A DNA stretch of 64,000 nucleotides. It comes from Candidatus Tectimicrobiota bacterium. GTDB lineage: Bacteria > JACPUC01. Positions 1-64,000 of this stretch are shown one piece after another. The notes under the pieces were generated by a model. That model was not told the origin of the DNA and made no database searches. It was given only the letters and a program-made list of their open reading frames with translations. Position numbers and translations under genes: made by a program. The number at the start of each line of letters is the position of its first letter. Positions within the stretch are counted from its first letter, which is position 1. The DNA lies in the NCBI GenBank assembly GCA_016192455.1, contig JACPUC010000016.1, positions 16,305 through 80,304 of the forward strand, in the 5' to 3' direction.

Positions 1-1450
1 CGATGAGCTCCTCCCCTTGCGCCAACCAGTCGACGGCGTTCTGGAAGAAGAGGAGGTTGTGCGGAAAGGCGCCAAGGTAGCGGTCGGTGATGAAATCCGA
101 ATCGCCCAGGACGAGCAGGCTGGTTTCGGGGCTCTCCTCGATGACCTTTGGGGCGACCTCGGCGCCGACTCCCTCCGCTTGCGCCTCCCCCTCCTTGCCG
201 GTGTCGCGCGGCGGCGCCTCCTTGCCTTTAAACAAGCTGCTGAACCGCCCGGTGACGGCAACCGCCAGGGGGAACGCGCGGCGCTCTTCCGGTTTCACTT
301 GGAAGCGTTGCTGCGGATTGAGGTTGAAGGGCGGCCCGGCGGCCCAGGCGTAAGGGGTGGTGCGCGCCAGCTCCGTCACCTTCAGGTTTGCCTCCGGGGG
401 CGCCAGCACCTCGACCGGGCTGGCCCATGGCAGCACCAGGCTCTCCAGGCGGTTCGTGATCGGATGGCTCGTGGACAGGTTCGCTTTCGCAACCTTGACC
501 CAGAAGGGATAGGGCAGGCTGAAGCGGACGATGCCGGAGTTGAAGGTGGCCGGCGCGTTGGAGCGATCGAGGATGAGCTGCTTGCCGACGCGCAGCCCGT
601 AGGCGCGCAGGAGATCCTCCGCCACGTTGGTGACCAGGCTGGCGCGCAACCCCTCTTCGAGCTTCACGCTATCCACCAGCCAAAGGGTCCGGCCGCCGCG
701 CATGATGTACTGGTCGATGGCGAACTTCTCCCGCGGCGTCAAGCCGGCCAGGCCCGGCAGCACCAGCACCGTGACCTCCTTGGGCACCTCCTTGCCGTCC
801 GCCACATCCACCGGCGTGACGCGGTACTGCTTGGCGAGGGCGCGGCGGCTGGCGGCGTAATCCTCGAAGAGCGCGTGCGCCGACTTCGTGCTCAGGAAGC
901 CGACGGTGCGCACCTCGCGCCGCTGCACCTTCAGCATCGCCGCCGTCAGGTCGTACTCGAGGTTCCGCAGGTTGGCGACAACCGGGATCGCCTCCTTGCG
1001 GTCCTCGAAGTAGAGGGCGATGCCCAGGTAGCCGTTGATGATCTGCTGCTCGTCCTTCTCGATGACGTTCATCTGCACCTGCTGGATGCCGAGCTGGCGC
1101 ACCAGCTTCTCCGTCTCGGGATCGCGAGCCGGGTCGATGAACTTCACCTGCAGCTTGCCCTTCGAGAAGGCGCGGTACTCATCCAGCAGGTCCCGCACCG
1201 CGGCGCGCAGGTTCACGAGGTAGGGGGGGAGCTTCTCGGAGAAATAGACGGTCACGGTAAGGAGGTCGTCGAGGTTGCCCACGACCTTGCGGCTGGCGGG
1301 CGCCAGGGTGAACTCCCGGCCCTCGGTCAGGTCGAGGCGCGCGAAGCGATGCGCGGCGAGCACGTTTACCAGGACGAGCAGCGCTGTCACCAGGAGCACC
1401 GTGACCAGGGAGTTCGTGCCGTACTGCCATCTGCGGCGCAGGCGAAGCAT
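1..1450 (-). CDS. GldG-like ABC transporter auxiliary protein (3' end outside window)
   Basis: This is a membrane-anchored extracytoplasmic subunit of a GldF/GldG-type ABC system (ABC_transp_aux family). It starts at an ATG 5 bases after the stop of the permease gene, and the frame stays open for 483 codons to the window edge. Residues 1-12 are basic (MLRLRRRWQYG), followed by one membrane helix (about residues 15-35, SLVTVLLVTALLVLVNVLA). Next comes the family pattern RLDLTEGREFTLAPASRKV and a beta-rich domain. Near the window edge the protein reads LLVLGDSDFITDRYL and FFQNAVDWLAQGEELI, which is typical of the C-terminal part of GldG proteins. Together with the ATPase and permease it forms one operon. 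The substrate is unknown. The annotation is firm at family level. Confidence 0.85.
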   Translation of the reverse strand, partial: MLRLRRRWQYGTNSLVTVLLVTALLVLVNVLAAHRFARLDLTEGREFTLAPASRKVVGNLDDLLTVTVYFSEKLPPYLVNLRAAVRDLLDEYRAFSKGKLQVKFIDPARDPETEKLVRQLGIQQVQMNVIEKDEQQIINGYLGIALYFEDRKEAIPVVANLRNLEYDLTAAMLKVQRREVRTVGFLSTKSAHALFEDYAASRRALAKQYRVTPVDVADGKEVPKEVTVLVLPGLAGLTPREKFAIDQYIMRGGRTLWLVDSVKLEEGLRASLVTNVAEDLLRAYGLRVGKQLILDRSNAPATFNSGIVRFSLPYPFWVKVAKANLSTSHPITNRLESLVLPWASPVEVLAPPEANLKVTELARTTPYAWAAGPPFNLNPQQRFQVKPEERRAFPLAVAVTGRFSSLFKGKEAPPRDTGKEGEAQAEGVGAEVAPKVIEESPETSLLVLGDSDFITDRYLGAFPHNLLFFQNAVDWLAQGEELI

Positions 1451-1454
1451 GCCC

Positions 1455-2171
1455 TTACTTCCACTTGCGGCTCTCGACGGAGCGCACGTTGAGGAACAGG
1501 AAAAAGACCATCACCGACAGGTAGTAGATGACATCCCGCGAGTCGAGGACGCCGCGGCCGATGCTCTCGAAGTGCGTGTGCAGGCCGAGGTACTCCAAGA
1601 GAGGCGCCACCCAGCCGGGCGCCGCCAGGAGGACGAAGCTCTCGCCCAGAATGAGGAGGAGGAACGACAGGGCCACGCCCAGGATGAAGGCAACGATCTG
1701 GTTCTCGCTGAGGCTGGAGACAAAGAGCCCGAGGCTCAGGTAGGCGCCGCCAAGGAGGATCGCCCCCAGGAAGCCGCCCCAGAGCTGGCCGCTGTCCGGG
1801 TCGCCGAAGGTTGCGACGACGATGACGAGGGGAAAGGAGAGGACCACCGTGAGGATCAGCAGGCCGTAAGCGGCGAAGAACTTGCCGAGGACCACCTCGT
1901 AGTCCTTCAGCGGCAACGTCATGAGGACCTCCATGGTGCCGAGTTTGCGCTCCTCCGCCCACAGCCGCATGGTGATCGCCGGCACGAAGAAGAGAAAAAC
2001 CCAGGGGAGGAGGGCGAAGAAGGGCCGCAGGGTGGCCTGGTTGAAGAGGAAGAAGCCGCGGAAGAACAGCCAGTGCGTCAGCACCAGGAAGACCGTCATG
2101 AAAATGTAGGCGATGGAGGAGTTGAAGTAGCTCTGAAACTCTTTGGCCGTGATCAGGAGGATGTTCTTCAT
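1455..2171 (-). CDS. ABC transporter permease, GldF-like
   Basis: A 238-residue integral membrane protein of the ABC-2 type. The chosen ATG gives MKNILLITAKEFQSYFNSSI, the usual amphipathic start of GldF permeases. About six hydrophobic helices follow: YIFMTVFLVLTHWLFF near 23-40, FFALLPWVFLFFVPAITM near 52-70, then two double-helix blocks, with the last helix just before the basic end VESRKWK. The motif RLWAEERKLGTMEVLMTLP is characteristic of the family. It lies 32 bases after the ATPase gene and 4 bases before the GldG-like gene, so the three should be co-transcribed. It probably forms the membrane channel for the ATPase. Confidence 0.88.
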   Translation of the reverse strand: MKNILLITAKEFQSYFNSSIAYIFMTVFLVLTHWLFFRGFFLFNQATLRPFFALLPWVFLFFVPAITMRLWAEERKLGTMEVLMTLPLKDYEVVLGKFFAAYGLLILTVVLSFPLVIVVATFGDPDSGQLWGGFLGAILLGGAYLSLGLFVSSLSENQIVAFILGVALSFLLLILGESFVLLAAPGWVAPLLEYLGLHTHFESIGRGVLDSRDVIYYLSVMVFFLFLNVRSVESRKWK

Positions 2172-2203
2172 CGTCGTCGAGGAGAGCGAGGGGACCGCAG
2201 GCG

Positions 2204-3181
2204 CTACTTCTCGCGCGTGGTCAGGCGCGAGAAGACTTCTTCCAGGCTCACCGCTTCGCGCCGCAGCTCGGAGAGCGTCCAGCCGTTCTCCACGGCGAGC
2301 CGGAAGAGCTCCTCGCCGAGATCGCGCGCGGCATCGGCGCTGACGCGAAAGCGCGCCCGCCCGCCGTCGATGGTCTCGAGGCATTCGGGTCGCCTGATGC
2401 CAGGCATGGCTTCCAGCTTGGCCCGCACCTCTCCGAGGGCGGCGTGGCGGCCATCCCCCTCCGCCGGCAGCCCCTGCGGCGGGCGCAACGTAAGGTGGTA
2501 GACCGCATCGCCGGCCGCCTGGCGGGAGAGCTCTTCCGTCGTTCCCTGCGCCACCAGCCCGCCATTGCTGAGGATGAGGATGCGATCGCAGGTCATCGAC
2601 ACCTCCGGCAGGATGTGCGTGCAGAGGATGACGGTGCGCTCTCGTCCCAGGGTTTTGATGAGCTGGCGAATCTCGGCGATCTGGTTCGGGTCGAGGCCGC
2701 TCGTCGGCTCGTCGAGGATGAGAATCTGCGGCTCGTGGATGAGCGCTTGGGCCAGCCCGACGCGCTGCCGGTAGCCCTTCGAGAGCTCGCCGATCACGCG
2801 CCCGAGGACCGCCTGCAGGCCGCAGACGGCGGTCATCTCCTGGATGCGGCGCTCGATGAGCCGGGCGGCCAGCCGGCGCACGCGCGCCATGAAGCGCAGG
2901 TAATCGCGCACCGTCATGTCGCCGTAGAGCGGGGCGTTCTCCGGCAGGTAGCCGATGCGGCGGCGCACCTCGAGGGAGTGCTCCACGGCGTCGAAACCGC
3001 CCACCTTCACCTCGCCGCTCGTCGCCGGAAGGTAGCAGGTGAGCACCCGCATCGTCGTCGTCTTGCCCGCGCCGTTCGGGCCAAGAATGCCCACCACCTC
3101 GCCGGCACGCACCCTGAAGGAGAGATCGCGCACCGCGGTGATCGGCCCGAAGCACTTCGTGAGATGCGCAACCTCGATCAT
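2204..3181 (-). CDS. ABC transporter ATP-binding protein, GldA-like
   Basis: A 325-residue ATPase subunit, first gene of the export-type operon. Walker A is GPNGAGKTT (34-42), the signature is LSKGYRQRVG (from 133), Walker B is ILILDEPTSGLDP (about 155-167), and the switch histidine is in LCTHILPEV. The C-terminal 100 residues resemble the extra domain of ABC-2 exporters such as GldA/CcmA. An in-frame ATG lies 57 codons upstream. I prefer the ATG of MIEVAHLTKCFG because the ATPase fold starts there and the upstream peptide has no family character. Confidence 0.9.
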   Translation of the reverse strand: MIEVAHLTKCFGPITAVRDLSFRVRAGEVVGILGPNGAGKTTTMRVLTCYLPATSGEVKVGGFDAVEHSLEVRRRIGYLPENAPLYGDMTVRDYLRFMARVRRLAARLIERRIQEMTAVCGLQAVLGRVIGELSKGYRQRVGLAQALIHEPQILILDEPTSGLDPNQIAEIRQLIKTLGRERTVILCTHILPEVSMTCDRILILSNGGLVAQGTTEELSRQAAGDAVYHLTLRPPQGLPAEGDGRHAALGEVRAKLEAMPGIRRPECLETIDGGRARFRVSADAARDLGEELFRLAVENGWTLSELRREAVSLEEVFSRLTTREK

Positions 3182-3568
3182 CGGCGTTCTCGGCAAAGGA
3201 TGCGGCAAGACATGAAAGGCGGGAAGCTCGCTCAGCTCCTGCAGGCTCGTCCCCTGGGAAGCCCCCTTCGTGAATTTCCCCTGCATCACCTTTGATCCCA
3301 ATGGAACCACGAGGTTCCGCGAAATTGTAGGCATCGTCCCCCTGCGAGTCAATTGGGGGAGACACTCGAGGCCGTCACAGGACCGCTCCTGGCCCCCCTT
3401 CCCGATTCGCCTCGAAAGCGCGTTCTTGAAGCTTCTTGGCGCCGGCGCGCAGCTTGACGCCCCTGCCAGCCATTGTTACACTACGGCACCTCTTGCAGAG
3501 GGGGAGGCGGGGCGCGCCGGCGCGCCTCGGACGATGAGCTCCAGCCAGCCAGGAGCGGAAGGCCAGTC

Positions 3569-5344
3569 ATGCCCAGAACGATCGCAAAGAAGGCAGGATC
3601 AGCGAGCCGGGCGCGGGCGAGCGGCGTTGCGCAGCCCACGACGGTGGCGGTGGAGACCACCGCGCAGGCGTACCTCGAACTGCTGCGCGACCGCGGCGTC
3701 GAGTACGTCTTCGCCAATGGCGGGACGGATTTCGCCTCGATCGTGGACGCGTTCGCCAAGATGGCGACGGAGAAGAAGGAGACCCCCCGGCCCATCACCG
3801 TGCCGCACGAGGCGACCGCGGTGAGCATGGCGCACGGGTACTACCTGGCGACCGGCCGGCCGCAGGTGGTGATGGTGCACGTCATCGTCGGCGCCGCGAA
3901 CGCCTCGGGCTCCATCATGAACGCGGCGCGGGCGCGCGTGCCGATCATCTTCTCCGCCGGCCGCAACCCGCTCACCGAGGAGGGCCTGCCGGGCTGCCGC
4001 AACCGCCCCATCCACTGGGCGCAGGAGTCTTTCGATCAGGGGAACCTGCTGCGCGAGTTCACGAAATGGGACTACGAGTTGCGCAGCAGCCTGCAGCTCC
4101 AGTCGGTGGTGGACCGCGCCCTGGCGATCGCTATGCAGGAACCGCGCGGGCCGGTCTACCTCACCCTGCCGCGCGAAGTCCTGGCCGAGCGCCTGCACGG
4201 CTTCACCCTGACGCCGTTCCGCCAGCAGACGAACGGGCTCCTCTACCCCGATCCCGACTGCATCGCCGAAGCCGCGAAGCTGCTGGCGAAGGCCAAAAAT
4301 CCCCTCGTTATCGCGCAGGCGATCGGGCGCGACCCCGCCGCGGTGCCGCAGCTCGTCGAATTGGCGGAGCTGTTCGGCCTGCCGGTGGTCGAGATGCACC
4401 GCTACACCATGAACTTCCCCACCACCCACCCGCTGCACCTCGGCTTCGATCCCGATCCCTTCCTGGATGAGGCGGACGTCATCCTGGTGCTCGACGCGGA
4501 TGTGCCGTGGTTTCCCTGCGTCAAGAAGCCGAAGGAGAGCGCGCGCGTCATCCAGCTCGGCGTGGACCCGCTCTTCTCCCGCTACCCCATTCGCGGCTTC
4601 CCGGTCGATGTGCCCTTGCAGTGCGACGGCCGCGTCGGCCTCCAGGCGCTTGTCGCGGAGCTGCGGCGGTACGCGCCGGGGGCGGCGCGGGCAATCGAGG
4701 CGCGCGCCAAGCGCCTGCGCGCCGAGCACGATCGGCAACGCGCCACCTGGGCGGCCGCGGTGCGCAAGGTCGCCAAGGACGCGCCGCTCGACTTCGCCTG
4801 GGTCGGCCACTGCATCAACGAGGTGAAGCAGGAGCAGGATATCGTCGTCAACGAGTACGACCTCATGCCCACCGTGGCGGAGTTCACCGCTCCGGGCACC
4901 TACTTCGGGCTCTCCCCGAGCGGCGGCCTCGGCTGGGGTCTCGGCGCGGCGCTGGGGATCAAGCTCGCCCTCCCGGAACGCACCGTGATCGCCGCGGTCG
5001 GCGACGGCAGCTACATGTTCAACAACCCCACGCCCGCCCACTTCGTCGCGCGCGCCCAGAACCTGCCGATCCTGGTGGTCATCTTCAACAACCAGTGCTG
5101 GCGGGCCGTGAAGAATGCGCACCTGTCGGTACACCCGGACGGCTGGCCGAGCGCGTCGAATAACTTCCCGCTCTGCAACCTCGACCCATCCCCCGACTAT
5201 GAGAAGATTGTCGGGGCGCACGGCGGCTACGGCGAGCGTGTGGAAACTCCCGACCAGGTGATTCCGGCGCTGCGGCGGGGACTGCGCGCGGTGCAGGAGG
5301 AGGGGAGGCAAGCCGTCCTGCACATGGTGTGCAAGCACGCCTGA
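3569..5344 (+). CDS. Thiamine-pyrophosphate-requiring enzyme, acetolactate-synthase-like
   Basis: A 591-residue member of the TPP-dependent decarboxylase/synthase superfamily (acetolactate synthase, sulfoacetaldehyde acetyltransferase and relatives). The N-terminal Pyr domain holds the activating glutamate in VPHEATAVSMAHGYY (E81). The central domain follows, and the C-terminal PP domain has the diphosphate/magnesium motif starting GDGSYMFNNP (about 478) and ending in VVIFNNQCW. I chose the ATG after AGGAGCGGAAGG. An upstream in-frame start would add 32 residues of no recognisable character. No small regulatory subunit of acetolactate synthase is nearby, so a catabolic role is more likely than branched-chain amino acid synthesis. 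The substrate cannot be read from the sequence. Confidence 0.85.
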   Translation: MPRTIAKKAGSASRARASGVAQPTTVAVETTAQAYLELLRDRGVEYVFANGGTDFASIVDAFAKMATEKKETPRPITVPHEATAVSMAHGYYLATGRPQVVMVHVIVGAANASGSIMNAARARVPIIFSAGRNPLTEEGLPGCRNRPIHWAQESFDQGNLLREFTKWDYELRSSLQLQSVVDRALAIAMQEPRGPVYLTLPREVLAERLHGFTLTPFRQQTNGLLYPDPDCIAEAAKLLAKAKNPLVIAQAIGRDPAAVPQLVELAELFGLPVVEMHRYTMNFPTTHPLHLGFDPDPFLDEADVILVLDADVPWFPCVKKPKESARVIQLGVDPLFSRYPIRGFPVDVPLQCDGRVGLQALVAELRRYAPGAARAIEARAKRLRAEHDRQRATWAAAVRKVAKDAPLDFAWVGHCINEVKQEQDIVVNEYDLMPTVAEFTAPGTYFGLSPSGGLGWGLGAALGIKLALPERTVIAAVGDGSYMFNNPTPAHFVARAQNLPILVVIFNNQCWRAVKNAHLSVHPDGWPSASNNFPLCNLDPSPDYEKIVGAHGGYGERVETPDQVIPALRRGLRAVQEEGRQAVLHMVCKHA

Positions 5345-5955
5345 CACGCGCCGCCCGCCGTCAGAGGAGGGGCTGGTCGGTGGCCGCCCTGGCCCGTCAC
5401 TATGGCGGGCCGGCAGGCTCGGACCCCCTCGGAGCGGCAGACCCGATCGGCGCGAGGTCGAACGCTGCCGGAGAAGCCTTCCTCTCACTCCAGCAAAGGG
5501 GAGAGGCGGCGGGTGCAACGGAAGGTCCGCGCCTGGACGCGAGCGGCCGCGTGGAGAGGCAGGTAACGAGGCGCCTTGCGGTCCCGGCGAGCGCCAGGCG
5601 GAGACCCCCGCGCGAGCGCGAAGCGTCCACCGGCCGCCTCCCGGCGGCCATTTTGTTCCCGGCGGACCGGTGGGCGGAAGTGACGCCAAGCGAACGAGGA
5701 GTGACGCATGGCTTGCGCGCACGGCTTCTTCGACATGGGCTGACGTGCTGCCGCTGGCACCCATGCAGCCGTCGAACAGGGAACACCGCGGGGTCCCGGC
5801 GCGTTTGAGCCCCAGACGCTCCTTCGCGGTGCGCGCGCTTCGTCTCACTGCTCAACGGGGTGGTACCGCGCAGACTTCCGGGGAATGCAGGTGTGGCAGG
5901 CACCTGGTTCTAGGCGCCCGCCGGCACACCACTTCATAACTCAAGGGGTACGGCG
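5345..5955. other. Intergenic region without recognisable gene
   Basis: About 610 bases between the TPP enzyme and the oxidoreductase. Several GC-driven open frames cross it on both strands, but none has domain character, a good ribosome binding site or normal composition. A GGCCCG/CGGGCC hairpin without a T tract lies near 5390-5411. The ribosome binding site AAGGGG for the next gene is at its right end. No RNA gene was recognised. Confidence 0.5.
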
Positions 5956-6981
5956 ATGACGCTGCCTATGGGGGTGACGATTTCAGATCACTACGAGATG
6001 ACGATTCAGGATATGGTCGAGTATGCCCAGCTCGCCGAGGAGTTGGGATATGACGGGTTCTGGTTGACGGAAGATAATACGAAAGACGCCTTCGTGGTCC
6101 TCGGCGTCATCGCCGGCCAGACCAAGCGCATTCGCCTCGGCACCGGCATCGTCAACATCTACTCCCGCACCCCGACGACCCTGGCCCTCAGCGCCTCCAC
6201 CGTCGCCAACGCCGCGAAGGGCCGCTTCTTCCTCGCTTTGGGAACGGGCGGAGTGGGGTTCATGACGCGGGGCCATGGCATCAAGATCGAGAAGCCTCTC
6301 CAGCGCATGCGCGAGTATGTCTCCATCATCCGCCGGCTTATCGCGGGCGAACGGGTCTCCCACGACAGCGAGCTCTTCCACATCGAGCAGTTCCACCTTC
6401 GTCAACCGGCGAAAGACGCCGAGGTCCCCATCTACGTCTCGGCCCTGAACGAAAAGATGACGCAGTTGGCCGGCGAGATCGGGGACGGCGTCTACATGAA
6501 CTTCATCTGGGATCGCTACGTCAAGGATGTCGTCCGGCCGCGCCTGGAAGCCGGGCGGGCCCGCGCCGCGCAGCCGCGCGACAACCGCACCATCTACACG
6601 CTCGCCATCGCGCCGGTGCAGTCCGACGACCCTGCGGCCTTCGAGCGGGTGCAGCGCCGGGTGACCTTCTACTGCGCCTCCGAGCACTACCACCGGGTCT
6701 GCGAGGCGGGGGGGTTCCTGAAGGAAGCGCAGCGCATCAAGGAGACCTGGGAGGGCGGCGATCAGGAGGGCGCCACGGCGATGGTAACGCCGCAGATGGC
6801 CGAGGCGTTCACCCTCTACGGCCCGCGCGAGCGCGTGGAGCTGAAGCTGCGCCGCTACGCCGACGCCGGCATCTACCCGGTCGTCTACCCCGTGCCGCGC
6901 CACGGGCGGACGAAGCGCGACTACCTCGACGCCATCACCTACATGGCCGACTATGCGCGGGGCGCCGGCATCGAGCGCTGA
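5956..6981 (+). CDS. LLM class (luciferase-like) flavin- or F420-dependent oxidoreductase
   Basis: A 341-residue TIM-barrel oxidoreductase of the bacterial luciferase superfamily. Family marks are AQLAEELGYDGFWLTED (about 24-40), RIRLGTGIVNIYSRTP (60-75), GRFFLALGTGG and IYVSALNEKMTQLAGEIGDG (about 158-177), followed by a C-terminal MerLLM-type end. The ATG follows AAGGGGTACGGCG. The family reduces or oxidises substrates with FMNH2 or reduced F420. Which cofactor is used here is not decided by the sequence. It is followed by a MaoC-like hydratase about 120 bases downstream on the same strand, and a role in one catabolic pathway is an inference. Confidence 0.87.
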   Translation: MTLPMGVTISDHYEMTIQDMVEYAQLAEELGYDGFWLTEDNTKDAFVVLGVIAGQTKRIRLGTGIVNIYSRTPTTLALSASTVANAAKGRFFLALGTGGVGFMTRGHGIKIEKPLQRMREYVSIIRRLIAGERVSHDSELFHIEQFHLRQPAKDAEVPIYVSALNEKMTQLAGEIGDGVYMNFIWDRYVKDVVRPRLEAGRARAAQPRDNRTIYTLAIAPVQSDDPAAFERVQRRVTFYCASEHYHRVCEAGGFLKEAQRIKETWEGGDQEGATAMVTPQMAEAFTLYGPRERVELKLRRYADAGIYPVVYPVPRHGRTKRDYLDAITYMADYARGAGIER

Positions 6982-7101
6982 GCCCTCCGCCGCCCGCGCC
7001 GCCGCGTCAGGCTGCGTCGCCGCACCCGCCGGGGTGGCGGTTGGAGCGCGGCGCCGGCCCCGGCGGTGTCTCCTACCTGTTGCAAGAAGGGTTTGATCAC
7101 G

Positions 7102-7584
7102 ATGGGTGCAACGTACGACGAGCTCGAAATCGGCAAGACCTTCCTCTCCAACCCGGTCACCCTGACGATGGCCCACACCCTGCTCCTGGGCAGCCTCATC
7201 CATAACTGGCATCCGTCGCACATCAATCAGGACTACGCCTCCCGCGGCCCGTTCGGGAAGGTGATCATGCACGGCGAGTTGACGCACAGCCTGACGGTGG
7301 GCGAGTTCTCGAAGATACTCTTTGATACGAGCCTTGGTCAGCTTGGCGCCAGCTACCGCCTCACTGCCCCCGTCTTCGAGGGGGATACGATCTATACGGA
7401 GATCGTGGTCAAAGAGAAGCGGCCCAGCAAGAAGCGCAGCGGCGGCGTCGTCACCTTCGGCATGACGGCCTACAAGCAGGACGGCACCATTGTGTCGGAA
7501 GGCGAGGCGACGTTCCTGGTGGGGAACGAGCGCATTCAGGTGTACTCGCCGCACACCCCCGCCGGCAAGGCGCGGGCCTCCTGA
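7102..7584 (+). CDS. MaoC-like (hot-dog fold) dehydratase
   Basis: A 160-residue single hot-dog domain. The hydratase-2 type catalytic region is HINQDYASRGPFGKVIMHGE (about residues 36-55), with the Asp/His pair carried by NQD and the preceding HPSH. The following GELTHSLTVGEFSKIL matches MaoC-like enoyl-CoA hydratases. I chose the ATG of MGATYDELEIGK, with AGAAGG 11 bases upstream. The family hydrates 2-enoyl-CoA thioesters. It is probably co-transcribed with the luciferase-like gene before it. The substrate is unknown. Confidence 0.82.
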   Translation: MGATYDELEIGKTFLSNPVTLTMAHTLLLGSLIHNWHPSHINQDYASRGPFGKVIMHGELTHSLTVGEFSKILFDTSLGQLGASYRLTAPVFEGDTIYTEIVVKEKRPSKKRSGGVVTFGMTAYKQDGTIVSEGEATFLVGNERIQVYSPHTPAGKARAS

Positions 7585-7837
7585 AGCCTCCCGGGGGACC
7601 TGCAAAGAGAAGCCGCGCGCAACGTGACGCTCGGATGACCCAGGTGGTGCGGAACTTTTTCGGGGCGACCCTTGATCCCCCAGACCTCCTGGCAGCGCGA
7701 GGGATCCGCATTCGCGCGGCGGGAGTGCGTCTGCCTGCGCCTGCCTCCGCCGCCCCGGCGGACAGGCGCTCCGCCAGGGTGGGTGAGAGGCCACAGCACT
7801 CGCGCCAGGACTGCAACCTGGAGGCGCGTCACGCCGC

Positions 7838-9019
7838 TCACGGCAGCCGCACGTAGGCGCCGTCCTTGATCATGAAGACGTAGCGCTCCTTGTCCGCATC
7901 GCCATCCGCCCGGATGTCGGTGACCCCCGTGATGCCCTGGAAGCCTTTCAGGTTCGTCAGGTAGCGCATGAGGCGCTCGCGATCCTGCTCGAGGTCCTCC
8001 GGCCGGTTCGTCACGCCGCTGTCGCGCAGCGCCTGGGCCAGCATGAGGACGGTGTCGTAGTGGCTGGCGCTGTAGTGGGGGGGATCGCTCGTCGTCGCGT
8101 CGCGGAAGCGTTGGATGAAGCGCTGGGCGCGGGGATCGGGGTTCTCCAGCCAGAAGTAGCTCGGCAGAACCGCGCCGTTTCCAGCCGCGCCGACGCGTTG
8201 CGGCAGCATCCCGGTGCTGGCGCTGATCCCCATGACGATCGGCTGCGTCACCCCTTGGCGGCGCAGCTCGCGGATGATGTGCACAGTCTCGTTCTGCATG
8301 GCGTTCACCACCAGAGCATCCGGATTCGCGGCCTTCACCTTGGTGACCTGCCCGGCAAAGTCGATGTCTCCCGTGCCGTGCGTCGTCGTGGCGATGATCG
8401 TGACGCCGCGCGCCTCCAAGAGCGACGGGAAGACCTGTGTGCCCTCCGATTTGGCGATGATCGCTTTGTTGTCATACATGATCGCCGCCGTCTTGACCCC
8501 AGGGTAGAGCTTCAGGAAGCGCTCGATCACCGGGCCGATGGTGCGGTCACTCGTCATGACGTTACGGAACGTCCAGGGGCGGTTCTCGGCGGCGATCCCC
8601 GGCGCCGCCGAGACGCTCGAGATGGCGACGATCTTGCTCCGGTTGGCGACGGGGAAGAGGACGCGGCTTTCGGTGCTGAAGTACGGCCCCAGGATCGCCA
8701 GCACCTTGTCCTGCGTGATGAGTCGATTGGCGGCGCGGATGGCCTCTTCCGGTTTGCTGGCGCTGTCGTAACGGATGAAGCGCAGCGGCAGCCCATGGAT
8801 GCCCCCCGCGGCGGTGAGATCGTCGAGCGCGAACTGCAGCGCATACTCGTTCGCCTTGGCGAACTCCGCCCCAAAGCCGGTGATGGGAGAGATCCAGCCG
8901 AGGGTGAAGGCGTCACCGGCAGGCTTTGCGACGGCGCCCTGCGACTTCGCCCCGGCACTGCCCAGCAGGAGGATGCCGGCCAGGAGACAGCAGAGACTGG
9001 CGAGTGCATGGTTCTTCAC
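7838..9019 (-). CDS. Branched-chain amino acid type ABC substrate-binding protein
   Basis: A 393-residue periplasmic binding protein of the Leu/Ile/Val-binding (Peripla_BP_6) family. The GTG start is set by AGGAG six bases upstream and by the immediately following signal peptide (VKNHALASLCCLLAGILLLG, then an AxA-type region). The mature part begins FTLGWISPITGFGAEFAKAN, and GPYFSTESRVLFPVANRSK follows the family pattern. Its C-terminus (TNRPEDLEQDRERLMRYL) closely resembles the second binding protein of this type at 56932-58122, so the two are paralogues. No permease or ATPase of the liv type lies beside it. These orphan binding proteins are common in the likely host groups. Confidence 0.88.
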   Translation of the reverse strand: MKNHALASLCCLLAGILLLGSAGAKSQGAVAKPAGDAFTLGWISPITGFGAEFAKANEYALQFALDDLTAAGGIHGLPLRFIRYDSASKPEEAIRAANRLITQDKVLAILGPYFSTESRVLFPVANRSKIVAISSVSAAPGIAAENRPWTFRNVMTSDRTIGPVIERFLKLYPGVKTAAIMYDNKAIIAKSEGTQVFPSLLEARGVTIIATTTHGTGDIDFAGQVTKVKAANPDALVVNAMQNETVHIIRELRRQGVTQPIVMGISASTGMLPQRVGAAGNGAVLPSYFWLENPDPRAQRFIQRFRDATTSDPPHYSASHYDTVLMLAQALRDSGVTNRPEDLEQDRERLMRYLTNLKGFQGITGVTDIRADGDADKERYVFMIKDGAYVRLP

Positions 9020-9516
9020 GAGGCGCTCCTTTCGTCGAATTCGCCGCGGCTGGGGGAGATGGAGCCGGCTGGGGAAGAGGGTGCGACCCTCCTGAGAGGT
9101 GGCGGAGGGCTTCTGCCGCGGCAGCGCGCGGCTGCGCCGAGGACGCGGCCGCGTCGACCCGGGCGGGGGCTCTCTTAAGCCAGGGCTGCCCTTCCGGGGC
9201 GCCCTCTCAGAGTCGGGCCTTCGCAGCACCGGCGAGGAACCCGCACTTTATGCCTCAGCCTCTCTGGGCGTGGTAACCTGAGCCTGGCAACTCTGGCGTT
9301 GGAGAACGCCGCCGAAACCGCGACGGTGCCGCAAGGGGCGGGCCGGCACGATCGTCGTATCCCCACACCCCTGCCGCTGCGGCGTGACGACCTGCCGCTG
9401 TCCTGGCGCACTCACCCCGGCGCTTTCCAGACGCTCCGGCCCCAGCCGCGCACCACCAGCGCCAACGCAAGAACCGCGCAACCCGGCGTTCCTTCCCGCC
9501 TCGCGACAGAACGGTG

Positions 9517-9543
9517 CTCTCCGGCGCAGGAGAGAATTTTTTT
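9517..9543 (+). terminator. Possible intrinsic terminator
   Basis: A perfect six-base stem, CTCTCC and GGAGAG with loop GGCGCA, is followed by AA and seven T. It reads only on the plus strand. No plus-strand gene ends just before it, so it may insulate the downstream promoter or end an unseen transcript. Confidence 0.4.
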
Positions 9544-9589
9544 CGCCTGGCCCGGCAGAATTTTGCTTCCTATCGTGTTGAGGCTCTCT

Positions 9590-9595
9590 ATATAA
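9590..9595 (+). promoter_or_regulatory. Possible sigma-70 -10 element
   Basis: TATAAT lies in an AT-rich pocket (CTCTATATAATTAG) that stands out from the GC-rich surroundings. No good -35 hexamer is seen at 16-18 bases. It would give a leader of about 350 bases before the small gene at 9958. Confidence 0.35.
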
Positions 9596-9957
9596 TTAGA
9601 ACAAGGGATACTTGAGTTTCCCCGGCTGTTCTTCGTGGGAGGGGTAAGGTAACGGTCAGAGTTCAAGATTGGTCTTGGAAGTCAACCCCACCAGCGGTCA
9701 CGCAAGGTGTCCTGCGAAGATAGCGAGGTGTCTCCCTTGGAGGGTTTGTTGCGAGACCTGGCGGCCGGGAGCGGCCGACACCGACTCGAGTGCTCCCACG
9801 TCCGTACGCCAAGGAGGTCAAGCCGGGATCTTCCTTCGTCACCGGCGTGACCAGACGTCGTGAGCATCTGGGCAAGAGTGTTGAGTGCCGTCTAACTCCG
9901 GCGGGGGGGTTCCGCTTCCCCACGTGGTTAGGGGCGTTCAGGTCGCAGGTAAGTGCC

Positions 9958-10374
9958 GTGTTCATCCTTGGAGTGAAGTCGAGTGGCTTCAGCCGCAGCC
10001 ATGAATGTCCGCACTGCGGCAGCAGCAGTGTTTCGCGCTCCCATCGCACCCGCCGTGATTACCTCCTCTATGCGTATCGGGTGGCTCGCCTGATGCGTCC
10101 CTATCGCTGTCGTCGCTGCCACACCCGATTCTGGCAGCCGACCATGTCGCGGCGTCGCCTGATCGTCACCTACGTGGGGATCGTCGTGGTCTGTCTCCTC
10201 GCGGCCTTTGGCTCCTTCATGGTTTCGGATCAGTCTTCGACGATCTCGGCTGGCGCGTTCCGCTCGCTCGTCAGCCAAGAGGTCGAGAACCTTGCCGCTC
10301 CGGCTGCCGCGACTGCCCCGGGCGCTCCGGCCACTCCCGCGGTTCAACCGGCGGCGGCGCCGGCGAAACCTTAG
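9958..10374 (+). CDS. Small zinc-ribbon membrane protein, function unknown
   Basis: About 138 residues. Two CxxC knuckles (CPHCGSSSVSRSH and YRCRRCHTRFW, about 35 residues apart) form a probable zinc ribbon. They are followed by a basic stretch and one membrane helix (LIVTYVGIVVVCLLAAFGSF). The tail is rich in Ala and Pro and is probably exposed. The start is uncertain: GTG at 9958 has AGGT eight bases upstream, and GTG at 9973 is the alternative. Similar uncharacterised ribbon-plus-helix proteins exist in soil bacteria. I do not assign a function. Confidence 0.6.
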   Translation: MFILGVKSSGFSRSHECPHCGSSSVSRSHRTRRDYLLYAYRVARLMRPYRCRRCHTRFWQPTMSRRRLIVTYVGIVVVCLLAAFGSFMVSDQSSTISAGAFRSLVSQEVENLAAPAAATAPGAPATPAVQPAAAPAKP

Positions 10375-10461
10375 CAGAGCCGCGGCAGCCCGAGCTGCTG
10401 GCGCCGCGGCGTTCCTCCTCCTGGGTGGAGGCCTCATTCGTCGCCGCAGCATGGCGGTGAG

Positions 10462-12129
10462 TTACGAGCCGCTCTTCGCTCCGGCCGCGGCGAGCCTCGT
10501 CTGGATGTCTCTGCGCAGGGCGTTCTTGTCCACCTTGCCGATATTGGTGAGGGGAAAGTTCTCCACATACTCAAGGCGCTCGGGGAGTTTGAACTTGGCG
10601 ATGCCCTTGCCGATGAGGAACGTCCCCAGCTCGCTCAGCGAGGGGCGCGCCGCGCCGCGTGGGATCACGTAGGCGCACACTCTCTCTCCGAAACGGGCGT
10701 CCGGCATGCCGACCACGGCGACATCCTCCACCGCCTCGTGAGTCAGCAGCAGCTCCTCCACCTCGACCGCGCTGATGTTCTCCCCGCCTCGAATGATGAC
10801 ATCCTTCTTGCGACCGGTGATCTGTAGGTAGCCCTCCGGCGTGAACCGCGCCATGTCGCCGGTGCAGAGGAAGCCATCCGGTGTGAAGGCGGTGCGATTC
10901 ACCTCGGGAACCCGGTAGTAGCCGCGGATGGTATGCGGGCAGCGCCACAGGAGCTCCCCCTCCGCACCGGGCGCCACCGGATTCCCATCATCATCAACGA
11001 TCCGCAGCTCTGCCTCGGGGCTGTCTGGCCGTCCCACAGTGGTGGCGCTCACCTCAAAGGGGTCCTCCGGGCGCGTCGTGCTGATGGGTCCCTCAGCCAT
11101 CCCGAAGGTGTTGAGCGTCACCGCCCCCATCTTCTCCTTCAACCCCCGCACCAGCTCCTCCGCGACGTGCGCGGCGCCGCAACAGACATGGCGGAAGGAG
11201 GAGAAATCCGTGCTGCCGAGAGCTGGGGATTCCAGCATCGCCACGACCTGGGTGGGCACGAAGATGGAGGTGGAGATGCGCTCGCGCTCGATCAGCTCGA
11301 AGGTCGCCTCGGCGGTGAAGTGATCCAGGAGCACCAGCTTGGCGCCCTGGTACACGGAGATCATGAGGCCGCCAAGGAGGGCGGCGTTGTGAGCAATCGG
11401 CGTGATCGCCAGGTACGAGGTGGTATGATCCCGCCGCCAAGTCGCGCCCCAGTCGCGGGCATTGCAGATGTAGTCGTTATGGGTGCGTGGCACCAGCTTC
11501 GGGTCGGCCGTGGTGCCGCCCGTGGTCAGGAGCACGGCAACATCCATGGGGTCCGGACGCAGCGCAGCCAAGCACGAGGCGGCGTTGGAGCCGCCGCGGC
11601 TTGCGTGGGTGAGCATCCGGCGCACATCGACCCAGCCCGCCGGCACCTCGTCACCCACCATGATGAGGTGGGCGAGGCTCGGCACCTGCCGGCGAATCTC
11701 GGCGGCCAACGGCGCGTAGTCGAAGCGCCGGAAGTGATCAGGCATCACCAGGGCCACCGCCTCGCTAAGCCGGCCCATGTAGATGAGCTCGCGCTGCCGG
11801 TGCGGCGGCAGGGCCATGACGCTGATGGCCCCCATCTTGGCGAGCGCGAAGTAGAGGATCTCGAACTCCGCCCAGTTGGGAAGCTGCACCAGGACGCGAT
11901 CGCCCCTGCCGATCCCCAGCTCGGCGAGCTGCAGGGCGAGGCGGTTAGCCGCATCACGGAGCCCTGCGTAGGTAAGGCGTTGGCGGTGGTCCACCACTGC
12001 TTCCGCGGCCGGGGAGCGCGCCGCCGCGGCATCGAGCAGATCGCCCAGCGTCCGCTGCTCCCAGAAGCCCTTCTCCACGTAGGCTCGTGCCAGCTCCGCG
12101 GGATAGGGAGTGACCCCGTCGAGTGCCAC
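10462..12129 (-). CDS. DhbE/EntE-like AMP-dependent ligase
   Basis: A 555-residue acyl-adenylating enzyme. The start, with PYPAELARAYVEKGFWEQRT, follows the 2,3-dihydroxybenzoate-AMP ligase (EntE/DhbE) pattern. Core motifs are LLTTGGTTADPKLVPRTHND (about 208-227), NTFGMAEG, YYRVPEVNRTAF, GFLCTGDMARFTPEGY, GRKKDVIIRGGENIS and the catalytic lysine in LTNIGKVDKNALRRD. The family activates an aryl or other carboxylic acid with ATP and passes it to CoA or a carrier protein. No siderophore or carrier-protein gene is nearby, so an aryl-CoA or related catabolic role is as likely as siderophore synthesis. The convergent neighbour is the zinc-ribbon gene. Confidence 0.85.
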   Translation of the reverse strand: MALDGVTPYPAELARAYVEKGFWEQRTLGDLLDAAAARSPAAEAVVDHRQRLTYAGLRDAANRLALQLAELGIGRGDRVLVQLPNWAEFEILYFALAKMGAISVMALPPHRQRELIYMGRLSEAVALVMPDHFRRFDYAPLAAEIRRQVPSLAHLIMVGDEVPAGWVDVRRMLTHASRGGSNAASCLAALRPDPMDVAVLLTTGGTTADPKLVPRTHNDYICNARDWGATWRRDHTTSYLAITPIAHNAALLGGLMISVYQGAKLVLLDHFTAEATFELIERERISTSIFVPTQVVAMLESPALGSTDFSSFRHVCCGAAHVAEELVRGLKEKMGAVTLNTFGMAEGPISTTRPEDPFEVSATTVGRPDSPEAELRIVDDDGNPVAPGAEGELLWRCPHTIRGYYRVPEVNRTAFTPDGFLCTGDMARFTPEGYLQITGRKKDVIIRGGENISAVEVEELLLTHEAVEDVAVVGMPDARFGERVCAYVIPRGAARPSLSELGTFLIGKGIAKFKLPERLEYVENFPLTNIGKVDKNALRRDIQTRLAAAGAKSGS

Positions 12130-12329
12130 GCTGCTTCCCTCCTACGCTCCCTGCCACCTTGCCTGTTGCCGGGGGGAACTTCTTCCCATCATACCGAAAG
12201 GGGCGGAGAATAGGTAGTCGGGCCGCGGGGACGGGGGAAAGGGTTCGGAGGAGCAGGAGCCCTCAACGGCTGGGCAGGGGGCGCGGTGCGATAGCGCCTA
12301 GGGAAGGAGCTGTTGATGACACGGCTGCG

Positions 12330-14693
12330 CTAACGCGGCGGGATGTCGATGATAATATCGGCGGTCGCCACTCCGTTCGTGGTGAGGACCGCGTAGGTGT
12401 ACGTGGCGGAGGTCCCCGGCGGAAATTCAAGCCGCCTGAGTGTGAAGGTGTAGCGGCGGCCAGTCGCATCCCGGCGATACTCCGTGACGAAGTGGATCGG
12501 CAGCACTTCGCCTTCGAGGATGAGGCGGTCATCCACGATCTCGGTGCGGGTAAAGGGGACCTCGATCGAAAAGACGAGGTCCACGGGCGCGGCTGAGGTG
12601 ATGAGCTCCTGACTGATCGTCAGCTTGAGTTCACGCGCCGGCGGTGGTGGCGGGGGCGGGGGAGGAGGCGGCGCTGCCGCCAGGACGGTCTCGGGCTCAA
12701 CCTCTGCGTTTCGGGGCGGCGCGTTAGCCGTCTGGCCGCCCTCCTCCGCACCTGGCTCGGCTATCGGCGCCTCCGCTACCGGCTCCGGCGGCGGCTCCAC
12801 GCCCTCGACGCTGAAGACCAGGACGCGACGATCGCCGATGAGCATTGCGAAGACGCCGTCATCATGGGAGAGGGCGCCGGCGGCGAAACCGGCCTCGGTC
12901 AAGTCGAACATCGCGACGACGGCGTCGGCAGCGTTCCCCGCGGCGAGGGCGCGCCGCGGCGCCACGGCGTAGAGACGATCATGCCCCTGCGGGGCCGCGC
13001 TGCGCTCGGCAAGCCAGAGGAGCGCGCCGTCCCAGGCCAGGCCGACGATCTCGCGCCCAGCCCGCCAGGCGTGCGGAGCAAGGAACCATCCCCGGCGCTC
13101 GAAGCGCGTCGCATCGACCTCGACCACGCGGTCCAGGGCGCCAAACTCGGGACGGCCCCGTTCGAGGATCCACAGCCGCGAGCCATTCGTGGCCAAGAGG
13201 CCCGGTGTGTGGCTCGGCGCGAAGAGGCCGAAGTCGGGTCCCCCCTCTCGGAAGCGCAGGTCGCGGAGGTCGCGGCGGCGCAGGCGGCCGCTCAGCGCGT
13301 CCACGGTGAGGAGCGCATCCGCCGAGATATCCAGGTCGCTCACCGGCCGCGACGCGCCCTCCTCGTCCGCCAGGTCCAAGGTCCGCAGGATGGCGCGGTT
13401 GCGCAGCACGAAGGTGCCCGTCGGCGCCTGGAACCCCTCCTCAAGATCGACCGCAAAAAGCCGGTTGGTGCCCTCCGTGTCCTGGCCGGTGACGTAGAGG
13501 GTATTCCCAAGCTTTGTCAGGCGATTCGCCCGCACGCTGGAGGGCAGGAGGTAGGCGATCTCTTGCACGAGCCTGGGGAGGCTCGCCCCCGATGTCGCCG
13601 CGGCCGTGCGCTCGTCCTGCGGTCCACTTGCCGCTGCGTCCTCAGCCGCAACGCTCGCCCGCACGGCGACAAGGTCGACCCGCGCCTGCGGCGGTGTCGG
13701 CGAGGGCCCCCCTGGCAGGAGTCTGACGCGCAGGAACCACTGGCGCAGCCTGGAGATATCCGCGCGCCCGGCGCGGGGCGCAAGGCGGTTGTCCAGCACC
13801 TCCGTCGCCCCCTCGGAGAGCGCCACGCCGGTCAGGGGATCGAGGAGAAGGCGGTAGCCGGCTGCGGGGGCGACGCTGGGGGTGGGGCCGCCGCCGCGGT
13901 TCTCCAGGAGCACGACGCAGCTCCCGAGCTCCGTGCAGTCCGGGGCGGCGGGCGGATCAACGAGACGCTCGGCCAGCTCCACCCGCACCGCGGCGTTGCG
14001 CGCCACACTCCCGATGGCGACCTCGAGAGTCACCGGCAGCTCACCGCGCAGGTCCTGCCGTGCTGCAAGCGTGATGGAAGCAGGCGCCTCGCCGGGAGCC
14101 GCGGCTGCGAGCTCCAGGGTGATCCCCCCGGCCGCACTCCGCAGCCCGGCACTCCCTGCCGGCCCCTCCAGGCTCCAGGTCTGCGGCGACAGGGAGTCGC
14201 CCCGAAAAGCATCGTCAAGGAGCAGGCGGCGCGATGCTCCCTGGGGCTCGAAGACGCGCAGCAGGGGGAGTGAGACGGCGACGGTGGTATCCTCGTTTAC
14301 GACGAGGCCCGTCTGGGTGCGCCGCGCGAAGCCGTTGGCGTGCGCGTGCACCACCACGTCGCCGGGTGGGACGAGGAGGAAGAAGAAGCCCTCATTATCT
14401 GTCCGCGTCGACTGCCCGTCGCTCGTGACGACGCTGGCCCCTTCGATCGGGGCGCCGCCGGCGTTCTCGAGGACGAAACCGGCCACCGCGCTTACCGCTT
14501 GCGACCCGGCTTCAGGCGCCGCCGCCGCGCTGCCCAGGATCAGCAGGAGCAGGCAGAGGCCGGCACGGACGCACCGCCTGGGGCGTCGCCGCAGGACCTC
14601 TGCCGCAACGAGGTGCTGGCCGCCAACGTGATGGGCCACCGTCGAACCCTTCGAACCACTCAGGAGCGGTTCTCCTCCTGCCTCCGGAGACAT
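12330..14693 (-). CDS. Large secreted protein with carboxypeptidase-regulatory-like domain
   Basis: 787 residues from the upstream ATG. A GTG at 14639 (VAHHVGGQ), closer to the signal peptide, is the alternative start. The signal peptide is RRCVRAGLCLLLLILGSAAA (about 39-58). Then come a carboxypeptidase-regulatory-like beta sandwich (AGFVLENAGGAPIEGASVV to about 140), a beta-rich segment resembling a concanavalin/LamG-type domain (about 155-345), a region of repeated short strands that could be a propeller (about 370-650), a linker of 12 prolines near 700 broken by few other residues, and a C-terminal beta domain ending IIIDIPPR. No catalytic site was recognised. It is probably a periplasmic or surface binding protein. 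Confidence 0.7.
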   Translation of the reverse strand: MSPEAGGEPLLSGSKGSTVAHHVGGQHLVAAEVLRRRPRRCVRAGLCLLLLILGSAAAAPEAGSQAVSAVAGFVLENAGGAPIEGASVVTSDGQSTRTDNEGFFFLLVPPGDVVVHAHANGFARRTQTGLVVNEDTTVAVSLPLLRVFEPQGASRRLLLDDAFRGDSLSPQTWSLEGPAGSAGLRSAAGGITLELAAAAPGEAPASITLAARQDLRGELPVTLEVAIGSVARNAAVRVELAERLVDPPAAPDCTELGSCVVLLENRGGGPTPSVAPAAGYRLLLDPLTGVALSEGATEVLDNRLAPRAGRADISRLRQWFLRVRLLPGGPSPTPPQARVDLVAVRASVAAEDAAASGPQDERTAAATSGASLPRLVQEIAYLLPSSVRANRLTKLGNTLYVTGQDTEGTNRLFAVDLEEGFQAPTGTFVLRNRAILRTLDLADEEGASRPVSDLDISADALLTVDALSGRLRRRDLRDLRFREGGPDFGLFAPSHTPGLLATNGSRLWILERGRPEFGALDRVVEVDATRFERRGWFLAPHAWRAGREIVGLAWDGALLWLAERSAAPQGHDRLYAVAPRRALAAGNAADAVVAMFDLTEAGFAAGALSHDDGVFAMLIGDRRVLVFSVEGVEPPPEPVAEAPIAEPGAEEGGQTANAPPRNAEVEPETVLAAAPPPPPPPPPPPARELKLTISQELITSAAPVDLVFSIEVPFTRTEIVDDRLILEGEVLPIHFVTEYRRDATGRRYTFTLRRLEFPPGTSATYTYAVLTTNGVATADIIIDIPPR

Positions 14694-14947
14694 CTCGCCC
14701 CCGCTCCGGCCGCCCTGCGGCGGGCCGCCGGCGCCGGTGGCGCTGCCCGCATGAGGTTGGCTGCCGCGGTGGGATCAGGCCGCGGCAGCCGGGGCAACCC
14801 ATAGGGGTGAAGGGGAAGAGTATGGGTCACCCGTGAGACCTGACGGCAGCATGCCCCGGCGCGGCGCCGCCGCCGCGCGGAGGAAGGCTCACCTGGGATG
14901 TCTGCAACGCGGCAGACACTCCCGCTCAGCTCCTTCCCGCCTCTGCT

Positions 14948-15937
14948 TTATGCTTGGAGATCGTAGCATTTCAGCTTGTTGTAGAGCGTTTTTAAGCCGA
15001 TGCCAAGGATCTTGGCGGTTCGCGTCTTGTTGCCGTTCTGGTGCTTCAGAACCCGCAGGATGTGACGCCGCTCAACCTCGGCCAGCGGCAGCGTCTCCTC
15101 ATCGACGCGGCGCATGCTCAGCGAGGCAAAGCGGATGTGCGGCGGCAGCTCGTGGAGGCCGACGCGGCCATGCTCCGTCACCACGCGCAGGTGCTCGAGC
15201 AGGTTCTGCAGCTCGCGCACATTTCCGGGCCAGTGGTAGTGCTGCAGCGTGTGCAGCGCCTCGGGGGAGAGCTTCAACGGAGGACGGCCAAGCTCGCCGC
15301 GCGCCAAGAGGAAATGCTCGACAAGCACCGGGATGTCGCTCAGGCGCTGCCGCAACGCCGGCACCTGCAGCGCCACCACATTAAGCCGATAGTAGAGGTC
15401 CTCGCGGAAGCGTCCCGCCTCCACCTCGGCGGTTAAGTCCTTATTCGTCGCCGCGATCACCCGCACGTTGACATGCCGCGTCTTCGTGCTCCCCAGGCGG
15501 CGAATCTCACCCGATTGCAGGACGCGCAACAGCTTCACCTGCATGGGGGGGGTCAGCTCGCCAACCTCGTCGAGGAAGAGGCTGCCGCGGTCCGCCGCTT
15601 CGAAGAGCCCCTGCGTGCTGGCGACCGCGCCAGTAAAGGAGCCCCGCTCATGGCCGAAGAGTTCGCTCTCCATCACGGTCTCTTGCAGGGCCCCGCAGTT
15701 CAACGTGACGAAGGGGCCTTCGCGGCGCTCACTCAGGCTGTGCAGGATCTGCGCCACCAGCTCTTTGCCGGTGCCGCTCTCGCCCTGAATGAGCACCGTG
15801 ACATCCTTTGGCGCCAGTTTCGGCAGCAACCGCCACAGCTCTTGCATGGCAGGGCTGCTGCCGATCATCTGCACCGGCGGCGCATCGTGGCGCTGGCGCC
15901 GTTGCAAAACATTTTCGAAGGGAACGACGTTCGCCAT
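14948..15937 (-). CDS. PspF-like sigma-54-dependent transcriptional activator
   Basis: A 329-residue bacterial enhancer-binding protein with no N-terminal receiver or sensor domain. The AAA+ domain starts near residue 23 (QMIGSSPAMQELWRLLPKLA). Walker A is GESGTGKE (52-59), the sigma-54 contact loop is GSFTGA (99-104, a common form of GAFTGA), Walker B is GSLFLDEVGEL, and the arginine-finger region is FREDLYYRLNV. A Fis-type helix-turn-helix ends the protein (RTAKILGIGLKTLYNKLKCY). I chose the ATG after GGGAGAGGCGGG. It is divergent from the sigma-54 promoter at 16432-16447 and is the obvious candidate to act there. Without a sensory domain its activity would need a partner protein, as PspF does with PspA. 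Confidence 0.88.
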   Translation of the reverse strand: MANVVPFENVLQRRQRHDAPPVQMIGSSPAMQELWRLLPKLAPKDVTVLIQGESGTGKELVAQILHSLSERREGPFVTLNCGALQETVMESELFGHERGSFTGAVASTQGLFEAADRGSLFLDEVGELTPPMQVKLLRVLQSGEIRRLGSTKTRHVNVRVIAATNKDLTAEVEAGRFREDLYYRLNVVALQVPALRQRLSDIPVLVEHFLLARGELGRPPLKLSPEALHTLQHYHWPGNVRELQNLLEHLRVVTEHGRVGLHELPPHIRFASLSMRRVDEETLPLAEVERRHILRVLKHQNGNKTRTAKILGIGLKTLYNKLKCYDLQA

Positions 15938-16096
15938 CCCGCCTCTCCCACGGAGCCTGCCAAGGAATCTCCATCGCGCCCTGGCTTCGAATCGCATCGT
16001 CTCGTCGCCCGTCCCAAAGCAAGCAGAATGCCATCACTCTCCGCCCTCGCAAATCGACCCGGAAGAATCCCAGGAAATCCATGGAACTCCTTGTTA

Positions 16097-16102
16097 TGTA
16101 TA
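16097..16102 (-). promoter_or_regulatory. Possible -10 element for the PspF-like gene
   Basis: The minus strand reads TATACA in an AT-rich pocket, with AAGGAG and an ATG shortly after it (ATG at 16082, in a different frame from the activator). No convincing -35 hexamer is seen. The leader to the activator start at 15937 would be about 150 bases. Confidence 0.3.
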
Positions 16103-16188
16103 GAGTAACATTTTCAACTCGGAGAACTGCAGCAGACGGCGCTTGGGAGAGCCAGGGGGAGCAAAGGCGGCAGCAACGCAGCTCCTCC

Positions 16189-16202
16189 GCAACTTTTGTT
16201 GC
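16189..16202. promoter_or_regulatory. Dyad site 1, possible enhancer for a sigma-54 activator
   Basis: GCAACTTTTGTTGC is a perfect inverted repeat with five-base arms, about 240 bases upstream of the -24 element. Its reverse complement recurs, with 13 of 14 positions, at 16287-16300. Confidence 0.5.
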
Positions 16203-16230
16203 AACTCGCTGGCCCGCGCTCGAGAGAATC

Positions 16231-16262
16231 GTGAAACCAATTGAAACTTCACGAGGTTTCAC
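16231..16262. promoter_or_regulatory. Inverted repeat GTGAAACC / GGTTTCAC
   Basis: Two perfect eight-base arms, GTGAAACC (16231-16238) and GGTTTCAC (16255-16262), are separated by 16 bases. The arms lie 24 bases apart start to start, a spacing compatible with a dimeric regulator. It lies between dyad sites 1 and 2. Confidence 0.4.
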
Positions 16263-16265
16263 TTC

Positions 16266-16304
16266 CACCAAAAGTTGTCGCAAGCGGCAACAAAAGTTGT
16301 TGCC
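16266..16304. promoter_or_regulatory. Dyad sites 2 and 3, possible enhancers
   Basis: CACCAAAAGTTGT (16266-16278) and CAACAAAAGTTGT (16288-16300) are direct repeats with one mismatch, 22 bases apart, about two helical turns. The second sits in a longer dyad, GGCAAC-N7-GTTGCC (16286-16304). They lie about 130-165 bases upstream of the -24 element, the usual range for sigma-54 enhancers. Confidence 0.5.
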
Positions 16305-16431
16305 TTGGACGTTCGCGGCGGCTACACTGTTGCCGTGGCGTGCCTCACCTGGCTCGGATGCCGGCGGCGGCGCACTCCTCGCCACCGAAGGGGAGTTTTC
16401 CGCCGCGGCGGACGGCGGCGGCGCTGTGGCT

Positions 16432-16447
16432 TGGCGCGGAAGTTGCA
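16432..16447 (+). promoter_or_regulatory. Sigma-54 (-24/-12) promoter
   Basis: TGGCGCGGAAGTTGCA matches the consensus TGGCACG-N4-TTGCA at every fixed position but one (A to G at position 5). GG and GC have the required spacing of ten bases. Transcription would start near 16458, about 160 bases before the RsbW-like gene. Confidence 0.7.
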
Positions 16448-16616
16448 CCACGAAGCGGCAATCCTCCCGACGAGGTGCGAGGGAGAAGTCCGCGGGGGTT
16501 CCTGCGGCGGTGTGCGTCGTCCGGTTGCGCGGCCCCCAACCTGGCGGAAGTCTCGTCGGTGGGGCAGGCGCGGCGGCGCGCCGTGGATAGGGTCGCGAGC
16601 TCTGCGAGGTAGGCGT

Positions 16617-17126
16617 ATGCCATCCTCTCCGGTCGGCGATCATCCCCCGCTCCCTTCTCCCCTGGTGTTGCTTCGCCTTCCCAGCGATTTTCGCTTCGAG
16701 CGGGTTGCTGTCGACACGGTCACCAGCCTGGCCCGGCAGCTTCGCTTCCCGCACGAGAAAGTGGAAATCCTCAGGACCGCCGTGGGAGAGGCCTATCTCA
16801 ACGCCATCGAGCACGGCAACCGTCGGGACGCCGCGTCGGAGGTGGAAATCTCGTTCGTCGTCGAGGATGGCCAGCTCACCGTGCTGGTGCGGGACGGCGG
16901 CCATGGCTTCGATCTGCAGCGCCTCCCCTCCCCCTGCCTGGAGGAGAAGCTTGCCGGGCACTCGCCGGCGCGCGGCTGGGGGCTCTTCCTCATGCGCGCC
17001 CTGGTGGATGACCTGCGCGTGGATCACTCCGCCACGGGCGGGAATCGCCTCATCATCGTCGTGCGCCGTCAAGCGGGCGAGGGGGCCATGGGAGGAGCGC
17101 CGCCGGCGCGGCCCGGCCTTCCCTAG
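16617..17126 (+). CDS. RsbW/SpoIIAB-like anti-sigma-type serine kinase
   Basis: A 169-residue GHKL ATPase of the HATPase_c_2 family. The N box is AVGEAYLNAIEHGN (55-68, with E58 and N62), the G1 box is DGGHGFD (93-99) and the G2-like box is RGWGLFLMRALVDD. The ATG has GAGGT seven bases upstream. Such kinases phosphorylate a STAS partner and bind a target, usually a sigma factor, in a switchable way. The STAS partner is the next gene. No sigma factor gene is in the operon, so the target is unknown. One of the two sigma-54 activators is a candidate, which is inference. Confidence 0.87.
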   Translation: MPSSPVGDHPPLPSPLVLLRLPSDFRFERVAVDTVTSLARQLRFPHEKVEILRTAVGEAYLNAIEHGNRRDAASEVEISFVVEDGQLTVLVRDGGHGFDLQRLPSPCLEEKLAGHSPARGWGLFLMRALVDDLRVDHSATGGNRLIIVVRRQAGEGAMGGAPPARPGLP

Positions 17127-17278
17127 CCCCACGGGGAGGGACCCCGGCGGGCGCATGAGGTGGGCGACAAAGCGACCCCCCGGATGAAACCCGGGCCGCG
17201 GCAGCGCTTGTGGGGAGATTCTTGCGCCTCACGCGGCAGCCGTCGCGCTGCCTCCAGCCGAACCCAGCGAGGAAGGCC

Positions 17279-17632
17279 ATGAGCAACGAGTTCCACATCG
17301 AGGTCCAGCGCACCGCCAACGGCCCGCTCCTGCGGTTGCGCGGCGATATCACCGCCTTTGCTGAAGCGCGCTTCGATGAGGCCGTGCAGCCGCTGCTCAA
17401 GGAGGGCTGCGCGCAGATGGTGCTCGATTTCAGCGGCGTTGACTACATCAACAGCGCCGGCATCGCGGTGCTCATCGCCCTCGTCTCCGCCATGAAGGAG
17501 CGCAACGGCGACCTGGCGGCCATCGGCCTCTCCCCGCACTACGAGAAGATCTTCACCATGGTTGGGCTGACGCAGTATATCAAGGTGCGCGGGCGATCCG
17601 CCGATGCCTCAGCCACAGATGGCCCTGCCTGA
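17279..17632 (+). CDS. STAS-domain anti-anti-sigma factor-like protein
   Basis: A 117-residue single STAS domain (SpoIIAA/RsbV family). The phosphorylation-site region is VLDFSGVDYINSAGIAVLI, with S59 as the expected phosphoserine. The ATG follows GAGGAAGGCC. In partner switching the unphosphorylated form binds the RsbW-like kinase and frees its target. The kinase is immediately upstream and a PP2C phosphatase is in the same operon (21797-23782), so the full cycle is encoded here. Confidence 0.9.
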   Translation: MSNEFHIEVQRTANGPLLRLRGDITAFAEARFDEAVQPLLKEGCAQMVLDFSGVDYINSAGIAVLIALVSAMKERNGDLAAIGLSPHYEKIFTMVGLTQYIKVRGRSADASATDGPA

Positions 17633-17829
17633 GACTGCCCGGCCATCTCCACCTGGAGCTTGCAGACGAGTCCGCCCGAGGTTCGGCCCAAGGTTGAGGC
17701 TGGCGGGCCGATGGAAGAAGTCATGATCGACAGCGGCACGCCCTCCCCGCGGGGATTCCGGTCATCCGCAGCAAGCAGCTTCGCCGTTGCCGCTGCGGGA
17801 GACTCCCTGCTGCGCGCGCGTGCCTTCAG

Positions 17830-20055
<2,226 letters not shown>

Positions 20056-20168
20056 GGGCGGCGCATCCTGCCGCGCCGCGCCCTCCCCGTCCTCGAGCCT
20101 CTACCTTGAGCCTGGAGGCACTCCACGCTAGAGTAGGATGAGGCTACGGCGAATCCCGGCGAGGCGCC

Positions 20169-21791
20169 GTGGCGCGCTGCACCCTGGTGCCGCCCGCGCC
20201 GGCGGTCCGTCCTTTCGCCCCGCTCTGGAGCCTCGAGCGCTCCCGTGCCGCTGACGATGTGGGGGAAAGCCAGGTGCGCCCTGGTCGCCAGAACCAGCGC
20301 CGGTTCCTCGGCTGCGTGTGCCTCGCCGGCTGGTTTCCATGCTCCCTCCTCAACCTTCCTCGGCGCCGCTGGCACGTCCGCCGGCGGCTGACGCCACGCA
20401 CCGTAGCGTCACCCCTGCGAGCCCTTGGAACCTGCCTCGCCGTCGCCGCCTTGCTGGGGCTGGGGATGTCGCCGCCGCTCGCCGCCCAGCCTCCGCCGCA
20501 CGTCTCCCTCTATCGCCCGCTTGCCCCCACCCCCTTCAATGCTCTCCTCGATGCCCTCGTCGCCAAGCTCCGCGAGCGCGGCATGACGGTCCGCGAGGAG
20601 CGCCTGCCTCCTGCGCCGCAGCCTGATCCTCGGGGCGCGCCTCTCGCCGCGGAGCCACCGGATCGCCCCGCGGGGGAAGCCCCCGCAGCGGCGCCCGGCC
20701 AGCCCCCCGGCGTGTTCCTGGTCCTTGGGCTGGAACTGGCGGGGAGGCTGGCAAGCCCAGCATCCCAGCCGCTCCTCGTGTTGAGCGAGAACTGCGCGAA
20801 CGGCGCTACGCTGCCCGACTGGCTGCGCCAGCGCCGGGGCCCGACCCAAATCTACTGCCTGGCCCTCTCCACCCAGCAGTGGCTTCTGCCGCTGCGCCGC
20901 CTGCTGCCGCAGGGGAGCCGCCTGGGCCTCATCGCGCTGGAGGCGCCGCCCCCCGCGCCGTCCCCCGCGGCTCCCGGACCGCCGCCGACCGTGCTGGACG
21001 GCAGTCTCGCCGCGCTCGGCGCCGAGCTGGCAACTCTTGGCGTGCAGCTCATCACCCAGGGGGTGCCGAGCCCCGACGCCGTGCCAGCGGCTCTGCGACT
21101 CGCGCGACCCCGCATCGACGCCCTCTGGGTGCCGCCCCGCAGTATCCTCCTGCGCGCCGAGTACATCCCGGAAATCCTGCGCTTCAGTCTCGAGGAACGC
21201 CTGCCGGTCTTCGTCCCAACGCAGAGTCTCGTGCGCGCCGGCTACCTCGCCGCCGCCGAGGTCGACGAGACGGCGCTCCTGGAGAACCTGCTCCAAACCG
21301 TCGCGCGGCTCGGCGGTGCGCAACCAGCCGAGCCGCCCGGGCCGACCCCCGCCCCCGCCCCTGCCCGCTACGCCGTGAACGTGGAGACGGCGCGCCGGCT
21401 GGGGCTGCGCGTCCACGCCGAGGAACTGCGCTGGGCGCACGCCGTCTTTCCCTTCCCCTTCGAGGTGCAGGACCTCCTGGATCGTTATGCCGAGGCCTTT
21501 CAGCGCGAGGACGCGCGCCGCTACGAGGCCGCCTTCTGGGAGCCGACGGCGCGTCAGCTCAAGGGCTTTGATCGGTTGATGCGCACCGCGCGCAATATCC
21601 AGGTGGAGTTTGAGACCCAACGGGTGGAGTACACCGAGGGAGCGGCGCGCATGCAGATCCACGTCGTTCAGATCTTCACCTTCATCGATGAGATGTCGGG
21701 ACGCCAGGTGTCGCTCCGCGCGCCCTTTCAGTTCCAGCTCGAACGCCGGCAGAACGAGTGGCGCATCACCGGCATGCAGCAAGGCGGGTAG
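20169..21791 (+). CDS. Secreted ABC_sub_bind (TrpX-like) plus NTF2-like fusion protein
   Basis: 540 residues from a GTG with GAGG five bases upstream. No better start exists before the signal peptide-like helix (LGTCLAVAALLGLGMSPPLA, about 87-106), so the N-terminus is uncertain. Residues about 112-420 follow the ABC_sub_bind (PF04392-type) pattern: paired Rossmann-like halves, IDALWVPPRSILLRAEYIPE, RLPVFVPTQSLVRAGYLAA, and the family's end motif YAVNVETARRLGLRV. Residues about 435-540 are an NTF2/SnoaL-like domain (DLLDRYAEAFQREDARRYEA ... NEWRITGMQQ). There is no permease or ATPase beside it. It ends 5 bases before the PP2C phosphatase gene, so I infer a periplasmic signal-input role and not transport. 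Confidence 0.72.
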   Translation: MARCTLVPPAPAVRPFAPLWSLERSRAADDVGESQVRPGRQNQRRFLGCVCLAGWFPCSLLNLPRRRWHVRRRLTPRTVASPLRALGTCLAVAALLGLGMSPPLAAQPPPHVSLYRPLAPTPFNALLDALVAKLRERGMTVREERLPPAPQPDPRGAPLAAEPPDRPAGEAPAAAPGQPPGVFLVLGLELAGRLASPASQPLLVLSENCANGATLPDWLRQRRGPTQIYCLALSTQQWLLPLRRLLPQGSRLGLIALEAPPPAPSPAAPGPPPTVLDGSLAALGAELATLGVQLITQGVPSPDAVPAALRLARPRIDALWVPPRSILLRAEYIPEILRFSLEERLPVFVPTQSLVRAGYLAAAEVDETALLENLLQTVARLGGAQPAEPPGPTPAPAPARYAVNVETARRLGLRVHAEELRWAHAVFPFPFEVQDLLDRYAEAFQREDARRYEAAFWEPTARQLKGFDRLMRTARNIQVEFETQRVEYTEGAARMQIHVVQIFTFIDEMSGRQVSLRAPFQFQLERRQNEWRITGMQQGG

Positions 21792-21796
21792 GTGGC

Positions 21797-23782
21797 ATGA
21801 GCTTGCGTACGCTCGGCATTCAAGGCAAGCTCCTGAGCTTCTTCCTGGTGGTGATCATCATCCCGCTGCCACTGCTGGCGAGCGTTGTCTATTGGCGCAG
21901 CAGCGGCGTGGTGAAAGGCCAGGTGCTGGAGCAGCTTGCCTGGATCGCCGGCGAGATGACCGGCAAGGTCGGCAGCGCGCTCTTCACCGCCGGGGAGCAG
22001 GCGCGCCTCCTCGCCAACCTGCCCGACATCCGCAACTACCTACGCGCCCGCGCCTTCGGCCTGCAGGAAGACCTGGCGCGTCAACAGGCGAGCCTGCGAG
22101 AGTACTTCGAGCAGTTCCTGCTGGATCATCCGCGCTTCAGCCACGTCGGCTTCCTCGACGACCGCGGCGGCGCCGTGGCGGCCGCCCCCGCGAGCTGGAG
22201 CGCCGCCGCGCAGCGCGCCGCAGGGGACGAGGAGGCCTTGGCGCTGACCCCGCAACGGGCCACGCGGCGCGTGCTGGCGCCAGCTCAGACTGGGGGGGAG
22301 CCGTTGGTGCGCTTCGTCGTGCCGGTGCAACGTGAGGAGGCCCGCGGCCTGGGCACCGAAGCCGCAAGAGCGGCCCAGGAGCTCCTCGGCAGCTTCCAGG
22401 CCCCCGAGGGCGTGCTCGTCTTGGACATGAACCTCACTGAGCTGCGCAGCATCTTCGCCAGCCTGCGGATCGGGTCGCGCGGGCGGGCGTTCCTCCTGGA
22501 CGCCCGGGGAGGGGTGCTGGCAGGGGGTGATGAGCTGAACCGCCTGAACTTTGCCAGCCGCGCCCCCGCCGATCTGGCCTCGCTGCTCGGACGAATTGTC
22601 GGCGGCATCTCCGGCACCGGCGAGTACGCCTGCTTGGAAACGACCTGCCTCGTCGCCTTCGCGACCCTCACCCAGGAGGGCTGGAAAGCGACCGTGGTGG
22701 CGCCGCAGGCGGACTTCACCCGCTGGGTGGACGAGATGCGCACCCTCACGATCATCTTCACGGCGCTCATCTTCGTGGCCGCGGTGCTGGCCGCGGTGCT
22801 CTTCACCCGGCAGATTTCCGGTCCCCTCCAGGAACTCGATGCCGCCGCCCGCAGAGTTGCCGCGGGTGACTTCTCGGTGCGCGTCAACCTGGCGCGCCGG
22901 GACGAGATCGGCCGCCTCGCCGAGACCTTTGAGAGCATGACGAAACGTCTGCGCGACTACATGGTGGAGATGGAGGAGAAGCAGCGCCTGCAGCAGGAAC
23001 TGAGCATCGCCCGGTCGATCCAGGCCAGTTTGCTGCCGCAGCATCCGCCGCGCCTTCCCCGGCTCGACCTGCAAGCCCTCTCCCTGCCGGCCCGCGAGGT
23101 TGGCGGCGACTACTACGATTTCTTCCACCGCCAGGCCGGCCGGCCGAACGAGCGCCTGGGGCTGGCCATCGGCGACGCCTCCGGCAAGGGGGTGCCGGCC
23201 TCCCTGCTGATCTCGATGACGCGCAGCCTCCTGCGCTCGCAGGTGGAGGTCTCCACCTCGCCCGGCGAGGCGGTGGCGGCGGTGAACCGCCTCCTCTTCG
23301 AGGACTGCGTGGGGTTTCGCAACTTCGTCAGCATCTTCTACGCCGAGTTTGAGCCGGCCTCGTTGACCTTGCGCTGCGCCAACGCCGGCCAGCTCTTCCC
23401 TCTGTACTGCCGGGGGCGCGATCGTCATATTGAGTTCCTGACGCTGCCCGGCACGCCCCTTGGGGTGCGCAGCGATGCGCAGTTCCCCGAGGCCACCCTG
23501 GTTCTGGAGCCGGAGGACGTCCTCGTCCTCTATACTGATGGCATCGTGGAGGCGATGGACGAGCGGCGCCGCATGTACAGCTTCGACCGCCTGCAGCGCA
23601 CCATCCAGCGCCTGGCGGCGGGTTCGGCCAGAGCCATCATCGATGCCATCATCGAAGACGTGACAAAGTTTTGCGGCGGCGAGGCGCCGAATGATGATAT
23701 GACCCTCATCGTCATGAAGGTCAGGGAGGGCGCGCCGCGCGACGAGGCGCTCTCCGGCACGGAGGCGGGAGCGGAGGGATGA
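21797..23782 (+). CDS. Membrane RsbU-like PP2C phosphatase with periplasmic sensor and HAMP
   Basis: 661 residues. A first membrane helix (LLSFFLVVIIIPLPLLASVV, about 11-30), a periplasmic region of about 280 residues resembling a Cache-type sensor, a second helix (IIFTALIFVAAVLAAVLF, about 316-333), a HAMP domain (LQELDAAARRVAAGDFSVRV), a coiled coil (MEEKQRLQQELSIARSIQAS) and a SpoIIE/PP2C domain. Metal-binding motifs are REVGGDYYDFF, AIGDASGKGVPASL, LVLYTDGIVEA and APNDDMTLIVMKV. The start is the ATG after GGTAGGTGGC. It should dephosphorylate the STAS protein of the operon when a periplasmic signal is sensed. The next gene overlaps its end by 4 bases. Confidence 0.88.
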   Translation: MSLRTLGIQGKLLSFFLVVIIIPLPLLASVVYWRSSGVVKGQVLEQLAWIAGEMTGKVGSALFTAGEQARLLANLPDIRNYLRARAFGLQEDLARQQASLREYFEQFLLDHPRFSHVGFLDDRGGAVAAAPASWSAAAQRAAGDEEALALTPQRATRRVLAPAQTGGEPLVRFVVPVQREEARGLGTEAARAAQELLGSFQAPEGVLVLDMNLTELRSIFASLRIGSRGRAFLLDARGGVLAGGDELNRLNFASRAPADLASLLGRIVGGISGTGEYACLETTCLVAFATLTQEGWKATVVAPQADFTRWVDEMRTLTIIFTALIFVAAVLAAVLFTRQISGPLQELDAAARRVAAGDFSVRVNLARRDEIGRLAETFESMTKRLRDYMVEMEEKQRLQQELSIARSIQASLLPQHPPRLPRLDLQALSLPAREVGGDYYDFFHRQAGRPNERLGLAIGDASGKGVPASLLISMTRSLLRSQVEVSTSPGEAVAAVNRLLFEDCVGFRNFVSIFYAEFEPASLTLRCANAGQLFPLYCRGRDRHIEFLTLPGTPLGVRSDAQFPEATLVLEPEDVLVLYTDGIVEAMDERRRMYSFDRLQRTIQRLAAGSARAIIDAIIEDVTKFCGGEAPNDDMTLIVMKVREGAPRDEALSGTEAGAEG

Positions 23783-24894
23783 TGCGGCGCCGTCGTCCAG
23801 GCAGCAAGGCGCGTTGGCTGCTCCGCCTCCTGGCGCTGCTTGGGGCCGCGGCGGTAGTGTGGGCGGCGCCGCGGCAGGCCCCTGGGCAGGACCTCTTCGG
23901 CGACCTCCTCATCTTTCGCCCGCAGGCGCAGATTGATCAGGTGCGGCGGGGCATCTCGCGGGGCATCTCGCGCATCCCCTTCAGCTCCACACCCGGCGGC
24001 TTCGTCTTCCGCTTCAATCCCGAGTTGGGCATTCCGCAGCCCGTCTCCGAGAGCCTCGGGCCCTCATTCGTGGAACGCGCCCCGACCCTCGGCCGGGGCA
24101 TCATCTCGGCTGGCATCTCGGTCACGCACCTGAACTTCGACCTCCTCGAAGGCGTGGACCTGGACGACCTCTTCGACGCCACGGTGGTGGAGCAACCGGG
24201 CGGCCTGCTGACGATCACGCGTCGGCAGGACGTCAACCTCAAGCTAGAGCAGACGCTGCTGGCGGTCAGCGGCTTCTATGGCTTGAGCGAGCGCTTCGAC
24301 CTCGGGATCGTCGTGCCGTTCGTCTCCAATCGCCTGCGCGCCGTGTCAAGCATCTCCGGAACGCGCCAGCTCGCGGGGGGAGAGCCCCGTCCCCTCCCCG
24401 CCACGGTGACCGCGAGCACCTTGAACGAACAGGGGCTGGGGGATGTGCTCCTGCGGGCCAAGTATTTCTTCGCGGAGTCCCGCTTCCCGTTCGAGTTTGC
24501 CGTTGCGCTCGACCTCAAGCTGCCAACCGGCGATGAAGAGCGACTCCTTGGCAACGGCGATCTTGAGGTGCGCCCCCTGACGATCGCCTCGCGCTCGTTC
24601 GGTCCCTTCACCCCGCACCTCAACCTGGGCGCCATCCTGAACACGCGCAGCAGCGAAGGGAGCGGGTTCTTCTACGGTGCGGGCGCGGACGTGCGCCTCC
24701 TGTCGAGGCTGACGGCATCCGTCGAGTACTTCGCCCAGACGGATGAGGAGGACACCATCGCCGACCTTGCCCTGGGCCTGAAATGGAACCCTTGGAAGCG
24801 CCTGGTGCTGCGTGGCAGCCTGCGCTGGAGCGTCAACGAGGACGGGCTGCGCGACCGTCTCACCCCAACGTTCGGTATCGAGGCGAGCTTTTGA
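23779..24894 (+). CDS. Outer-membrane beta-barrel protein
   Basis: 371 residues. A signal peptide (RWLLRLLALLGAAAVVWAAP) is followed by alternating strands ending in aromatic residues and a C-terminal phenylalanine (TPTFGIEASF), the hallmark of outer-membrane barrels. The segment RFDLGIVVPFVSNRL ... GLGDVLLRAKYFFAE resembles the MetA-pathway-of-phenol-degradation type of putative transporter family. The ATG overlaps the stop of the phosphatase gene by 4 bases, so translation is coupled. It is the last gene of the signalling operon and could let a ligand into the periplasm or report on the envelope. Function within the family is poorly known. Confidence 0.72.
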   Translation: MMRRRRPGSKARWLLRLLALLGAAAVVWAAPRQAPGQDLFGDLLIFRPQAQIDQVRRGISRGISRIPFSSTPGGFVFRFNPELGIPQPVSESLGPSFVERAPTLGRGIISAGISVTHLNFDLLEGVDLDDLFDATVVEQPGGLLTITRRQDVNLKLEQTLLAVSGFYGLSERFDLGIVVPFVSNRLRAVSSISGTRQLAGGEPRPLPATVTASTLNEQGLGDVLLRAKYFFAESRFPFEFAVALDLKLPTGDEERLLGNGDLEVRPLTIASRSFGPFTPHLNLGAILNTRSSEGSGFFYGAGADVRLLSRLTASVEYFAQTDEEDTIADLALGLKWNPWKRLVLRGSLRWSVNEDGLRDRLTPTFGIEASF

Positions 24895-25034
24895 GGGCGG
24901 AGGCAGACGCGGCAGGAGTGCGGCTCGGCAGGGCCGGGGGGATGGGGGCGCGGGAGAAGGGGTGCGGCGTCTTGCGGCAGCGGGATCATCGCGCCACTGG
25001 CCGTCAAGTCGCAGCGGCGCGTTGCGAGGCGAGC

Positions 25035-25223
25035 CTAGTTTCCGAGATAGGCCTTGAGCTGATCAACGACGGCGTCGAGAGAGCTCACGGTCCGCCACAT
25101 CCAGCGGCCAGCCCCTTCATCCCAGAAGCTGAGGATGTAGCCTTCGGCGCCCGGCTCAACGCGAATCTCCTTCCGCGGATGGCCGGGCTTCTTCGTCGTG
25201 GCAGCGGGAGAGGTCTCCGTCAT
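25035..25223 (-). CDS. Small conserved-looking protein, function unknown
   Basis: 62 residues: a charged, Pro/Lys-rich start (TKKPGHPRKEI), a compact core GYILSFWDEGAGRWMWRTVS and an amphipathic helix DAVVDQLKAYLGN. GAGGA lies eight bases before the ATG. Composition and codon use look normal for a real gene. It does not carry a domain I can name. It lies before the dapB end on the same strand but is separated from it by about 190 bases on its upstream side. Confidence 0.6.
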   Translation of the reverse strand: MTETSPAATTKKPGHPRKEIRVEPGAEGYILSFWDEGAGRWMWRTVSSLDAVVDQLKAYLGN

Positions 25224-25410
25224 GGCGCCGTCCTCATCGCGGCTAGAGGGTGGAAGGGTACGCGAGCATCGTGGCAGCTTACGGCAAACAGAGCACCCCC
25301 CCGCGCTGAATGCGCCTGGTCACGGTACGGGGAAGCCGTGGCGCGAGGCGGCCGCACCGGCGCTCCGTCCCCTGCGCCGAGGGGTGGGGCCGCCTCCGGT
25401 GTGCTGGGGC

Positions 25411-26232
25411 TCAGAGCCCCAGGACATCCTTCATCGAGTACAGGCCCACCGGCTGCTGAACGAGCCAGCGCACCGCCCGCAGCGCCCCATGGGCAAAGGT
25501 GTCGCGGCTGTGCGCCCGATGCGTGACCTCCAAGCGTTCACCCTGACCGATGAAGTAGACCGTGTGGTCGCCCGCCACATCGCCGCCGCGCAGCGCCATG
25601 AGGCCGATCTCCGCCTCGGTGCGCGCCCCCACCATCCCCTGCCGGCCACACACCGCCACGTCACGGTAGCTGCGCCCGGCGGCGGCGGCGAGAATCTCTC
25701 CCAGGCGGACGGCGGTGCCGCTGGGGGCATCCTTCTTCATGCGGTGGTGCATCTCGAGCACTTCGAGGTCGAACCCTGGTCCCAGCAGCCGCGCCATCCG
25801 TTCGACAATGCTGAAGAGGACGTTCACCCCGACGCTCATGTTCGGAGCGACGAGGCAGCGCGTGGCGCGTCCCAGCTCGGTCAGCTCCCGCTGCTGGGCC
25901 TCGTTGTACCCGGTGGTGCCGAGCACGGCGGCCAGCTTTGCCCGCACCGCGATCCGCAGGTGCTCGAGCGTGGCCGCCGGCACGGAGAACTCGAGCAGCA
26001 CATCCCCCTGCCCGGCGGCGGCCTGCAGGTCACTCGACAGGGGGACCTTCAGGACGCCGACGCCGGCCTCCTCCCCCGCATCACGCCCCAGCGCGCCGTG
26101 CCCGGCATGCTCGATCGCCCCGGCCAGGACGAGATCGGGAGCCTCGGCAATGAGCTGGATGAGGCGTTTCCCCATGCGGCCCGCCGCACCCGCCACGATG
26201 ACCCGGAGAGGGTCACGACCTGCAGCAACCAT
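25411..26232 (-). CDS. dapB: 4-hydroxy-tetrahydrodipicolinate reductase
   Basis: 273 residues. The dinucleotide-binding motif is VIVAGAAGRMGKRL (11-24), followed by VLLEFSVPAATLEHL, VLGTTGYNE, and the catalytic region LEMHHRMKKDAPSGTAVRLG with the conserved His pair and Lys. It reduces the DapA product on the way to meso-diaminopimelate and lysine in the cytoplasm. I chose the ATG with GGGAG six to seven bases upstream, 12 codons inside the longest frame. It follows dapA by about 70 bases on the same strand, so the pair is probably one operon. Confidence 0.95.
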   Translation of the reverse strand: MVAAGRDPLRVIVAGAAGRMGKRLIQLIAEAPDLVLAGAIEHAGHGALGRDAGEEAGVGVLKVPLSSDLQAAAGQGDVLLEFSVPAATLEHLRIAVRAKLAAVLGTTGYNEAQQRELTELGRATRCLVAPNMSVGVNVLFSIVERMARLLGPGFDLEVLEMHHRMKKDAPSGTAVRLGEILAAAAGRSYRDVAVCGRQGMVGARTEAEIGLMALRGGDVAGDHTVYFIGQGERLEVTHRAHSRDTFAHGALRAVRWLVQQPVGLYSMKDVLGL

Positions 26233-26301
26233 TGTGCGCTCCCAGGAAGAAGCGCCGGCCCGACTCATCGCCGCGCCGGCGCCTGGTGGAGCACCACGCC
26301 G

Positions 26302-27177
26302 TTAGCTGAGAAGCCCGTACTGCTTCATGACCATCTGCAGGCGTTCCCGGTTCGGCGGCGACATGGGGCAGAGCGGCAGCCGGAACTCCTCGCGGCACAG
26401 CCCCATGAGCGCCGCGGCGGTCTTCACCGGAATCGGGTTCGTCTCCAAGAACATCGCCTCGTTCAGGGGCAGCGCCTTGTAGTGCAGCTCCCGCGCCCGC
26501 GCCAGATCGCCGGCGTTGAAGGCGTTGATCATGCCGGCGATGTCCTGCGGCGCGACGTTCGCGGTCACCGAGATCACCCCCTTCCCGCCCACCGCCAGGG
26601 TCGGCAGGATGGTGAAATCGTCGCCCGAGAGCACCGTCAGCCGATCCTCACACTGCGCGATGATGTCGCTGATCTGTGTGAGGGAGGCGGTGGCTTCCTT
26701 GAGGGCCACGATCGTCTCAATCTCCGCTAAGCGGGCCACGGTGGAGGGGAGCATGTTCACCGAGGTGCGCCCCGGCACGTTGTACGGCACGAGCGGAAAA
26801 TCAACGGCCTTGGCGATGGCGGCGAAATGCCGGTAGAGCCCCTCCTGGGTGGGCTTGTTGTAGTAAGGGGTGATCAAGAGGGCGCCGTCTGCGCCCGAGC
26901 GCTTGGCATGCTTGGTCAGGGAGATCGCCTCATCGGTGGAGTTGGAGCCGGTGCCGGCGAGGACCGGGACGCGCTTGTTCACCTGCTCCACGGCGATCAA
27001 GACAACGCGCTCATGCTCGGCGTGCGACAGCGTTGCCGCCTCGCCCGTGGTGCCGCAGGGCACGATGCCGTGGGTGCCGCTGCCGATCTGCCTTTCGATG
27101 AGGTTGCGGAACGCCGCCTCATCGACCTGGCCGTCTCGGAACGGCGTGATGATGGCCACAAACGAGCCTTCAAACAT
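26302..27177 (-). CDS. dapA: 4-hydroxy-tetrahydrodipicolinate synthase
   Basis: 291 residues, the normal family length. The TIM barrel has GTTGEAATLSHAEHE (about 44-58), AGTGSNSTDEAI, the catalytic tyrosine in LLITPYYNKPTQEGLYRHF, VPYNVPGRTSVNM and the Schiff-base lysine in IVALKEATASL. The enzyme condenses pyruvate with aspartate semialdehyde. The ATG follows AGAGGGGGCTGATC. A near-consensus minus-strand promoter lies about 150 bases upstream (27334-27362). The leader between them has several purine-rich hairpins but does not match a lysine riboswitch that I recognise. Confidence 0.95.
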   Translation of the reverse strand: MFEGSFVAIITPFRDGQVDEAAFRNLIERQIGSGTHGIVPCGTTGEAATLSHAEHERVVLIAVEQVNKRVPVLAGTGSNSTDEAISLTKHAKRSGADGALLITPYYNKPTQEGLYRHFAAIAKAVDFPLVPYNVPGRTSVNMLPSTVARLAEIETIVALKEATASLTQISDIIAQCEDRLTVLSGDDFTILPTLAVGGKGVISVTANVAPQDIAGMINAFNAGDLARARELHYKALPLNEAMFLETNPIPVKTAAALMGLCREEFRLPLCPMSPPNRERLQMVMKQYGLLS

Positions 27178-27333
27178 GATCAGCCCCCTCTTGCTGCGCC
27201 GACGCCCTCGCGCCGGCTTCTCCTCACCTAACCTCCTGGTTCCTCCCCTGTCGCCGAACCCAGGAGGATGTTCGACGCAGGTAACGATGAGCCCCTGACC
27301 AAGGAGACCGTTTCGTTCCGTGAGGTTGGAAGT

Positions 27334-27362
27334 ATTATACGGCGGTGGTCGAGAGCTGTCTA
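27334..27362 (-). promoter_or_regulatory. Sigma-70-type promoter for dapA-dapB
   Basis: On the minus strand TAGACA (27357-27362) and TATAAT (27334-27339) are separated by exactly 17 bases. The start would be near 27327, leaving a leader of about 150 bases before dapA. Confidence 0.65.
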
Positions 27363-27463
27363 GCAACCAGTCAGAAACCAGGCTCGAAATCCTCTCCGCC
27401 AGTCTGGCGCGGCTGCGGGCACGGCGCGGCACAGCGCGACCTGGCGCGGCGCACGACTTTTCC

Positions 27464-27492
27464 TTGACTTTAGCGGGGAGAGAGCCTAGATG
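27464..27492 (+). promoter_or_regulatory. Possible sigma-70 promoter for the thi operon
   Basis: TTGACT (27464-27469), then 17 bases, then TAGATG (27487-27492). The -35 is strong and the -10 weak. The start near 27499 fits the riboswitch that begins about 35 bases later. Confidence 0.5.
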
Positions 27493-27535
27493 AATACCAG
27501 CAAGAGTGCGAGAGTGTGCACGAGCGAGCACGCGC

Positions 27536-27655
27536 GACCCTAGGGGTGTCTCGGAACTGAGAGACTGTCCGCGCATGCCTTCTGCAAAGCGAGGCGTGCG
27601 GGACGGCAACCCTTTGAACCTGAACTGGGTCATACCAGCGTAGGGAAGCGGTTCG
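27536..27655 (+). ncRNA. TPP riboswitch (THI element)
   Basis: The conserved core is present: GACCCTAGGGGTGTCTC at the 5' side, ACTGAGAG in the pyrimidine-sensing arm, and ACCCTTTGAACCTGA followed by CTGGGTCATACCAGCGTAGG in the pyrophosphate-sensing half. A variable P3 extension (about 27566-27600) lies between. It precedes thiS, thiG and thiE and an intrinsic terminator at 27726-27756, so thiamine pyrophosphate should switch off the operon by premature termination. Confidence 0.93.
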
Positions 27656-27725
27656 CGGTCTGCGGCGTTGCGCTCCTTCGCAGGTGCTGCTCAGGTTGTG
27701 AGCCGCGCAGCGAAGCGAGAGCGGG

Positions 27726-27756
27726 ACCGGCTTCCGACGTGAAAGCCGGTTTTTTT
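27726..27756 (+). terminator. Intrinsic terminator of the TPP riboswitch
   Basis: Stem ACCGGCTT / AAGCCGGT with a nine-base loop, followed by seven T. It ends only four bases before the proposed thiS start, so it is the expression platform of the riboswitch. Confidence 0.85.
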
Positions 27757-27760
27757 GTGA

Positions 27761-27994
27761 GTGAACGCGGTGCGCCTGACGATCAATGGCGAGGAACGAA
27801 CCTTCGACGAAGCGCTGACGGTTGCGGAGCTGCTTGCCGCACTGCGGCTTGATCCGCGCGCCAAGGCCGTCGCGGTGAACGCCGAGGTCGTGCCGCGTGG
27901 CCAGTTTTCCACCTGGAGGCTGCGCGCCGACGATCGCGTTGAGATCGTCCAGGCTATCGGGGGAGGATCCTGTTCGTGGAGCATGAACTGCTAA
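27761..27994 (+). CDS. thiS: Sulfur carrier protein ThiS with C-terminal extension
   Basis: 77 residues with the ubiquitin-like ThiS pattern: [50 protein letters not shown]. ThiS normally ends in Gly-Gly, which is activated by ThiF and carries the thiocarboxylate. Here GGG (67-69) is followed by eight residues, SCSWSMNC, before the stop. The tail codons overlap the start of thiG. The GTG start lies right after the terminator, without a clear Shine-Dalgarno sequence. A GTG at 27770 is the alternative. See the findings for the tail. Confidence 0.87.
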
Positions 27995-28770
27995 ATGATG
28001 AACCGCTGCGCCTGGGGGCGTATTCGTTAACCTCCCGGCTGATCGTGGGAACCGGGAAGTACGCCTCGAACGCCCAGATGAAAGAAGCCATTGAAGCCTC
28101 CGGGGCGCAGATGGTGACGGTGGCGGTGCGGCGCGTCAACCTGGACCGCGGCGATGAGGATTCCCTCCTCAACCACCTCCCCGAGGGGACGATCATCCTG
28201 CCGAACACGGCGGGCTGCTACACGGCGAGGGACGCCATCCTCACGGCGCAGCTTGCGCGCGAGGCCGGGCTCTCCTCGCTGGTGAAGTTGGAGGTGATCG
28301 GCGACGAGCGCACCCTGTTCCCCGACAACGAGCAGCTCCTCGAGGCCACCAAGGAGCTCGTGGCGCAAGGCTTCACGGTGCTGCCGTACACGAACGACGA
28401 CCCGATCATGTCCCGCAAGCTCGAAGAGGCGGGGGCGGCCGCGGTGATGCCGCTGGCGGCCCCCATCGGCTCCGGGCTGGGGATTCGCAACCCCTACAAC
28501 CTGCAGATCATCCTCAACCAGGCGTCAGTGCCGATCATCGTCGACGCCGGGGTCGGCATCGCCTCCGATGCCGCCATCGCCATGGAGCTGGGGGTGGACG
28601 GCGTGCTCATGAACACCGGCATCGCCGGCGCCAAGGACCCTGTCCTCATGGCGCGCGCCATGCGCTGGGCCATCCTGGCGGGGCGCGCCGCCTACAAGGC
28701 CGGCCGCATCCCGAAGAAGCTTTACGCCACGGCCAGCAGTCCCCTCGAAGGGGTCGTGACCGCCAGCTAG
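27976..28770 (+). CDS. thiG: Thiazole synthase
   Basis: 264 residues. The family pattern includes [49 protein letters not shown], the Schiff-base lysine region [35 protein letters not shown] and the phosphate-binding [18 protein letters not shown]. It makes the thiazole phosphate of thiamine from deoxyxylulose phosphate, dehydroglycine/iminoglycine and ThiS thiocarboxylate. The GTG has GGAGG eight to nine bases upstream and overlaps the end of thiS by 19 bases. It is part of the riboswitch-controlled operon. Confidence 0.95.
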
Positions 28771-28917
28771 GCTCCATCTTATCGTGGGAACCCCTTGCTT
28801 CCCCATACCCTAATGCGACAGGAGTGAGGAGAAAGGGGAAGGAGCCTTCCCGATGCTCCCCTCTCTCCTTTCGGCTTTCACTTATCTCGCCGCGGCGCGG
28901 CGCACCTCCACGTTCCC

Positions 28918-29580
28918 ATGCCCGAGCAATCAGCCGCCGCCGAGTCCGCTCCGTCGCGCCCACCCTGGGCCCCCCGCCTCTACCTGGTAACCGATCGCTG
29001 GCAGGCGCGCGGACCGCTGCCCCAGGTCGTTGCGGCCGCCCTCGCCGGAGGCGTCGACGCGGTGCAGCTCCGCGAGAAGGACCTCGGCGCGCGCCAGCTC
29101 GCCGAGCTGGCGGCGGCGCTCCTTCCCCTCACCAGGGCTGCGGGTGTGCCGCTCCTCATCAATGACCGCATCGACGTGGCCCTGGCCTGCGGCGCCGCCG
29201 GGGTGCAGCTTGCCGGCACGTCCCTGCCCACCCCCCAGGCGCGCACCCTCGTCGGTCCCAGGCGCTACCTGGGCGTCTCCACCCACAGCCTTGAGGAAGC
29301 CGAATGCGCCGCGCGGGAGGGCGCCGACTTCGTCCTCTTCGGCCCCGTCTTTGCGACGCCGTCCAAGCTCGCCTTCGGCTCGCCGCAAGGGATCGAGCGC
29401 CTGCGCCAGGTCTGCCGCGCCGTGTCCTGCCCGGTGCTGGCAATCGGCGGCATTAAGGCGCAGCACCTGCCGGAGGTGCTGGGGGTAGGCGCCCATGGCG
29501 TCGCCGTCATCTCGGCGATCCTCGCTTCCCCGGACCCCACGGCGGCAGCCGCCTGCTTCGTGGAGCAGCTCCGGGCCTAG
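28918..29580 (+). CDS. thiE: Thiamine phosphate synthase
   Basis: 220 residues, TIM barrel. Motifs: RLYLVTDRW (20-28), AVQLREKDLGARQLAELA, LLINDRIDVALACGAAGVQL, YLGVSTHSLEEAECAAREGA, FVLFGPVFATPSK and LAIGGIKAQHLPEVLGVGAHGVAVISAI. It joins the pyrimidine and thiazole phosphates to give thiamine phosphate. TenI, a related regulator-like aldolase, is the alternative, but the pyrimidine-binding and phosphate-binding motifs are intact. It follows thiG by about 150 bases and is probably in the same transcript. Confidence 0.92.
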   Translation: MPEQSAAAESAPSRPPWAPRLYLVTDRWQARGPLPQVVAAALAGGVDAVQLREKDLGARQLAELAAALLPLTRAAGVPLLINDRIDVALACGAAGVQLAGTSLPTPQARTLVGPRRYLGVSTHSLEEAECAAREGADFVLFGPVFATPSKLAFGSPQGIERLRQVCRAVSCPVLAIGGIKAQHLPEVLGVGAHGVAVISAILASPDPTAAAACFVEQLRA

Positions 29581-29778
29581 ACCTCCGCAAGCACGCCACC
29601 CCTCACGCCTCCAGCGTAACCAACGCCGCCTCGCGCCTCCCCACCGCGCACGCCCCACGTCGCTCGTCTCGACGCGGCGGGCGGCGCGCCGCGCGGAGCT
29701 CGACAGGCCGGGCCCCGCCGGCGCGCCATAGCGCTGCTTGAGGTGAGAGGAGAAGTTCGGCAGACCGCGGAGGGGGGA

Positions 29779-30591
29779 TCATATGCCGATGACGGTCTCT
29801 TCTTCCCGCCAGGCGAGGGAGCGCGATTGAACCCGCGACAACGCCACGTCGACCAGCATGATGAGGATGGTGACGACGAGCACGCCGAGGATGACGCCCG
29901 TCATGTCGAACATCGACCGCGCCCGGTCGATGCTGGAGCCCAGTCCCTTGTAAGGGCTGAGGAACTCGCCGACCACCGCGGCGCTGATGGAGCGCGGCAG
30001 GGAAATCTTCATGCCCGCGAAGACATAGGGGCTGGCGGTCGGCCAGACGATGTGGCGGCTGATCTGCTTCTGATTGGCGCCGAAGATGCGGGCCACTTTG
30101 ATGAGGTTGGGATCGACGGCGCGCACACCTGCGTAGGTATTGAAGAAGATAAGGAAGCAGACGACGATGACGACGAAGACGACCTTCGAGGTCATGTCAA
30201 TGCCGAACCAGAGGATGAGGAGCGGCGCCATGGCCAGCTTCGGCACCCCCATGGCGGCGGTGATGTAGGGATCGAGGACCGCGGCGAGTCGCGGGAAGAG
30301 GCGCAGGATGAAGGGCAGCCCCAGCCCCAAGGCAGCCCCGATGACGAAGCCGAGAACCGACTCCGCCAGGGTGATCCCCGCGTCGATGAGGAGGTTCAAG
30401 TTCAGGAGCTCTTCCCAGAAGCGCGCCACGATGGCGACGGGGCTGCTGAACCACAAGGCGCCCTTGGTACTGCTCAGCACCTGCCAGACAAGGAGGAGGG
30501 CTACGATCAAGGCGGCGCGCCAGAGGCGCACTTTGGTCCGCCACGCGGTTCCCTCGTAAGAGGCAGTCGCCAGCTCCTGTGCTGTCTGCAC
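29779..30591 (-). CDS. ABC transporter permease, NitT/TauT (SsuC-like) family
   Basis: 270 residues from a GTG with GAGAGG upstream. An earlier in-frame start would add 58 low-complexity residues. Six membrane helices, with the cytoplasmic EAA-type loop GVRAVDPNLIKVARIFGANQ contacting the ATPase, and the end VVGEFLSPYKGLGSSIDRAR typical of SsuC/TauC/ThiX proteins. It follows a second permease (30746-31519) and a binding protein (32090-33115), all minus strand, but no ATPase gene is near. The substrate is unknown. Proximity to thiE makes a thiamine precursor thinkable, no more. Confidence 0.87.
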   Translation of the reverse strand: MQTAQELATASYEGTAWRTKVRLWRAALIVALLLVWQVLSSTKGALWFSSPVAIVARFWEELLNLNLLIDAGITLAESVLGFVIGAALGLGLPFILRLFPRLAAVLDPYITAAMGVPKLAMAPLLILWFGIDMTSKVVFVVIVVCFLIFFNTYAGVRAVDPNLIKVARIFGANQKQISRHIVWPTASPYVFAGMKISLPRSISAAVVGEFLSPYKGLGSSIDRARSMFDMTGVILGVLVVTILIMLVDVALSRVQSRSLAWREEETVIGI

Positions 30592-30745
30592 GACCTGTAC
30601 GTCCTCTCCGTGGGCGCCGATGCGGGGTGCTGCTCGGAACGCCCCACCACCCCGCCGCCCTCCTTTCGCCCCCTCGCCTCGGCGGCTGGGACGCCAGCTT
30701 CGCAAAGCCCCTCCCCAGGCGGCAGCTTCATCGCCGCCGGCGGCG

Positions 30746-31519
30746 CTACATGCCGATGATCTCACGCTCCTCGACGCGCCAGGAGAGGAGCTTCGCCTCC
30801 ACCACCTTGACGACCTGATTCATGATGACGATGAGGAGACTCAGCACGATGAGCCCCACGAACACGCCCGCGGTATCGAACTCGTTCGTGGCATACTCGA
30901 TGAAGTAGCCGATGCCGCGGTCGGCGCTGATCAGCTCGCCGATCACCGCGCCGGCGATGGCGTAGGGGACGGAAATCTTCAGGCCGGTGAAGATGTAGGG
31001 GACGGCGCTCGGCCACAGGACGTGGCGCACGATGTGGTCCTCCCGCGCCCCCATGATGCGCGCCACCTTGATGAGGTTCGGATTGACCCCCTGGATGCCG
31101 GCGGTGGTGTTGAAGAAGACGAGGAAGAAGACGATCGAGAAGACCACCGCCACCTTCGAGAGCATGCCGACGCCGAACCAGAGGATGAAGATGGGCGCCA
31201 GGGCCAGCTTCGGCATGCCGTAGCCGCCGACCATGAGCGGGCCGAGCACCTCGGAGGCGAGGGGATGACGGCGCAGGAGGAACGGCAGACCCACGCCAAG
31301 GACGATGCCGAGGGCGAACCCCCAGAAGGCCTCCTGGATGGTCATCAGGATGTGCGGCCAGAGCGTCCCGTCCAGCAGCCATCGCAGCATGCGCTGCAGG
31401 ACCAGCAACGGCGGGCTCACCCACTCCGGCGACGCCAGGATGGAGAGCGCCTGCCACAGCCCCAGGCAGCAAAAGCCGGCGATGATGCGGAGGGCCAGGA
31501 GGGCGACGCCGGGATGCAT
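30746..31519 (-). CDS. ABC transporter permease, NitT/TauT (SsuC-like) family
   Basis: 257 residues with the same six-helix plan as its neighbour. The EAA loop is GIQGVNPNLIKVARIMGARE, and the end is VIGELISADRGIGYFIEYAT. The ATG has GAGGAG four bases upstream. Two different permeases in a row suggest a heterodimeric channel. The longer reading frame of the downstream permease would overlap the end of this gene. Confidence 0.87.
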   Translation of the reverse strand: MHPGVALLALRIIAGFCCLGLWQALSILASPEWVSPPLLVLQRMLRWLLDGTLWPHILMTIQEAFWGFALGIVLGVGLPFLLRRHPLASEVLGPLMVGGYGMPKLALAPIFILWFGVGMLSKVAVVFSIVFFLVFFNTTAGIQGVNPNLIKVARIMGAREDHIVRHVLWPSAVPYIFTGLKISVPYAIAGAVIGELISADRGIGYFIEYATNEFDTAGVFVGLIVLSLLIVIMNQVVKVVEAKLLSWRVEEREIIGM

Positions 31520-32089
31520 CGTACTCCTCACGAGGGGAGGGGACGGCAGAGATGCGCCACGCCCGCGTGCGGCGGCAACGAAGCGACCGCGTGGGGCTCC
31601 GCCGCCTTCCCGCCAAGGTGGATCTCGAATATCCCCTTCACGAGCCTGAAAGCGCCGCCGCGCCGCAACGCCGTTCGAGGACCGCGCCGGCGGCCCTGTT
31701 CTGAAGCAGGGCCCTGAGGAGCCGCCGCCTCTGCTTCACCTCCCCGCCAGGCTGAACGACAGTTTTCCATCTTGAGGCTGCGCTGCTTGACGTAGGGAGT
31801 GAGTGAATTCTACGTGCGGTTGGCGGTCGAGTCAATGAACGAACAAACCCCCTCGCCCCCCCTACCTCCCGCCGGGCTGCGGCGCGGGCCAGCGCCACGC
31901 TCTCGGGGCGCAGGGCGAAGCGGACGGGCGGCACGCCGGGGAGAAGCCCGGCCCTCCGCCAGGCGCAACCCTTGGCGGGACGCGTTCCACACCAGAGAGG
32001 CGCAAGGACGGAAGCGATTCATCGGCAAGGTCGGGGGGAGGCCCCTCGCGCGGCGGTTCCTCCCCTCCCCCAAGCCTTTCCTCTCGAGT
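31520..32089. other. Intergenic region without recognisable gene
   Basis: About 570 bases between the permease pair and the binding protein, all minus-strand genes. Open frames here have Arg/Ala/Pro-rich content typical of unread GC-rich DNA. No repeat, hairpin terminator or promoter was convincing. Confidence 0.45.
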
Positions 32090-33115
32090 CTAGTCAAAGA
32101 GCCCTTGGATAAGCCGCGACTGCAGCTCCGCGTCGGTGAGACCCGGCTTCTCCAGGTCGCCGGCGGCTAGCATCATGGTTTGCACCGTCTTCAGAGCTTG
32201 CAGCGTCGGCTTGCCGGAAGGAGCGACCCCGCTCTTGTACATGCGGTAGGAGGCCTCCACCCATTCGCTGCGCAACTTGGGGAATTCTTTCTTCAGAATG
32301 GCGAGGGAGTTCGCGTCGTTCGTGCGCAGGATGTCGAGTGATTTCTGGTAACCGCGCGCAACCTTCTTGCAGGTGGCCGCTTGCTCCTTGCAATAGTCGG
32401 GGTGGGCGGCGACGTAGATGTACCCGAACGGCTCCAGGGCGGGGATATCGCCCCGCGGGCCGCTGATGAGCAGGGTTCCGAAGCCTTCCAGCTCGCTGGC
32501 CACGGTCCAGGGGAGCGACAGCGAGAAGCCATCGATATCACCGCGCTTGAGGGCCGCGAAGAGCGACGGCCCGGTGCCGACGGCGCGGATCGTGTAGTCC
32601 TTCCCCGCCTGCAGACCCGCCAGGCTGCCGACGTATTGCAGCCAGGCATCCGGGATGCCGCGCAGGCGATCGATGCCGATGACCTTCCCTTTCATGAACT
32701 GGGCGCGATCCTTGATGCTGCTGGCGCTGGTGATCCCCGCTTTCGCCGCCTTGGCCTTATCGACCGCAAGTTCGAGGTTCACCCGGTGGAGCAGCATGAC
32801 GAGGCCATCGAGCGGCGCCTTGGCGACGTGTCCCTTGATCAGGGAGACGCCGCTCGCCATGGCCAGCTCAACCTTGCGGCCTCGCGCTGCCGTCGAGGAC
32901 CCCAGCCCCTTGATTTCGCGGTACGTGAGATCGAGACCCTCATCCTTGAAGAAGCCTCTGTCAAGCCCGATGAAGGTCGCCGCGAAGCTGAAGGAGGGTC
33001 CGGGATGGGCGATCGTGATCTTCGTCAGCTCCGCCGCCGTGGCCGGCCCCGCCACGAGCAGCGCCAGCGCCATGCCGATCCAGACGAGGTTCCTGACGCG
33101 TCGTCCCCTAGCCAT
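32090..33115 (-). CDS. NitT/TauT-type ABC substrate-binding protein
   Basis: 341 residues of the NMT1/SsuA-like family. Signal peptide VRNLVWIGMALALLVAGPATA (7-27). The mature start LTKITIAHPGPSFSFAATFI, and GLDRGFFKDEGLDLTYREIK, are the usual N-terminal half. SPW-type ligand region: FSLSLPWTVASELEGFGTLL. GGAGG lies ten bases before the ATG. It lies upstream of the two permeases but about 570 bases away. The family binds nitrate, taurine, sulfonates, bicarbonate or thiamine pyrimidine precursors. The ligand is not predictable here. Confidence 0.87.
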   Translation of the reverse strand: MARGRRVRNLVWIGMALALLVAGPATAAELTKITIAHPGPSFSFAATFIGLDRGFFKDEGLDLTYREIKGLGSSTAARGRKVELAMASGVSLIKGHVAKAPLDGLVMLLHRVNLELAVDKAKAAKAGITSASSIKDRAQFMKGKVIGIDRLRGIPDAWLQYVGSLAGLQAGKDYTIRAVGTGPSLFAALKRGDIDGFSLSLPWTVASELEGFGTLLISGPRGDIPALEPFGYIYVAAHPDYCKEQAATCKKVARGYQKSLDILRTNDANSLAILKKEFPKLRSEWVEASYRMYKSGVAPSGKPTLQALKTVQTMMLAAGDLEKPGLTDAELQSRLIQGLFD

Positions 33116-33362
33116 CGCGCAATCCTCCTCTCCAGGGAGCCTCTACCTGCACCCGGCGACACGGCATGACGCAGCCATTGCGGCATGCGCCGCCAAGGTG
33201 AACCAACGCACCTCCGGCCCCATCATTCCAGCTCGGCGGCGAACCGCGCCCTCTGCCGCGGCGACCGCTCGACACTCTCAGCCGCCCCTCCCGCCTGCTC
33301 TCGGATGATGCTCCCGCACCCAAACGCTCGAAGGGAGACCGCGCGGGGGGTAGGTTCGCTCC

Positions 33363-34385
33363 TCAGCTTCCGTTCAAACGATAGAAACGGCGCGGGTTGT
33401 CATCGAAGATCTTGCGCTTGGCGCTGTCGCTGATGTCGGTCCGTTTCGTGATGTCGTGCACCATGTTGGGCCAGGTCATGTCCCAGTGCGGGTAGTCGCT
33501 GGCCCAGATGACGATGTCTTCGCCGAGCTTGTCGAGCGCGTAAGCGAGCCCCTCCTCTTCCGCCTCGCAGGAGAAGAAGATGTTGCCCTCCTTGCAGTAC
33601 TCGCTCGGTTTCCTCTTCACCAGCGGCGCTTCGCTGCGGCGCCGCTCCCACTCCTCGTCCATACGCTCCAGCCAGTACGGCACCCAGCCGACGCCCGCCT
33701 CCAGGAAGGCGAGCTTCAGGTTGGGGAACTTCTCGGGAATGCCGCCGAGCACCATGCCGGTGAGCGCCAGCATGATGTCGAGGGGGAAGGCGACGGTGTG
33801 CACCTTGATGAAGCTCTGGAAGCGCTCGATCCCGGTGGCGGCAAAGCTGTTGCCGTGCACGCCTAGGCCGACGCCGAGGCGCTCCGCCTCTTCGTACAGC
33901 GGCCAGAACTCCTCGTTGCTGAGGTCCTTCGGCGGGCCGTTGCAGGGGAGCATGGCGCCGGCCGCGTTGAGCTTCGTGCAGGCCCGATTCAGCTCCTCCA
34001 CCGCCGCCGGCATGTCCTGGATGGGAAGGAGCGCCACGTAGGCCAGCACGCCGCCGCTCTGGGCGCAGAACTCCGCCAGGTAGTCGTTGTAGGCGCGGGC
34101 CACCTCCACCGCCCAGCTCTTCTCCTGGATGGCGATGTGGTTCAGCCCCACGGTGGGGTACATCACCGAGATGTCGATGCCCTCGCTCTTCATGTCGGCG
34201 AGGCGGGCCTGCAGGTCCGCCCGCCGCTTCTCCGACGGGTGGCCTTCGAGGTAACGCTGCCAGGTGTCGAGGGGGATGAGCGTGCGCCGCTCCCGCGCCT
34301 CCGGCGGCAGCTTCCTGCGCAGCTCGGCGTCGTTCTCCATCATGTGGCCATCCGCATCGATCACCGAGAACCTGTTGACGGACAT
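33363..34385 (-). CDS. Amidohydrolase family 2 (ACMSD-like) metal-dependent hydrolase
   Basis: 340 residues. N-terminal metal motif replaced by DADGHMMEN (9-17; D-x-H form), then PTVGLNHIAIQEKSWAVEVA, LGVGLGVHGNSFAATG (metal His), FPNLKLAFLEAGVGWVPYWL, and the final metal Asp in VIWASDYPHWDMTWPN. These features place it with the amino-carboxymuconate-semialdehyde-decarboxylase-like group of decarboxylases and hydrolases. The start is the ATG after GGAGGAG. A relative lies at 60201-61310, and a more distant one at 55820-56812. It probably decarboxylates or hydrolyses a cyclic or unsaturated acid. Confidence 0.85.
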   Translation of the reverse strand: MSVNRFSVIDADGHMMENDAELRRKLPPEARERRTLIPLDTWQRYLEGHPSEKRRADLQARLADMKSEGIDISVMYPTVGLNHIAIQEKSWAVEVARAYNDYLAEFCAQSGGVLAYVALLPIQDMPAAVEELNRACTKLNAAGAMLPCNGPPKDLSNEEFWPLYEEAERLGVGLGVHGNSFAATGIERFQSFIKVHTVAFPLDIMLALTGMVLGGIPEKFPNLKLAFLEAGVGWVPYWLERMDEEWERRRSEAPLVKRKPSEYCKEGNIFFSCEAEEEGLAYALDKLGEDIVIWASDYPHWDMTWPNMVHDITKRTDISDSAKRKIFDDNPRRFYRLNGS

Positions 34386-34784
34386 GATCTGGGTACTCCT
34401 CCTCCGCTCCCCACGGCCTGACGGCCCGGCCCCTCGCCATCCGACCCCGCCGCGGAATCCGTCAACCCCCGCGCCTGTGGCAGGCCCGGGCTCCGCGTTC
34501 GGCATCCTTACTTTTCCGCTCCTCCGCCGCGTCCTGGCGAGGCGGAGCGCCGGCGTCGCCGCGCCGCCGCTGCGACTGAAAGAGGGACTCCGCCGGCAAT
34601 GACTGCGGCACGCTGATCGTGAAGCGAGGCTCAGGTACCAGCCGCGTGGGGTGCGCGCGTTTAGGCTGATGTGCTCGCGCCACCTGCAACGCCGTTCATC
34701 CGCGCTGGGTAACGTGCAACGTCGGGAAGACGCGTGGACCGAACGGGGGTGGTAGACGCAGGCTAACAGAGGGGAAGGTTTGGG
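34386..34784. other. Intergenic region without recognisable gene
   Basis: About 400 bases between two minus-strand genes. It contains the ribosome binding site of the amidohydrolase at its left edge. I see no repeat, RNA or credible short gene. Confidence 0.4.
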
Positions 34785-36194
34785 TCAAGACGCCACGCCG
34801 AAGCGACAGAGCGCCAGGAGAGGGTGGAGCGAGGCGGCCTTTTCGAGCCCGCGCAGCAGGCTCAGGCAGCGGTCGGCATCCTGGGGTGCCAAGTGCAGGC
34901 TGGCGCACTGGCGGAACTTCTGCTCCAGGTCCGCCGCGCTGGCAGGATTGGCGGCGCTGCCGTAGGGCGCCAGGACGCGCCGGCTGTGCACGTGGCCGCT
35001 GCGCAGGGTGATCGTCACCTGGGCCGGCGAGAGGCGGGCAGCCTCCTCCCCAGCCAGTTCTTCGCTCGGCAGCATGGTGATGCGGCGCATCAGGTCGCGC
35101 ACCGCAGCCGACCGCACCACCTCGTCGGTCACCTGCGCCGGCCCCACCTCGCCAAAGCAGAGCGCCGCCGCCAGGCAGAACTCCATGCTGAACTTCCCTT
35201 CGAGGGCCGTGCGCGGCGCATGGTGGATGAGGATCGCCGGCGCCAGTGGGTTGACCAGGCAGGCCACCTCCGCCACCTCGGCGGCGGCGAGGCGATGCCG
35301 CCGGCGGAGTGCGAGCGCAGCGTCGATGGCGCAATGCGTGAAGGCGCAGGTGGGGTACATCTTGAGCGCGAAGCCGGGCGCCACAAGATCGAAGGGAGCG
35401 CCGAGGACCTCGCCAAGACGCGGCTCGCGTACCACGCCGGCGCCTCCACCGCTCCCTCCCTGGGGTCGTCCCGCATAGACCTCCAGGTACCCGCCCGGCC
35501 CGTCCAGGATGTCGGCGCCGCCGCTCATCCCCGCCTCCGCCAGGAGCGCGGCGGTAACCGCGTTGCGGGCAGCCTGGCCCACCTGGAACGGCTTGGCCAT
35601 GGAGCCGAAGTTGCGCGCCAGGCCGCCGCTTTGCGCCGCCGCCAGGCCCAGGGCGTGGCCAAGTTGCGCCGGCGTCAGCTCGAGGAGCCGCGCCGCCGCG
35701 CAGGTGGCACCGAAGACGCCCAGGGTGCTGGTAGCGTGCCAGCCGTGCTCGTAGTGCGGCGGACAGAGCAACCGCCCGAGCTTGCACGACACCTCGACGC
35801 CGATGGCGTAGGCGGCGAGCGCCTGCATGCCCGTGGCCTCGCAGCGCTCGGCCAGGGCCAGGACGACCGGCAGCACCACCGCGGTCGGGTGGCCGAAGAG
35901 GGTCCAGGAGGTGTCGTCGTAGTCGACCGCGTGGGCAATCACGCCGTTCGCCAGGGCGGCGTGGACGACGGGCGCCCGCCGCGTGGCGCCGAGGACCGTC
36001 GCCTCCTCGCTTCCCCCGCAGGCTCGCGCGAAGCCCCGCGCCTGCGCCGCGGCGGGCGTGGCGAGGCCGGCGAACGCCGCCGCCAGGCAGTCGATCCAGG
36101 AGCGCCTGGCCGCCTCGAGGACGGCGCCGTCGAGGGCGCTGCGGTTGCTCGAGCAGACAAAGTCGATGATCTCTCCGGTGACCGAGGCTGCCAT
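34785..36194 (-). CDS. MmgE/PrpD family protein
   Basis: 469 residues of the 2-methylcitrate dehydratase/iminodisuccinate-epimerase-like superfamily. Typical segments: RRSWIDCLAAAFAGLATPAA (30-49), HAALANGVIAHAVDYDDTSW (77-96), VGQAARNAVTAALLAEAG, FDLVAPGFALKMYPTCAFTH (about 283-302) and GKFSMEFCLAAALC. No other methylcitrate cycle gene is nearby, so a different substrate is likely. AGGAG precedes the ATG. It is probably co-transcribed with the cyclase at 36279-36908. Confidence 0.88.
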   Translation of the reverse strand: MAASVTGEIIDFVCSSNRSALDGAVLEAARRSWIDCLAAAFAGLATPAAAQARGFARACGGSEEATVLGATRRAPVVHAALANGVIAHAVDYDDTSWTLFGHPTAVVLPVVLALAERCEATGMQALAAYAIGVEVSCKLGRLLCPPHYEHGWHATSTLGVFGATCAAARLLELTPAQLGHALGLAAAQSGGLARNFGSMAKPFQVGQAARNAVTAALLAEAGMSGGADILDGPGGYLEVYAGRPQGGSGGGAGVVREPRLGEVLGAPFDLVAPGFALKMYPTCAFTHCAIDAALALRRRHRLAAAEVAEVACLVNPLAPAILIHHAPRTALEGKFSMEFCLAAALCFGEVGPAQVTDEVVRSAAVRDLMRRITMLPSEELAGEEAARLSPAQVTITLRSGHVHSRRVLAPYGSAANPASAADLEQKFRQCASLHLAPQDADRCLSLLRGLEKAASLHPLLALCRFGVAS

Positions 36195-36278
36195 GGAACG
36201 AGGACTCCTCCTTGCCTGCGAGTGGCGAAACCTGGGCGGTCGGAGGCAATCCTGGAGCGCGGCGGCAGGTAAGCCCGG

Positions 36279-36908
36279 TCAGGCGGCGGAGAGCTGCCGC
36301 AGCACCGCCCGCACCGGCGAGCTGTCCACCCCGATGAGCTTGAGCGGCAGGGCAAGGAGCTCGTACCAGCCTTCGGGCACGTGGCTCAGCTCCAGGCTCT
36401 CGAGGATGGCGATGCCGCGGTCAAGGAGGCGGCGATGCACCTCGAGCGCCGCACTCGTCGCGGCATCGACGCTGGGAGCATCAACCCCGACGAGGAGCAC
36501 ACCGTGCCGCGCCAGGAGGTCCGCCGCTTCCAGCGTCAACGGTTGATAGGCGCCGTCAAACCCATAGTCGGGTGGCCCCACCCCGGTCTTCAGGAGGAGC
36601 CGTTCGATGCGCCCCAGGTCGAGGTGCGCGAGGGAGCGCGCCGAGATGGGGGCCGTGCCGCGCACCTCGGCGAGGTAGGCGCGGCCAAGGTACGGGCGCA
36701 GGGAGACGGCATCGATGCTCGCCGCCCGCTCCTCGAGGTGACGCGGGGCGTCGGCATGGGTGCCGGCATGGGAGCTGAGGGAGAGAGCCGCACTGTTGTA
36801 ATCGTCCCCGCGGTCGCGACGCGCGGTCCATTCCAGCCGGAACGCGGCATCCCCCGGCCAGACGGCCATGCCGGGCTGAAGCGGTCGCGTCACGTCGTAG
36901 AGCTCCAT
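36279..36908 (-). CDS. Cyclase / kynurenine-formamidase-like metal hydrolase
   Basis: 209 residues of the cyclase family (PF04199-type). The metal site motif is SSHAGTHADAPRH (47-59, HxGTHxDxPxH). Further motifs are LYDVTRPLQPGMAVWPGD at the start, and VLLVGVDAPSVD. Members hydrolyse N-formylkynurenine or isatin, among others. The start is the ATG of MELYDVT, with GAGAGG 11 bases upstream. It lies before the MmgE/PrpD gene on the same strand. Confidence 0.87.
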   Translation of the reverse strand: MELYDVTRPLQPGMAVWPGDAAFRLEWTARRDRGDDYNSAALSLSSHAGTHADAPRHLEERAASIDAVSLRPYLGRAYLAEVRGTAPISARSLAHLDLGRIERLLLKTGVGPPDYGFDGAYQPLTLEAADLLARHGVLLVGVDAPSVDAATSAALEVHRRLLDRGIAILESLELSHVPEGWYELLALPLKLIGVDSSPVRAVLRQLSAA

Positions 36909-37010
36909 GATCGGGCATCCTCTCCCTGCGCTTCCCTCATCCGATGATGGCGGAAGGACGAATCTCACCTGCCGCCGGCATCTCTGGGCTGGTTTGCAGT
37001 GGCGTGGTAG

Positions 37011-37016
37011 TATAAA
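37011..37016 (+). promoter_or_regulatory. Possible -10 element
   Basis: TATAAA in a local AT pocket (GTAGTATAAACTTACAAC) about 110 bases upstream of the RACo-like gene. No -35 of quality was seen. Confidence 0.3.
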
Positions 37017-37123
37017 CTTACAACGGCGCGGTGAGCATGCCGATTTTCTTGTCAGCGCTTCCCCCTTGCCGCGAGCGGCGATTCCCCAGGTCCGCGTGGC
37101 TTCCAGGTGCGAGTACCAGCCCC

Positions 37124-38995
37124 ATGCAACTCCGTGTGACGTTCCATCCCGAAGGGCGCGCCGTGTTTGTGTCCCCCGGGACGAGTTTTCTCGACGCCGC
37201 CTACGAGGCGGAGCTCGACGTGCAGGCCATCTGCGGCCGCCGCGGCCGCTGCACGAGCTGCCGCATGAAGATCATCCGCGGGCGCGTCGAGCCGCCCACG
37301 GATTTGGAGCGCCAACAGCTCAGCGAGGACGACCTACGCGAGGGCTTCCGCCTCGGCTGCCAGGTGGCGGTGCAGGAGGAGAGCGTGGCGCACGTCGCGC
37401 CGCTGGTGAGCGAGACCTCCTTCCGCATCCTCGTCGAGGGCGACAGCAATGGCCTTGCGATGCCGCTCGATACGGGGCTGACGAAGCGGGTGGTGGTGGC
37501 GAAGGCGCCGACCACCGAGGAGCACCAAACATCGGATGTCGAGGAGGTCCTCGCAACCTGTCCCGGCATCTCCGAGACCCTCTCCCTCGAGGTCATCCGC
37601 GCCATCCCCGCCGCCCTGCGCCAGGAGCGAGGCAGGCTCACCCTCACCCTGGATGAGGGCCGCCTCCTCGCCGTGGAGCCTGGGGATACCAGCGAAGCGC
37701 TCTACGGCATGGCCTTCGACATCGGCACCACCACGGTGGTGGGCTACCTCCTCGATCTGCGGACTGGCGCGCGGCTCAGCGCCGTCTCTGGGCTCAACCC
37801 CCAGTCCAGCTACGGCGGCGACCTCATGTCGCGCATCAAGTTTGCGCAGGATGATCCGGCGGGCGCCCGCAAGCTGCACGGCAAGATCATCCAGGGGATG
37901 AACGAGCTGATCGCCAACGCCTGCCGCGAGGCGGAGGTGCGGGCGGACCGCATCTACAAGGCGGTGGTGGTGGGCAACACCTGCATGCACCACCTCGTCC
38001 TCGGCATCACCCCCCTCTTCCTCGGCCAGGCCCCGTACGCCCCGGTGCTGCGCCGGCCCGTCAGCCTGCCGGCGCACCGCCTCGGCCTGCACGTGCAGCG
38101 CGAGGCGCGCGTGGAGCTGCTGCCGAATATCGCCGGCTTCGTGGGGGCGGACACCGTGGCGATGATCCTGGCGACGCAGATTTACGACGCTCCCACGGTG
38201 CGGGTGGCCGTCGATATCGGCACCAACGGCGAGGTGGTGATCGGCTCGCGCCAGGGGCTCATGGTCTGCTCGGCGCCGGCCGGGCCGGCCTTCGAGGGGG
38301 CGCAGATCAAGCACGGCATGCGCGGCGCCATGGGCGCCATCGATCAGCTCAGCATCAGCGACCGCCTCTCCTACCACGTCATCGGTGAGGTGCCGCCCGT
38401 CGGCATCTGCGGCTCGGGGCTTATCGACGCGGCGGCGGCGCTCCTCGATGCCGGCCTCATGGATGCCACCGGCCGCCTGCAGGCGGAGCCCCTGCGGCCG
38501 GTGAGCGACGACGTCCGCCGGCGCATCGTTGCCGAGGGCACGAACCGGCGCGTCATCCTCGCCTTTCCTGACGAGACCGGCACGGGCGAAGCGATTGTGC
38601 TGACGCAGCAGGATATCCGCGAACTGCAGCTCGCCAAGGCCGCCATCTGCAGCGGCATCCTGATGCTCATCAAGGAGATGGGCCTCTACCTTGGCGACGT
38701 TGAGGATCTCTCCCTGGCCGGCGCTTTCGGCACCTACCTGAATCGCAGCAGCGCCCGGCGCATCGGCCTCATTCCGCCGCTGCCGCTGGAGCGGGTGCGC
38801 TTCATCGGCAACGCCGCCGGCTTCGGGGCCCAGCTCGCCTTGCTGTCGCGGCCGCACCGCAAGCTGGCGGAGGACCTGGTGCGCTCCATCCGGCACGTGC
38901 CGCTGGCGACGAACCTGAGTTTCATGGACATCTTCACCGGGGCGATCAACTTCCCGCAGCAGATCAACGTGGTCGATGCGCCCGTCCAGGCATGA
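37124..38995 (+). CDS. ASKHA/2Fe-2S protein, RACo-like corrinoid activation protein
   Basis: 623 residues. A plant-type [2Fe-2S] ferredoxin domain occupies the first 90 residues with C37, C43, C46 and C79 (ICGRRGRCTSC ... RLGC). A linker follows, then two actin-like (ASKHA) halves: MAFDIGTTTVVGYLLD (about 197-212) and VAVDIGTNGEVVIGS (about 362-376). The C-terminal part has LAGAFGTYLNRSSARRIGL and FIGNAAGFGA. Such proteins reductively reactivate corrinoid proteins of methyltransferase or O-demethylase systems using ATP. No corrinoid protein is in the window. I prefer the ATG of MQLRVTFHPEG, since the upstream frame adds residues outside the domain. Confidence 0.88.
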   Translation: MQLRVTFHPEGRAVFVSPGTSFLDAAYEAELDVQAICGRRGRCTSCRMKIIRGRVEPPTDLERQQLSEDDLREGFRLGCQVAVQEESVAHVAPLVSETSFRILVEGDSNGLAMPLDTGLTKRVVVAKAPTTEEHQTSDVEEVLATCPGISETLSLEVIRAIPAALRQERGRLTLTLDEGRLLAVEPGDTSEALYGMAFDIGTTTVVGYLLDLRTGARLSAVSGLNPQSSYGGDLMSRIKFAQDDPAGARKLHGKIIQGMNELIANACREAEVRADRIYKAVVVGNTCMHHLVLGITPLFLGQAPYAPVLRRPVSLPAHRLGLHVQREARVELLPNIAGFVGADTVAMILATQIYDAPTVRVAVDIGTNGEVVIGSRQGLMVCSAPAGPAFEGAQIKHGMRGAMGAIDQLSISDRLSYHVIGEVPPVGICGSGLIDAAAALLDAGLMDATGRLQAEPLRPVSDDVRRRIVAEGTNRRVILAFPDETGTGEAIVLTQQDIRELQLAKAAICSGILMLIKEMGLYLGDVEDLSLAGAFGTYLNRSSARRIGLIPPLPLERVRFIGNAAGFGAQLALLSRPHRKLAEDLVRSIRHVPLATNLSFMDIFTGAINFPQQINVVDAPVQA

Positions 38996-39158
38996 GTCAA
39001 GCGGGCACGGCTCTGCGGCCGCCTCGGCAGCCTCGGACCGCAGCAGCCGGGCGGGGTGCGTCCCGCGCCGTCCCGGCGGCGCCGGCGCCGTGCTCCCCGC
39101 CGGGCAGCCAGCGCTTCAGCAGGCGCGACACGGAGGTGCCCGAGCTGAGGTGGCGAGC

Positions 39159-40652
39159 GTGACCCCTCCTCCCTTCTCCTACCCCGAGGTGCCGCTGCAC
39201 GAGCTGCTGCGGGCCTCGTGCCGCCGTTCGCCCGAGAAGGCGGCGGTGATCTTCGAGGACCGCGCCATCTCCTACGCCCAGCTCGAAGCCCGCGCCAACC
39301 GGCTGGCGCAGGCGCTGCGCGCCAGCGGCGTACAGCGCGGCGACCGGGTGATCGTCTCCACCTACAACCGGCCGGAGTTCCTGGAGTGCTTCTACGCCGT
39401 CAGCATGGCGGGGGGAGTCATCACGCCGATGAACCCCTCCTACAAGCCAGAAGAGATCGCCCATCAGATCACCAACGCCGAGGCCTGCCTGGCCCTCCTG
39501 GAGGCCCCCGTCTATGCGAGGCTCGCCGGCGTGCGCGCCGCGGCAAGCTGCTTGAAGCAGGTGGTGGCGATCGGGGCCGAGCCGCAAGCCGGCGACGCCG
39601 CTTACGAGGACTTCCTCGCCGCCTTCCCGCCCGAGGCGCCGCCGGAGGTGTCCCTCAATATCAGCGAGGACCTCGCCGCGCTCATTTACTCCAGCGGCAC
39701 CATGGGACGCCCGCGCGGCGTCATGATGACGCACCGGAACCTCGTCTGCAGTCACTTCCAGTACATCTACGCCGGCCAGCTCACCGCCGAGGACCGCTCC
39801 CTCATCTTCCTGCCCTTCGTGCACGTTTACGGGCTCATGCTCCTGAACGGCATGATCGCGGCGGGGGGCACCCAGGTCCTCCTGCACCGGTACAACCTCG
39901 AGCAGACGCTGGAGCTGGTGCAGCGCCACAAGGTGACGCTCTACTATACGACCACCTCCGTCCTCATCAAGATGGGGCAGTTTCCGCGTTTGGGGGAGTA
40001 CGACCTCAGCTCGGTGCGCTACATCAACAGCGGCGGCGCCCCGTTGCCCGTCGAGGTGCGCCGGCGCATCCGCGACCTCACCGGGCTGCCGGTGGCGGAT
40101 GGCTACGGCATGACCGAGGCGCCCCTCGTCGGCTCATTCGTGCCGGCCGAGGAACGCCGCATCGTTGACGAGGAGACCGGCACCGTCGAGCTGCCGGCCG
40201 GCCAACCCGGCGAGCTCATCATCCGCGGCGACCACGTCATGCGGGGCTACTGGCGGGACCCCGAAGCCACCGCGGCGGTGCTGCGCGACGGCTGGCTGCA
40301 CACCGGCGACATCGCCTACCTCGATGCCAAGGGACACTTGCGGCTCGCCGGCCGGAAGAAGGAGATGATCAAGTACAAGGGGTTCGCCATCTCGCCGTCG
40401 GAGATCGAAGGCGTGCTGCTGGACCATCCCGACGTGTCCGACTGCGCCGTCGTCGGCGTCCCCGATGCCGAGGCGGGCGAGGTGCCGAAAGCCTTCATCG
40501 TCCCCAAGGCCGGGGCGCGCCTCGACGCGGCGGCGCTGCGCGGCTACCTGCGGGAGCGCCTGGCGGAGTACAAGCAGGTGCGCGCCTTTCAGTTCGTTGA
40601 CAGCATCCCACGCAACCACTACGGGAAGATCCTGCGCCGCGTCTTGAGCTGA
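39159..40652 (+). CDS. Acyl-CoA synthetase (AMP-forming), 4-coumarate-CoA-ligase-like
   Basis: 497 residues. Adenylation motifs: LIYSSGTMGRPRGVMMTHRN (about 174-193), DGYGMTEAPLVGSF, GWLHTGDIAYLDAKGH, LAGRKKEMIKYKGFAISPSE and the catalytic lysine in RNHYGKILRRVL at the end. The GTG start (VTPPPFSYPEVPL) has AGG about eight bases upstream. The longer open frame before it is Ala/Arg-rich and overlaps the RACo-like gene. The thiolase follows 47 bases downstream, which suggests activation of an acid and thiolytic cleavage in one pathway. Confidence 0.9.
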   Translation: MTPPPFSYPEVPLHELLRASCRRSPEKAAVIFEDRAISYAQLEARANRLAQALRASGVQRGDRVIVSTYNRPEFLECFYAVSMAGGVITPMNPSYKPEEIAHQITNAEACLALLEAPVYARLAGVRAAASCLKQVVAIGAEPQAGDAAYEDFLAAFPPEAPPEVSLNISEDLAALIYSSGTMGRPRGVMMTHRNLVCSHFQYIYAGQLTAEDRSLIFLPFVHVYGLMLLNGMIAAGGTQVLLHRYNLEQTLELVQRHKVTLYYTTTSVLIKMGQFPRLGEYDLSSVRYINSGGAPLPVEVRRRIRDLTGLPVADGYGMTEAPLVGSFVPAEERRIVDEETGTVELPAGQPGELIIRGDHVMRGYWRDPEATAAVLRDGWLHTGDIAYLDAKGHLRLAGRKKEMIKYKGFAISPSEIEGVLLDHPDVSDCAVVGVPDAEAGEVPKAFIVPKAGARLDAAALRGYLRERLAEYKQVRAFQFVDSIPRNHYGKILRRVLS

Positions 40653-40699
40653 AGCGAGAGCACGAGCCGCGCCGCTATGATCCCCGGGGAGCGTTTCTG

Positions 40700-41860
40700 A
40701 TGGAACGTCATCACCGCGATGCCGTGATCGTCGCTGCCGTCCGCACCCCCATCGGCAGGCGGGGTGGGGCGTTGAGCGCCTGGCGGCCGGACGAAATGGC
40801 CGCTTTCATCTTGCGCGAGCTGATGGAGCGGGCGGAGGTCTCACCAGGGCTGGTGGAGGACGTGCTGCTCGGCTGCGCCACACCGGTGGGCGAGCAGGGC
40901 TACAACGTCGGGCGCCTGGCCGCCCTCATGGCCGGCTTCCCGGCGCGGGTGCCGGCCGTCACCCTGAACCGCATGTGCGCCTCCAGCGATCAGGCGGCCC
41001 AGTTCGCCTCCCAGGCGATTCGCAGCGGCGACCGCGACGTGGTGATCGCCGCCGGCGTGGAGAGCATGAGCCGGGTGCCGATGGGGTCGGACGGCGGCAA
41101 GCTCAGCAGGCTGCTGCGGCAGCGCTACGACATCGTGCCGCAGGGCATCTCCGCCGAGCTCATGGCGCGGCGCTGGAAGCTCAGCCGCGCCGAGCTCGAC
41201 GCCTACTCCCTGCGCAGCCACGAGCGCGCCGTGGCGGCTCAGCGCGCCGAGAACTTCAGGCGCGAGCTGGCGCCCATCGACGTGGCCCTGGCGAGCGGCG
41301 AACGGCTGAAGCTTGAGCAGGACGAGGGGCCGCGACCGGGCACTTCCCTCGAGCAGATCGCCGCCCTGCCTGCCGTCTTCCAGGAGGACGGGGTCGTCAC
41401 CGCCGGCAACTCCAGCCAGATGAGCGACGGCGCCGCCGCCCTCCTCATCATGGCCCGCGAGGCCGCCGAGCGCCTCGGCCTGCGGCCGCGGGCGCGCTTC
41501 GTGGCGCATACCACCGTCGGCAGTGATCCCACCCTGCAGCTCGACGGTCCGGTCGCGGCGACCCAGGCGGTGCTTGCCCGCGCCCGCCTGCCCTTGGCGG
41601 CGATGGACCATTTCGAGGTGAACGAAGCCTTCGCCTCCGTGGTCCTGGCCTGGGCGCGGGAGCACCACCCCGACGAGGCGAAGCTGAACCCGCGGGGCGG
41701 CGGCATCTCGTTGGGCCACCCGCTCGGCGCCACCGGGGCGCGCCTTCTCGTCACCATGCTGCATGCCCTCGAGGACCGGGGGGGCCGCTACGGCCTGCAG
41801 ACGATGTGCATCGGCCACGGCATGGCGAACGCCACGATCATCGAGCTGGAGCCTGCTTAG
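40700..41860 (+). CDS. Thiolase (acetyl-CoA acyltransferase family)
   Basis: 386 residues. VRTPIGRRGGALSAW (14-28), the acyl-accepting cysteine C93 in TLNRMCASSDQAAQFA, VIAAGVESMSRVPMG, NSSQMSDGAAALLIM, HFEVNEAFASVVLAW, the catalytic histidine in GGGISLGHPLGATGARL and the second cysteine in TMCIGHGMANATII. The last motif differs from the common CxGGGxG form, so substrate preference may be unusual. The ATG follows GGGGAGCG. The partner acyl-CoA ligase is immediately upstream. Confidence 0.9.
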   Translation: MERHHRDAVIVAAVRTPIGRRGGALSAWRPDEMAAFILRELMERAEVSPGLVEDVLLGCATPVGEQGYNVGRLAALMAGFPARVPAVTLNRMCASSDQAAQFASQAIRSGDRDVVIAAGVESMSRVPMGSDGGKLSRLLRQRYDIVPQGISAELMARRWKLSRAELDAYSLRSHERAVAAQRAENFRRELAPIDVALASGERLKLEQDEGPRPGTSLEQIAALPAVFQEDGVVTAGNSSQMSDGAAALLIMAREAAERLGLRPRARFVAHTTVGSDPTLQLDGPVAATQAVLARARLPLAAMDHFEVNEAFASVVLAWAREHHPDEAKLNPRGGGISLGHPLGATGARLLVTMLHALEDRGGRYGLQTMCIGHGMANATIIELEPA

Positions 41861-41999
41861 TACGCCTGTGTCATACAGACATCCCGCCCGCGTCGCCATG
41901 TTGCCAGCAAGGTCAACATTGGAATACTGCCACAACGTGGTGTTAGGTCTTCCTTAACCTGGCCTTAGAATCTTTTCTCGTAGTCCAGGGATAAACGAG

Positions 42000-42674
42000 T
42001 CAACATTGCGCCGTACTCGCTCTTGAGTTGGTCCTCATTAACCCACGCGAAGCGAAAGGGTGCTTCATTTGTGGCTCGGAAGCGCAGCAGGATTGGTGGT
42101 CGAAGGCCGAAAATGCTTCCTGCCTGAGACGGCTCTCCGCTGCGGCCGCCTCTTGAATCGGGTGGCGATAAGCGGCGCTTCCATCGGTTGTGAAAACCCT
42201 ATCGCCTTCATACGAAGTGTAGTGGCTGGCTTGGTTGACGCCGACTATCGCTACGCAAATGGGTTCGCCTCCCGCTTTGCGAAACTGTTCAACCTGTCTT
42301 CGGAGATCGCTGATGACCCGATCGATCTGTTTAATCATCGCCTTTGAAAGAATCTTCGTTTCTGCACCGATTTCTACCGTGGCTAACCGTCCGCGTGCGA
42401 CGGCATAGCCCTGATCGACGATTGCATCTACTGCTGGAATAATCTCTCCAAAGGTCCCATCACCGCGCCGTGCTGAGACGCCGACTAACCGATTCTGCGT
42501 GTTCAAGACTCGCCTCGTGGCCTGAACCCGTTGGCAGAACTTGGGTGACCTGCCGAGGTAGTAGAGATCCTCGTAGAGCTGTTGGGACACGTAATCGCCG
42601 AGCTTGCTGCTTCTATGTCGGTAGGTCTTACCCTCGAAGAGACCGCGGAACTCATCCAGGAGCCGATAGACCAT
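42000..42674 (-). CDS. Type II restriction endonuclease (PD-(D/E)XK type)
   Basis: 224 residues. A helical N-terminal part (MVYRLLDEFRGLFEGKTYRH) is followed by a PD-(D/E)XK-like core: D83 in AVDAIVDQGYA and ETK (105-107) in VEIGAETKILSKAMIKQIDR. The C-terminal half is rich in Ser and charged residues. The ATG overlaps the methyltransferase stop as TGATG, which is tight translational coupling. The specificity is unknown. Its codons are clearly less GC-rich than those of neighbouring genes. The assignment rests on the core motif and on the adjacent methyltransferase. Confidence 0.78.
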   Translation of the reverse strand: MVYRLLDEFRGLFEGKTYRHRSSKLGDYVSQQLYEDLYYLGRSPKFCQRVQATRRVLNTQNRLVGVSARRGDGTFGEIIPAVDAIVDQGYAVARGRLATVEIGAETKILSKAMIKQIDRVISDLRRQVEQFRKAGGEPICVAIVGVNQASHYTSYEGDRVFTTDGSAAYRHPIQEAAAAESRLRQEAFSAFDHQSCCASEPQMKHPFASRGLMRTNSRASTAQC

Positions 42675-43534
42675 CAAGCGGTCTCCCCTGAGACAAGCTT
42701 GAGCGGGCGCTGCGAACGGCAAATGTCAACACGGGCGGTCAGGGTGCCACATTGGAGGCGCTGCTCAACGACACCCAGGTAGGTGGGTTCCACTTCGATT
42801 GAAATCGAGTTCCTTCCTATCTCAATTGCCGCCACGGCGGTTGTTCCCGTTCCTGCAAAGGGGTCGAGGATGGTATCATCGACGAAAGAGAACATGCGGA
42901 TCAAGCGGGAGGGAATCTCTACGGGATACGGCGCCGGATGGCTGCGCCGAAGCTGGCCGGTAATGTCCGTCCATATAGGCGAAAACCATTTCGCATAATC
43001 GTCCGTCGATATGCGGGAGAGCTGCTCTTGCTCCAAAGTTGGTTTCCTATACCCTCCAGGCTTGCGAAAGAACAGAATGTGCTCGATGTCGTTTTTGACA
43101 ACCCCATTAGGGAGATTCGGCTTACCAAGAAAGCGCCTGGAATGGGAGGCCTCAAGCGTGATGTTGGCAACTTTCAGCCAACGGATGGGGGTGAGGTTAT
43201 CGAAGCCGAGACGCCGCGCTCTTACCTGAATATCAGCAGAGAGGGGGAGCACCTAGTGACGACCGGCACGCCGCCGAGATATGCAGATGTCACCGACGAC
43301 ACAGCAGACTCGGCCGCCTGGGACCAGGAGGCGCAGACATTCCGCCCACACCTTGTCAAGCTCGTCCAGGAACTGTTCGTAGGAATCAATGTTCCCTAGC
43401 TGGTACGGCCCCTCGGGATACTCTTTGAGTGAGCCGTATGGAGGAGAGGTAACAACAAGGTGAACGGATTCGTTGTGGAGGAAGGACATATCGCGCGCGT
43501 CACCTTCCTTCACGAGGTGTCTCGTAATCGTCAT
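42674..43534 (-). pseudogene. DNA methyltransferase of an R-M system, interrupted by an in-frame TAG
   Basis: A 286-codon frame in one phase, broken only by TAG at 43253-43255 (codon 94). The first part (93 residues) holds the catalytic motif TSPPYGSL (29-36) of beta-class N4-cytosine or N6-adenine enzymes. It ends LVPGGRVCCVVGDICISRRR and AGRH. The second part starts directly after the TAG (VLPLSADIQVRARR) and holds IEHILFFRKPGGYRKP and the S-adenosylmethionine motif LDPFAGTGTTAVAA (about codon 224). Both sides fit one protein family without any missing residues. Nonsense mutation, readthrough, a split enzyme (a GTG directly follows the TAG) or a sequence error are all possible. The nuclease partner is intact. 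Confidence 0.8.
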
Positions 43535-43822
43535 GGCTGGCCCCCAAAGGGTAGTTTTTTCTAACCGTACATAGAGTATTCTGTTAGTTTAGAGGAATCG
43601 AAGCACAGGAGCAAACGACTTTCATCTGCAGATGCGCCGCTGTGACGCAACCCCGACGGTGGGCGCATCTGCCTGTGGCCAGGTCCGCCAAGGTGGGACA
43701 GGCAGGCGAGCAGACAAGGTCCCCTCCCGAACGGGCTTCCATCACCTCCACCACCGCCCCCATCAGACGGTTGGATACGACGCCACAACAGCGCGACGGC
43801 GTGTGACTCCGCCGTTTCCCTC

Positions 43823-44833
43823 CTACTTTTTCAGCTTGGCGGTCTCGACCGCTTTCTCGCCGAAGCCGTGGATGTTCACCTTCTCGATGGGGAGCCGCTT
43901 CTTCAGGGCCTTGTTGAAGACGAGGATATCCTGCAGCGCGTTGGTCGCCTCATCCGAGACGATCGGGTCGCTGCGCCATGTCTGCTGCTTGCGGTAGCGC
44001 TCCAGGGCAGTGACCAGGACCTCTGGCGGCACGCCGTCGTAGTAGGCCGTGATCGCCTGCGCAATCTCCTTCGAGGAGTGCGCGTCGGTCCACTGCATCC
44101 CCTTGTGGATCGCGTTCGTGAACTTCTGGATGATGTCGGGGTGCGCCTTGATGTACGACGCCAGGGCGGCGAAGGTGGTGTAGGCGAGGAGGCCACCCTC
44201 CACGCCGATGGAGGCGACCGTCGTGCCGATGCCCATCTTCTCGACCTGCGTGACCGCGGGCTCCGACATGGCTGTATAGTCGCCGCGCCCCTCGATGAAG
44301 GCCGGCGCTTGGGTGGGGGGCGTCAGGGGCGTTACCGTAACGTCTTTCCCTGGCTGCAAGCCGTGCTTCGAAAGTACCCAGAGAAAGACAAAATGTGGGG
44401 TGCTCGCAGGCCGGACCGTCAGCACCGTCTTGCCCTTCAACCCCGCCCAAGTGAACGCTGGCTGGCCCTTGCGCGCCACCAGGAAGGTCGTGTCGCGCTG
44501 CGTGAGCTGCGCAAAGGTGAGGGCCGGGTCGGGCACGCCCTGCTCGACGGCGTAGTAGGTCACCTCGGGACCGAGGAGCGAGATGTCGTCCTGCTTCGTG
44601 AGCAGGGCCGAGAGACTCTTGTCGCCGCCCCAGGCGGTGCGGAACTCGATCTCCAACCCTTCGTCGCCGAAGTAGCCATTGCTCAAGGCGACGTACTGCG
44701 GCGCGTAGGCGAGGGACCGTACCACCTCATTGAAGCGCACCTTCTGCTTCGCCCAGCTCTGGGCGTGCGCCGCCGACAGGGCGACGGAGAGGCTGAGCAG
44801 CAGCACCAGAACAAGGAGCACGCGTCTTCCCAT
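43823..44833 (-). CDS. NitT/TauT-type ABC substrate-binding protein, copy A
   Basis: 336 residues. Signal peptide (MGRRVLLVLVLLLSLSVALS, then AHAQS), mature start KVRFNEVVRSLAYAPQYVAL, then GYFGDEGLEIEFRTAWGG. About 85% identical by eye to copy B (45210-46220), with the same length and no gaps. Differences cluster near residues 139-147, 169-175 and 187-195. The gene lies at the end of the ATPase-permease-binding protein cluster, after a fragment of a permease gene. AAGGGGGG lies before the ATG. The family feeds ligands such as sulfonates, nitrate or thiamine precursors to its transporter. Confidence 0.88.
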   Translation of the reverse strand: MGRRVLLVLVLLLSLSVALSAAHAQSWAKQKVRFNEVVRSLAYAPQYVALSNGYFGDEGLEIEFRTAWGGDKSLSALLTKQDDISLLGPEVTYYAVEQGVPDPALTFAQLTQRDTTFLVARKGQPAFTWAGLKGKTVLTVRPASTPHFVFLWVLSKHGLQPGKDVTVTPLTPPTQAPAFIEGRGDYTAMSEPAVTQVEKMGIGTTVASIGVEGGLLAYTTFAALASYIKAHPDIIQKFTNAIHKGMQWTDAHSSKEIAQAITAYYDGVPPEVLVTALERYRKQQTWRSDPIVSDEATNALQDILVFNKALKKRLPIEKVNIHGFGEKAVETAKLKK

Positions 44834-44998
44834 GGTATACCCCCCTTGAGCGTGAGTTTACCGAGACCTCTGAGTTAACAGCAGAACCTTGCCGCCTCGA
44901 AACAGCGCCGGCGCCCCTCGGTCTGGCGCTCTGCCGCCGGCGCTCACGGTCTCTCACGCAGCGGCAGGGAGCGGGCAGGCGATGCGGAGGCCATCCCA

Positions 44999-45120
44999 TC
45001 ACTCCTTCCAGACCAGGAGCCGCCGCTCGAGGAGATTCACCGCCAGGCACATCGCGGTGGCGAGCACCAAGAGCACGGCGATGCTCGTCATCACGAGGTG
45101 CAGGTTGAAGAGGTTTCCGC
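44999..45120 (-). pseudogene. Fragment of an ABC permease gene (3' end)
   Basis: The minus strand reads GGNLFNLHLVMTSIAVLLV and then LATAMCLAVNLLERRLLVWKE and a stop. This is the last 40 residues of the intact permease at 46396-47250 with a few changes. There is no start and no upstream part. It lies between the two binding-protein copies and marks the junction of a tandem duplication. Confidence 0.85.
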
Positions 45121-45209
45121 CCCTTCGACCGAATCGGCTCCCATGATGCTGGAACGGGGCGATGCGACGCCATGCCGGCGCGACGGCGTATGACTCCGCC
45201 GTGTTCCTC

Positions 45210-46220
45210 CTACTTTTTCAGCTTGGCGGTCTCGACCGCCTTCTCGCCGAAGCCGTGGATGTTCACCTTCTCGATGGGAAGCTGCTTCTTCAGGGCCTTG
45301 TTGAAGACGAGGATATCCTGCAGCGCATTGGTCGCCTCATCGGAGATAATCGGGTCGCTGCGCCATGTCTGCTGCTTGCGGTAGCGCTCCAGGGCCGTCA
45401 CCAGGATGTCCATGGCAACGCCGTCGTAGTAGCTCTTGATCGCCTCGGCGATCTCCTTCGACGAGTGCGCGTCGGTCCACCGCATCCCCTTGTAGATCGC
45501 GTTCGTGAACTTCTGGATGATGTCCGGATGCGCCTTAATGTACGACGCCAGGGCGGCGTAGGTGGTGTAGGCGAGGAGGCCCCCCTCCAGGCCGAGGGAG
45601 GCGACCGTCGTGCCAATCCCCATTTTCTCAACCTGCGTGACCCCAACCTCCCACAGGGCGGCGTAGTCGCCGCGCCCTTCCATGAATGCTGGCGCCAGGG
45701 TGGGGGACGACAGGGGCGTTACCATAACGTCTTTCCCTGGCTGCAGGCCATGCTTCGCGAGCACCCAGAGAAAGACCATGTGAGGAGTGACCCCGGGCGA
45801 GGTGGTCAGCACGGTCTTACCCTTCAACCCCGCCCAGGTGAACGGCGGCTGGCCCTTGCGCGCCACGAGAAAGGTGACGTCGCGCTGCGTGAGCTGCGCA
45901 AAGGTCAGGACCGGGTCGGGCACGCCCTGCTCGGTGGCGTAGTAGGTCACCTCGGGACCGAGGAGCGCGATCTCATCCTGCTTCGTGATCAGACCCGACA
46001 GGCTCTTGCCGCCGCCCCAGGCGGTGCGGAACTCGATCTCCAGCCCCTCGTCGCCGAAGTAGCCATTGCTCAAGGCGACGTACTGCGGCGTGTAGCCGAG
46101 GGACCGTACCACCTCACTGAAGCGCACCTTCTGCTTCGCCCCACTTTGCGCCTGCGCCGCCGCGAGGGCGACGGAGAGGCTGAGCAGCAGCACCAGAACA
46201 AAGAGGACACGTCTTCCCAT
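45210..46220 (-). CDS. NitT/TauT-type ABC substrate-binding protein, copy B
   Basis: 336 residues, paralogue of copy A. Signal peptide MGRRVLFVLVLLLSLSVALA, mature start KVRFSEVVRSLGYTPQYVAL. The C-terminal third (from about residue 265) is almost identical to copy A. It directly follows the intact permease and ATPase, so it is probably the original cognate binding protein and copy A the duplicate. AAGGGGGGG lies before the ATG. The 3' flank, with GGCGGAGTCATACGCCGTCG, is also shared with copy A in near-identical form. Confidence 0.9.
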   Translation of the reverse strand: MGRRVLFVLVLLLSLSVALAAAQAQSGAKQKVRFSEVVRSLGYTPQYVALSNGYFGDEGLEIEFRTAWGGGKSLSGLITKQDEIALLGPEVTYYATEQGVPDPVLTFAQLTQRDVTFLVARKGQPPFTWAGLKGKTVLTTSPGVTPHMVFLWVLAKHGLQPGKDVMVTPLSSPTLAPAFMEGRGDYAALWEVGVTQVEKMGIGTTVASLGLEGGLLAYTTYAALASYIKAHPDIIQKFTNAIYKGMRWTDAHSSKEIAEAIKSYYDGVAMDILVTALERYRKQQTWRSDPIISDEATNALQDILVFNKALKKQLPIEKVNIHGFGEKAVETAKLKK

Positions 46221-46395
46221 GGTCTACCCCCCCTTTCGAGCGAGTTGAGAGATCAGTCTGGACTGACAGGATCACCTGCCGCCCCAGGAGCGGGCAGGCT
46301 CTCCCTCGTGCCGACGCGCCGCCGCCTGCGCCGGCGGTGTGCAGAGCCGCGGCGGGCGGCGGACGGAACTTGCCGGCGCCGCCCCAGCCGGGCGC

Positions 46396-47250
46396 TCACT
46401 CCTTCCAAACCAGCAGCCGCCGCTCCAGCAGACTCACCACCAGGTACATCGCGGTGGCGAGCACCGAGAGCACGGCGATGCTCGTCATCACCAGGTGCAG
46501 GTTGAAGAGGTGGCCGCCGTAGATGATCAGGTAGCCGAGGCCGCGCTTCGAGACCAGGAACTCCCCCACGATCACGCCGATCCAGGTCAGGCCGATATTG
46601 GTCTTTAGCGCGCCGATAATTGCAGGCATACTGCCCGGCAAGACGACCTTCTGGAGCACCTGCCACTTGCTGGCGCCGAAGGTGCGCAACAGCTTGATCT
46701 TCTCCGGGCTCACCTCGTTGAAGCCAGCGGCGATCATGAGGATGGAGACGATGACGGAGATGGTCAGCGCCACCCCCAGGATGGCGGCGGGGCCGAAGCC
46801 CAGCCAGACGATGAAGACCGGCCCCAGGGCGATCTTCGGGATGCTGTTCGCCACCACGATGTAAGGGTCAAAGACGCGCGCCAGGAACTCCGACCACCAG
46901 AGCACCGTGGCGGTGAGGAGGCCGAGGAGGGTGCCGATCACAAAGGCGACGATGGTTTCGACGAGGGTGGCCCAGACGTGTTGGTAGAGGGAGCCATCGC
47001 CAAGCAGGTCGAGGAAGGTGCGCAGGATCTTCAGCGGCTGGCTGGTGATGAAGGGATTGATGAGACCGAGCCGCGCCGCCACCTCCCAGATGATGAGGAA
47101 GCCCACGAAGATGCCGGCCTGCGTCAGGAGGACGGCCCGGTTGCGGCGCCGCAGCCGCCGCAGGTACGCGGCGTGCAGTTGGCTGCGGGCGCCCGCCGGC
47201 AGTCTGGCCTCGGCAGGTCGTGCCCCTGTTCGCGCCTCAGTGGTCTTCAT
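46396..47250 (-). CDS. ABC transporter permease, NitT/TauT family
   Basis: 284 residues. A basic N-terminal region (LRRLRRRNRAV) is followed by six helices. The EAA-type loop is AGFNEVSPEKIKLLRTFGAS, and the later part is GEFLVSKRGLGYLIIYGGHL. The ATG overlaps the end of the ATPase gene by 14 bases. Its last 40 codons are duplicated at 44999-45120. Confidence 0.92.
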   Translation of the reverse strand: MKTTEARTGARPAEARLPAGARSQLHAAYLRRLRRRNRAVLLTQAGIFVGFLIIWEVAARLGLINPFITSQPLKILRTFLDLLGDGSLYQHVWATLVETIVAFVIGTLLGLLTATVLWWSEFLARVFDPYIVVANSIPKIALGPVFIVWLGFGPAAILGVALTISVIVSILMIAAGFNEVSPEKIKLLRTFGASKWQVLQKVVLPGSMPAIIGALKTNIGLTWIGVIVGEFLVSKRGLGYLIIYGGHLFNLHLVMTSIAVLSVLATAMYLVVSLLERRLLVWKE

Positions 47251-48019
47251 AGCCAGCGTTCAGCTCCTGCCAGAGGCGGTCGAAGTACTCGTTGAACTCC
47301 GGGGCCTTGCGCGCCAACAAAGGCGACGGTCCCTCGCGGCTCAGGATGATGGGCAGGTCCAGGCGCACGCTGCTGGGCGGCAGGGTGAAGAGGAGGACGC
47401 GGTCGGACATCGAGATGGCTTCCCCGATGTCGTGCGTCACCAGCACCACCGTCTTGCCCGCGTCGCGCAGGATGGCGTGCACCTCGTCCTCGAGCCGCAA
47501 GCGCGTCTGGTAGTCGAGAGCCGAAAAGGGCTCGTCGAGCAGCACGATCTCGGGGTTGATCGCCAGCGTGCGGATGAGGGCGACGCGCTGCCGCATGCCG
47601 CCGGAGAGCTGCCGCGGGTAGTAGTGACGGAAGCGCCACAAACCATAGCGCTCCAGCAGCTCAGCCACGTTGGCGCGCGTCGTGCGGCTGGCCTTCCCCT
47701 GGATTTCCAGGCCCAGCATGACGTTCTCCATGCAGGTGCGCCATTCGAAGAGGTGATCCTGCTGGAGCATGTAGCCGATCTTCGGCGACGGCCCGATCTG
47801 CGCCTCGCCATCCACGAGCACCTTGCCGGAGGTCGCCGTGAGCAGCCCGGCGATGAGGGAGAGGAGGGTCGTCTTGCCGCAGCCGCTGGGGCCGATGAAG
47901 CTGACGAACTCCCCCTGCTGCACCACGAAGGAGAGGTTCGCCAGCACCTCCAGCTCGTCGCTCGGCGTGAGGTAGGTGAGGCAGACGTTGTCGAAGACGA
48001 TTTGCGCCGCGTTCGCCAT
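47237..48019 (-). CDS. ABC transporter ATP-binding protein, NitT/TauT (SsuB-like) family
   Basis: 260 residues. Walker A GPSGCGKTT (about 43-51), Q-loop in YMLQQDHLFEW, signature LSGGMRQRVALIR, Walker B EIVLLDEPFSALD and switch His in VLVTHDIGEAI. It energises the permease encoded by the overlapping next gene. It is the only ATPase of this family in the window and could in principle also serve the orphan permeases at 29779-31519, though those have their own sequence type. Confidence 0.92.
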   Translation of the reverse strand: MANAAQIVFDNVCLTYLTPSDELEVLANLSFVVQQGEFVSFIGPSGCGKTTLLSLIAGLLTATSGKVLVDGEAQIGPSPKIGYMLQQDHLFEWRTCMENVMLGLEIQGKASRTTRANVAELLERYGLWRFRHYYPRQLSGGMRQRVALIRTLAINPEIVLLDEPFSALDYQTRLRLEDEVHAILRDAGKTVVLVTHDIGEAISMSDRVLLFTLPPSSVRLDLPIILSREGPSPLLARKAPEFNEYFDRLWQELNAGYEDH

Positions 48020-48154
48020 GCGCTAGAAAGTAACGGCAGGGCGTCACTGCGTCAACCAAAATCGCGGCCGCCGCCCGCCTGGTGGATGCGCGGGCGCGGC
48101 TGGCTCGTGACCGCGGGGAGCAACGCCGAGGGAGCAATGCAAAGGAGGGAGACG

Positions 48155-48913
48155 ATGCAGGTCCTTGAAGCCATCAGGTCGAGGCGGGCGATCCACCTGG
48201 GGTCCTACCTCGACACGCCGATCGCCGCGGAGATCGTCCGCGAGGTGCTCGACGCCGGACGCTGGGCCCCCTCCGGCGCCAACAACCAGCCCTGCCACTT
48301 CGTGGTGGTGCGCGAGGAAGCGGCTCGGCGCTGGGTGATCGAGCACATGCTGGAGGTCCTGCGGCTCAGCGGCCAAGTCGGTCGCCCGCCGTACCGCGAG
48401 TCGCTGCGCACCTACGCGGAGTACCTCGCCACCCAGGACCCCGTGCCGCCGCCGGTCATGCTCATCACCCTGGCGGAGCAGGACAAGCGCGAGACCCACG
48501 TCTACAACCACGGCGGCCTGCACATCATGGCGGCCTGCGCGGCGATCCAGAACATGATGCTGGCGGCCTGGTCCTTCGGCCTCGGCTCCACCTGGCTGAC
48601 GTTCTACGACGACGTGCGGGTGAAGGCGCATTTCGCCATCCCCACCGAGCTCGACGTGGTGGGGATCGTGCTGCTGGCCTACCCGCGCTCTGTCCCGCGC
48701 GTGCCGCCGTCGATGTACGGCTTCGGCTTCCGCGTCCGCCGGCCCCTCGAGGAGATGGTCCACGAGGAGCGCTTCGACGAGGCGAAATTCGCGGCGCTGC
48801 GCCAGCGTGACCCCTTCCTGCACTGGATCCCGGAAGAGAGGCGGGCGCGGCTCGTGGCCGAGGAGAACCAGCGGGCGGCGGCGCAGCGGCGGGCCGCCGG
48901 GGGAAGCCCCTGA
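48155..48913 (+). CDS. Nitroreductase family protein
   Basis: 252 residues. FMN-binding N-terminus EAIRSRRAIHLGSYLDTPI (5-23), then VLDAGRWAPSGANNQPCHFV (31-50), and the middle HIMAACAAIQNMMLAAWSFG with GLGSTWLTFY. The C-terminal half has IPTELDVVGIVLLAYP. GGAGGGAGACG lies before the ATG. The family reduces nitro groups, quinones or flavins with NAD(P)H. It diverges from the ATPase gene. The substrate is unknown. A palindromic repeat lies three bases after its stop codon. Confidence 0.87.
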   Translation: MQVLEAIRSRRAIHLGSYLDTPIAAEIVREVLDAGRWAPSGANNQPCHFVVVREEAARRWVIEHMLEVLRLSGQVGRPPYRESLRTYAEYLATQDPVPPPVMLITLAEQDKRETHVYNHGGLHIMAACAAIQNMMLAAWSFGLGSTWLTFYDDVRVKAHFAIPTELDVVGIVLLAYPRSVPRVPPSMYGFGFRVRRPLEEMVHEERFDEAKFAALRQRDPFLHWIPEERRARLVAEENQRAAAQRRAAGGSP

Positions 48914-48915
48914 GT

Positions 48916-48940
48916 GTAGGGGCGGGGCTTGCCCCGCCCG
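48916..48940. repeat. Palindromic intergenic repeat, copy 1
   Basis: Starts GTAGGGGCGGGGCTTGCCCC and continues for five bases. All 25 bases recur, inverted, at 55769-55793. The inner part GGGCGGGGC-TT-GCCCCGCCC is itself a near-perfect hairpin. Confidence 0.75.
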
Positions 48941-49018
48941 ACGGGCCGCCCAACCACCTATGAAGAGGGCAGGTTCACGGCACGGGGCGAGGGGGCGGAC
49001 CTCCTCACCTGCCGCACG

Positions 49019-49807
49019 TCAGACGACGCCCAGCCCCAGGGCGACGGCCAGCAGCAGGAGGAGGGTGGCGACGAGGTAACGCACCCGCCGGAAGGTCACC
49101 CGGTGCAGGAGGCGCGTGCCGATGATGGTGCCGCAAAGGGCCGCCGCCATGCCCGCCGGGATGAGGCCGAGGCCGCCGCTGCCGCCGAGCAGCCTGAAGG
49201 CGCCGGCGGCGAACGCCCGCCCATAGACGATGAGGCGGGCGACATCGACGAGCACCGCGCAGACCGCCGTGGTGCCGAGAAACGCCTGCGTGCTCAGGCC
49301 GCTGCGTACGAGGAAGGCGGCGCGCAGCGCTCCCTGATGGCCCGACACCCCTCCGAAAAAGCCCGACAGCGCCCCGCCGAGGATCAGGTAGCGCGGCGGC
49401 ACGGTGAGCTCGGCCAGGCGGGGCAGCGCTTCCAGCAGGGCGAATCCGCCCATGAGCACGGCGATAATGAGCTTGGCGGCGGTGATCTCGAAGCGCCGCG
49501 AGCCCAGGCTGTAAGCGACGAGGGTGGGCAGGCTCGTCGCGTAGGTGAGGACGTAAGCGCCGGCGAACGCCGCCAGCACCGCCGCCACCCCGAAGCGCAG
49601 CGCCACCCGGCGATCGGCGTACGGACCCAGGAGGCCGAGCTTCAGCAGGTTGTTCGCCAAGTGCACGACGGCCGTCGCCGCCACCGCCGCCTCCACCGGG
49701 AAGAAAAGGACGAAGACCGGCAGCAGCAGCGTCCCCAGCCCGAAGCCGGAGTACAGCGTCAACAGCGACGCGAACCCCGCCGCGAGGCAGACGATCACGT
49801 AGTCCAC
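49019..49807 (-). CDS. TauE/SafE family membrane exporter
   Basis: 262 residues with about eight helices. The start VDYVIVCLAAGFASLLTLYS, the motif FGLGTLLLPVFVLFFPVEAA, and the second-half repeat GGALSGFFGGVSGHQGALRA are typical for sulfite/sulfonate exporters of the TauE/SafE (DUF81) family. The GTG start lies next to the first helix. The longer frame adds a basic Pro-rich stretch. A role in export of an organosulfonate or sulfite would suit the NitT/TauT transporters of the window, but that is inference. Confidence 0.82.
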   Translation of the reverse strand: MDYVIVCLAAGFASLLTLYSGFGLGTLLLPVFVLFFPVEAAVAATAVVHLANNLLKLGLLGPYADRRVALRFGVAAVLAAFAGAYVLTYATSLPTLVAYSLGSRRFEITAAKLIIAVLMGGFALLEALPRLAELTVPPRYLILGGALSGFFGGVSGHQGALRAAFLVRSGLSTQAFLGTTAVCAVLVDVARLIVYGRAFAAGAFRLLGGSGGLGLIPAGMAAALCGTIIGTRLLHRVTFRRVRYLVATLLLLLAVALGLGVV

Positions 49808-49897
49808 GGAATGGCTTTCAGAAGGAGTGGCGCGGCAGGCACGCCGCCTTGGCGGGAGGTGGGGGGACGAGACCGGAACGCCGCCGCGCACCGAGGG

Positions 49898-49925
49898 GTA
49901 AGGGCGGTTCGCGAATCGCCCCTAC
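49898..49925. repeat. Palindromic intergenic repeat, copy 2 (variant)
   Basis: Begins GTAAGGGCGGTTCGCG and ends AATCGCCCCTAC. The outer arms match copies 1 and 3 (GTAGGGGCG and CGCCCCTAC), while the centre is TTCGCGAA, not CTTG. It lies between two minus-strand genes. Confidence 0.6.
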
Positions 49926-50016
49926 AAAACGCGTTGGAACCACGGCTGAACACGGATGCGCACCGAGAAGAGGCGCGCTACGGTCGGCGGCCGGCGCCAC
50001 CTCTCGCGGCCACGGC

Positions 50017-50637
50017 TTAGCCGATCTTGCTGATCGTTTCCTCGACGCTGAGCACCTGGGCGAAGGCCAGCGCCAACGTCGAGCAGGTCGCCTTCTGCAC
50101 CTCCGCCGCCGTCATCGGCCCCATCCCCAGGTCGGGCAGGCCGAAGGTGGCCGTGCCGTCGCGCAGGAAGAGGACGCGGAAATCGCGCACGTTCGCCTCG
50201 CGCGCCGTCGTCTCGCAGCAGACGTTGGTGGCGATGCCGCCGATGATGACAGTGTCGATGCCGTTCGAGCGCAGGATCAGCTCCAGGTCGGTGCCGTGGA
50301 AGGCGCCGAAGCGGGGCTTGTGCACCACGATGTCCCCCGGCTCGATCTTCAGGCCCTTGTGGAACGCCGCCGTCGCCGCGCCTTCGTTGATGATCCCCTG
50401 GCGCACCGGCGGGATGATCTCCCCCATGACGCCGGTGTTGCTGCCGTCGGCGCGCACCACGTGGGCAGTGTGGATGACGCGGATGCCGCGCGCCCGGCAG
50501 ACCGCCGCCAGGCGGTTCAGGCGCTCCAGCACCAGCGGTCCCTCCGGAGCGGAGACGGGCGAGCCCTCGACGAAGCAGCTTTGCAGATCAATGATCACGA
50601 GCGCCGTCCTGGCCGGCTCGATGGCGAAATCAACCAT
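50017..50637 (-). CDS. Isochorismatase-like cysteine hydrolase
   Basis: 206 residues. The catalytic triad positions are visible: D17 in LVIIDLQS, Lys in VVHKPRFGAFHGTDLE and Cys in IIGGIATNVCCETTAREA. The start is the ATG of MVDFAIEPARTALV, after GGGAGACACC. The family includes isochorismatases, nicotinamidases and N-carbamoyl amidases. The doubled NVCC is typical of the general group. The gene diverges from the PaaK-like ligase. Confidence 0.88.
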   Translation of the reverse strand: MVDFAIEPARTALVIIDLQSCFVEGSPVSAPEGPLVLERLNRLAAVCRARGIRVIHTAHVVRADGSNTGVMGEIIPPVRQGIINEGAATAAFHKGLKIEPGDIVVHKPRFGAFHGTDLELILRSNGIDTVIIGGIATNVCCETTAREANVRDFRVLFLRDGTATFGLPDLGMGPMTAAEVQKATCSTLALAFAQVLSVEETISKIG

Positions 50638-50953
50638 GGTGTCTCCCTTCCAATCACCGGCGCGTCTCCGCCGCCGCCTCGTGAACCTGCGAAGCCCACT
50701 CCCATGGAGCCGGCGGAGTGATGCCGCTGGCGGCTCCGCTTCACGTTCTGCGCTGATCGTAGGCAAGGGCCGGGGCGAAATCAAGCTCCCCCGCCGCTGC
50801 GCCAAAGTCGGCTCACGTCGATGGGCGCCTCTCCCGTCTCTCCTTGACTCAAGGTCGCCGCGCGCCACACAATGTCACCAAGCAGCGCCGCCGGGGCAGG
50901 GTCGGGACACGCAGCGTGGGTCGCTCCGCCCACCAGGAGAAGGAATCCAACGC

Positions 50954-52423
50954 ATGGCCGTGCAGAAGAAGTTCAGCCGCAGAGACTGGACCAGGTTGGT
51001 GAACTCATTCCGCTACCAGAAGCGGCGGCCGGCCTCCAGCAGCAAGTACTGGGACGAGCGCATCGAGACGATGTCGCGCGACGAGCTGCGGCAGGTGCAG
51101 GAGACGAAGCTGAAGGCGCTTCTCCACTACCTGCGGGACAACAGCCCGTGGTACCGGCGGCGTTTCAAGGAGATGGGGCTGGAGCCGGGCGACGTGCGCG
51201 GCCTCGAGGACCTGCCGAAGCTTCCCATGACCAAGAAGGAAGATTGGTCCCAGAATCAAGTGGAGAAGCCCCCCTTCGGCGACTTCCACTGCGTCACGCC
51301 GCGGCAGTGGGCCAGGGACGGCTGGATGCTCTACTCGACCGGCGGCACCACCGCCAAGCCCCGCTTCTTCAACTTCACGCACCATGACAAGGATATCTGG
51401 GCCTACGGCTGGGCGCGCGCCTACTGGTCCTATGGGCTGCGGCCCGGCACGGTCTTCTTCAACACTTCCGTCTACGGCCCCTTCCCCGGCATGTGGGGGT
51501 CGCAATACGGCGCCCACCTCATGCGCTGCCCCATCATCCCAGGGGGCGGCATGGATTCGCGTCGGCGCCTCTTCTTCATCCAGGAGACGAACGTCACCTG
51601 CGTCGTCGGCGTGCCGTCGTACGTCCTGCACCTCGGCCAGGTGGCGAAGAGCGAGTACGGCATTGATCCGGCGAAAGACACCAAGGTCACCGATCTCGTC
51701 ACCATGGCCGAGCCCGGCCCCTGCGTGCCGTCGAGCAAGCAGCGCATCGAGGAGGCCTGGGGCGGGGCGCGCTTGCACGACCTCTTCGGCCACACCGAGT
51801 GCTTCCCGATGGCGGCGGGCTGGTCCTGCGCCGAGGAGACGGCGGTGCGCGGGCGTCCGATGCGCGACCACCTCTCCGAGGACCTCGGCATCTTCGAGGT
51901 GCTCGACTCCGAGACCTTCGATCCCCTGCCGCCGGGCCGGCGCGGCGTCCTCGTCGTCACCAACCTGTGGAGCGAAGGCATCCCGGCGCTGCGCTACCTG
52001 ATGGGCGACTACATGGTCTACAGCACCGAACCGTGCGCCTGCGGCCGCACCTTCGCGCAGGCGGACGGCGGCCTCATGGGACGCGCCGACCACACCCTGC
52101 GCGTGCGCGGCGTCTGGATCATCCCCGGCGCCGTGGAGGAGGTGGTGCGCGGCTTCCCCGATCTGGACGACGAGTTCCAGCTCGTCGCCGACAGCGTGGG
52201 CGATCGCGACATCTGCACCCTGCGCGTCGAGCCGCGCCCGACGATCCCGAAGGAGGCATGGCCGGCGCTGCAGAAGAAGGTCGCCCAGGAGATGCGCTTC
52301 GTGCTCGGGCTCGGGGTGGAGGTGGAGCTCTGCGCGCACGACTCCCTGCCCCGCTTCCAGCGCGGCGACCTCGACGCCAAGGCGGTGCGCGTCAAGGACC
52401 TGCGCAAGGCGCCGGGCGCTTAA
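50954..52423 (+). CDS. Phenylacetate-CoA-ligase-like (PaaK-like) AMP ligase
   Basis: 489 residues. Motifs: KALLHYLRDNSPWYRRRFKE (about 51-70), LPMTKKEDW, the P-loop-like YSTGGTTAKPRFFNFTHHD, LHDLFGHTECF, YLMGDYMVYSTEPCACGRTF and GRADHTLRVRGVWIIPGAVE. These match PaaK and related aryl-CoA ligases. The ATG follows AAGGAATCCAACGC. Other phenylacetate catabolism genes are absent from the window, so the true acid is not known. It is followed about 150 bases downstream by an FAD-dependent oxidoreductase. Confidence 0.88.
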   Translation: MAVQKKFSRRDWTRLVNSFRYQKRRPASSSKYWDERIETMSRDELRQVQETKLKALLHYLRDNSPWYRRRFKEMGLEPGDVRGLEDLPKLPMTKKEDWSQNQVEKPPFGDFHCVTPRQWARDGWMLYSTGGTTAKPRFFNFTHHDKDIWAYGWARAYWSYGLRPGTVFFNTSVYGPFPGMWGSQYGAHLMRCPIIPGGGMDSRRRLFFIQETNVTCVVGVPSYVLHLGQVAKSEYGIDPAKDTKVTDLVTMAEPGPCVPSSKQRIEEAWGGARLHDLFGHTECFPMAAGWSCAEETAVRGRPMRDHLSEDLGIFEVLDSETFDPLPPGRRGVLVVTNLWSEGIPALRYLMGDYMVYSTEPCACGRTFAQADGGLMGRADHTLRVRGVWIIPGAVEEVVRGFPDLDDEFQLVADSVGDRDICTLRVEPRPTIPKEAWPALQKKVAQEMRFVLGLGVEVELCAHDSLPRFQRGDLDAKAVRVKDLRKAPGA

Positions 52424-52574
52424 CAGACATCCATAAGGTGGGGAGCGAGGAAACCTTGTCCCCCCGCACACCCCTTGAGCGCGAGGGCGCAGCCGCGCAC
52501 CTGCGGGAACAGGGGGCGTGGGGGATCTGCTCCCCCACAGTTCTCCCCTCCAGTCCCCTCCAGGGAGCAAGAGC

Positions 52575-54152
52575 ATGGAAGAGCTCTTCGATTGCATTGT
52601 CATCGGCGGCGGTCACAACGGCCTGACGACGGCGGCCTACCTGGCGCGCGCCGGGCTTTCCGTGCTGGTGCTGGAGCGGCGTCCCCTGGTCGGCGGCGGG
52701 GCGATGACGGAGGAACTCACCCTCCCTGGCTTCCTGCACAACACCCACTCCTTCCTGCACTTCATGATCTTCGTCGGGCCGGTGTTCACGGACCTCGAGC
52801 TGGCGCGCCACGGCGCCGACTACGTGCAGCCGGAGGTGCCGGCCTCCATTGTCTTCCAAGACGGCAGCAGCCTCACCTGGCACCGCGACCTCGACCTCTT
52901 CTGCAAGGAGATCGGCAAGTTCTCGCAGAAGGACGCCGCCACCTACCGCGACCTCTACGCCACCTGGAAAGGCCGCGCGGCGCTCCTCAAGGGCTACCTC
53001 TTCAACCAGCCGCTGCCGCCGTCGAAGCTCTACGCCCTCTTCGAGCAGACGCACGAGGGGCGCGAGTTCCTCCACATGTTTCTGACGAGCACCGACGAGT
53101 TCCTGAAGGACCACTTCGAGAGCGAGCAACTCCGCACCCTCTTCGCCCTCTTCGCCACGCAGACCGGCACCCTCTTCATGGGCATGGGGACCGGGGCGTT
53201 CCTGCCGATCATGATCAGCGAGATCGGCAACCTGCAAATCGCCAAAGGCGGCTCGATCACCCTGGCCCGCTCCCTGGTGCGGGCCATCGAGGCGCATGGC
53301 GGCGTCGTGCTGAGCGACTGCCACGTGCGGCGCATCCTCCTCGAGGGCGGCCGGGCGGTCGGCGTCGAGCTTGCCGACGGGCGGCGCTTCACGGCCCGGC
53401 AGGCGGTCGTCAGCAACGTCGAGCCGAAGCAGACGCTGCTGTCGATGGTCGGGCGCGAGCACCTCGCGGCCCCCTTCATCCGCCAAGTGGAACGCTGGCG
53501 GCCGACGAAGACGGCCCTCTTCACGACGCATTTCGCCTTCAACGAGGCGCTGCGCTGGAAGGCGGCGGCGCGCAACCCCGCCGTGGACCGCTCCCTCATG
53601 CTCTTCCTGTGCGAGGAGACCGGGGTGCTGCGGCGCCAGGAGGCCGACATCATCGAGGGCATGCCGCCGCGCGAGCCGGGGTTCCTCTACTGCGCCCCGA
53701 CCCTCTACGACCCCAGCCAGGCGCCGCCGGGCAAGCATACCGGCTTCTTCTGGCAGTACGCCTGCTACGACCTGCGCGACGGCGGCCCGCAGCGCTGGAA
53801 CGACATCAAGGAAGCCTACGCCGACACCTGTTGCGCCCACCTGGCGAAATACGCCACGAATTTCACGCCGCAGAACGTCCTGGCGCGCTACGTCGACACG
53901 CCGCTCGGCATCGAGGAGCGCAACATCTCGATGATCGGCGGCGACTTCAATGCCGGCGCCTGCGACCAGGACCAGCTTGGCATCTTCCGCCCCTTCCATG
54001 GCTGCCCGCCCTACCACTCGCCGATTGAGCGACTCTTCCTCTGCGGTCCCAGCACCCATCCGCGCGGCGGCGTCAGCGCGGCGCCGGGGTTCAACGCCGC
54101 CAACGCCGTCGCCGAGGCGTTGGGGGTGAAGAAGTGGTGGCAGAAGGGGTAA
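52575..54152 (+). CDS. Phytoene-desaturase-like FAD-dependent oxidoreductase
   Basis: 525 residues. FAD-binding N-terminus CIVIGGGHNGLTTAAYLARA (7-26), LERRPLVGGGAMTEEL (35-50), a central substrate domain, and the end FLCGPSTHPRGGVSAAPGFN plus AANAVAEALG that closes the FAD site. The family (CrtI/NAD(P)/FAD oxidoreductases) also contains many non-carotenoid enzymes. There is no phytoene synthase here, so I do not call it carotenogenic. GGGAGCAAGAGC lies before the ATG. Forms a same-strand run with the PaaK-like ligase and the MetE-like gene. Confidence 0.87.
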   Translation: MEELFDCIVIGGGHNGLTTAAYLARAGLSVLVLERRPLVGGGAMTEELTLPGFLHNTHSFLHFMIFVGPVFTDLELARHGADYVQPEVPASIVFQDGSSLTWHRDLDLFCKEIGKFSQKDAATYRDLYATWKGRAALLKGYLFNQPLPPSKLYALFEQTHEGREFLHMFLTSTDEFLKDHFESEQLRTLFALFATQTGTLFMGMGTGAFLPIMISEIGNLQIAKGGSITLARSLVRAIEAHGGVVLSDCHVRRILLEGGRAVGVELADGRRFTARQAVVSNVEPKQTLLSMVGREHLAAPFIRQVERWRPTKTALFTTHFAFNEALRWKAAARNPAVDRSLMLFLCEETGVLRRQEADIIEGMPPREPGFLYCAPTLYDPSQAPPGKHTGFFWQYACYDLRDGGPQRWNDIKEAYADTCCAHLAKYATNFTPQNVLARYVDTPLGIEERNISMIGGDFNAGACDQDQLGIFRPFHGCPPYHSPIERLFLCGPSTHPRGGVSAAPGFNAANAVAEALGVKKWWQKG

Positions 54153-54175
54153 GACGAGGGTAAGGGGGGATCACC

Positions 54176-55246
54176 ATGGCAGCGCAACCCGCGCCGGCGC
54201 TCATCGGCGCCCATCTCCTCGGCAGCGTTCCCCTGGGGGATGCCCGCACCGTGATGCGCACCTGCGGCGAGGTCCTCGGCGGTCACCTGCACGCCATCCC
54301 CGACGGCGAGACCGGCGCCCGCACCAACTGGATCATGTGGCAAGGCCCCGAGGTCTTCGCCAAGAACCCCGCCATCATCACCCGCCGCCTCGCCGACGAG
54401 ATCGGCCAGTGGACCGGCGGCAAGGTGACCCCGAAGCAGGCCTATGGCGACAACTTCGACTTCGGGGTGAAGCCCGACGCCGCACAGATTGCCTTCGGCG
54501 AGCTGGGGTACGCGCGCGAGGCGGCGGCGAGCTACGCCGTCTTCCGCGAGCTGAAGGCCGCCGGCGTCATCCCGGCAACGGTGCGTTTCCAGGTCAGCCT
54601 GCCGTCACCGGTCAACCCCATCGTCGGCTTCCTGCCGAACGCCGAAGATCAGCGCCGCGCCTATCCCGCCTATGAAGCCGCCATGCTGCGCGAGGTGGGC
54701 GCCGTCTGCAGCACCGTGCCAGCGGCGGAGCTGGCGGTGCAGTGGGACCTCGTCATGGAGGTGATGGTCTTCGAGGGACTGCGCGCCTTCCCCTGGGATG
54801 ACCAGGAAGGGGGCCTGCGGGCTTCCATCGCGCGCCTGGCCGCCGCCGTGCCGCGGGGGGCGGCGCTCGGTTTCCACCTCTGCTACGGCGACCGCCGGCA
54901 CACCCACCTCATCGAGCCGCAGAGCCTCGCCGTGTCGGTGCGCCTCGTCAACCTCCTCGTCGCCGCCAGCGGCCGCCCGGTGAACTGGGTCCACATGCCG
55001 GTGCCGAAGGAGCGCGACGACGCAGCGTACTTCGGTCCCCTGCGGGACCTCGACATCGGCTCCACCGACCTCTACCTCGGCCTCATGCACACGACCGACG
55101 GCCTTGACGGCGCCCGCCGCCGCCTCGCCGCGGCCGCCGCCTTCGCGCCGCGCTTCGGCGTCGCCACCGAGTGCGGCATGGGCCGCCGCTCGCCGGAGAG
55201 CATCCGACCGCTGCTGGAGCTGCACCGCCGGGTGCTGGAGGGGTGA
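54176..55246 (+). CDS. MetE C-terminal-like (cobalamin-independent methionine synthase-like) protein
   Basis: 356 residues, TIM-barrel of the MetE/UROD superfamily. Possible zinc ligands are the His and Cys in GFHLCYGDRRH (about residues 232-242) and a second Cys in VATECGMGRR (near 335). LIGAHLLGSVPLGDARTVMR and HAIPDGETGARTNWI belong to a group of uncharacterised MetE-like proteins. These are shorter than MetE (750 residues). They may transfer a methyl or other group from or to a thiol. It follows the oxidoreductase by 23 bases. Confidence 0.78.
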   Translation: MAAQPAPALIGAHLLGSVPLGDARTVMRTCGEVLGGHLHAIPDGETGARTNWIMWQGPEVFAKNPAIITRRLADEIGQWTGGKVTPKQAYGDNFDFGVKPDAAQIAFGELGYAREAAASYAVFRELKAAGVIPATVRFQVSLPSPVNPIVGFLPNAEDQRRAYPAYEAAMLREVGAVCSTVPAAELAVQWDLVMEVMVFEGLRAFPWDDQEGGLRASIARLAAAVPRGAALGFHLCYGDRRHTHLIEPQSLAVSVRLVNLLVAASGRPVNWVHMPVPKERDDAAYFGPLRDLDIGSTDLYLGLMHTTDGLDGARRRLAAAAAFAPRFGVATECGMGRRSPESIRPLLELHRRVLEG

Positions 55247-55354
55247 GGGAAGACGGCAGCGTCCGCCGCATTGCAGCGTGGTAGGAGGGAGCGGGGTCGC
55301 GTCTGCTCCTTCGGCAGGGAGTGGAAAAACGACACGCCGTACAGGAGGCCCGCC

Positions 55355-55666
55355 ATGTCGGAAGCGCAATCATTCGCGGAGCAGTACCCGCAGATCCACA
55401 CCGCCATGCTGCAGATGCAGAAGCAGTGCGCCGCCTGGGGTCCGCTGGACGAGCGGACGCGCGCCCTCATCGAGCTGGTGATCGCGTCGGTGCGCATGCA
55501 GCCGAGCGGCGTGCGCGCCCAGGCGGCGCGGGCGCTGAAGCAGGGGATCACGGCTGAGGAGGTGCGCCACGCCATCCTGCTGACGCTCGGCGGCTGCGGC
55601 TACTCCTCGGTGATGGCGTCGCTGGCCGCGGCCAACGAGGTGCTCAACGGCACGCCGCTGCGCTGA
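55355..55666 (+). CDS. Carboxymuconolactone decarboxylase-like protein lacking CxxC
   Basis: 103 residues, all-helical AhpD/CMD fold. LDERTRALIELVIASVRMQP (about 28-47) and AARALKQGITAEEVRHAILL (54-73) are the family core. AhpD-type members have a CxxC redox pair after the first helix, but here the region reads VRMQPSG, so it is probably not a peroxidase. The ATG follows AGGAGG with seven bases of spacing. Co-directional with the MetE-like gene. Confidence 0.85.
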   Translation: MSEAQSFAEQYPQIHTAMLQMQKQCAAWGPLDERTRALIELVIASVRMQPSGVRAQAARALKQGITAEEVRHAILLTLGGCGYSSVMASLAAANEVLNGTPLR

Positions 55667-55768
55667 GGGACCACCGGACAGGTGCTCGGGTAGCACCAAA
55701 GACAGCGGGCGGCGGCGGATTCTCCCCTGACCAGTCTCCGGCCGGGGCGCGGACGGGTGGACGACGGG

Positions 55769-55793
55769 CGGGCGGGGCAAGCCCCGCCCCTAC
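55769..55793. repeat. Palindromic intergenic repeat, copy 3
   Basis: Exact inverted copy of the 25-base element at 48916-48940. Starts CGGGCGGGGCAAGCCCCGCC. It lies between converging genes (55666 and 55820), where it could also form an RNA hairpin in either transcript. Confidence 0.75.
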
Positions 55794-55819
55794 GGCCTCC
55801 GGCCCGGGCGCGGGCGGCC

Positions 55820-56812
55820 TCAGCCGGCGCTGACCTTCAGCTTCAGCAGGCGCTCGGCATTGCCGTGGTAGATGAGTTGCCGGTCTTCCTCGGAGCAGTG
55901 GAGGCGCTCCACAAGGCTGGCCGCAAGGTGGTACTGCCCAAAGGGATGGTCGGTGCCGTAGAGGATGCGCGCCGCCCCCAGGAAGCGGTAGCAGTGGTCG
56001 AGCGCCTCGAGGTTGTAGCAGACGCTGTCGATGTAGAGGAGGTCGAGGTAGTGCTCGAACGGCTCCTTCAGCTTCAGCTGGTCGTGGAAGTGGATGGAGG
56101 GGTTGTTGTAGGCGGCGATGCGCCCGTAGAGATAGGGGATGATGCCGCCGACGTGCGGCACGATGAGCTTCAGGCTCGGCGCCGCGTCGAAGAGGCCGCT
56201 CTGGATGAGGCGCACGGTGTTCAGGCTGGTGTCGTAGAGGAAGGCCAGGGGGACGATGAGCGTCGAGGTGTCCATGCCGGTGGTGTTCAGGGGGTAGGCG
56301 GGGTGCATGTTCAGCGGCAGGCCGTGCTCGGCGACATGCTTGTAGACGACCATGAACTCCGGCGCGTCGAGCACCTTGTGGTTGGTGTTGGAGAAGAGCT
56401 GGATGCCCTTGAACCCCAGCTCGTTGATGCAGCGGTCCACCTCGGCGCAGGCGCGGTCCGGATCGCCGAATCCGATGCTCCCCCAGCCAAGGAAGCGGTC
56501 GGGATGCTGCTCGATGATCCCCGCGAGGTGATCATTGATGCGCCTGGCCCAGTCGTCGGCTTCCTGCCCGCCCAGCACGTCGGGGCCGGGAATGCCATGG
56601 CTGAGGACGGAGACGTCCACCTGCATCGCTTCCATGTCGCGCAGCTTCTCCTCCACGTCGACGATCTTCGGCACCGTCGGCAGGTTGAGGCCCCGGCCAC
56701 AGTTCACGAAGTAGGTGCCGCCCTCGAGCACCGTGGTGGGGAGCGTGCTGCGCCCCTGCATGTGCTTCACGAAATCGAGACACAGGAAGTGCGTATGGAC
56801 ATCAATCCGCAT
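55820..56812 (-). CDS. Amidohydrolase family 2 (ACMSD-like) protein
   Basis: 330 residues. Metal motif HTHF (6-9) in MRIDVHTHFLCLDFVK, HP in NMHPAYPLNTTG, the SLKLIVPHVGGIIPYLYGR segment and ILYGTDHPFGQ with the last metal Asp. This is the more canonical ACMSD-like paralogue in the window. The family decarboxylates acids such as aminocarboxymuconate semialdehyde or dihydroxybenzoates. The ATG is the first in the frame. It converges with the CMD-like gene. Confidence 0.88.
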   Translation of the reverse strand: MRIDVHTHFLCLDFVKHMQGRSTLPTTVLEGGTYFVNCGRGLNLPTVPKIVDVEEKLRDMEAMQVDVSVLSHGIPGPDVLGGQEADDWARRINDHLAGIIEQHPDRFLGWGSIGFGDPDRACAEVDRCINELGFKGIQLFSNTNHKVLDAPEFMVVYKHVAEHGLPLNMHPAYPLNTTGMDTSTLIVPLAFLYDTSLNTVRLIQSGLFDAAPSLKLIVPHVGGIIPYLYGRIAAYNNPSIHFHDQLKLKEPFEHYLDLLYIDSVCYNLEALDHCYRFLGAARILYGTDHPFGQYHLAASLVERLHCSEEDRQLIYHGNAERLLKLKVSAG

Positions 56813-56931
56813 GACATTCCCCCGCTGCGGGCCTCCGACGCGACACCCGCTCAGCTCTCCTCGACGACCGGTTCAAGAACCGCGGCGCCGGCGAGGTGAC
56901 GCCAGGCGCCGCCCCGCCCCGCGAAGCTCCG

Positions 56932-58122
56932 CTACTCAACCCGCACCCACTTACCGTCCTTCACCTTGATCGTGTAGCTCTCTTTCAGGCCGTCACCCAC
57001 CTCGTTGATCGAGGTGAGGCCCATGACGCCGGCGTAGTTCTTCAAGGCCGCCCAGCCCTGGCGAATTTTCTCGCGGTCGCTCGCCAGGTCCTCCGGCCGA
57101 TTCGTCACCCCCCGCTGCTCGATGATCATCTTCAGGATGGAGGTCGAGTCGTAGGTCCCAGCGGCGACGGCATGGGGCGGATTCTTCTGGGGATCGCGCT
57201 TCATGAACTTCTCGACGAAGGCTTTCGTCTTGGGATTCGGGTTGGCATCCCAGAAGGTGGCGGCGGCCCACACGCCTTCGGCCGCCTTACCGCCCAGGTT
57301 GATGAAGTTGTAGCCGGTGATCGGTTGGTTGCCGAGGACGGGGACGGTGAGCCCCTGTTTTTGCACCTCGCGCATGATATGCGCGGCCTGCTCGGCGAGG
57401 GCGCCGATGACCAGACCATTCACGTTGAGCGCCCGCGCCCGCGTGATCTGGGCGCTGTAATCGACATCGGCGGTGAGGAAGGTGAGGTTGTCGACCACCT
57501 CGACGCCGTTCGCCTGCAGCATCTTCGGCGCCACGAAGGCGCCATACCCGCGGCTGATGTCGTCGGCCTTATCGTAAAGGATCACCGCCCGCTTGATGCC
57601 GTGCTCCTTCACCCAACGGGCGATGATGGGGCCACTGAGCTTGTCCTCCGTCATGGAGTTGCCGAAGGTCCAGGGCCGATGTTTGGGCATGACGTTGGGG
57701 GCGCCGCAGGAGTTGGTGATGGTGGGAATCTTCTCGCGGTTCGAGATCGGGAAGACGGCCTCGGCGATGCGGCAAGAGAGAGGACCGAAGATGGCCAGGA
57801 CGTTTTCGGCGATGAGGCGGCGCATGGCCTTGATGGCGCTCGCCTCCTTGCGCTCGGTATCGTAGACGATGAAGCGGAACGGCTTGCCCCCCACGCCGCC
57901 GGCGGCGTTGATCTCCTCCTGGGCTATCTCCAGGGCCACCCGTTGCTGCATGCCCAGGAAGCCCAGGGTGCCGGTAAGCGGCAAGAGCGCGCCGATCTTC
58001 ACCTCCGTGCCGGCGAGATCGGCGCGGGCCGGCATGGCGGCCGCGACGAAAGCGCTTGCGGCGACGACGAGCAGCGCAGTGAGAATGACGCGACGAACCC
58101 CCCCGATCCGATGAGTTCTCAT
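56932..58122 (-). CDS. Branched-chain amino acid type ABC substrate-binding protein
   Basis: 396 residues. Signal peptide (VRRVILTALLVVAASAFVAA, then MPARA), mature part VKIGALLPLTGTLGFLGMQQ, NAAGGVGGKPFRFIVYD and AIFGPLSCRIAEAVFPISNR. The end (RGVTNRPEDLASDREKIRQG) is closely similar to the binding protein at 7838-9019. GGAG lies about seven to ten bases before the ATG. No liv-type permease is beside it. It probably collects the substrate of the adjacent catabolic genes, which is inference. Confidence 0.9.
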   Translation of the reverse strand: MRTHRIGGVRRVILTALLVVAASAFVAAAMPARADLAGTEVKIGALLPLTGTLGFLGMQQRVALEIAQEEINAAGGVGGKPFRFIVYDTERKEASAIKAMRRLIAENVLAIFGPLSCRIAEAVFPISNREKIPTITNSCGAPNVMPKHRPWTFGNSMTEDKLSGPIIARWVKEHGIKRAVILYDKADDISRGYGAFVAPKMLQANGVEVVDNLTFLTADVDYSAQITRARALNVNGLVIGALAEQAAHIMREVQKQGLTVPVLGNQPITGYNFINLGGKAAEGVWAAATFWDANPNPKTKAFVEKFMKRDPQKNPPHAVAAGTYDSTSILKMIIEQRGVTNRPEDLASDREKIRQGWAALKNYAGVMGLTSINEVGDGLKESYTIKVKDGKWVRVE

Positions 58123-58548
58123 ACTATCTCCCTCCCCGACAGGAGCCATGACTCCGGCACCGATGCCGCGACGCCTTCTATGTCCCAGGCGCACCTGCGA
58201 GCGCCCGCTCGCGTTGCCCGCACGCTGTCTCCCTTCAGCCCGTGGAGGTTCCCCCCGCCGCGACGGAGCGCCTCAGCACGCGCAAGCGCCGCGAGGCGGG
58301 GCCGGCCGCGCGCCAGCACCCCCGCGCTCCCACGTTCCTTCCTGGCCCTCCTTCGCCTCAGCCAGAAACTGGACGCATGGGACGAATTATGGCAGTCTCG
58401 TGGACGACCATGCGGCGTCCCCCCATGGGGTGCGGAGTGCGTCGCCGCGGCTTTCGCCTTCTGCCTTGACCCAGTATCCTAACTGAAGCGGTGCAGAACG
58501 ACAATCCCGCCGACCCATGGGTCTCGCAGGCGACAGAGAGGGCCAGCC

Positions 58549-60072
58549 ATGGAGTGGACCGCGGAGGCAGACGTCGTCATCGTCGGCGGCGGGGGAGCGG
58601 GGTTGGCGGCGGCTGTCGCGGCGGCCAGCGAGGGGGCGCGCGTCATCGTCCTGGAGAAGGCGGCGGCCTGCGGCGGCACGACGGCGTTGGCGATCGGTTC
58701 CATGACCGTCGCCGGCTCCTCGATGCAGCGCCAGGCCGGCATCGAGGACTCGCCCGCGGCGCACGACGAAGACATCGCCAAGTTCGCGCCGCACCTGGAA
58801 GGACGCAACACCCCGGAGCTGCGCCGCGCCTTCCTGGAGCAGGCCGCGGAGACGTTCGAGTGGCTGCGCGAGCTGGGCGTGCCCTTTCGCGGCCCCAGCC
58901 CGGAGCCGCCCAATCGCGTGCCGCGCATGCATAACGCCATCCCCGATGCGCGCCACGGGTACATCCGCGTCCTGCACGACGCCGCCCGCCGCCTGGGGGC
59001 GAGTTTGCGCCTGGGTCGCCGGGCAGGGCGCCTCCTGCGCAGTGAGGCTGGGGACGTCGTGGGGGTGGAGGCTGACTGCGCCGATCCGGAAGGCCACCCA
59101 CGCGGGGAGAGATTTGCGGCGCGGTGCGGAGTCATCCTCGCCGCCGGCGACTTCTCCGCGGACCCCATCTTGAAGGCGACGCACCTGCAGCGCTTCGCCC
59201 ACGTCGAGGCCATCAACCCGAACTCCACCGGCGACGGTCATCGCCTCGGCATGGAGGCCGGCGCGGCGGCGCGCAATATGGACGTGCTCGATGGTCCGCA
59301 GACGCGCTTCGTGCCGCGCTGGTCGCCGCTCTCCGGCGCCGGCGAGCCGGCCGCCCGCGCTGCGGCGCAGGAGACGACGCCGGGCCACGGGGATGCCAAG
59401 ATTGATCTCGAGGTCAACCTGGGCTGCGCCTGGCTGCGCCCCGAACCGGCGCTCTTCGAGGCCGGCGCCATCCTTGTGAACCGCGCCGGTGAGCGCTTTG
59501 GGAACGAGCTGAAGCATCCGGACATCGAGGTCGCCATGGCGCGGCAGCCGGGCAAGGTGGCCTTCGTCCTCTTCGACGCGAAGCTCGTCGAGCAGTTCTC
59601 GCGCTGGCCGCACTGCGTCTGCACGGCGCCGAACATCGCCTACGCCTTTGTGGAGGACCTGCGGCGCCATCGCCCGGACTTCACCGCGCAGGGACCCTCG
59701 CTCGAGATGCTTGCCGCGCGCCTCGGCTGCCCGGCCGAGGCCCTGGTTGCGACCGTGGCAGCCTACAATGACGCCGTCGCCGGCCGCGCCGCCGACCGCC
59801 ATGGCCGGCAGTCGTTCGCCGCGCCGCTGGCGACGCCGCCGTTCACCTCGCTCGGCCCCGCGAAAGGCGTCATCGGCACCACGAAGGGAGGTCTCCTGGT
59901 CAACACCACCATGCAGGTCCTGCGCGGCGACGGGAGGGCGATCCCGGGCCTCTACGCAGCCGGCAACAACGGCATGGGCGGCATCTACTTCGCCGGGCAC
60001 GGCCTGGCGATCGCCTGGGCCATGACCTCGGGACGCATCGCCGGCCGCCAGGCGGCGCTGCGCCGCACCTGA
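58549..60072 (+). CDS. FAD-dependent fumarate-reductase/ketosteroid-dehydrogenase-like flavoprotein
   Basis: 507 residues of the FAD_binding_2 family. FAD motif VVIVGGGGAGLAAAVAAASE (9-28) and VLEKAAACGGTTALAIGS (34-51). The C-terminal FAD loop includes GLLVNTTMQVL and GLYAAGNNGMGGIYFAGHGL. The family includes fumarate reductase, 3-ketosteroid dehydrogenase and tricarballylate dehydrogenase. No heme or iron-sulfur subunit is nearby. The ATG lies in a typical context after GAGAGGGCCAGCC. It is followed by an amidohydrolase on the same strand. Confidence 0.88.
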   Translation: MEWTAEADVVIVGGGGAGLAAAVAAASEGARVIVLEKAAACGGTTALAIGSMTVAGSSMQRQAGIEDSPAAHDEDIAKFAPHLEGRNTPELRRAFLEQAAETFEWLRELGVPFRGPSPEPPNRVPRMHNAIPDARHGYIRVLHDAARRLGASLRLGRRAGRLLRSEAGDVVGVEADCADPEGHPRGERFAARCGVILAAGDFSADPILKATHLQRFAHVEAINPNSTGDGHRLGMEAGAAARNMDVLDGPQTRFVPRWSPLSGAGEPAARAAAQETTPGHGDAKIDLEVNLGCAWLRPEPALFEAGAILVNRAGERFGNELKHPDIEVAMARQPGKVAFVLFDAKLVEQFSRWPHCVCTAPNIAYAFVEDLRRHRPDFTAQGPSLEMLAARLGCPAEALVATVAAYNDAVAGRAADRHGRQSFAAPLATPPFTSLGPAKGVIGTTKGGLLVNTTMQVLRGDGRAIPGLYAAGNNGMGGIYFAGHGLAIAWAMTSGRIAGRQAALRRT

Positions 60073-60200
60073 GATAACCTGGCGATGACTCCGGCGACCC
60101 GCGGCGCTGCCCGCGCGGCCACACGGCCGAGGCGCAGACGCCCAAGGTCCGTTGCGCAGCACGACAGATAACCCGCTGGCTTCAGCGAAGGAGAGGAGCG

Positions 60201-61310
60201 ATGGCACGCTACATCGATTGCGATTCCCATGTCGAAGAGTGCGAGGAGACGTGGGACTACCTGGACGAGCAGTATCAGATGCGCCGCCCGATGATCGTCA
60301 CCGTGGAGGGCGATCCGCAGAAACTCACCCAGCAGAACGCCTACTGGCTGGTGGACCACAAGATCACCCCGAAGACCACCGGCCACGGCGCCACCCTCGG
60401 CGGCTCGCCGCCCACCTCGAGGCTTGCCCATGGCAAGCAGTTCAGCATCGGCAGCCAGACGCTGATGAAGGTGGAGGAACGCCTGGCTGACATGGACCGC
60501 TTCGGTCTCGAAGTGCAGGTCATCTTCCCGACGGTGTTTCTGGAGACCATGACCGATGACGTGCGCTTCGAAGCCAACCTCATGCACAGCTACAATGTTT
60601 GGATGAGCAAGCGCTGCGCGCAGAGCGGCGGGCGGCTGCTCTTCCCGGCGCTGCTGCCGATGCGCGACGCGGCGCTGGCGGCGCAGGAGGTGCGCGCCGC
60701 GAAGGAGCTTGGCGCCGTCGCCGTGGCCACCTACGGCACCGCCGGCAGCCACCTCCTGCACAGCGAGCACCTCGACCCGGTTTGGCAGGCCGCGGTGGAA
60801 GTTGATCTGCCGATCTGCGTGCACACCGGCTGGAGCCACCCCGGCCTCACCTGGAGCGGCACCGACATCTACGCCGGCCAGATTCTCGGCTTCACCCTGC
60901 CGGTGCTCATGGCCTTCCACAGCTTCCTCGGCGCCGGGCTGCTGGACCGCTTCCCAAGCCTGCGCGTCGCCTTCCTCGAAGCCGGCGGCGACTGGCTGCC
61001 CTACATGGTGCACCGCATGGACCACTACCACGACATCGACACCCAGCTCGGCCACGGCGTGCGCGGCAAACGCAAGCCAAGCGCCTACCTCAAGGAGGGG
61101 CGGGTCTACCTCTCCGTGGAAGGCGACGAGCCGCTCCTCCGCCCGGTCATCGAGCGCCTCGGCGCCCAGCACGTCATGGTCTCCGCCGACATGCCGCACT
61201 CCGAGGCGCGTGAGAACGCCTTCCAGGAGATCAAGGAGCGCACCGACATCGCGGAAAAAGACAAGGAGTGGATTCTGGGCAAGGCGGCGGAGGAGTTCTA
61301 TCGGCTGTAG
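60201..61310 (+). CDS. Amidohydrolase family 2 (ACMSD-like) metal-dependent hydrolase
   Basis: 369 residues. D-x-H start YIDCDSHVEECEETWDY (4-20), metal His in LPICVHTGWSHPGLTW, FPSLRVAFLEAGGDWLPYMV and the last metal Asp in VMVSADMPHSEA. Closest in the window to the amidohydrolase at 33363-34385, with the same ending ERTDIAEKDKEWILGKAAE/FYRL type. It lies about 130 bases after the flavoprotein gene. A TIM-barrel decarboxylase or hydrolase of a cyclic acid is likely. Confidence 0.87.
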   Translation: MARYIDCDSHVEECEETWDYLDEQYQMRRPMIVTVEGDPQKLTQQNAYWLVDHKITPKTTGHGATLGGSPPTSRLAHGKQFSIGSQTLMKVEERLADMDRFGLEVQVIFPTVFLETMTDDVRFEANLMHSYNVWMSKRCAQSGGRLLFPALLPMRDAALAAQEVRAAKELGAVAVATYGTAGSHLLHSEHLDPVWQAAVEVDLPICVHTGWSHPGLTWSGTDIYAGQILGFTLPVLMAFHSFLGAGLLDRFPSLRVAFLEAGGDWLPYMVHRMDHYHDIDTQLGHGVRGKRKPSAYLKEGRVYLSVEGDEPLLRPVIERLGAQHVMVSADMPHSEARENAFQEIKERTDIAEKDKEWILGKAAEEFYRL

Positions 61311-61475
61311 GAGGAAGCTGCACGAGCCCGAGGAGACCCGTCGCCGTAGCTCGGCAAGCTCGGCCAACGCCGGCGCGGGCCGACGCCGCGGCTGGTTCGT
61401 GAGACTGCCGTGGTTCACGTCACAGGCCGGAGTCGCGCCTGCGCGCCCTGGCCGCTGCTGGAGGAGATGCTGACG

Positions 61476-62360
61476 ATGGCAACGCGCCCCGCTGATCTTG
61501 CCGCTCTGCCGTTCGACGTGGATGTCGTGACCTTCAAAGCCACCGACGGCTTCCCCCTCAACGGCCTGCTCTATACGCCGACGGGAGGGGCCGCCACGGC
61601 GGCGCTCCTCGTGCATGGGAAGACCTGCAACCTCTTCGGCGTGCCCGGCGGCATGTCGCCCCGCGCCTTCGCCACGGCCGGCATCGCCTCCTTCGCCATC
61701 AACATGCGGGTCAACAGCCTCGGCTACTCGCGCGGCGACGTGCCGTTCCTCAACTGGGACGATTTCCAGTTCAACATGGCGGGCGGCGCCTGGGAGAAGC
61801 TGGAGGACGGCCACAAAGACCTGGAAGCCGCGGTGGCCTACCTGCACCGGCTCGGCTACGCGAAGATTGTGCTGGTCGGCCACAGCTCCGGCGGCTTCTA
61901 CTGCGGAGACTATGCGGGGCGCGCCCAGAACTTCGACGGCCTCATCCTCCTCTCGCCGCTGATGACGAACCGTTACTCCCTCGCCGCCTGGTTCAAGGAC
62001 GAAGCGGAAGCCCAGGCGACCGAGCAGCGGGCGCGGCAGATGGTCGCCGAGGGAGAAGGTCACCTCCTCATCCCTCTGCGCCATTGGTACTACGCGATCA
62101 GCGCCGCCACCCTCATCGACCGCATCAGCGAGCGCCCCGGCTGGTGGGATGACGCCTTGCGCAAGAACCGGAAGCCCACCCTCCTCCTTTACGGCGGCAC
62201 CGAGGCGCGGGTGAAGGAGTGGCACGAAAAGTTCGAGAAGGTGATCGCGGCCCCCCGCAAGGAGATCGTCGGCATCGAAGGCTCGGAGCACCTCTACCTC
62301 GGCTACGAGAACCAGGTGAACGAGGCGATGCTGGCCTTCATCCGACGCCACGTCCTGTAG
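61476..62360 (+). CDS. Alpha/beta hydrolase
   Basis: 294 residues. Core: FPLNGLLYTPTGGAATAALL (25-44), the oxyanion region VHGKTCNLFGVPGG, the nucleophile elbow VLVGHSSGGFYCGDYAGRA (Ser about 142), the acid in TLLLYGGTEARV and the His in IEGSEHLYLGYENQVN. The ATG follows GGAGGAGATGCTGACG. Substrate unknown. It is the last gene of the catabolic run before the metal ATPase. Confidence 0.87.
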   Translation: MATRPADLAALPFDVDVVTFKATDGFPLNGLLYTPTGGAATAALLVHGKTCNLFGVPGGMSPRAFATAGIASFAINMRVNSLGYSRGDVPFLNWDDFQFNMAGGAWEKLEDGHKDLEAAVAYLHRLGYAKIVLVGHSSGGFYCGDYAGRAQNFDGLILLSPLMTNRYSLAAWFKDEAEAQATEQRARQMVAEGEGHLLIPLRHWYYAISAATLIDRISERPGWWDDALRKNRKPTLLLYGGTEARVKEWHEKFEKVIAAPRKEIVGIEGSEHLYLGYENQVNEAMLAFIRRHVL

Positions 62361-62447
62361 CAGTGGGGCGCCGGCGGACGGGGGGAGGAGCGTTCCGCCG
62401 CGGACAGGCGCGGGGCCATCCGCGCCGGGGGAAGAACGGGCTGGCAG

Positions 62448-62544
62448 AGAGGCCGAGCCACGCCGGCGAAGAAACCGTGGAATACAAAAGTTTTTTGGAA
62501 GGTTATGAAGAGCAGGGTGGAACAGAGGCCGAGCCACGCCGGCG
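62448..62544 (+). repeat. Direct repeat pair flanking an AT-rich stretch
   Basis: A 21-base element (its first 20 bases AGAGGCCGAGCCACGCCGGC) occurs at 62448-62468 and again at 62524-62544. The intervening 55 bases are unusually AT-rich and hold AAAAGTTTTTTGG. The pair lies in the region upstream of the P-type ATPase. Confidence 0.55.
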
Positions 62545-62590
62545 GTAGTGCGAAGTGACTGCTTCGCAGCGAAGGGAGAGGCGGAAACCG

Positions 62591-64000
62591 ATGCCCCCTG
62601 CGGCAGTGCTCGCGAAGCGTGAGAAGCTGCACCTGAAGATCGGCGGCATGCAGTGCTCGTTCTGCGTGGAGAGCATTCGCAAGGCGTACCAGCGCATGGA
62701 CGGCGTGCTCGACGTGGCGGTGAGCCTGTCGCACGAAGAGGCGCTTCTTCAGTACGACCCAGCGAGGGTGACGCCGGCGGCGCTGACGGGCATCCTCTCC
62801 CGCCTTGGCTTTATGGTGCGCGATCCCAAGAAGGTGCGCTCCTTCGAGGAGGAGGCGGCGGAGGTCCACCAGCACCGCAGGCGACTGGCGTGGGCCGCGG
62901 GTTTCATGGCCGGCTCGCTGGCCGTGATGGGTGCGATGTGGTTTGGGGTCAGGCAGCCCTGGTTTCCGTGGCTCATGCTGGGGCTCGGCCTGGGAATGGT
63001 CTTCGGCGTCGGCTGGCCGTTCGTGAGGATGGCCTGGGCCGCCCTCCGCCGGGGCATCCTGAATCAGCACGTGCTGATGGAGTTCGGCGCCTTCGGCGGG
63101 CTGGCGGGAGGGGTTGTCGGGTTCTTCAAACAACCATGGCCTACCGGCGACTTCCTTGGGGCAGCCATTTTCATCACCGCCTACCACATCCTCTCGGCCT
63201 ACGTGTCGGTGATTGTTCGCACCAAGAGTTCGCAGGCGATCAAGAAGCTGATGGCGCTGCAGCCCGCCACCGCGAGAGTAGTGCGAGATGGTCAGGAAGA
63301 GGAGGTCTCCGTTGACGCGGTCCGGCCCGATGATCTCGTGCGCATCCGGCCTGGGGAGAGCATCCCGGTGGACGGCGTGGTGGTCGAAGGCTTCTCCGCG
63401 GTGAACCAGAGCCTCGTCACCGGCGAGCCCATGCCGCTTGATCGGAAGGTTGGCGACGAGGTCATCGGCGGCTCGGTGAACCAGACGGGCAGCCTGCTCG
63501 TGCGGGTGACGAGGGTCGGCGAGGAGAGCTTCCTGCACCAGGTGGCGCGCTCCATTCAGGAAGCCCGCGCCTTGAAGCCGGGGATCATCCAGCTCGTGGA
63601 GCGCGTGCTGAACTGGTTCGTCCCCGCAGTGCTCCTCGCCGCCGCCGCCGCGTTCCTCTTCTGGACGCTGGGAGCTTGGCTCCTGACCGGAGCGCCGAAC
63701 TTCAGCCGGGCCATCTTCGCCACCATGGCCGCCCTCGTCATGGGCTATCCCTGCGCGCTGGGGATGGCCACGCCGCTGGCGATGATCCGCGGCGGCGGCC
63801 TGGCGGCCCGGCGGGGCATCCTGATGCGGTCGGGGGAGGCCTTCCAGGTGCTGAAGGAGGTGCGCAAGGTGGTGCTGGACAAGACCGGCACGATCACCCG
63901 GGGCAAGCCGGAGGTGGTCGAGGTGGCGCCCGCGGAGCCGTATCAAGAAGGGCAGGTGCTGGCGCTCGCGGCGGCCGCGGAGAGTTCGTCGGAGCATCCG
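62591..64000 (+). CDS. Heavy-metal P-type ATPase (P1B), 3' end outside window
   Basis: First 470 codons. A heavy-metal-associated domain with C22 and C25 (GGMQCSFCVES), membrane pairs (from RRLAWAAGFMAGSLAVMGAM), the actuator motif SLVTGEPMPLD, the ion-site helix AALVMGYPCALGMATPLAMI and the phosphorylation site VVLDKTGTITRGKPEVVE (D430). The SSEHP motif is just reached at the edge. The canonical CPC ion motif reads YPC (about 385-387). I place it in the CopA/ZntA-like family. The metal cannot be decided. The ATG follows GGGAGAGGCGGAAACCG. Confidence 0.9.
   Translation, partial: MPPAAVLAKREKLHLKIGGMQCSFCVESIRKAYQRMDGVLDVAVSLSHEEALLQYDPARVTPAALTGILSRLGFMVRDPKKVRSFEEEAAEVHQHRRRLAWAAGFMAGSLAVMGAMWFGVRQPWFPWLMLGLGLGMVFGVGWPFVRMAWAALRRGILNQHVLMEFGAFGGLAGGVVGFFKQPWPTGDFLGAAIFITAYHILSAYVSVIVRTKSSQAIKKLMALQPATARVVRDGQEEEVSVDAVRPDDLVRIRPGESIPVDGVVVEGFSAVNQSLVTGEPMPLDRKVGDEVIGGSVNQTGSLLVRVTRVGEESFLHQVARSIQEARALKPGIIQLVERVLNWFVPAVLLAAAAAFLFWTLGAWLLTGAPNFSRAIFATMAALVMGYPCALGMATPLAMIRGGGLAARRGILMRSGEAFQVLKEVRKVVLDKTGTITRGKPEVVEVAPAEPYQEGQVLALAAAAESSSEHP

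What the first reader, a model, noticed from the sequence alone, without database searches (positions are those of the whole stretch)
16189..24894. Complete partner-switching cycle fused to a sigma-54 module in one apparent operon
Seen: RsbW-like kinase, STAS protein, GAF/AAA+/Fis regulator, secreted ABC_sub_bind-NTF2 protein, membrane RsbU-like PP2C and an outer-membrane barrel, all plus strand with small gaps or overlaps. A divergent PspF-like activator and a -24/-12 promoter stand at the head. Known: RsbW/RsbV/RsbU sets usually control a sigma factor, and none is encoded here. Inference: the switch may gate one of the two AAA+ regulators, giving a periplasmic-ligand-controlled sigma-54 system. 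I know of no described system with this exact layout.
Basis: partly seen in the sequence, partly recalled or inferred. Interest (0 to 1): 0.82.

Follow-up and report, generated by a model that had tools for sequence, protein, structure and literature searches.

The report
Partner switch wired to AAA+ regulator
This gene cluster links a bacterial protein "partner switch" (kinase, phosphatase and the small protein they act on) not to a sigma factor but to an enhancer-type AAA+ regulator that has lost the loop normally needed to touch sigma-54; the same pairing recurs in distant bacteria and points to an undescribed output for a classic signalling switch.

Summary
Six plus-strand genes are present (RsbW-like kinase, STAS, GAF-AAA+-Fis, ABC_sub_bind+NTF2-like, dCache-HAMP-PP2C, outer-membrane barrel), with a divergent AAA+ activator. 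Two things change the reading.

First, the in-operon AAA+ protein (D) has GVATGV where the sigma-54-contacting GAFTGA should be. Only the divergent activator (A, GSFTGA) is a canonical sigma-54 activator. The two best -24/-12 matches of the 64 kb and three copies of an enhancer-like repeat found nowhere else in the genome lie between A and the kinase.

Second, the linkage recurs. GxATGV-type GAF-AAA+ genes sit beside PP2C and RsbW kinase in 17 of 20 fetched sites of the KSB1/Caldithrix phylum, in one further lineage (G082), and with PP2C, STAS and RsbW in a Desulfovibrio type III secretion locus. None of 40 GAFTGA regulators, mostly from the same genomes, had kinase plus PP2C or STAS.

The exact six-gene layout was found nowhere else. 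The input half (barrel, ABC_sub_bind, HAMP sensor) recurs elsewhere with a histidine kinase.

Best reading: a partner switch whose output is the GAFTGA-less AAA+ protein D, under sigma-54/A transcription. Physical contact is inferred. Verdict: real, a new variant of a known kind, mechanism open.

The parts
14948..15997 (-). Gene A: AAA+ activator with Fis-type HTH, no sensory domain, GSFTGA loop intact; divergent from the operon
   Evidence: Pfam Sigma54_activat 8e-71, HTH_8; loop read; nearest relatives in hand are acidobacterial activators divergent from a PP2C-RsbW-STAS cluster
16018..16033 (-). sigma-54 -24/-12-like promoter TGGCATTCTGCTTGCT facing gene A
   Evidence: one of only two one-mismatch matches in 64 kb
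16190..16205 (-). Enhancer-like repeat CAACAAAAGTTG, copy 1 (inverted)
   Evidence: three matches in the whole genome, all in this intergenic region
16231..16262 (.). Second inverted repeat GTGAAACC...GGTTTCAC
   Evidence: I4
16266..16281 (+). Enhancer-like repeat, copy 2 (CACCAAAAGTTGTCGC)
16288..16303 (+). Enhancer-like repeat, copy 3 (CAACAAAAGTTGTTGC), 22 bp from copy 2
16432..16447 (+). sigma-54 -24/-12-like promoter TGGCGCGGAAGTTGCA facing the kinase operon
   Evidence: score reached in 1% of shuffles
16617..17126 (+). Gene B: RsbW/SpoIIAB-like serine kinase
   Evidence: HATPase_c_2 4e-25; best NCBIfam RsbW; profile matches solved RsbW and SpoIIAB
17279..17632 (+). Gene C: STAS anti-anti-sigma-type protein with Ser59
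   Evidence: STAS 6e-16; TIGR00377 over cut-off
17830..20055 (+). Gene D: unclassified N-terminus, GAF, AAA+ with GVATGV in place of GAFTGA, Fis-type HTH
   Evidence: 42% identity over 509 aa to the KSB1-phylum regulator in L233
20397..21791 (+). Gene E: secreted ABC_sub_bind-type ligand-binding protein with NTF2-like C-terminus (start uncertain, 20318-20440)
21797..23782 (+). Gene F: membrane dCache-HAMP-PP2C phosphatase (RsbU type)
   Evidence: catalytic motifs
23779..24894 (+). Gene G: outer-membrane beta-barrel (Phenol_MetA_deg family)
   Evidence: Pfam 2e-7; homologue next to an ABC_sub_bind gene in L069

Best explanation
A partner-switching system whose output is an AAA+ transcription regulator, not a sigma factor. 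Proposed cycle: in the resting state kinase B phosphorylates STAS protein C on Ser59 and is free to hold its second partner. When the membrane phosphatase F senses a periplasmic signal, directly through dCache or via the secreted ligand-binding protein E, with G as the outer-membrane entry, it dephosphorylates C. C then captures B and releases the second partner. That partner is most likely D, the GAF-AAA+-Fis protein whose sigma-54 loop reads GVATGV. Transcription of the module is set by A, a canonical sigma-54 activator acting on the enhancer-like repeats and the two facing -24/-12 promoters between A and B. Shown by sequence: all parts and motifs, the loop substitution, the promoter and repeat layout, and recurrent linkage of this regulator type with RsbW and PP2C. 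Inferred: the phosphorylation cycle, the signal, contact between B (or C) and D, and what D does to transcription (sigma-70 promoter control, altered sigma-54 contact, or mixed hexamers with A).
For: GxATGV-type regulators are rare (7 sites in 290 genomes) against 330 GAFTGA sites in 22 genomes. In the KSB1/Caldithrix phylum the pattern found 23 sites in 82 genomes; of 20 fetched, 18 have PP2C and 17 PP2C plus RsbW close by, usually in the order regulator-PP2C-kinase(-STAS), while 0 of 40 GAFTGA controls have kinase plus PP2C or STAS (Fisher 3e-12, not corrected for relatedness). The same type occurs with kinase, STAS and PP2C in unrelated G082, and the Desulfovibrio pDVUL01 type III secretion locus holds a GVATGV regulator, SpoIIE phosphatase, STAS and RsbW. 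D aligns with the KSB1-phylum regulator over GAF, AAA+ and HTH (42%) and falls in its clade with the loop columns removed (SH-aLRT 94). The KSB1 phosphatase examined is also Cache-HAMP-PP2C. Repeat and promoters.
Against: No contact data. Five of 7 GVATGV sites in scattered genomes lack the linkage. Some KSB1-phylum loci have no adjacent STAS. Kinase and PP2C trees do not show that the window's switch genes descend together with D. The genome has other sigma factors, FliA type included. No sigma-54 promoter was found ahead of the KSB1 operons.
Confidence: 0.5

Rival explanations
1. D is still a working sigma-54 activator despite GVATGV, and the partner switch controls a sigma-54 regulon through it.
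For: DVUA0100 (GVATGV) was predicted to control sigma-54 type III secretion promoters (PMC4641369). Walker A, Walker B and HTH are intact. 20 of 22 genomes or records searched (21 genomes and one plasmid; the misses are G290 and the plasmid) carry sigma-54.
Against: The central Phe and Thr of GAFTGA are reported as essential (PMC3162934). GAFTGA-less relatives (Caulobacter and R. capsulatus NtrC, VpsR) act at sigma-70 promoters (PMC10274813). KSB1 operons show no nearby sigma-54 promoter.
Confidence: 0.25
2. Conventional partner switch: kinase B is the anti-sigma factor of a sigma-70-family factor encoded elsewhere (for example the FliA-type factor) or acts on an anti-FliA protein, as in Pseudomonas PA3346/PA3347-FlgM; D merely regulates the operon.
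For: RsbW relatives normally bind sigma factors. The genome has RpoD, two RpoD/RpoS-like and one FliA-type factor. STAS-to-FlgM precedent (PMC8256260).
Against: No sigma or anti-sigma gene is linked here or was seen beside the KSB1-phylum operons inspected; the constant neighbour is the GxATGV regulator.
Confidence: 0.25
3. A-centred switch: the PspF-like activator A, which has no sensory domain, is held by the kinase or STAS protein as PspF is held by PspA; D is a second, independent regulator.
For: A lacks a sensory domain, has an intact loop, stands divergent, and its nearest relatives in hand are acidobacterial activators divergent from PP2C-RsbW-STAS (L148, L157).
Against: Only 2 of the acidobacterial loci carry such an activator, and the sampling of A's relatives is thin. 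The best-supported cross-phylum linkage is with D's type.
Confidence: 0.2
4. Chance neighbours: unrelated regulators that merely sit together.
For: Gaps of 150-390 bp around C, D and E; the exact six-gene set was found nowhere else.
Against: Repeated D-type plus kinase plus PP2C linkage in several lineages against 0 of 40 controls.
Confidence: 0.05

Closest known systems
RsbU/RsbV/RsbW (and SpoIIE/SpoIIAA/SpoIIAB) partner switching of Bacillus
   Same: Kinase, STAS serine protein and PP2C phosphatase with intact motifs; profile match to solved RsbW and SpoIIAB
   Different: No sigma factor in the cluster; an AAA+ enhancer-type regulator is the conserved neighbour instead
DVUA0100 and the type III secretion locus of Desulfovibrio vulgaris (PMC4641369; pDVUL01)
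   Same: GVATGV regulator with a Cache-HAMP-PP2C phosphatase nearby, and STAS plus RsbW-like genes in the same locus; D and that regulator are 47% identical over 301 aa of AAA+
   Different: Embedded in a secretion system; no ABC_sub_bind or barrel partner in that operon; the paper passages read do not mention a partner switch
Syp system of Vibrio fischeri (SypE/SypA/SypG; PMC4517449)
   Same: Partner-switch proteins in the same biofilm system as a sigma-54 response regulator; STAS output without a known sigma target
   Different: SypG is a response regulator fed by a phosphorelay; SypE carries both kinase and phosphatase activity
SiaABCD of Pseudomonas aeruginosa (PMC8457831, PMC7647112)
   Same: A phosphatase-kinase-SiaC set with a non-sigma output; F's best NCBIfam model is SiaA, far below cut-off
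   Different: The output is a diguanylate cyclase, not a transcription regulator
GAFTGA-less NtrC of Caulobacter and Rhodobacter capsulatus, VpsR (PMC10274813)
   Same: Enhancer-type AAA+ proteins without the sigma-54 loop that act at sigma-70 promoters
   Different: Those NtrC proteins are response regulators with loop deletions; D is a GAF protein with a conserved substituted loop linked to a partner switch

Membership tests
RsbU/V/W partner switch | GHKL serine kinase with N-box Glu and ATP-binding boxes | tested here: met
RsbU/V/W partner switch | STAS protein with phosphorylatable Ser | tested here: met
   Ser59 in INSAGI; TIGR00377 over cut-off
RsbU/V/W partner switch | PP2C/SpoIIE phosphatase with metal-binding Asp motifs | tested here: met
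RsbU/V/W partner switch | Cognate sigma factor in or next to the cluster | tested here: not met
   none among the Pfam/NCBIfam-annotated genes of the cluster; four sigma-70-type genes lie elsewhere
RsbU/V/W partner switch | Kinase phosphorylates STAS, PP2C reverses it, partners exchange | not testable with these tools
   biochemistry needed
sigma-54 enhancer-binding protein (gene A) | AAA+ with GAFTGA-type loop and Fis HTH | tested here: met
   GSFTGA; Pfam; GSFTGA listed as compatible with activation (PMC4641369)
sigma-54 enhancer-binding protein (gene D) | AAA+ ATPase domain and Fis HTH | tested here: met
sigma-54 enhancer-binding protein (gene D) | GAFTGA sigma-54 contact loop | tested here: not met
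   GVATGV
ABC_sub_bind (PF04392), gene E | Match to the family model | tested here: inconclusive
   no direct Pfam hit; homologue hits, PDB 3lft 5.5e-6, fold match 8e-16
SiaABCD | Diguanylate cyclase SiaD as output | tested here: not met
   no GGDEF domain among the cluster genes

The most novel reading that the evidence does not exclude
Partner switching has a second, widespread kind of output: a GAF-AAA+-Fis regulator whose sigma-54 loop has been replaced by GxATGV and which is released or held by the RsbW kinase or the STAS protein, so that a serine-phosphorylation switch acts on an enhancer-type ATPase (as sigma-70 regulator or as a poison/tuning subunit of a sigma-54 activator) instead of on a sigma factor.
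Probability: 0.4. Interest if true: 0.82.

Novelty: new variant of a known kind. Interest (0 to 1): 0.62.

Why it matters
Partner switches are textbook devices for freeing sigma factors; some known ones (SypA, for example) have no identified target. A recurrent link to one rare AAA+ regulator type gives a concrete candidate target and makes it testable. It would also give a role to GAFTGA-less enhancer-type proteins, whose mode of action is unsettled, and would tie a periplasmic ligand sensor to them.

Tried and rejected
Searching with the ABC_sub_bind protein for the whole cluster: homologues mostly of its middle part, none with the six genes. Closest STAS homologues (G241, G236, G201, G059): no linked D, E, F or G. 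Co-descent of kinase and PP2C with D by trees: unresolved, long branches. Loss of sigma-54 as a test of D's mode: uninformative, since almost all these genomes have rpoN. Manganitrophus plasmid hit: unrelated layout. Second STAS gene of the genome (G000:C22): the kinase/PP2C/AAA+ profile models found none nearby. One paper on the GAFTGA Phe (PMC2764435) was not held.
Full report
Observation. The cluster was re-annotated from the sequence. Gene A (14948-15997, minus) is an AAA+ activator with a Fis-type HTH and no sensory domain. On the plus strand follow B (RsbW-like kinase, 16617-17126), C (STAS, 17279-17632), D (GAF-AAA+-Fis, 17830-20055), E (secreted, about 20397-21791), F (dCache-HAMP-PP2C, 21797-23782) and G (outer-membrane barrel, 23779-24894). 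Kinase, STAS and PP2C motifs are intact. E-F-G are tightly packed; B-C, C-D and D-E are separated by about 150-390 bp, with no convincing terminator between them. The genome (4.46 Mb, 88% complete) is the only one held for its phylum.

Control region. The only two one-mismatch matches to TGGCAC-N5-TTGCW in 64 kb lie in the A-B intergenic region, one facing A and one facing B. The number alone is what chance gives (mean 1.56); the place and orientation are not. A 16-bp near-palindrome CAMCAAAAGTTGYNGC occurs three times there and, allowing one mismatch, nowhere else in the genome. It lies 130-270 bp upstream of both promoters, as enhancers of sigma-54 promoters do.

The loop. A reads GSFTGA, a form accepted as functional. 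D reads GIESGVATGV. In published work changes of the central Phe or Thr of GAFTGA mostly abolish sigma-54 activation (PMC3162934), and natural GAFTGA-less relatives act at sigma-70 promoters (PMC10274813). Against that, the Desulfovibrio regulator DVUA0100, also GVATGV, was predicted to act on sigma-54 promoters (PMC4641369). D's mode is therefore open.

Recurrence of the switch-regulator link. The 80 nearest RsbW loci of named genomes show PP2C-kinase-STAS in Acidobacteria, tandem kinases plus STAS in Chloroflexi, and regulator-PP2C-kinase(-STAS) in candidate division KSB1, Caldithrix and one Bacteroidetes MAG. In the KSB1 and Caldithrix loci the regulators are GAF-AAA+-Fis proteins with GVATGV or GTATGV. 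A pattern scan independent of the kinase found GxATGV in 23 of 82 genomes of that phylum, one site each. Of 20 fetched, 18 have PP2C and 17 have PP2C and kinase within 5 kb, and some of the remainder end at a contig edge. Of 40 GAFTGA regulators, most of them from those genomes and the rest from G082 and the window's own genome, none has kinase plus PP2C or STAS. In 290 scattered genomes 7 GVATGV sites occur; two, the window and G082, carry the full switch, five do not. The Desulfovibrio plasmid pDVUL01 holds a GVATGV regulator with a Cache-HAMP-PP2C gene close by, and STAS plus RsbW genes at the far end of the same secretion locus. The KSB1 phylum counts as one lineage, so the link rests on about four lineages, not on 22 independent events.

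Relationship. D matches the KSB1-phylum regulator of L233 over GAF, AAA+ and HTH (42% of 509 aa). With the loop columns removed it groups with those regulators at SH-aLRT 94, whereas the G082 protein does not. The loop-plus-switch combination therefore probably arose more than once, or the tree is wrong on this point. Kinase and PP2C trees are unresolved. A's nearest relatives in hand are acidobacterial activators that stand divergent from PP2C-kinase-STAS; sampling for A was thin.

Input half. E has a periplasmic-binding fold closest to 3lft (L-Trp bound) and to CD0873, and an NTF2-like tail (mean pLDDT 74). In G225 (L069) a homologue of barrel G (33% identity) precedes an ABC_sub_bind gene, a HAMP histidine kinase and a response-regulator activator. 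In L105 a TonB receptor, ABC_sub_bind and HAMP histidine kinase are adjacent. So the barrel, ABC_sub_bind and membrane-sensor trio recurs with another output enzyme, and the window couples it to a PP2C switch.

Mechanism. See best explanation. The strongest inference is that the GxATGV regulator and the RsbW/PP2C pair work in one pathway. Whether B, C or neither touches D is not shown. FliA-type and two RpoD/RpoS-like sigma factors elsewhere in the genome keep a conventional target possible.

Known systems. Literature searches found no described partner switch with an enhancer-type AAA+ output. Syp, PA3346/PA3347-FlgM and SiaABCD show that non-sigma outputs exist. The library holds open-licence papers only, so absence is weak evidence.

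Noticed in passing
L214:45366-46133 and L215:27494-31913 (NC_008741, pDVUL01): A Desulfovibrio type III secretion locus carries RsbW-like and STAS genes at one end and a GVATGV regulator plus SpoIIE phosphatase at the other.
   Followed up: partly
L228, L229, L230, L231, L232, L234, L235: In part of the KSB1 phylum an ORF of up to about 680 aa matches both the RsbW kinase and the PP2C profile, directly behind the GTATGV regulator.
   Followed up: no
L217-L222: In these Caldithrix/KSB1-type loci regulator, PP2C and kinase are adjacent but no STAS gene is found nearby, so the kinase's substrate is unclear.
   Followed up: no
L110-L138 (Chloroflexi loci): Two RsbW-like kinase genes in tandem followed by one STAS gene, without PP2C, in many Chloroflexota.
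   Followed up: no
L125 (same contig as L068/L099): Another operon with kinase, membrane PP2C, a signal-bearing 436-aa ORF (possible outer-membrane protein), STAS and a GAFTGA regulator on one strand, in a MAG labelled Pseudomonadota.
   Followed up: partly
L069:7603-14039: Barrel, ABC_sub_bind, HAMP histidine kinase, receiver and response-regulator activator in a row: the window's input half with a different output.
   Followed up: partly
L080:7877-9460: A single protein appears to hold receiver, PP2C and RsbW-like kinase domains, next to sigma-54 activators and STAS.
   Followed up: no
window 12330-14693 and 10462-12129 (-): Upstream of A: a CarboxypepD_reg protein with a polyproline stretch, and an AMP-binding ligase; relation to the cluster unknown.
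   Followed up: no
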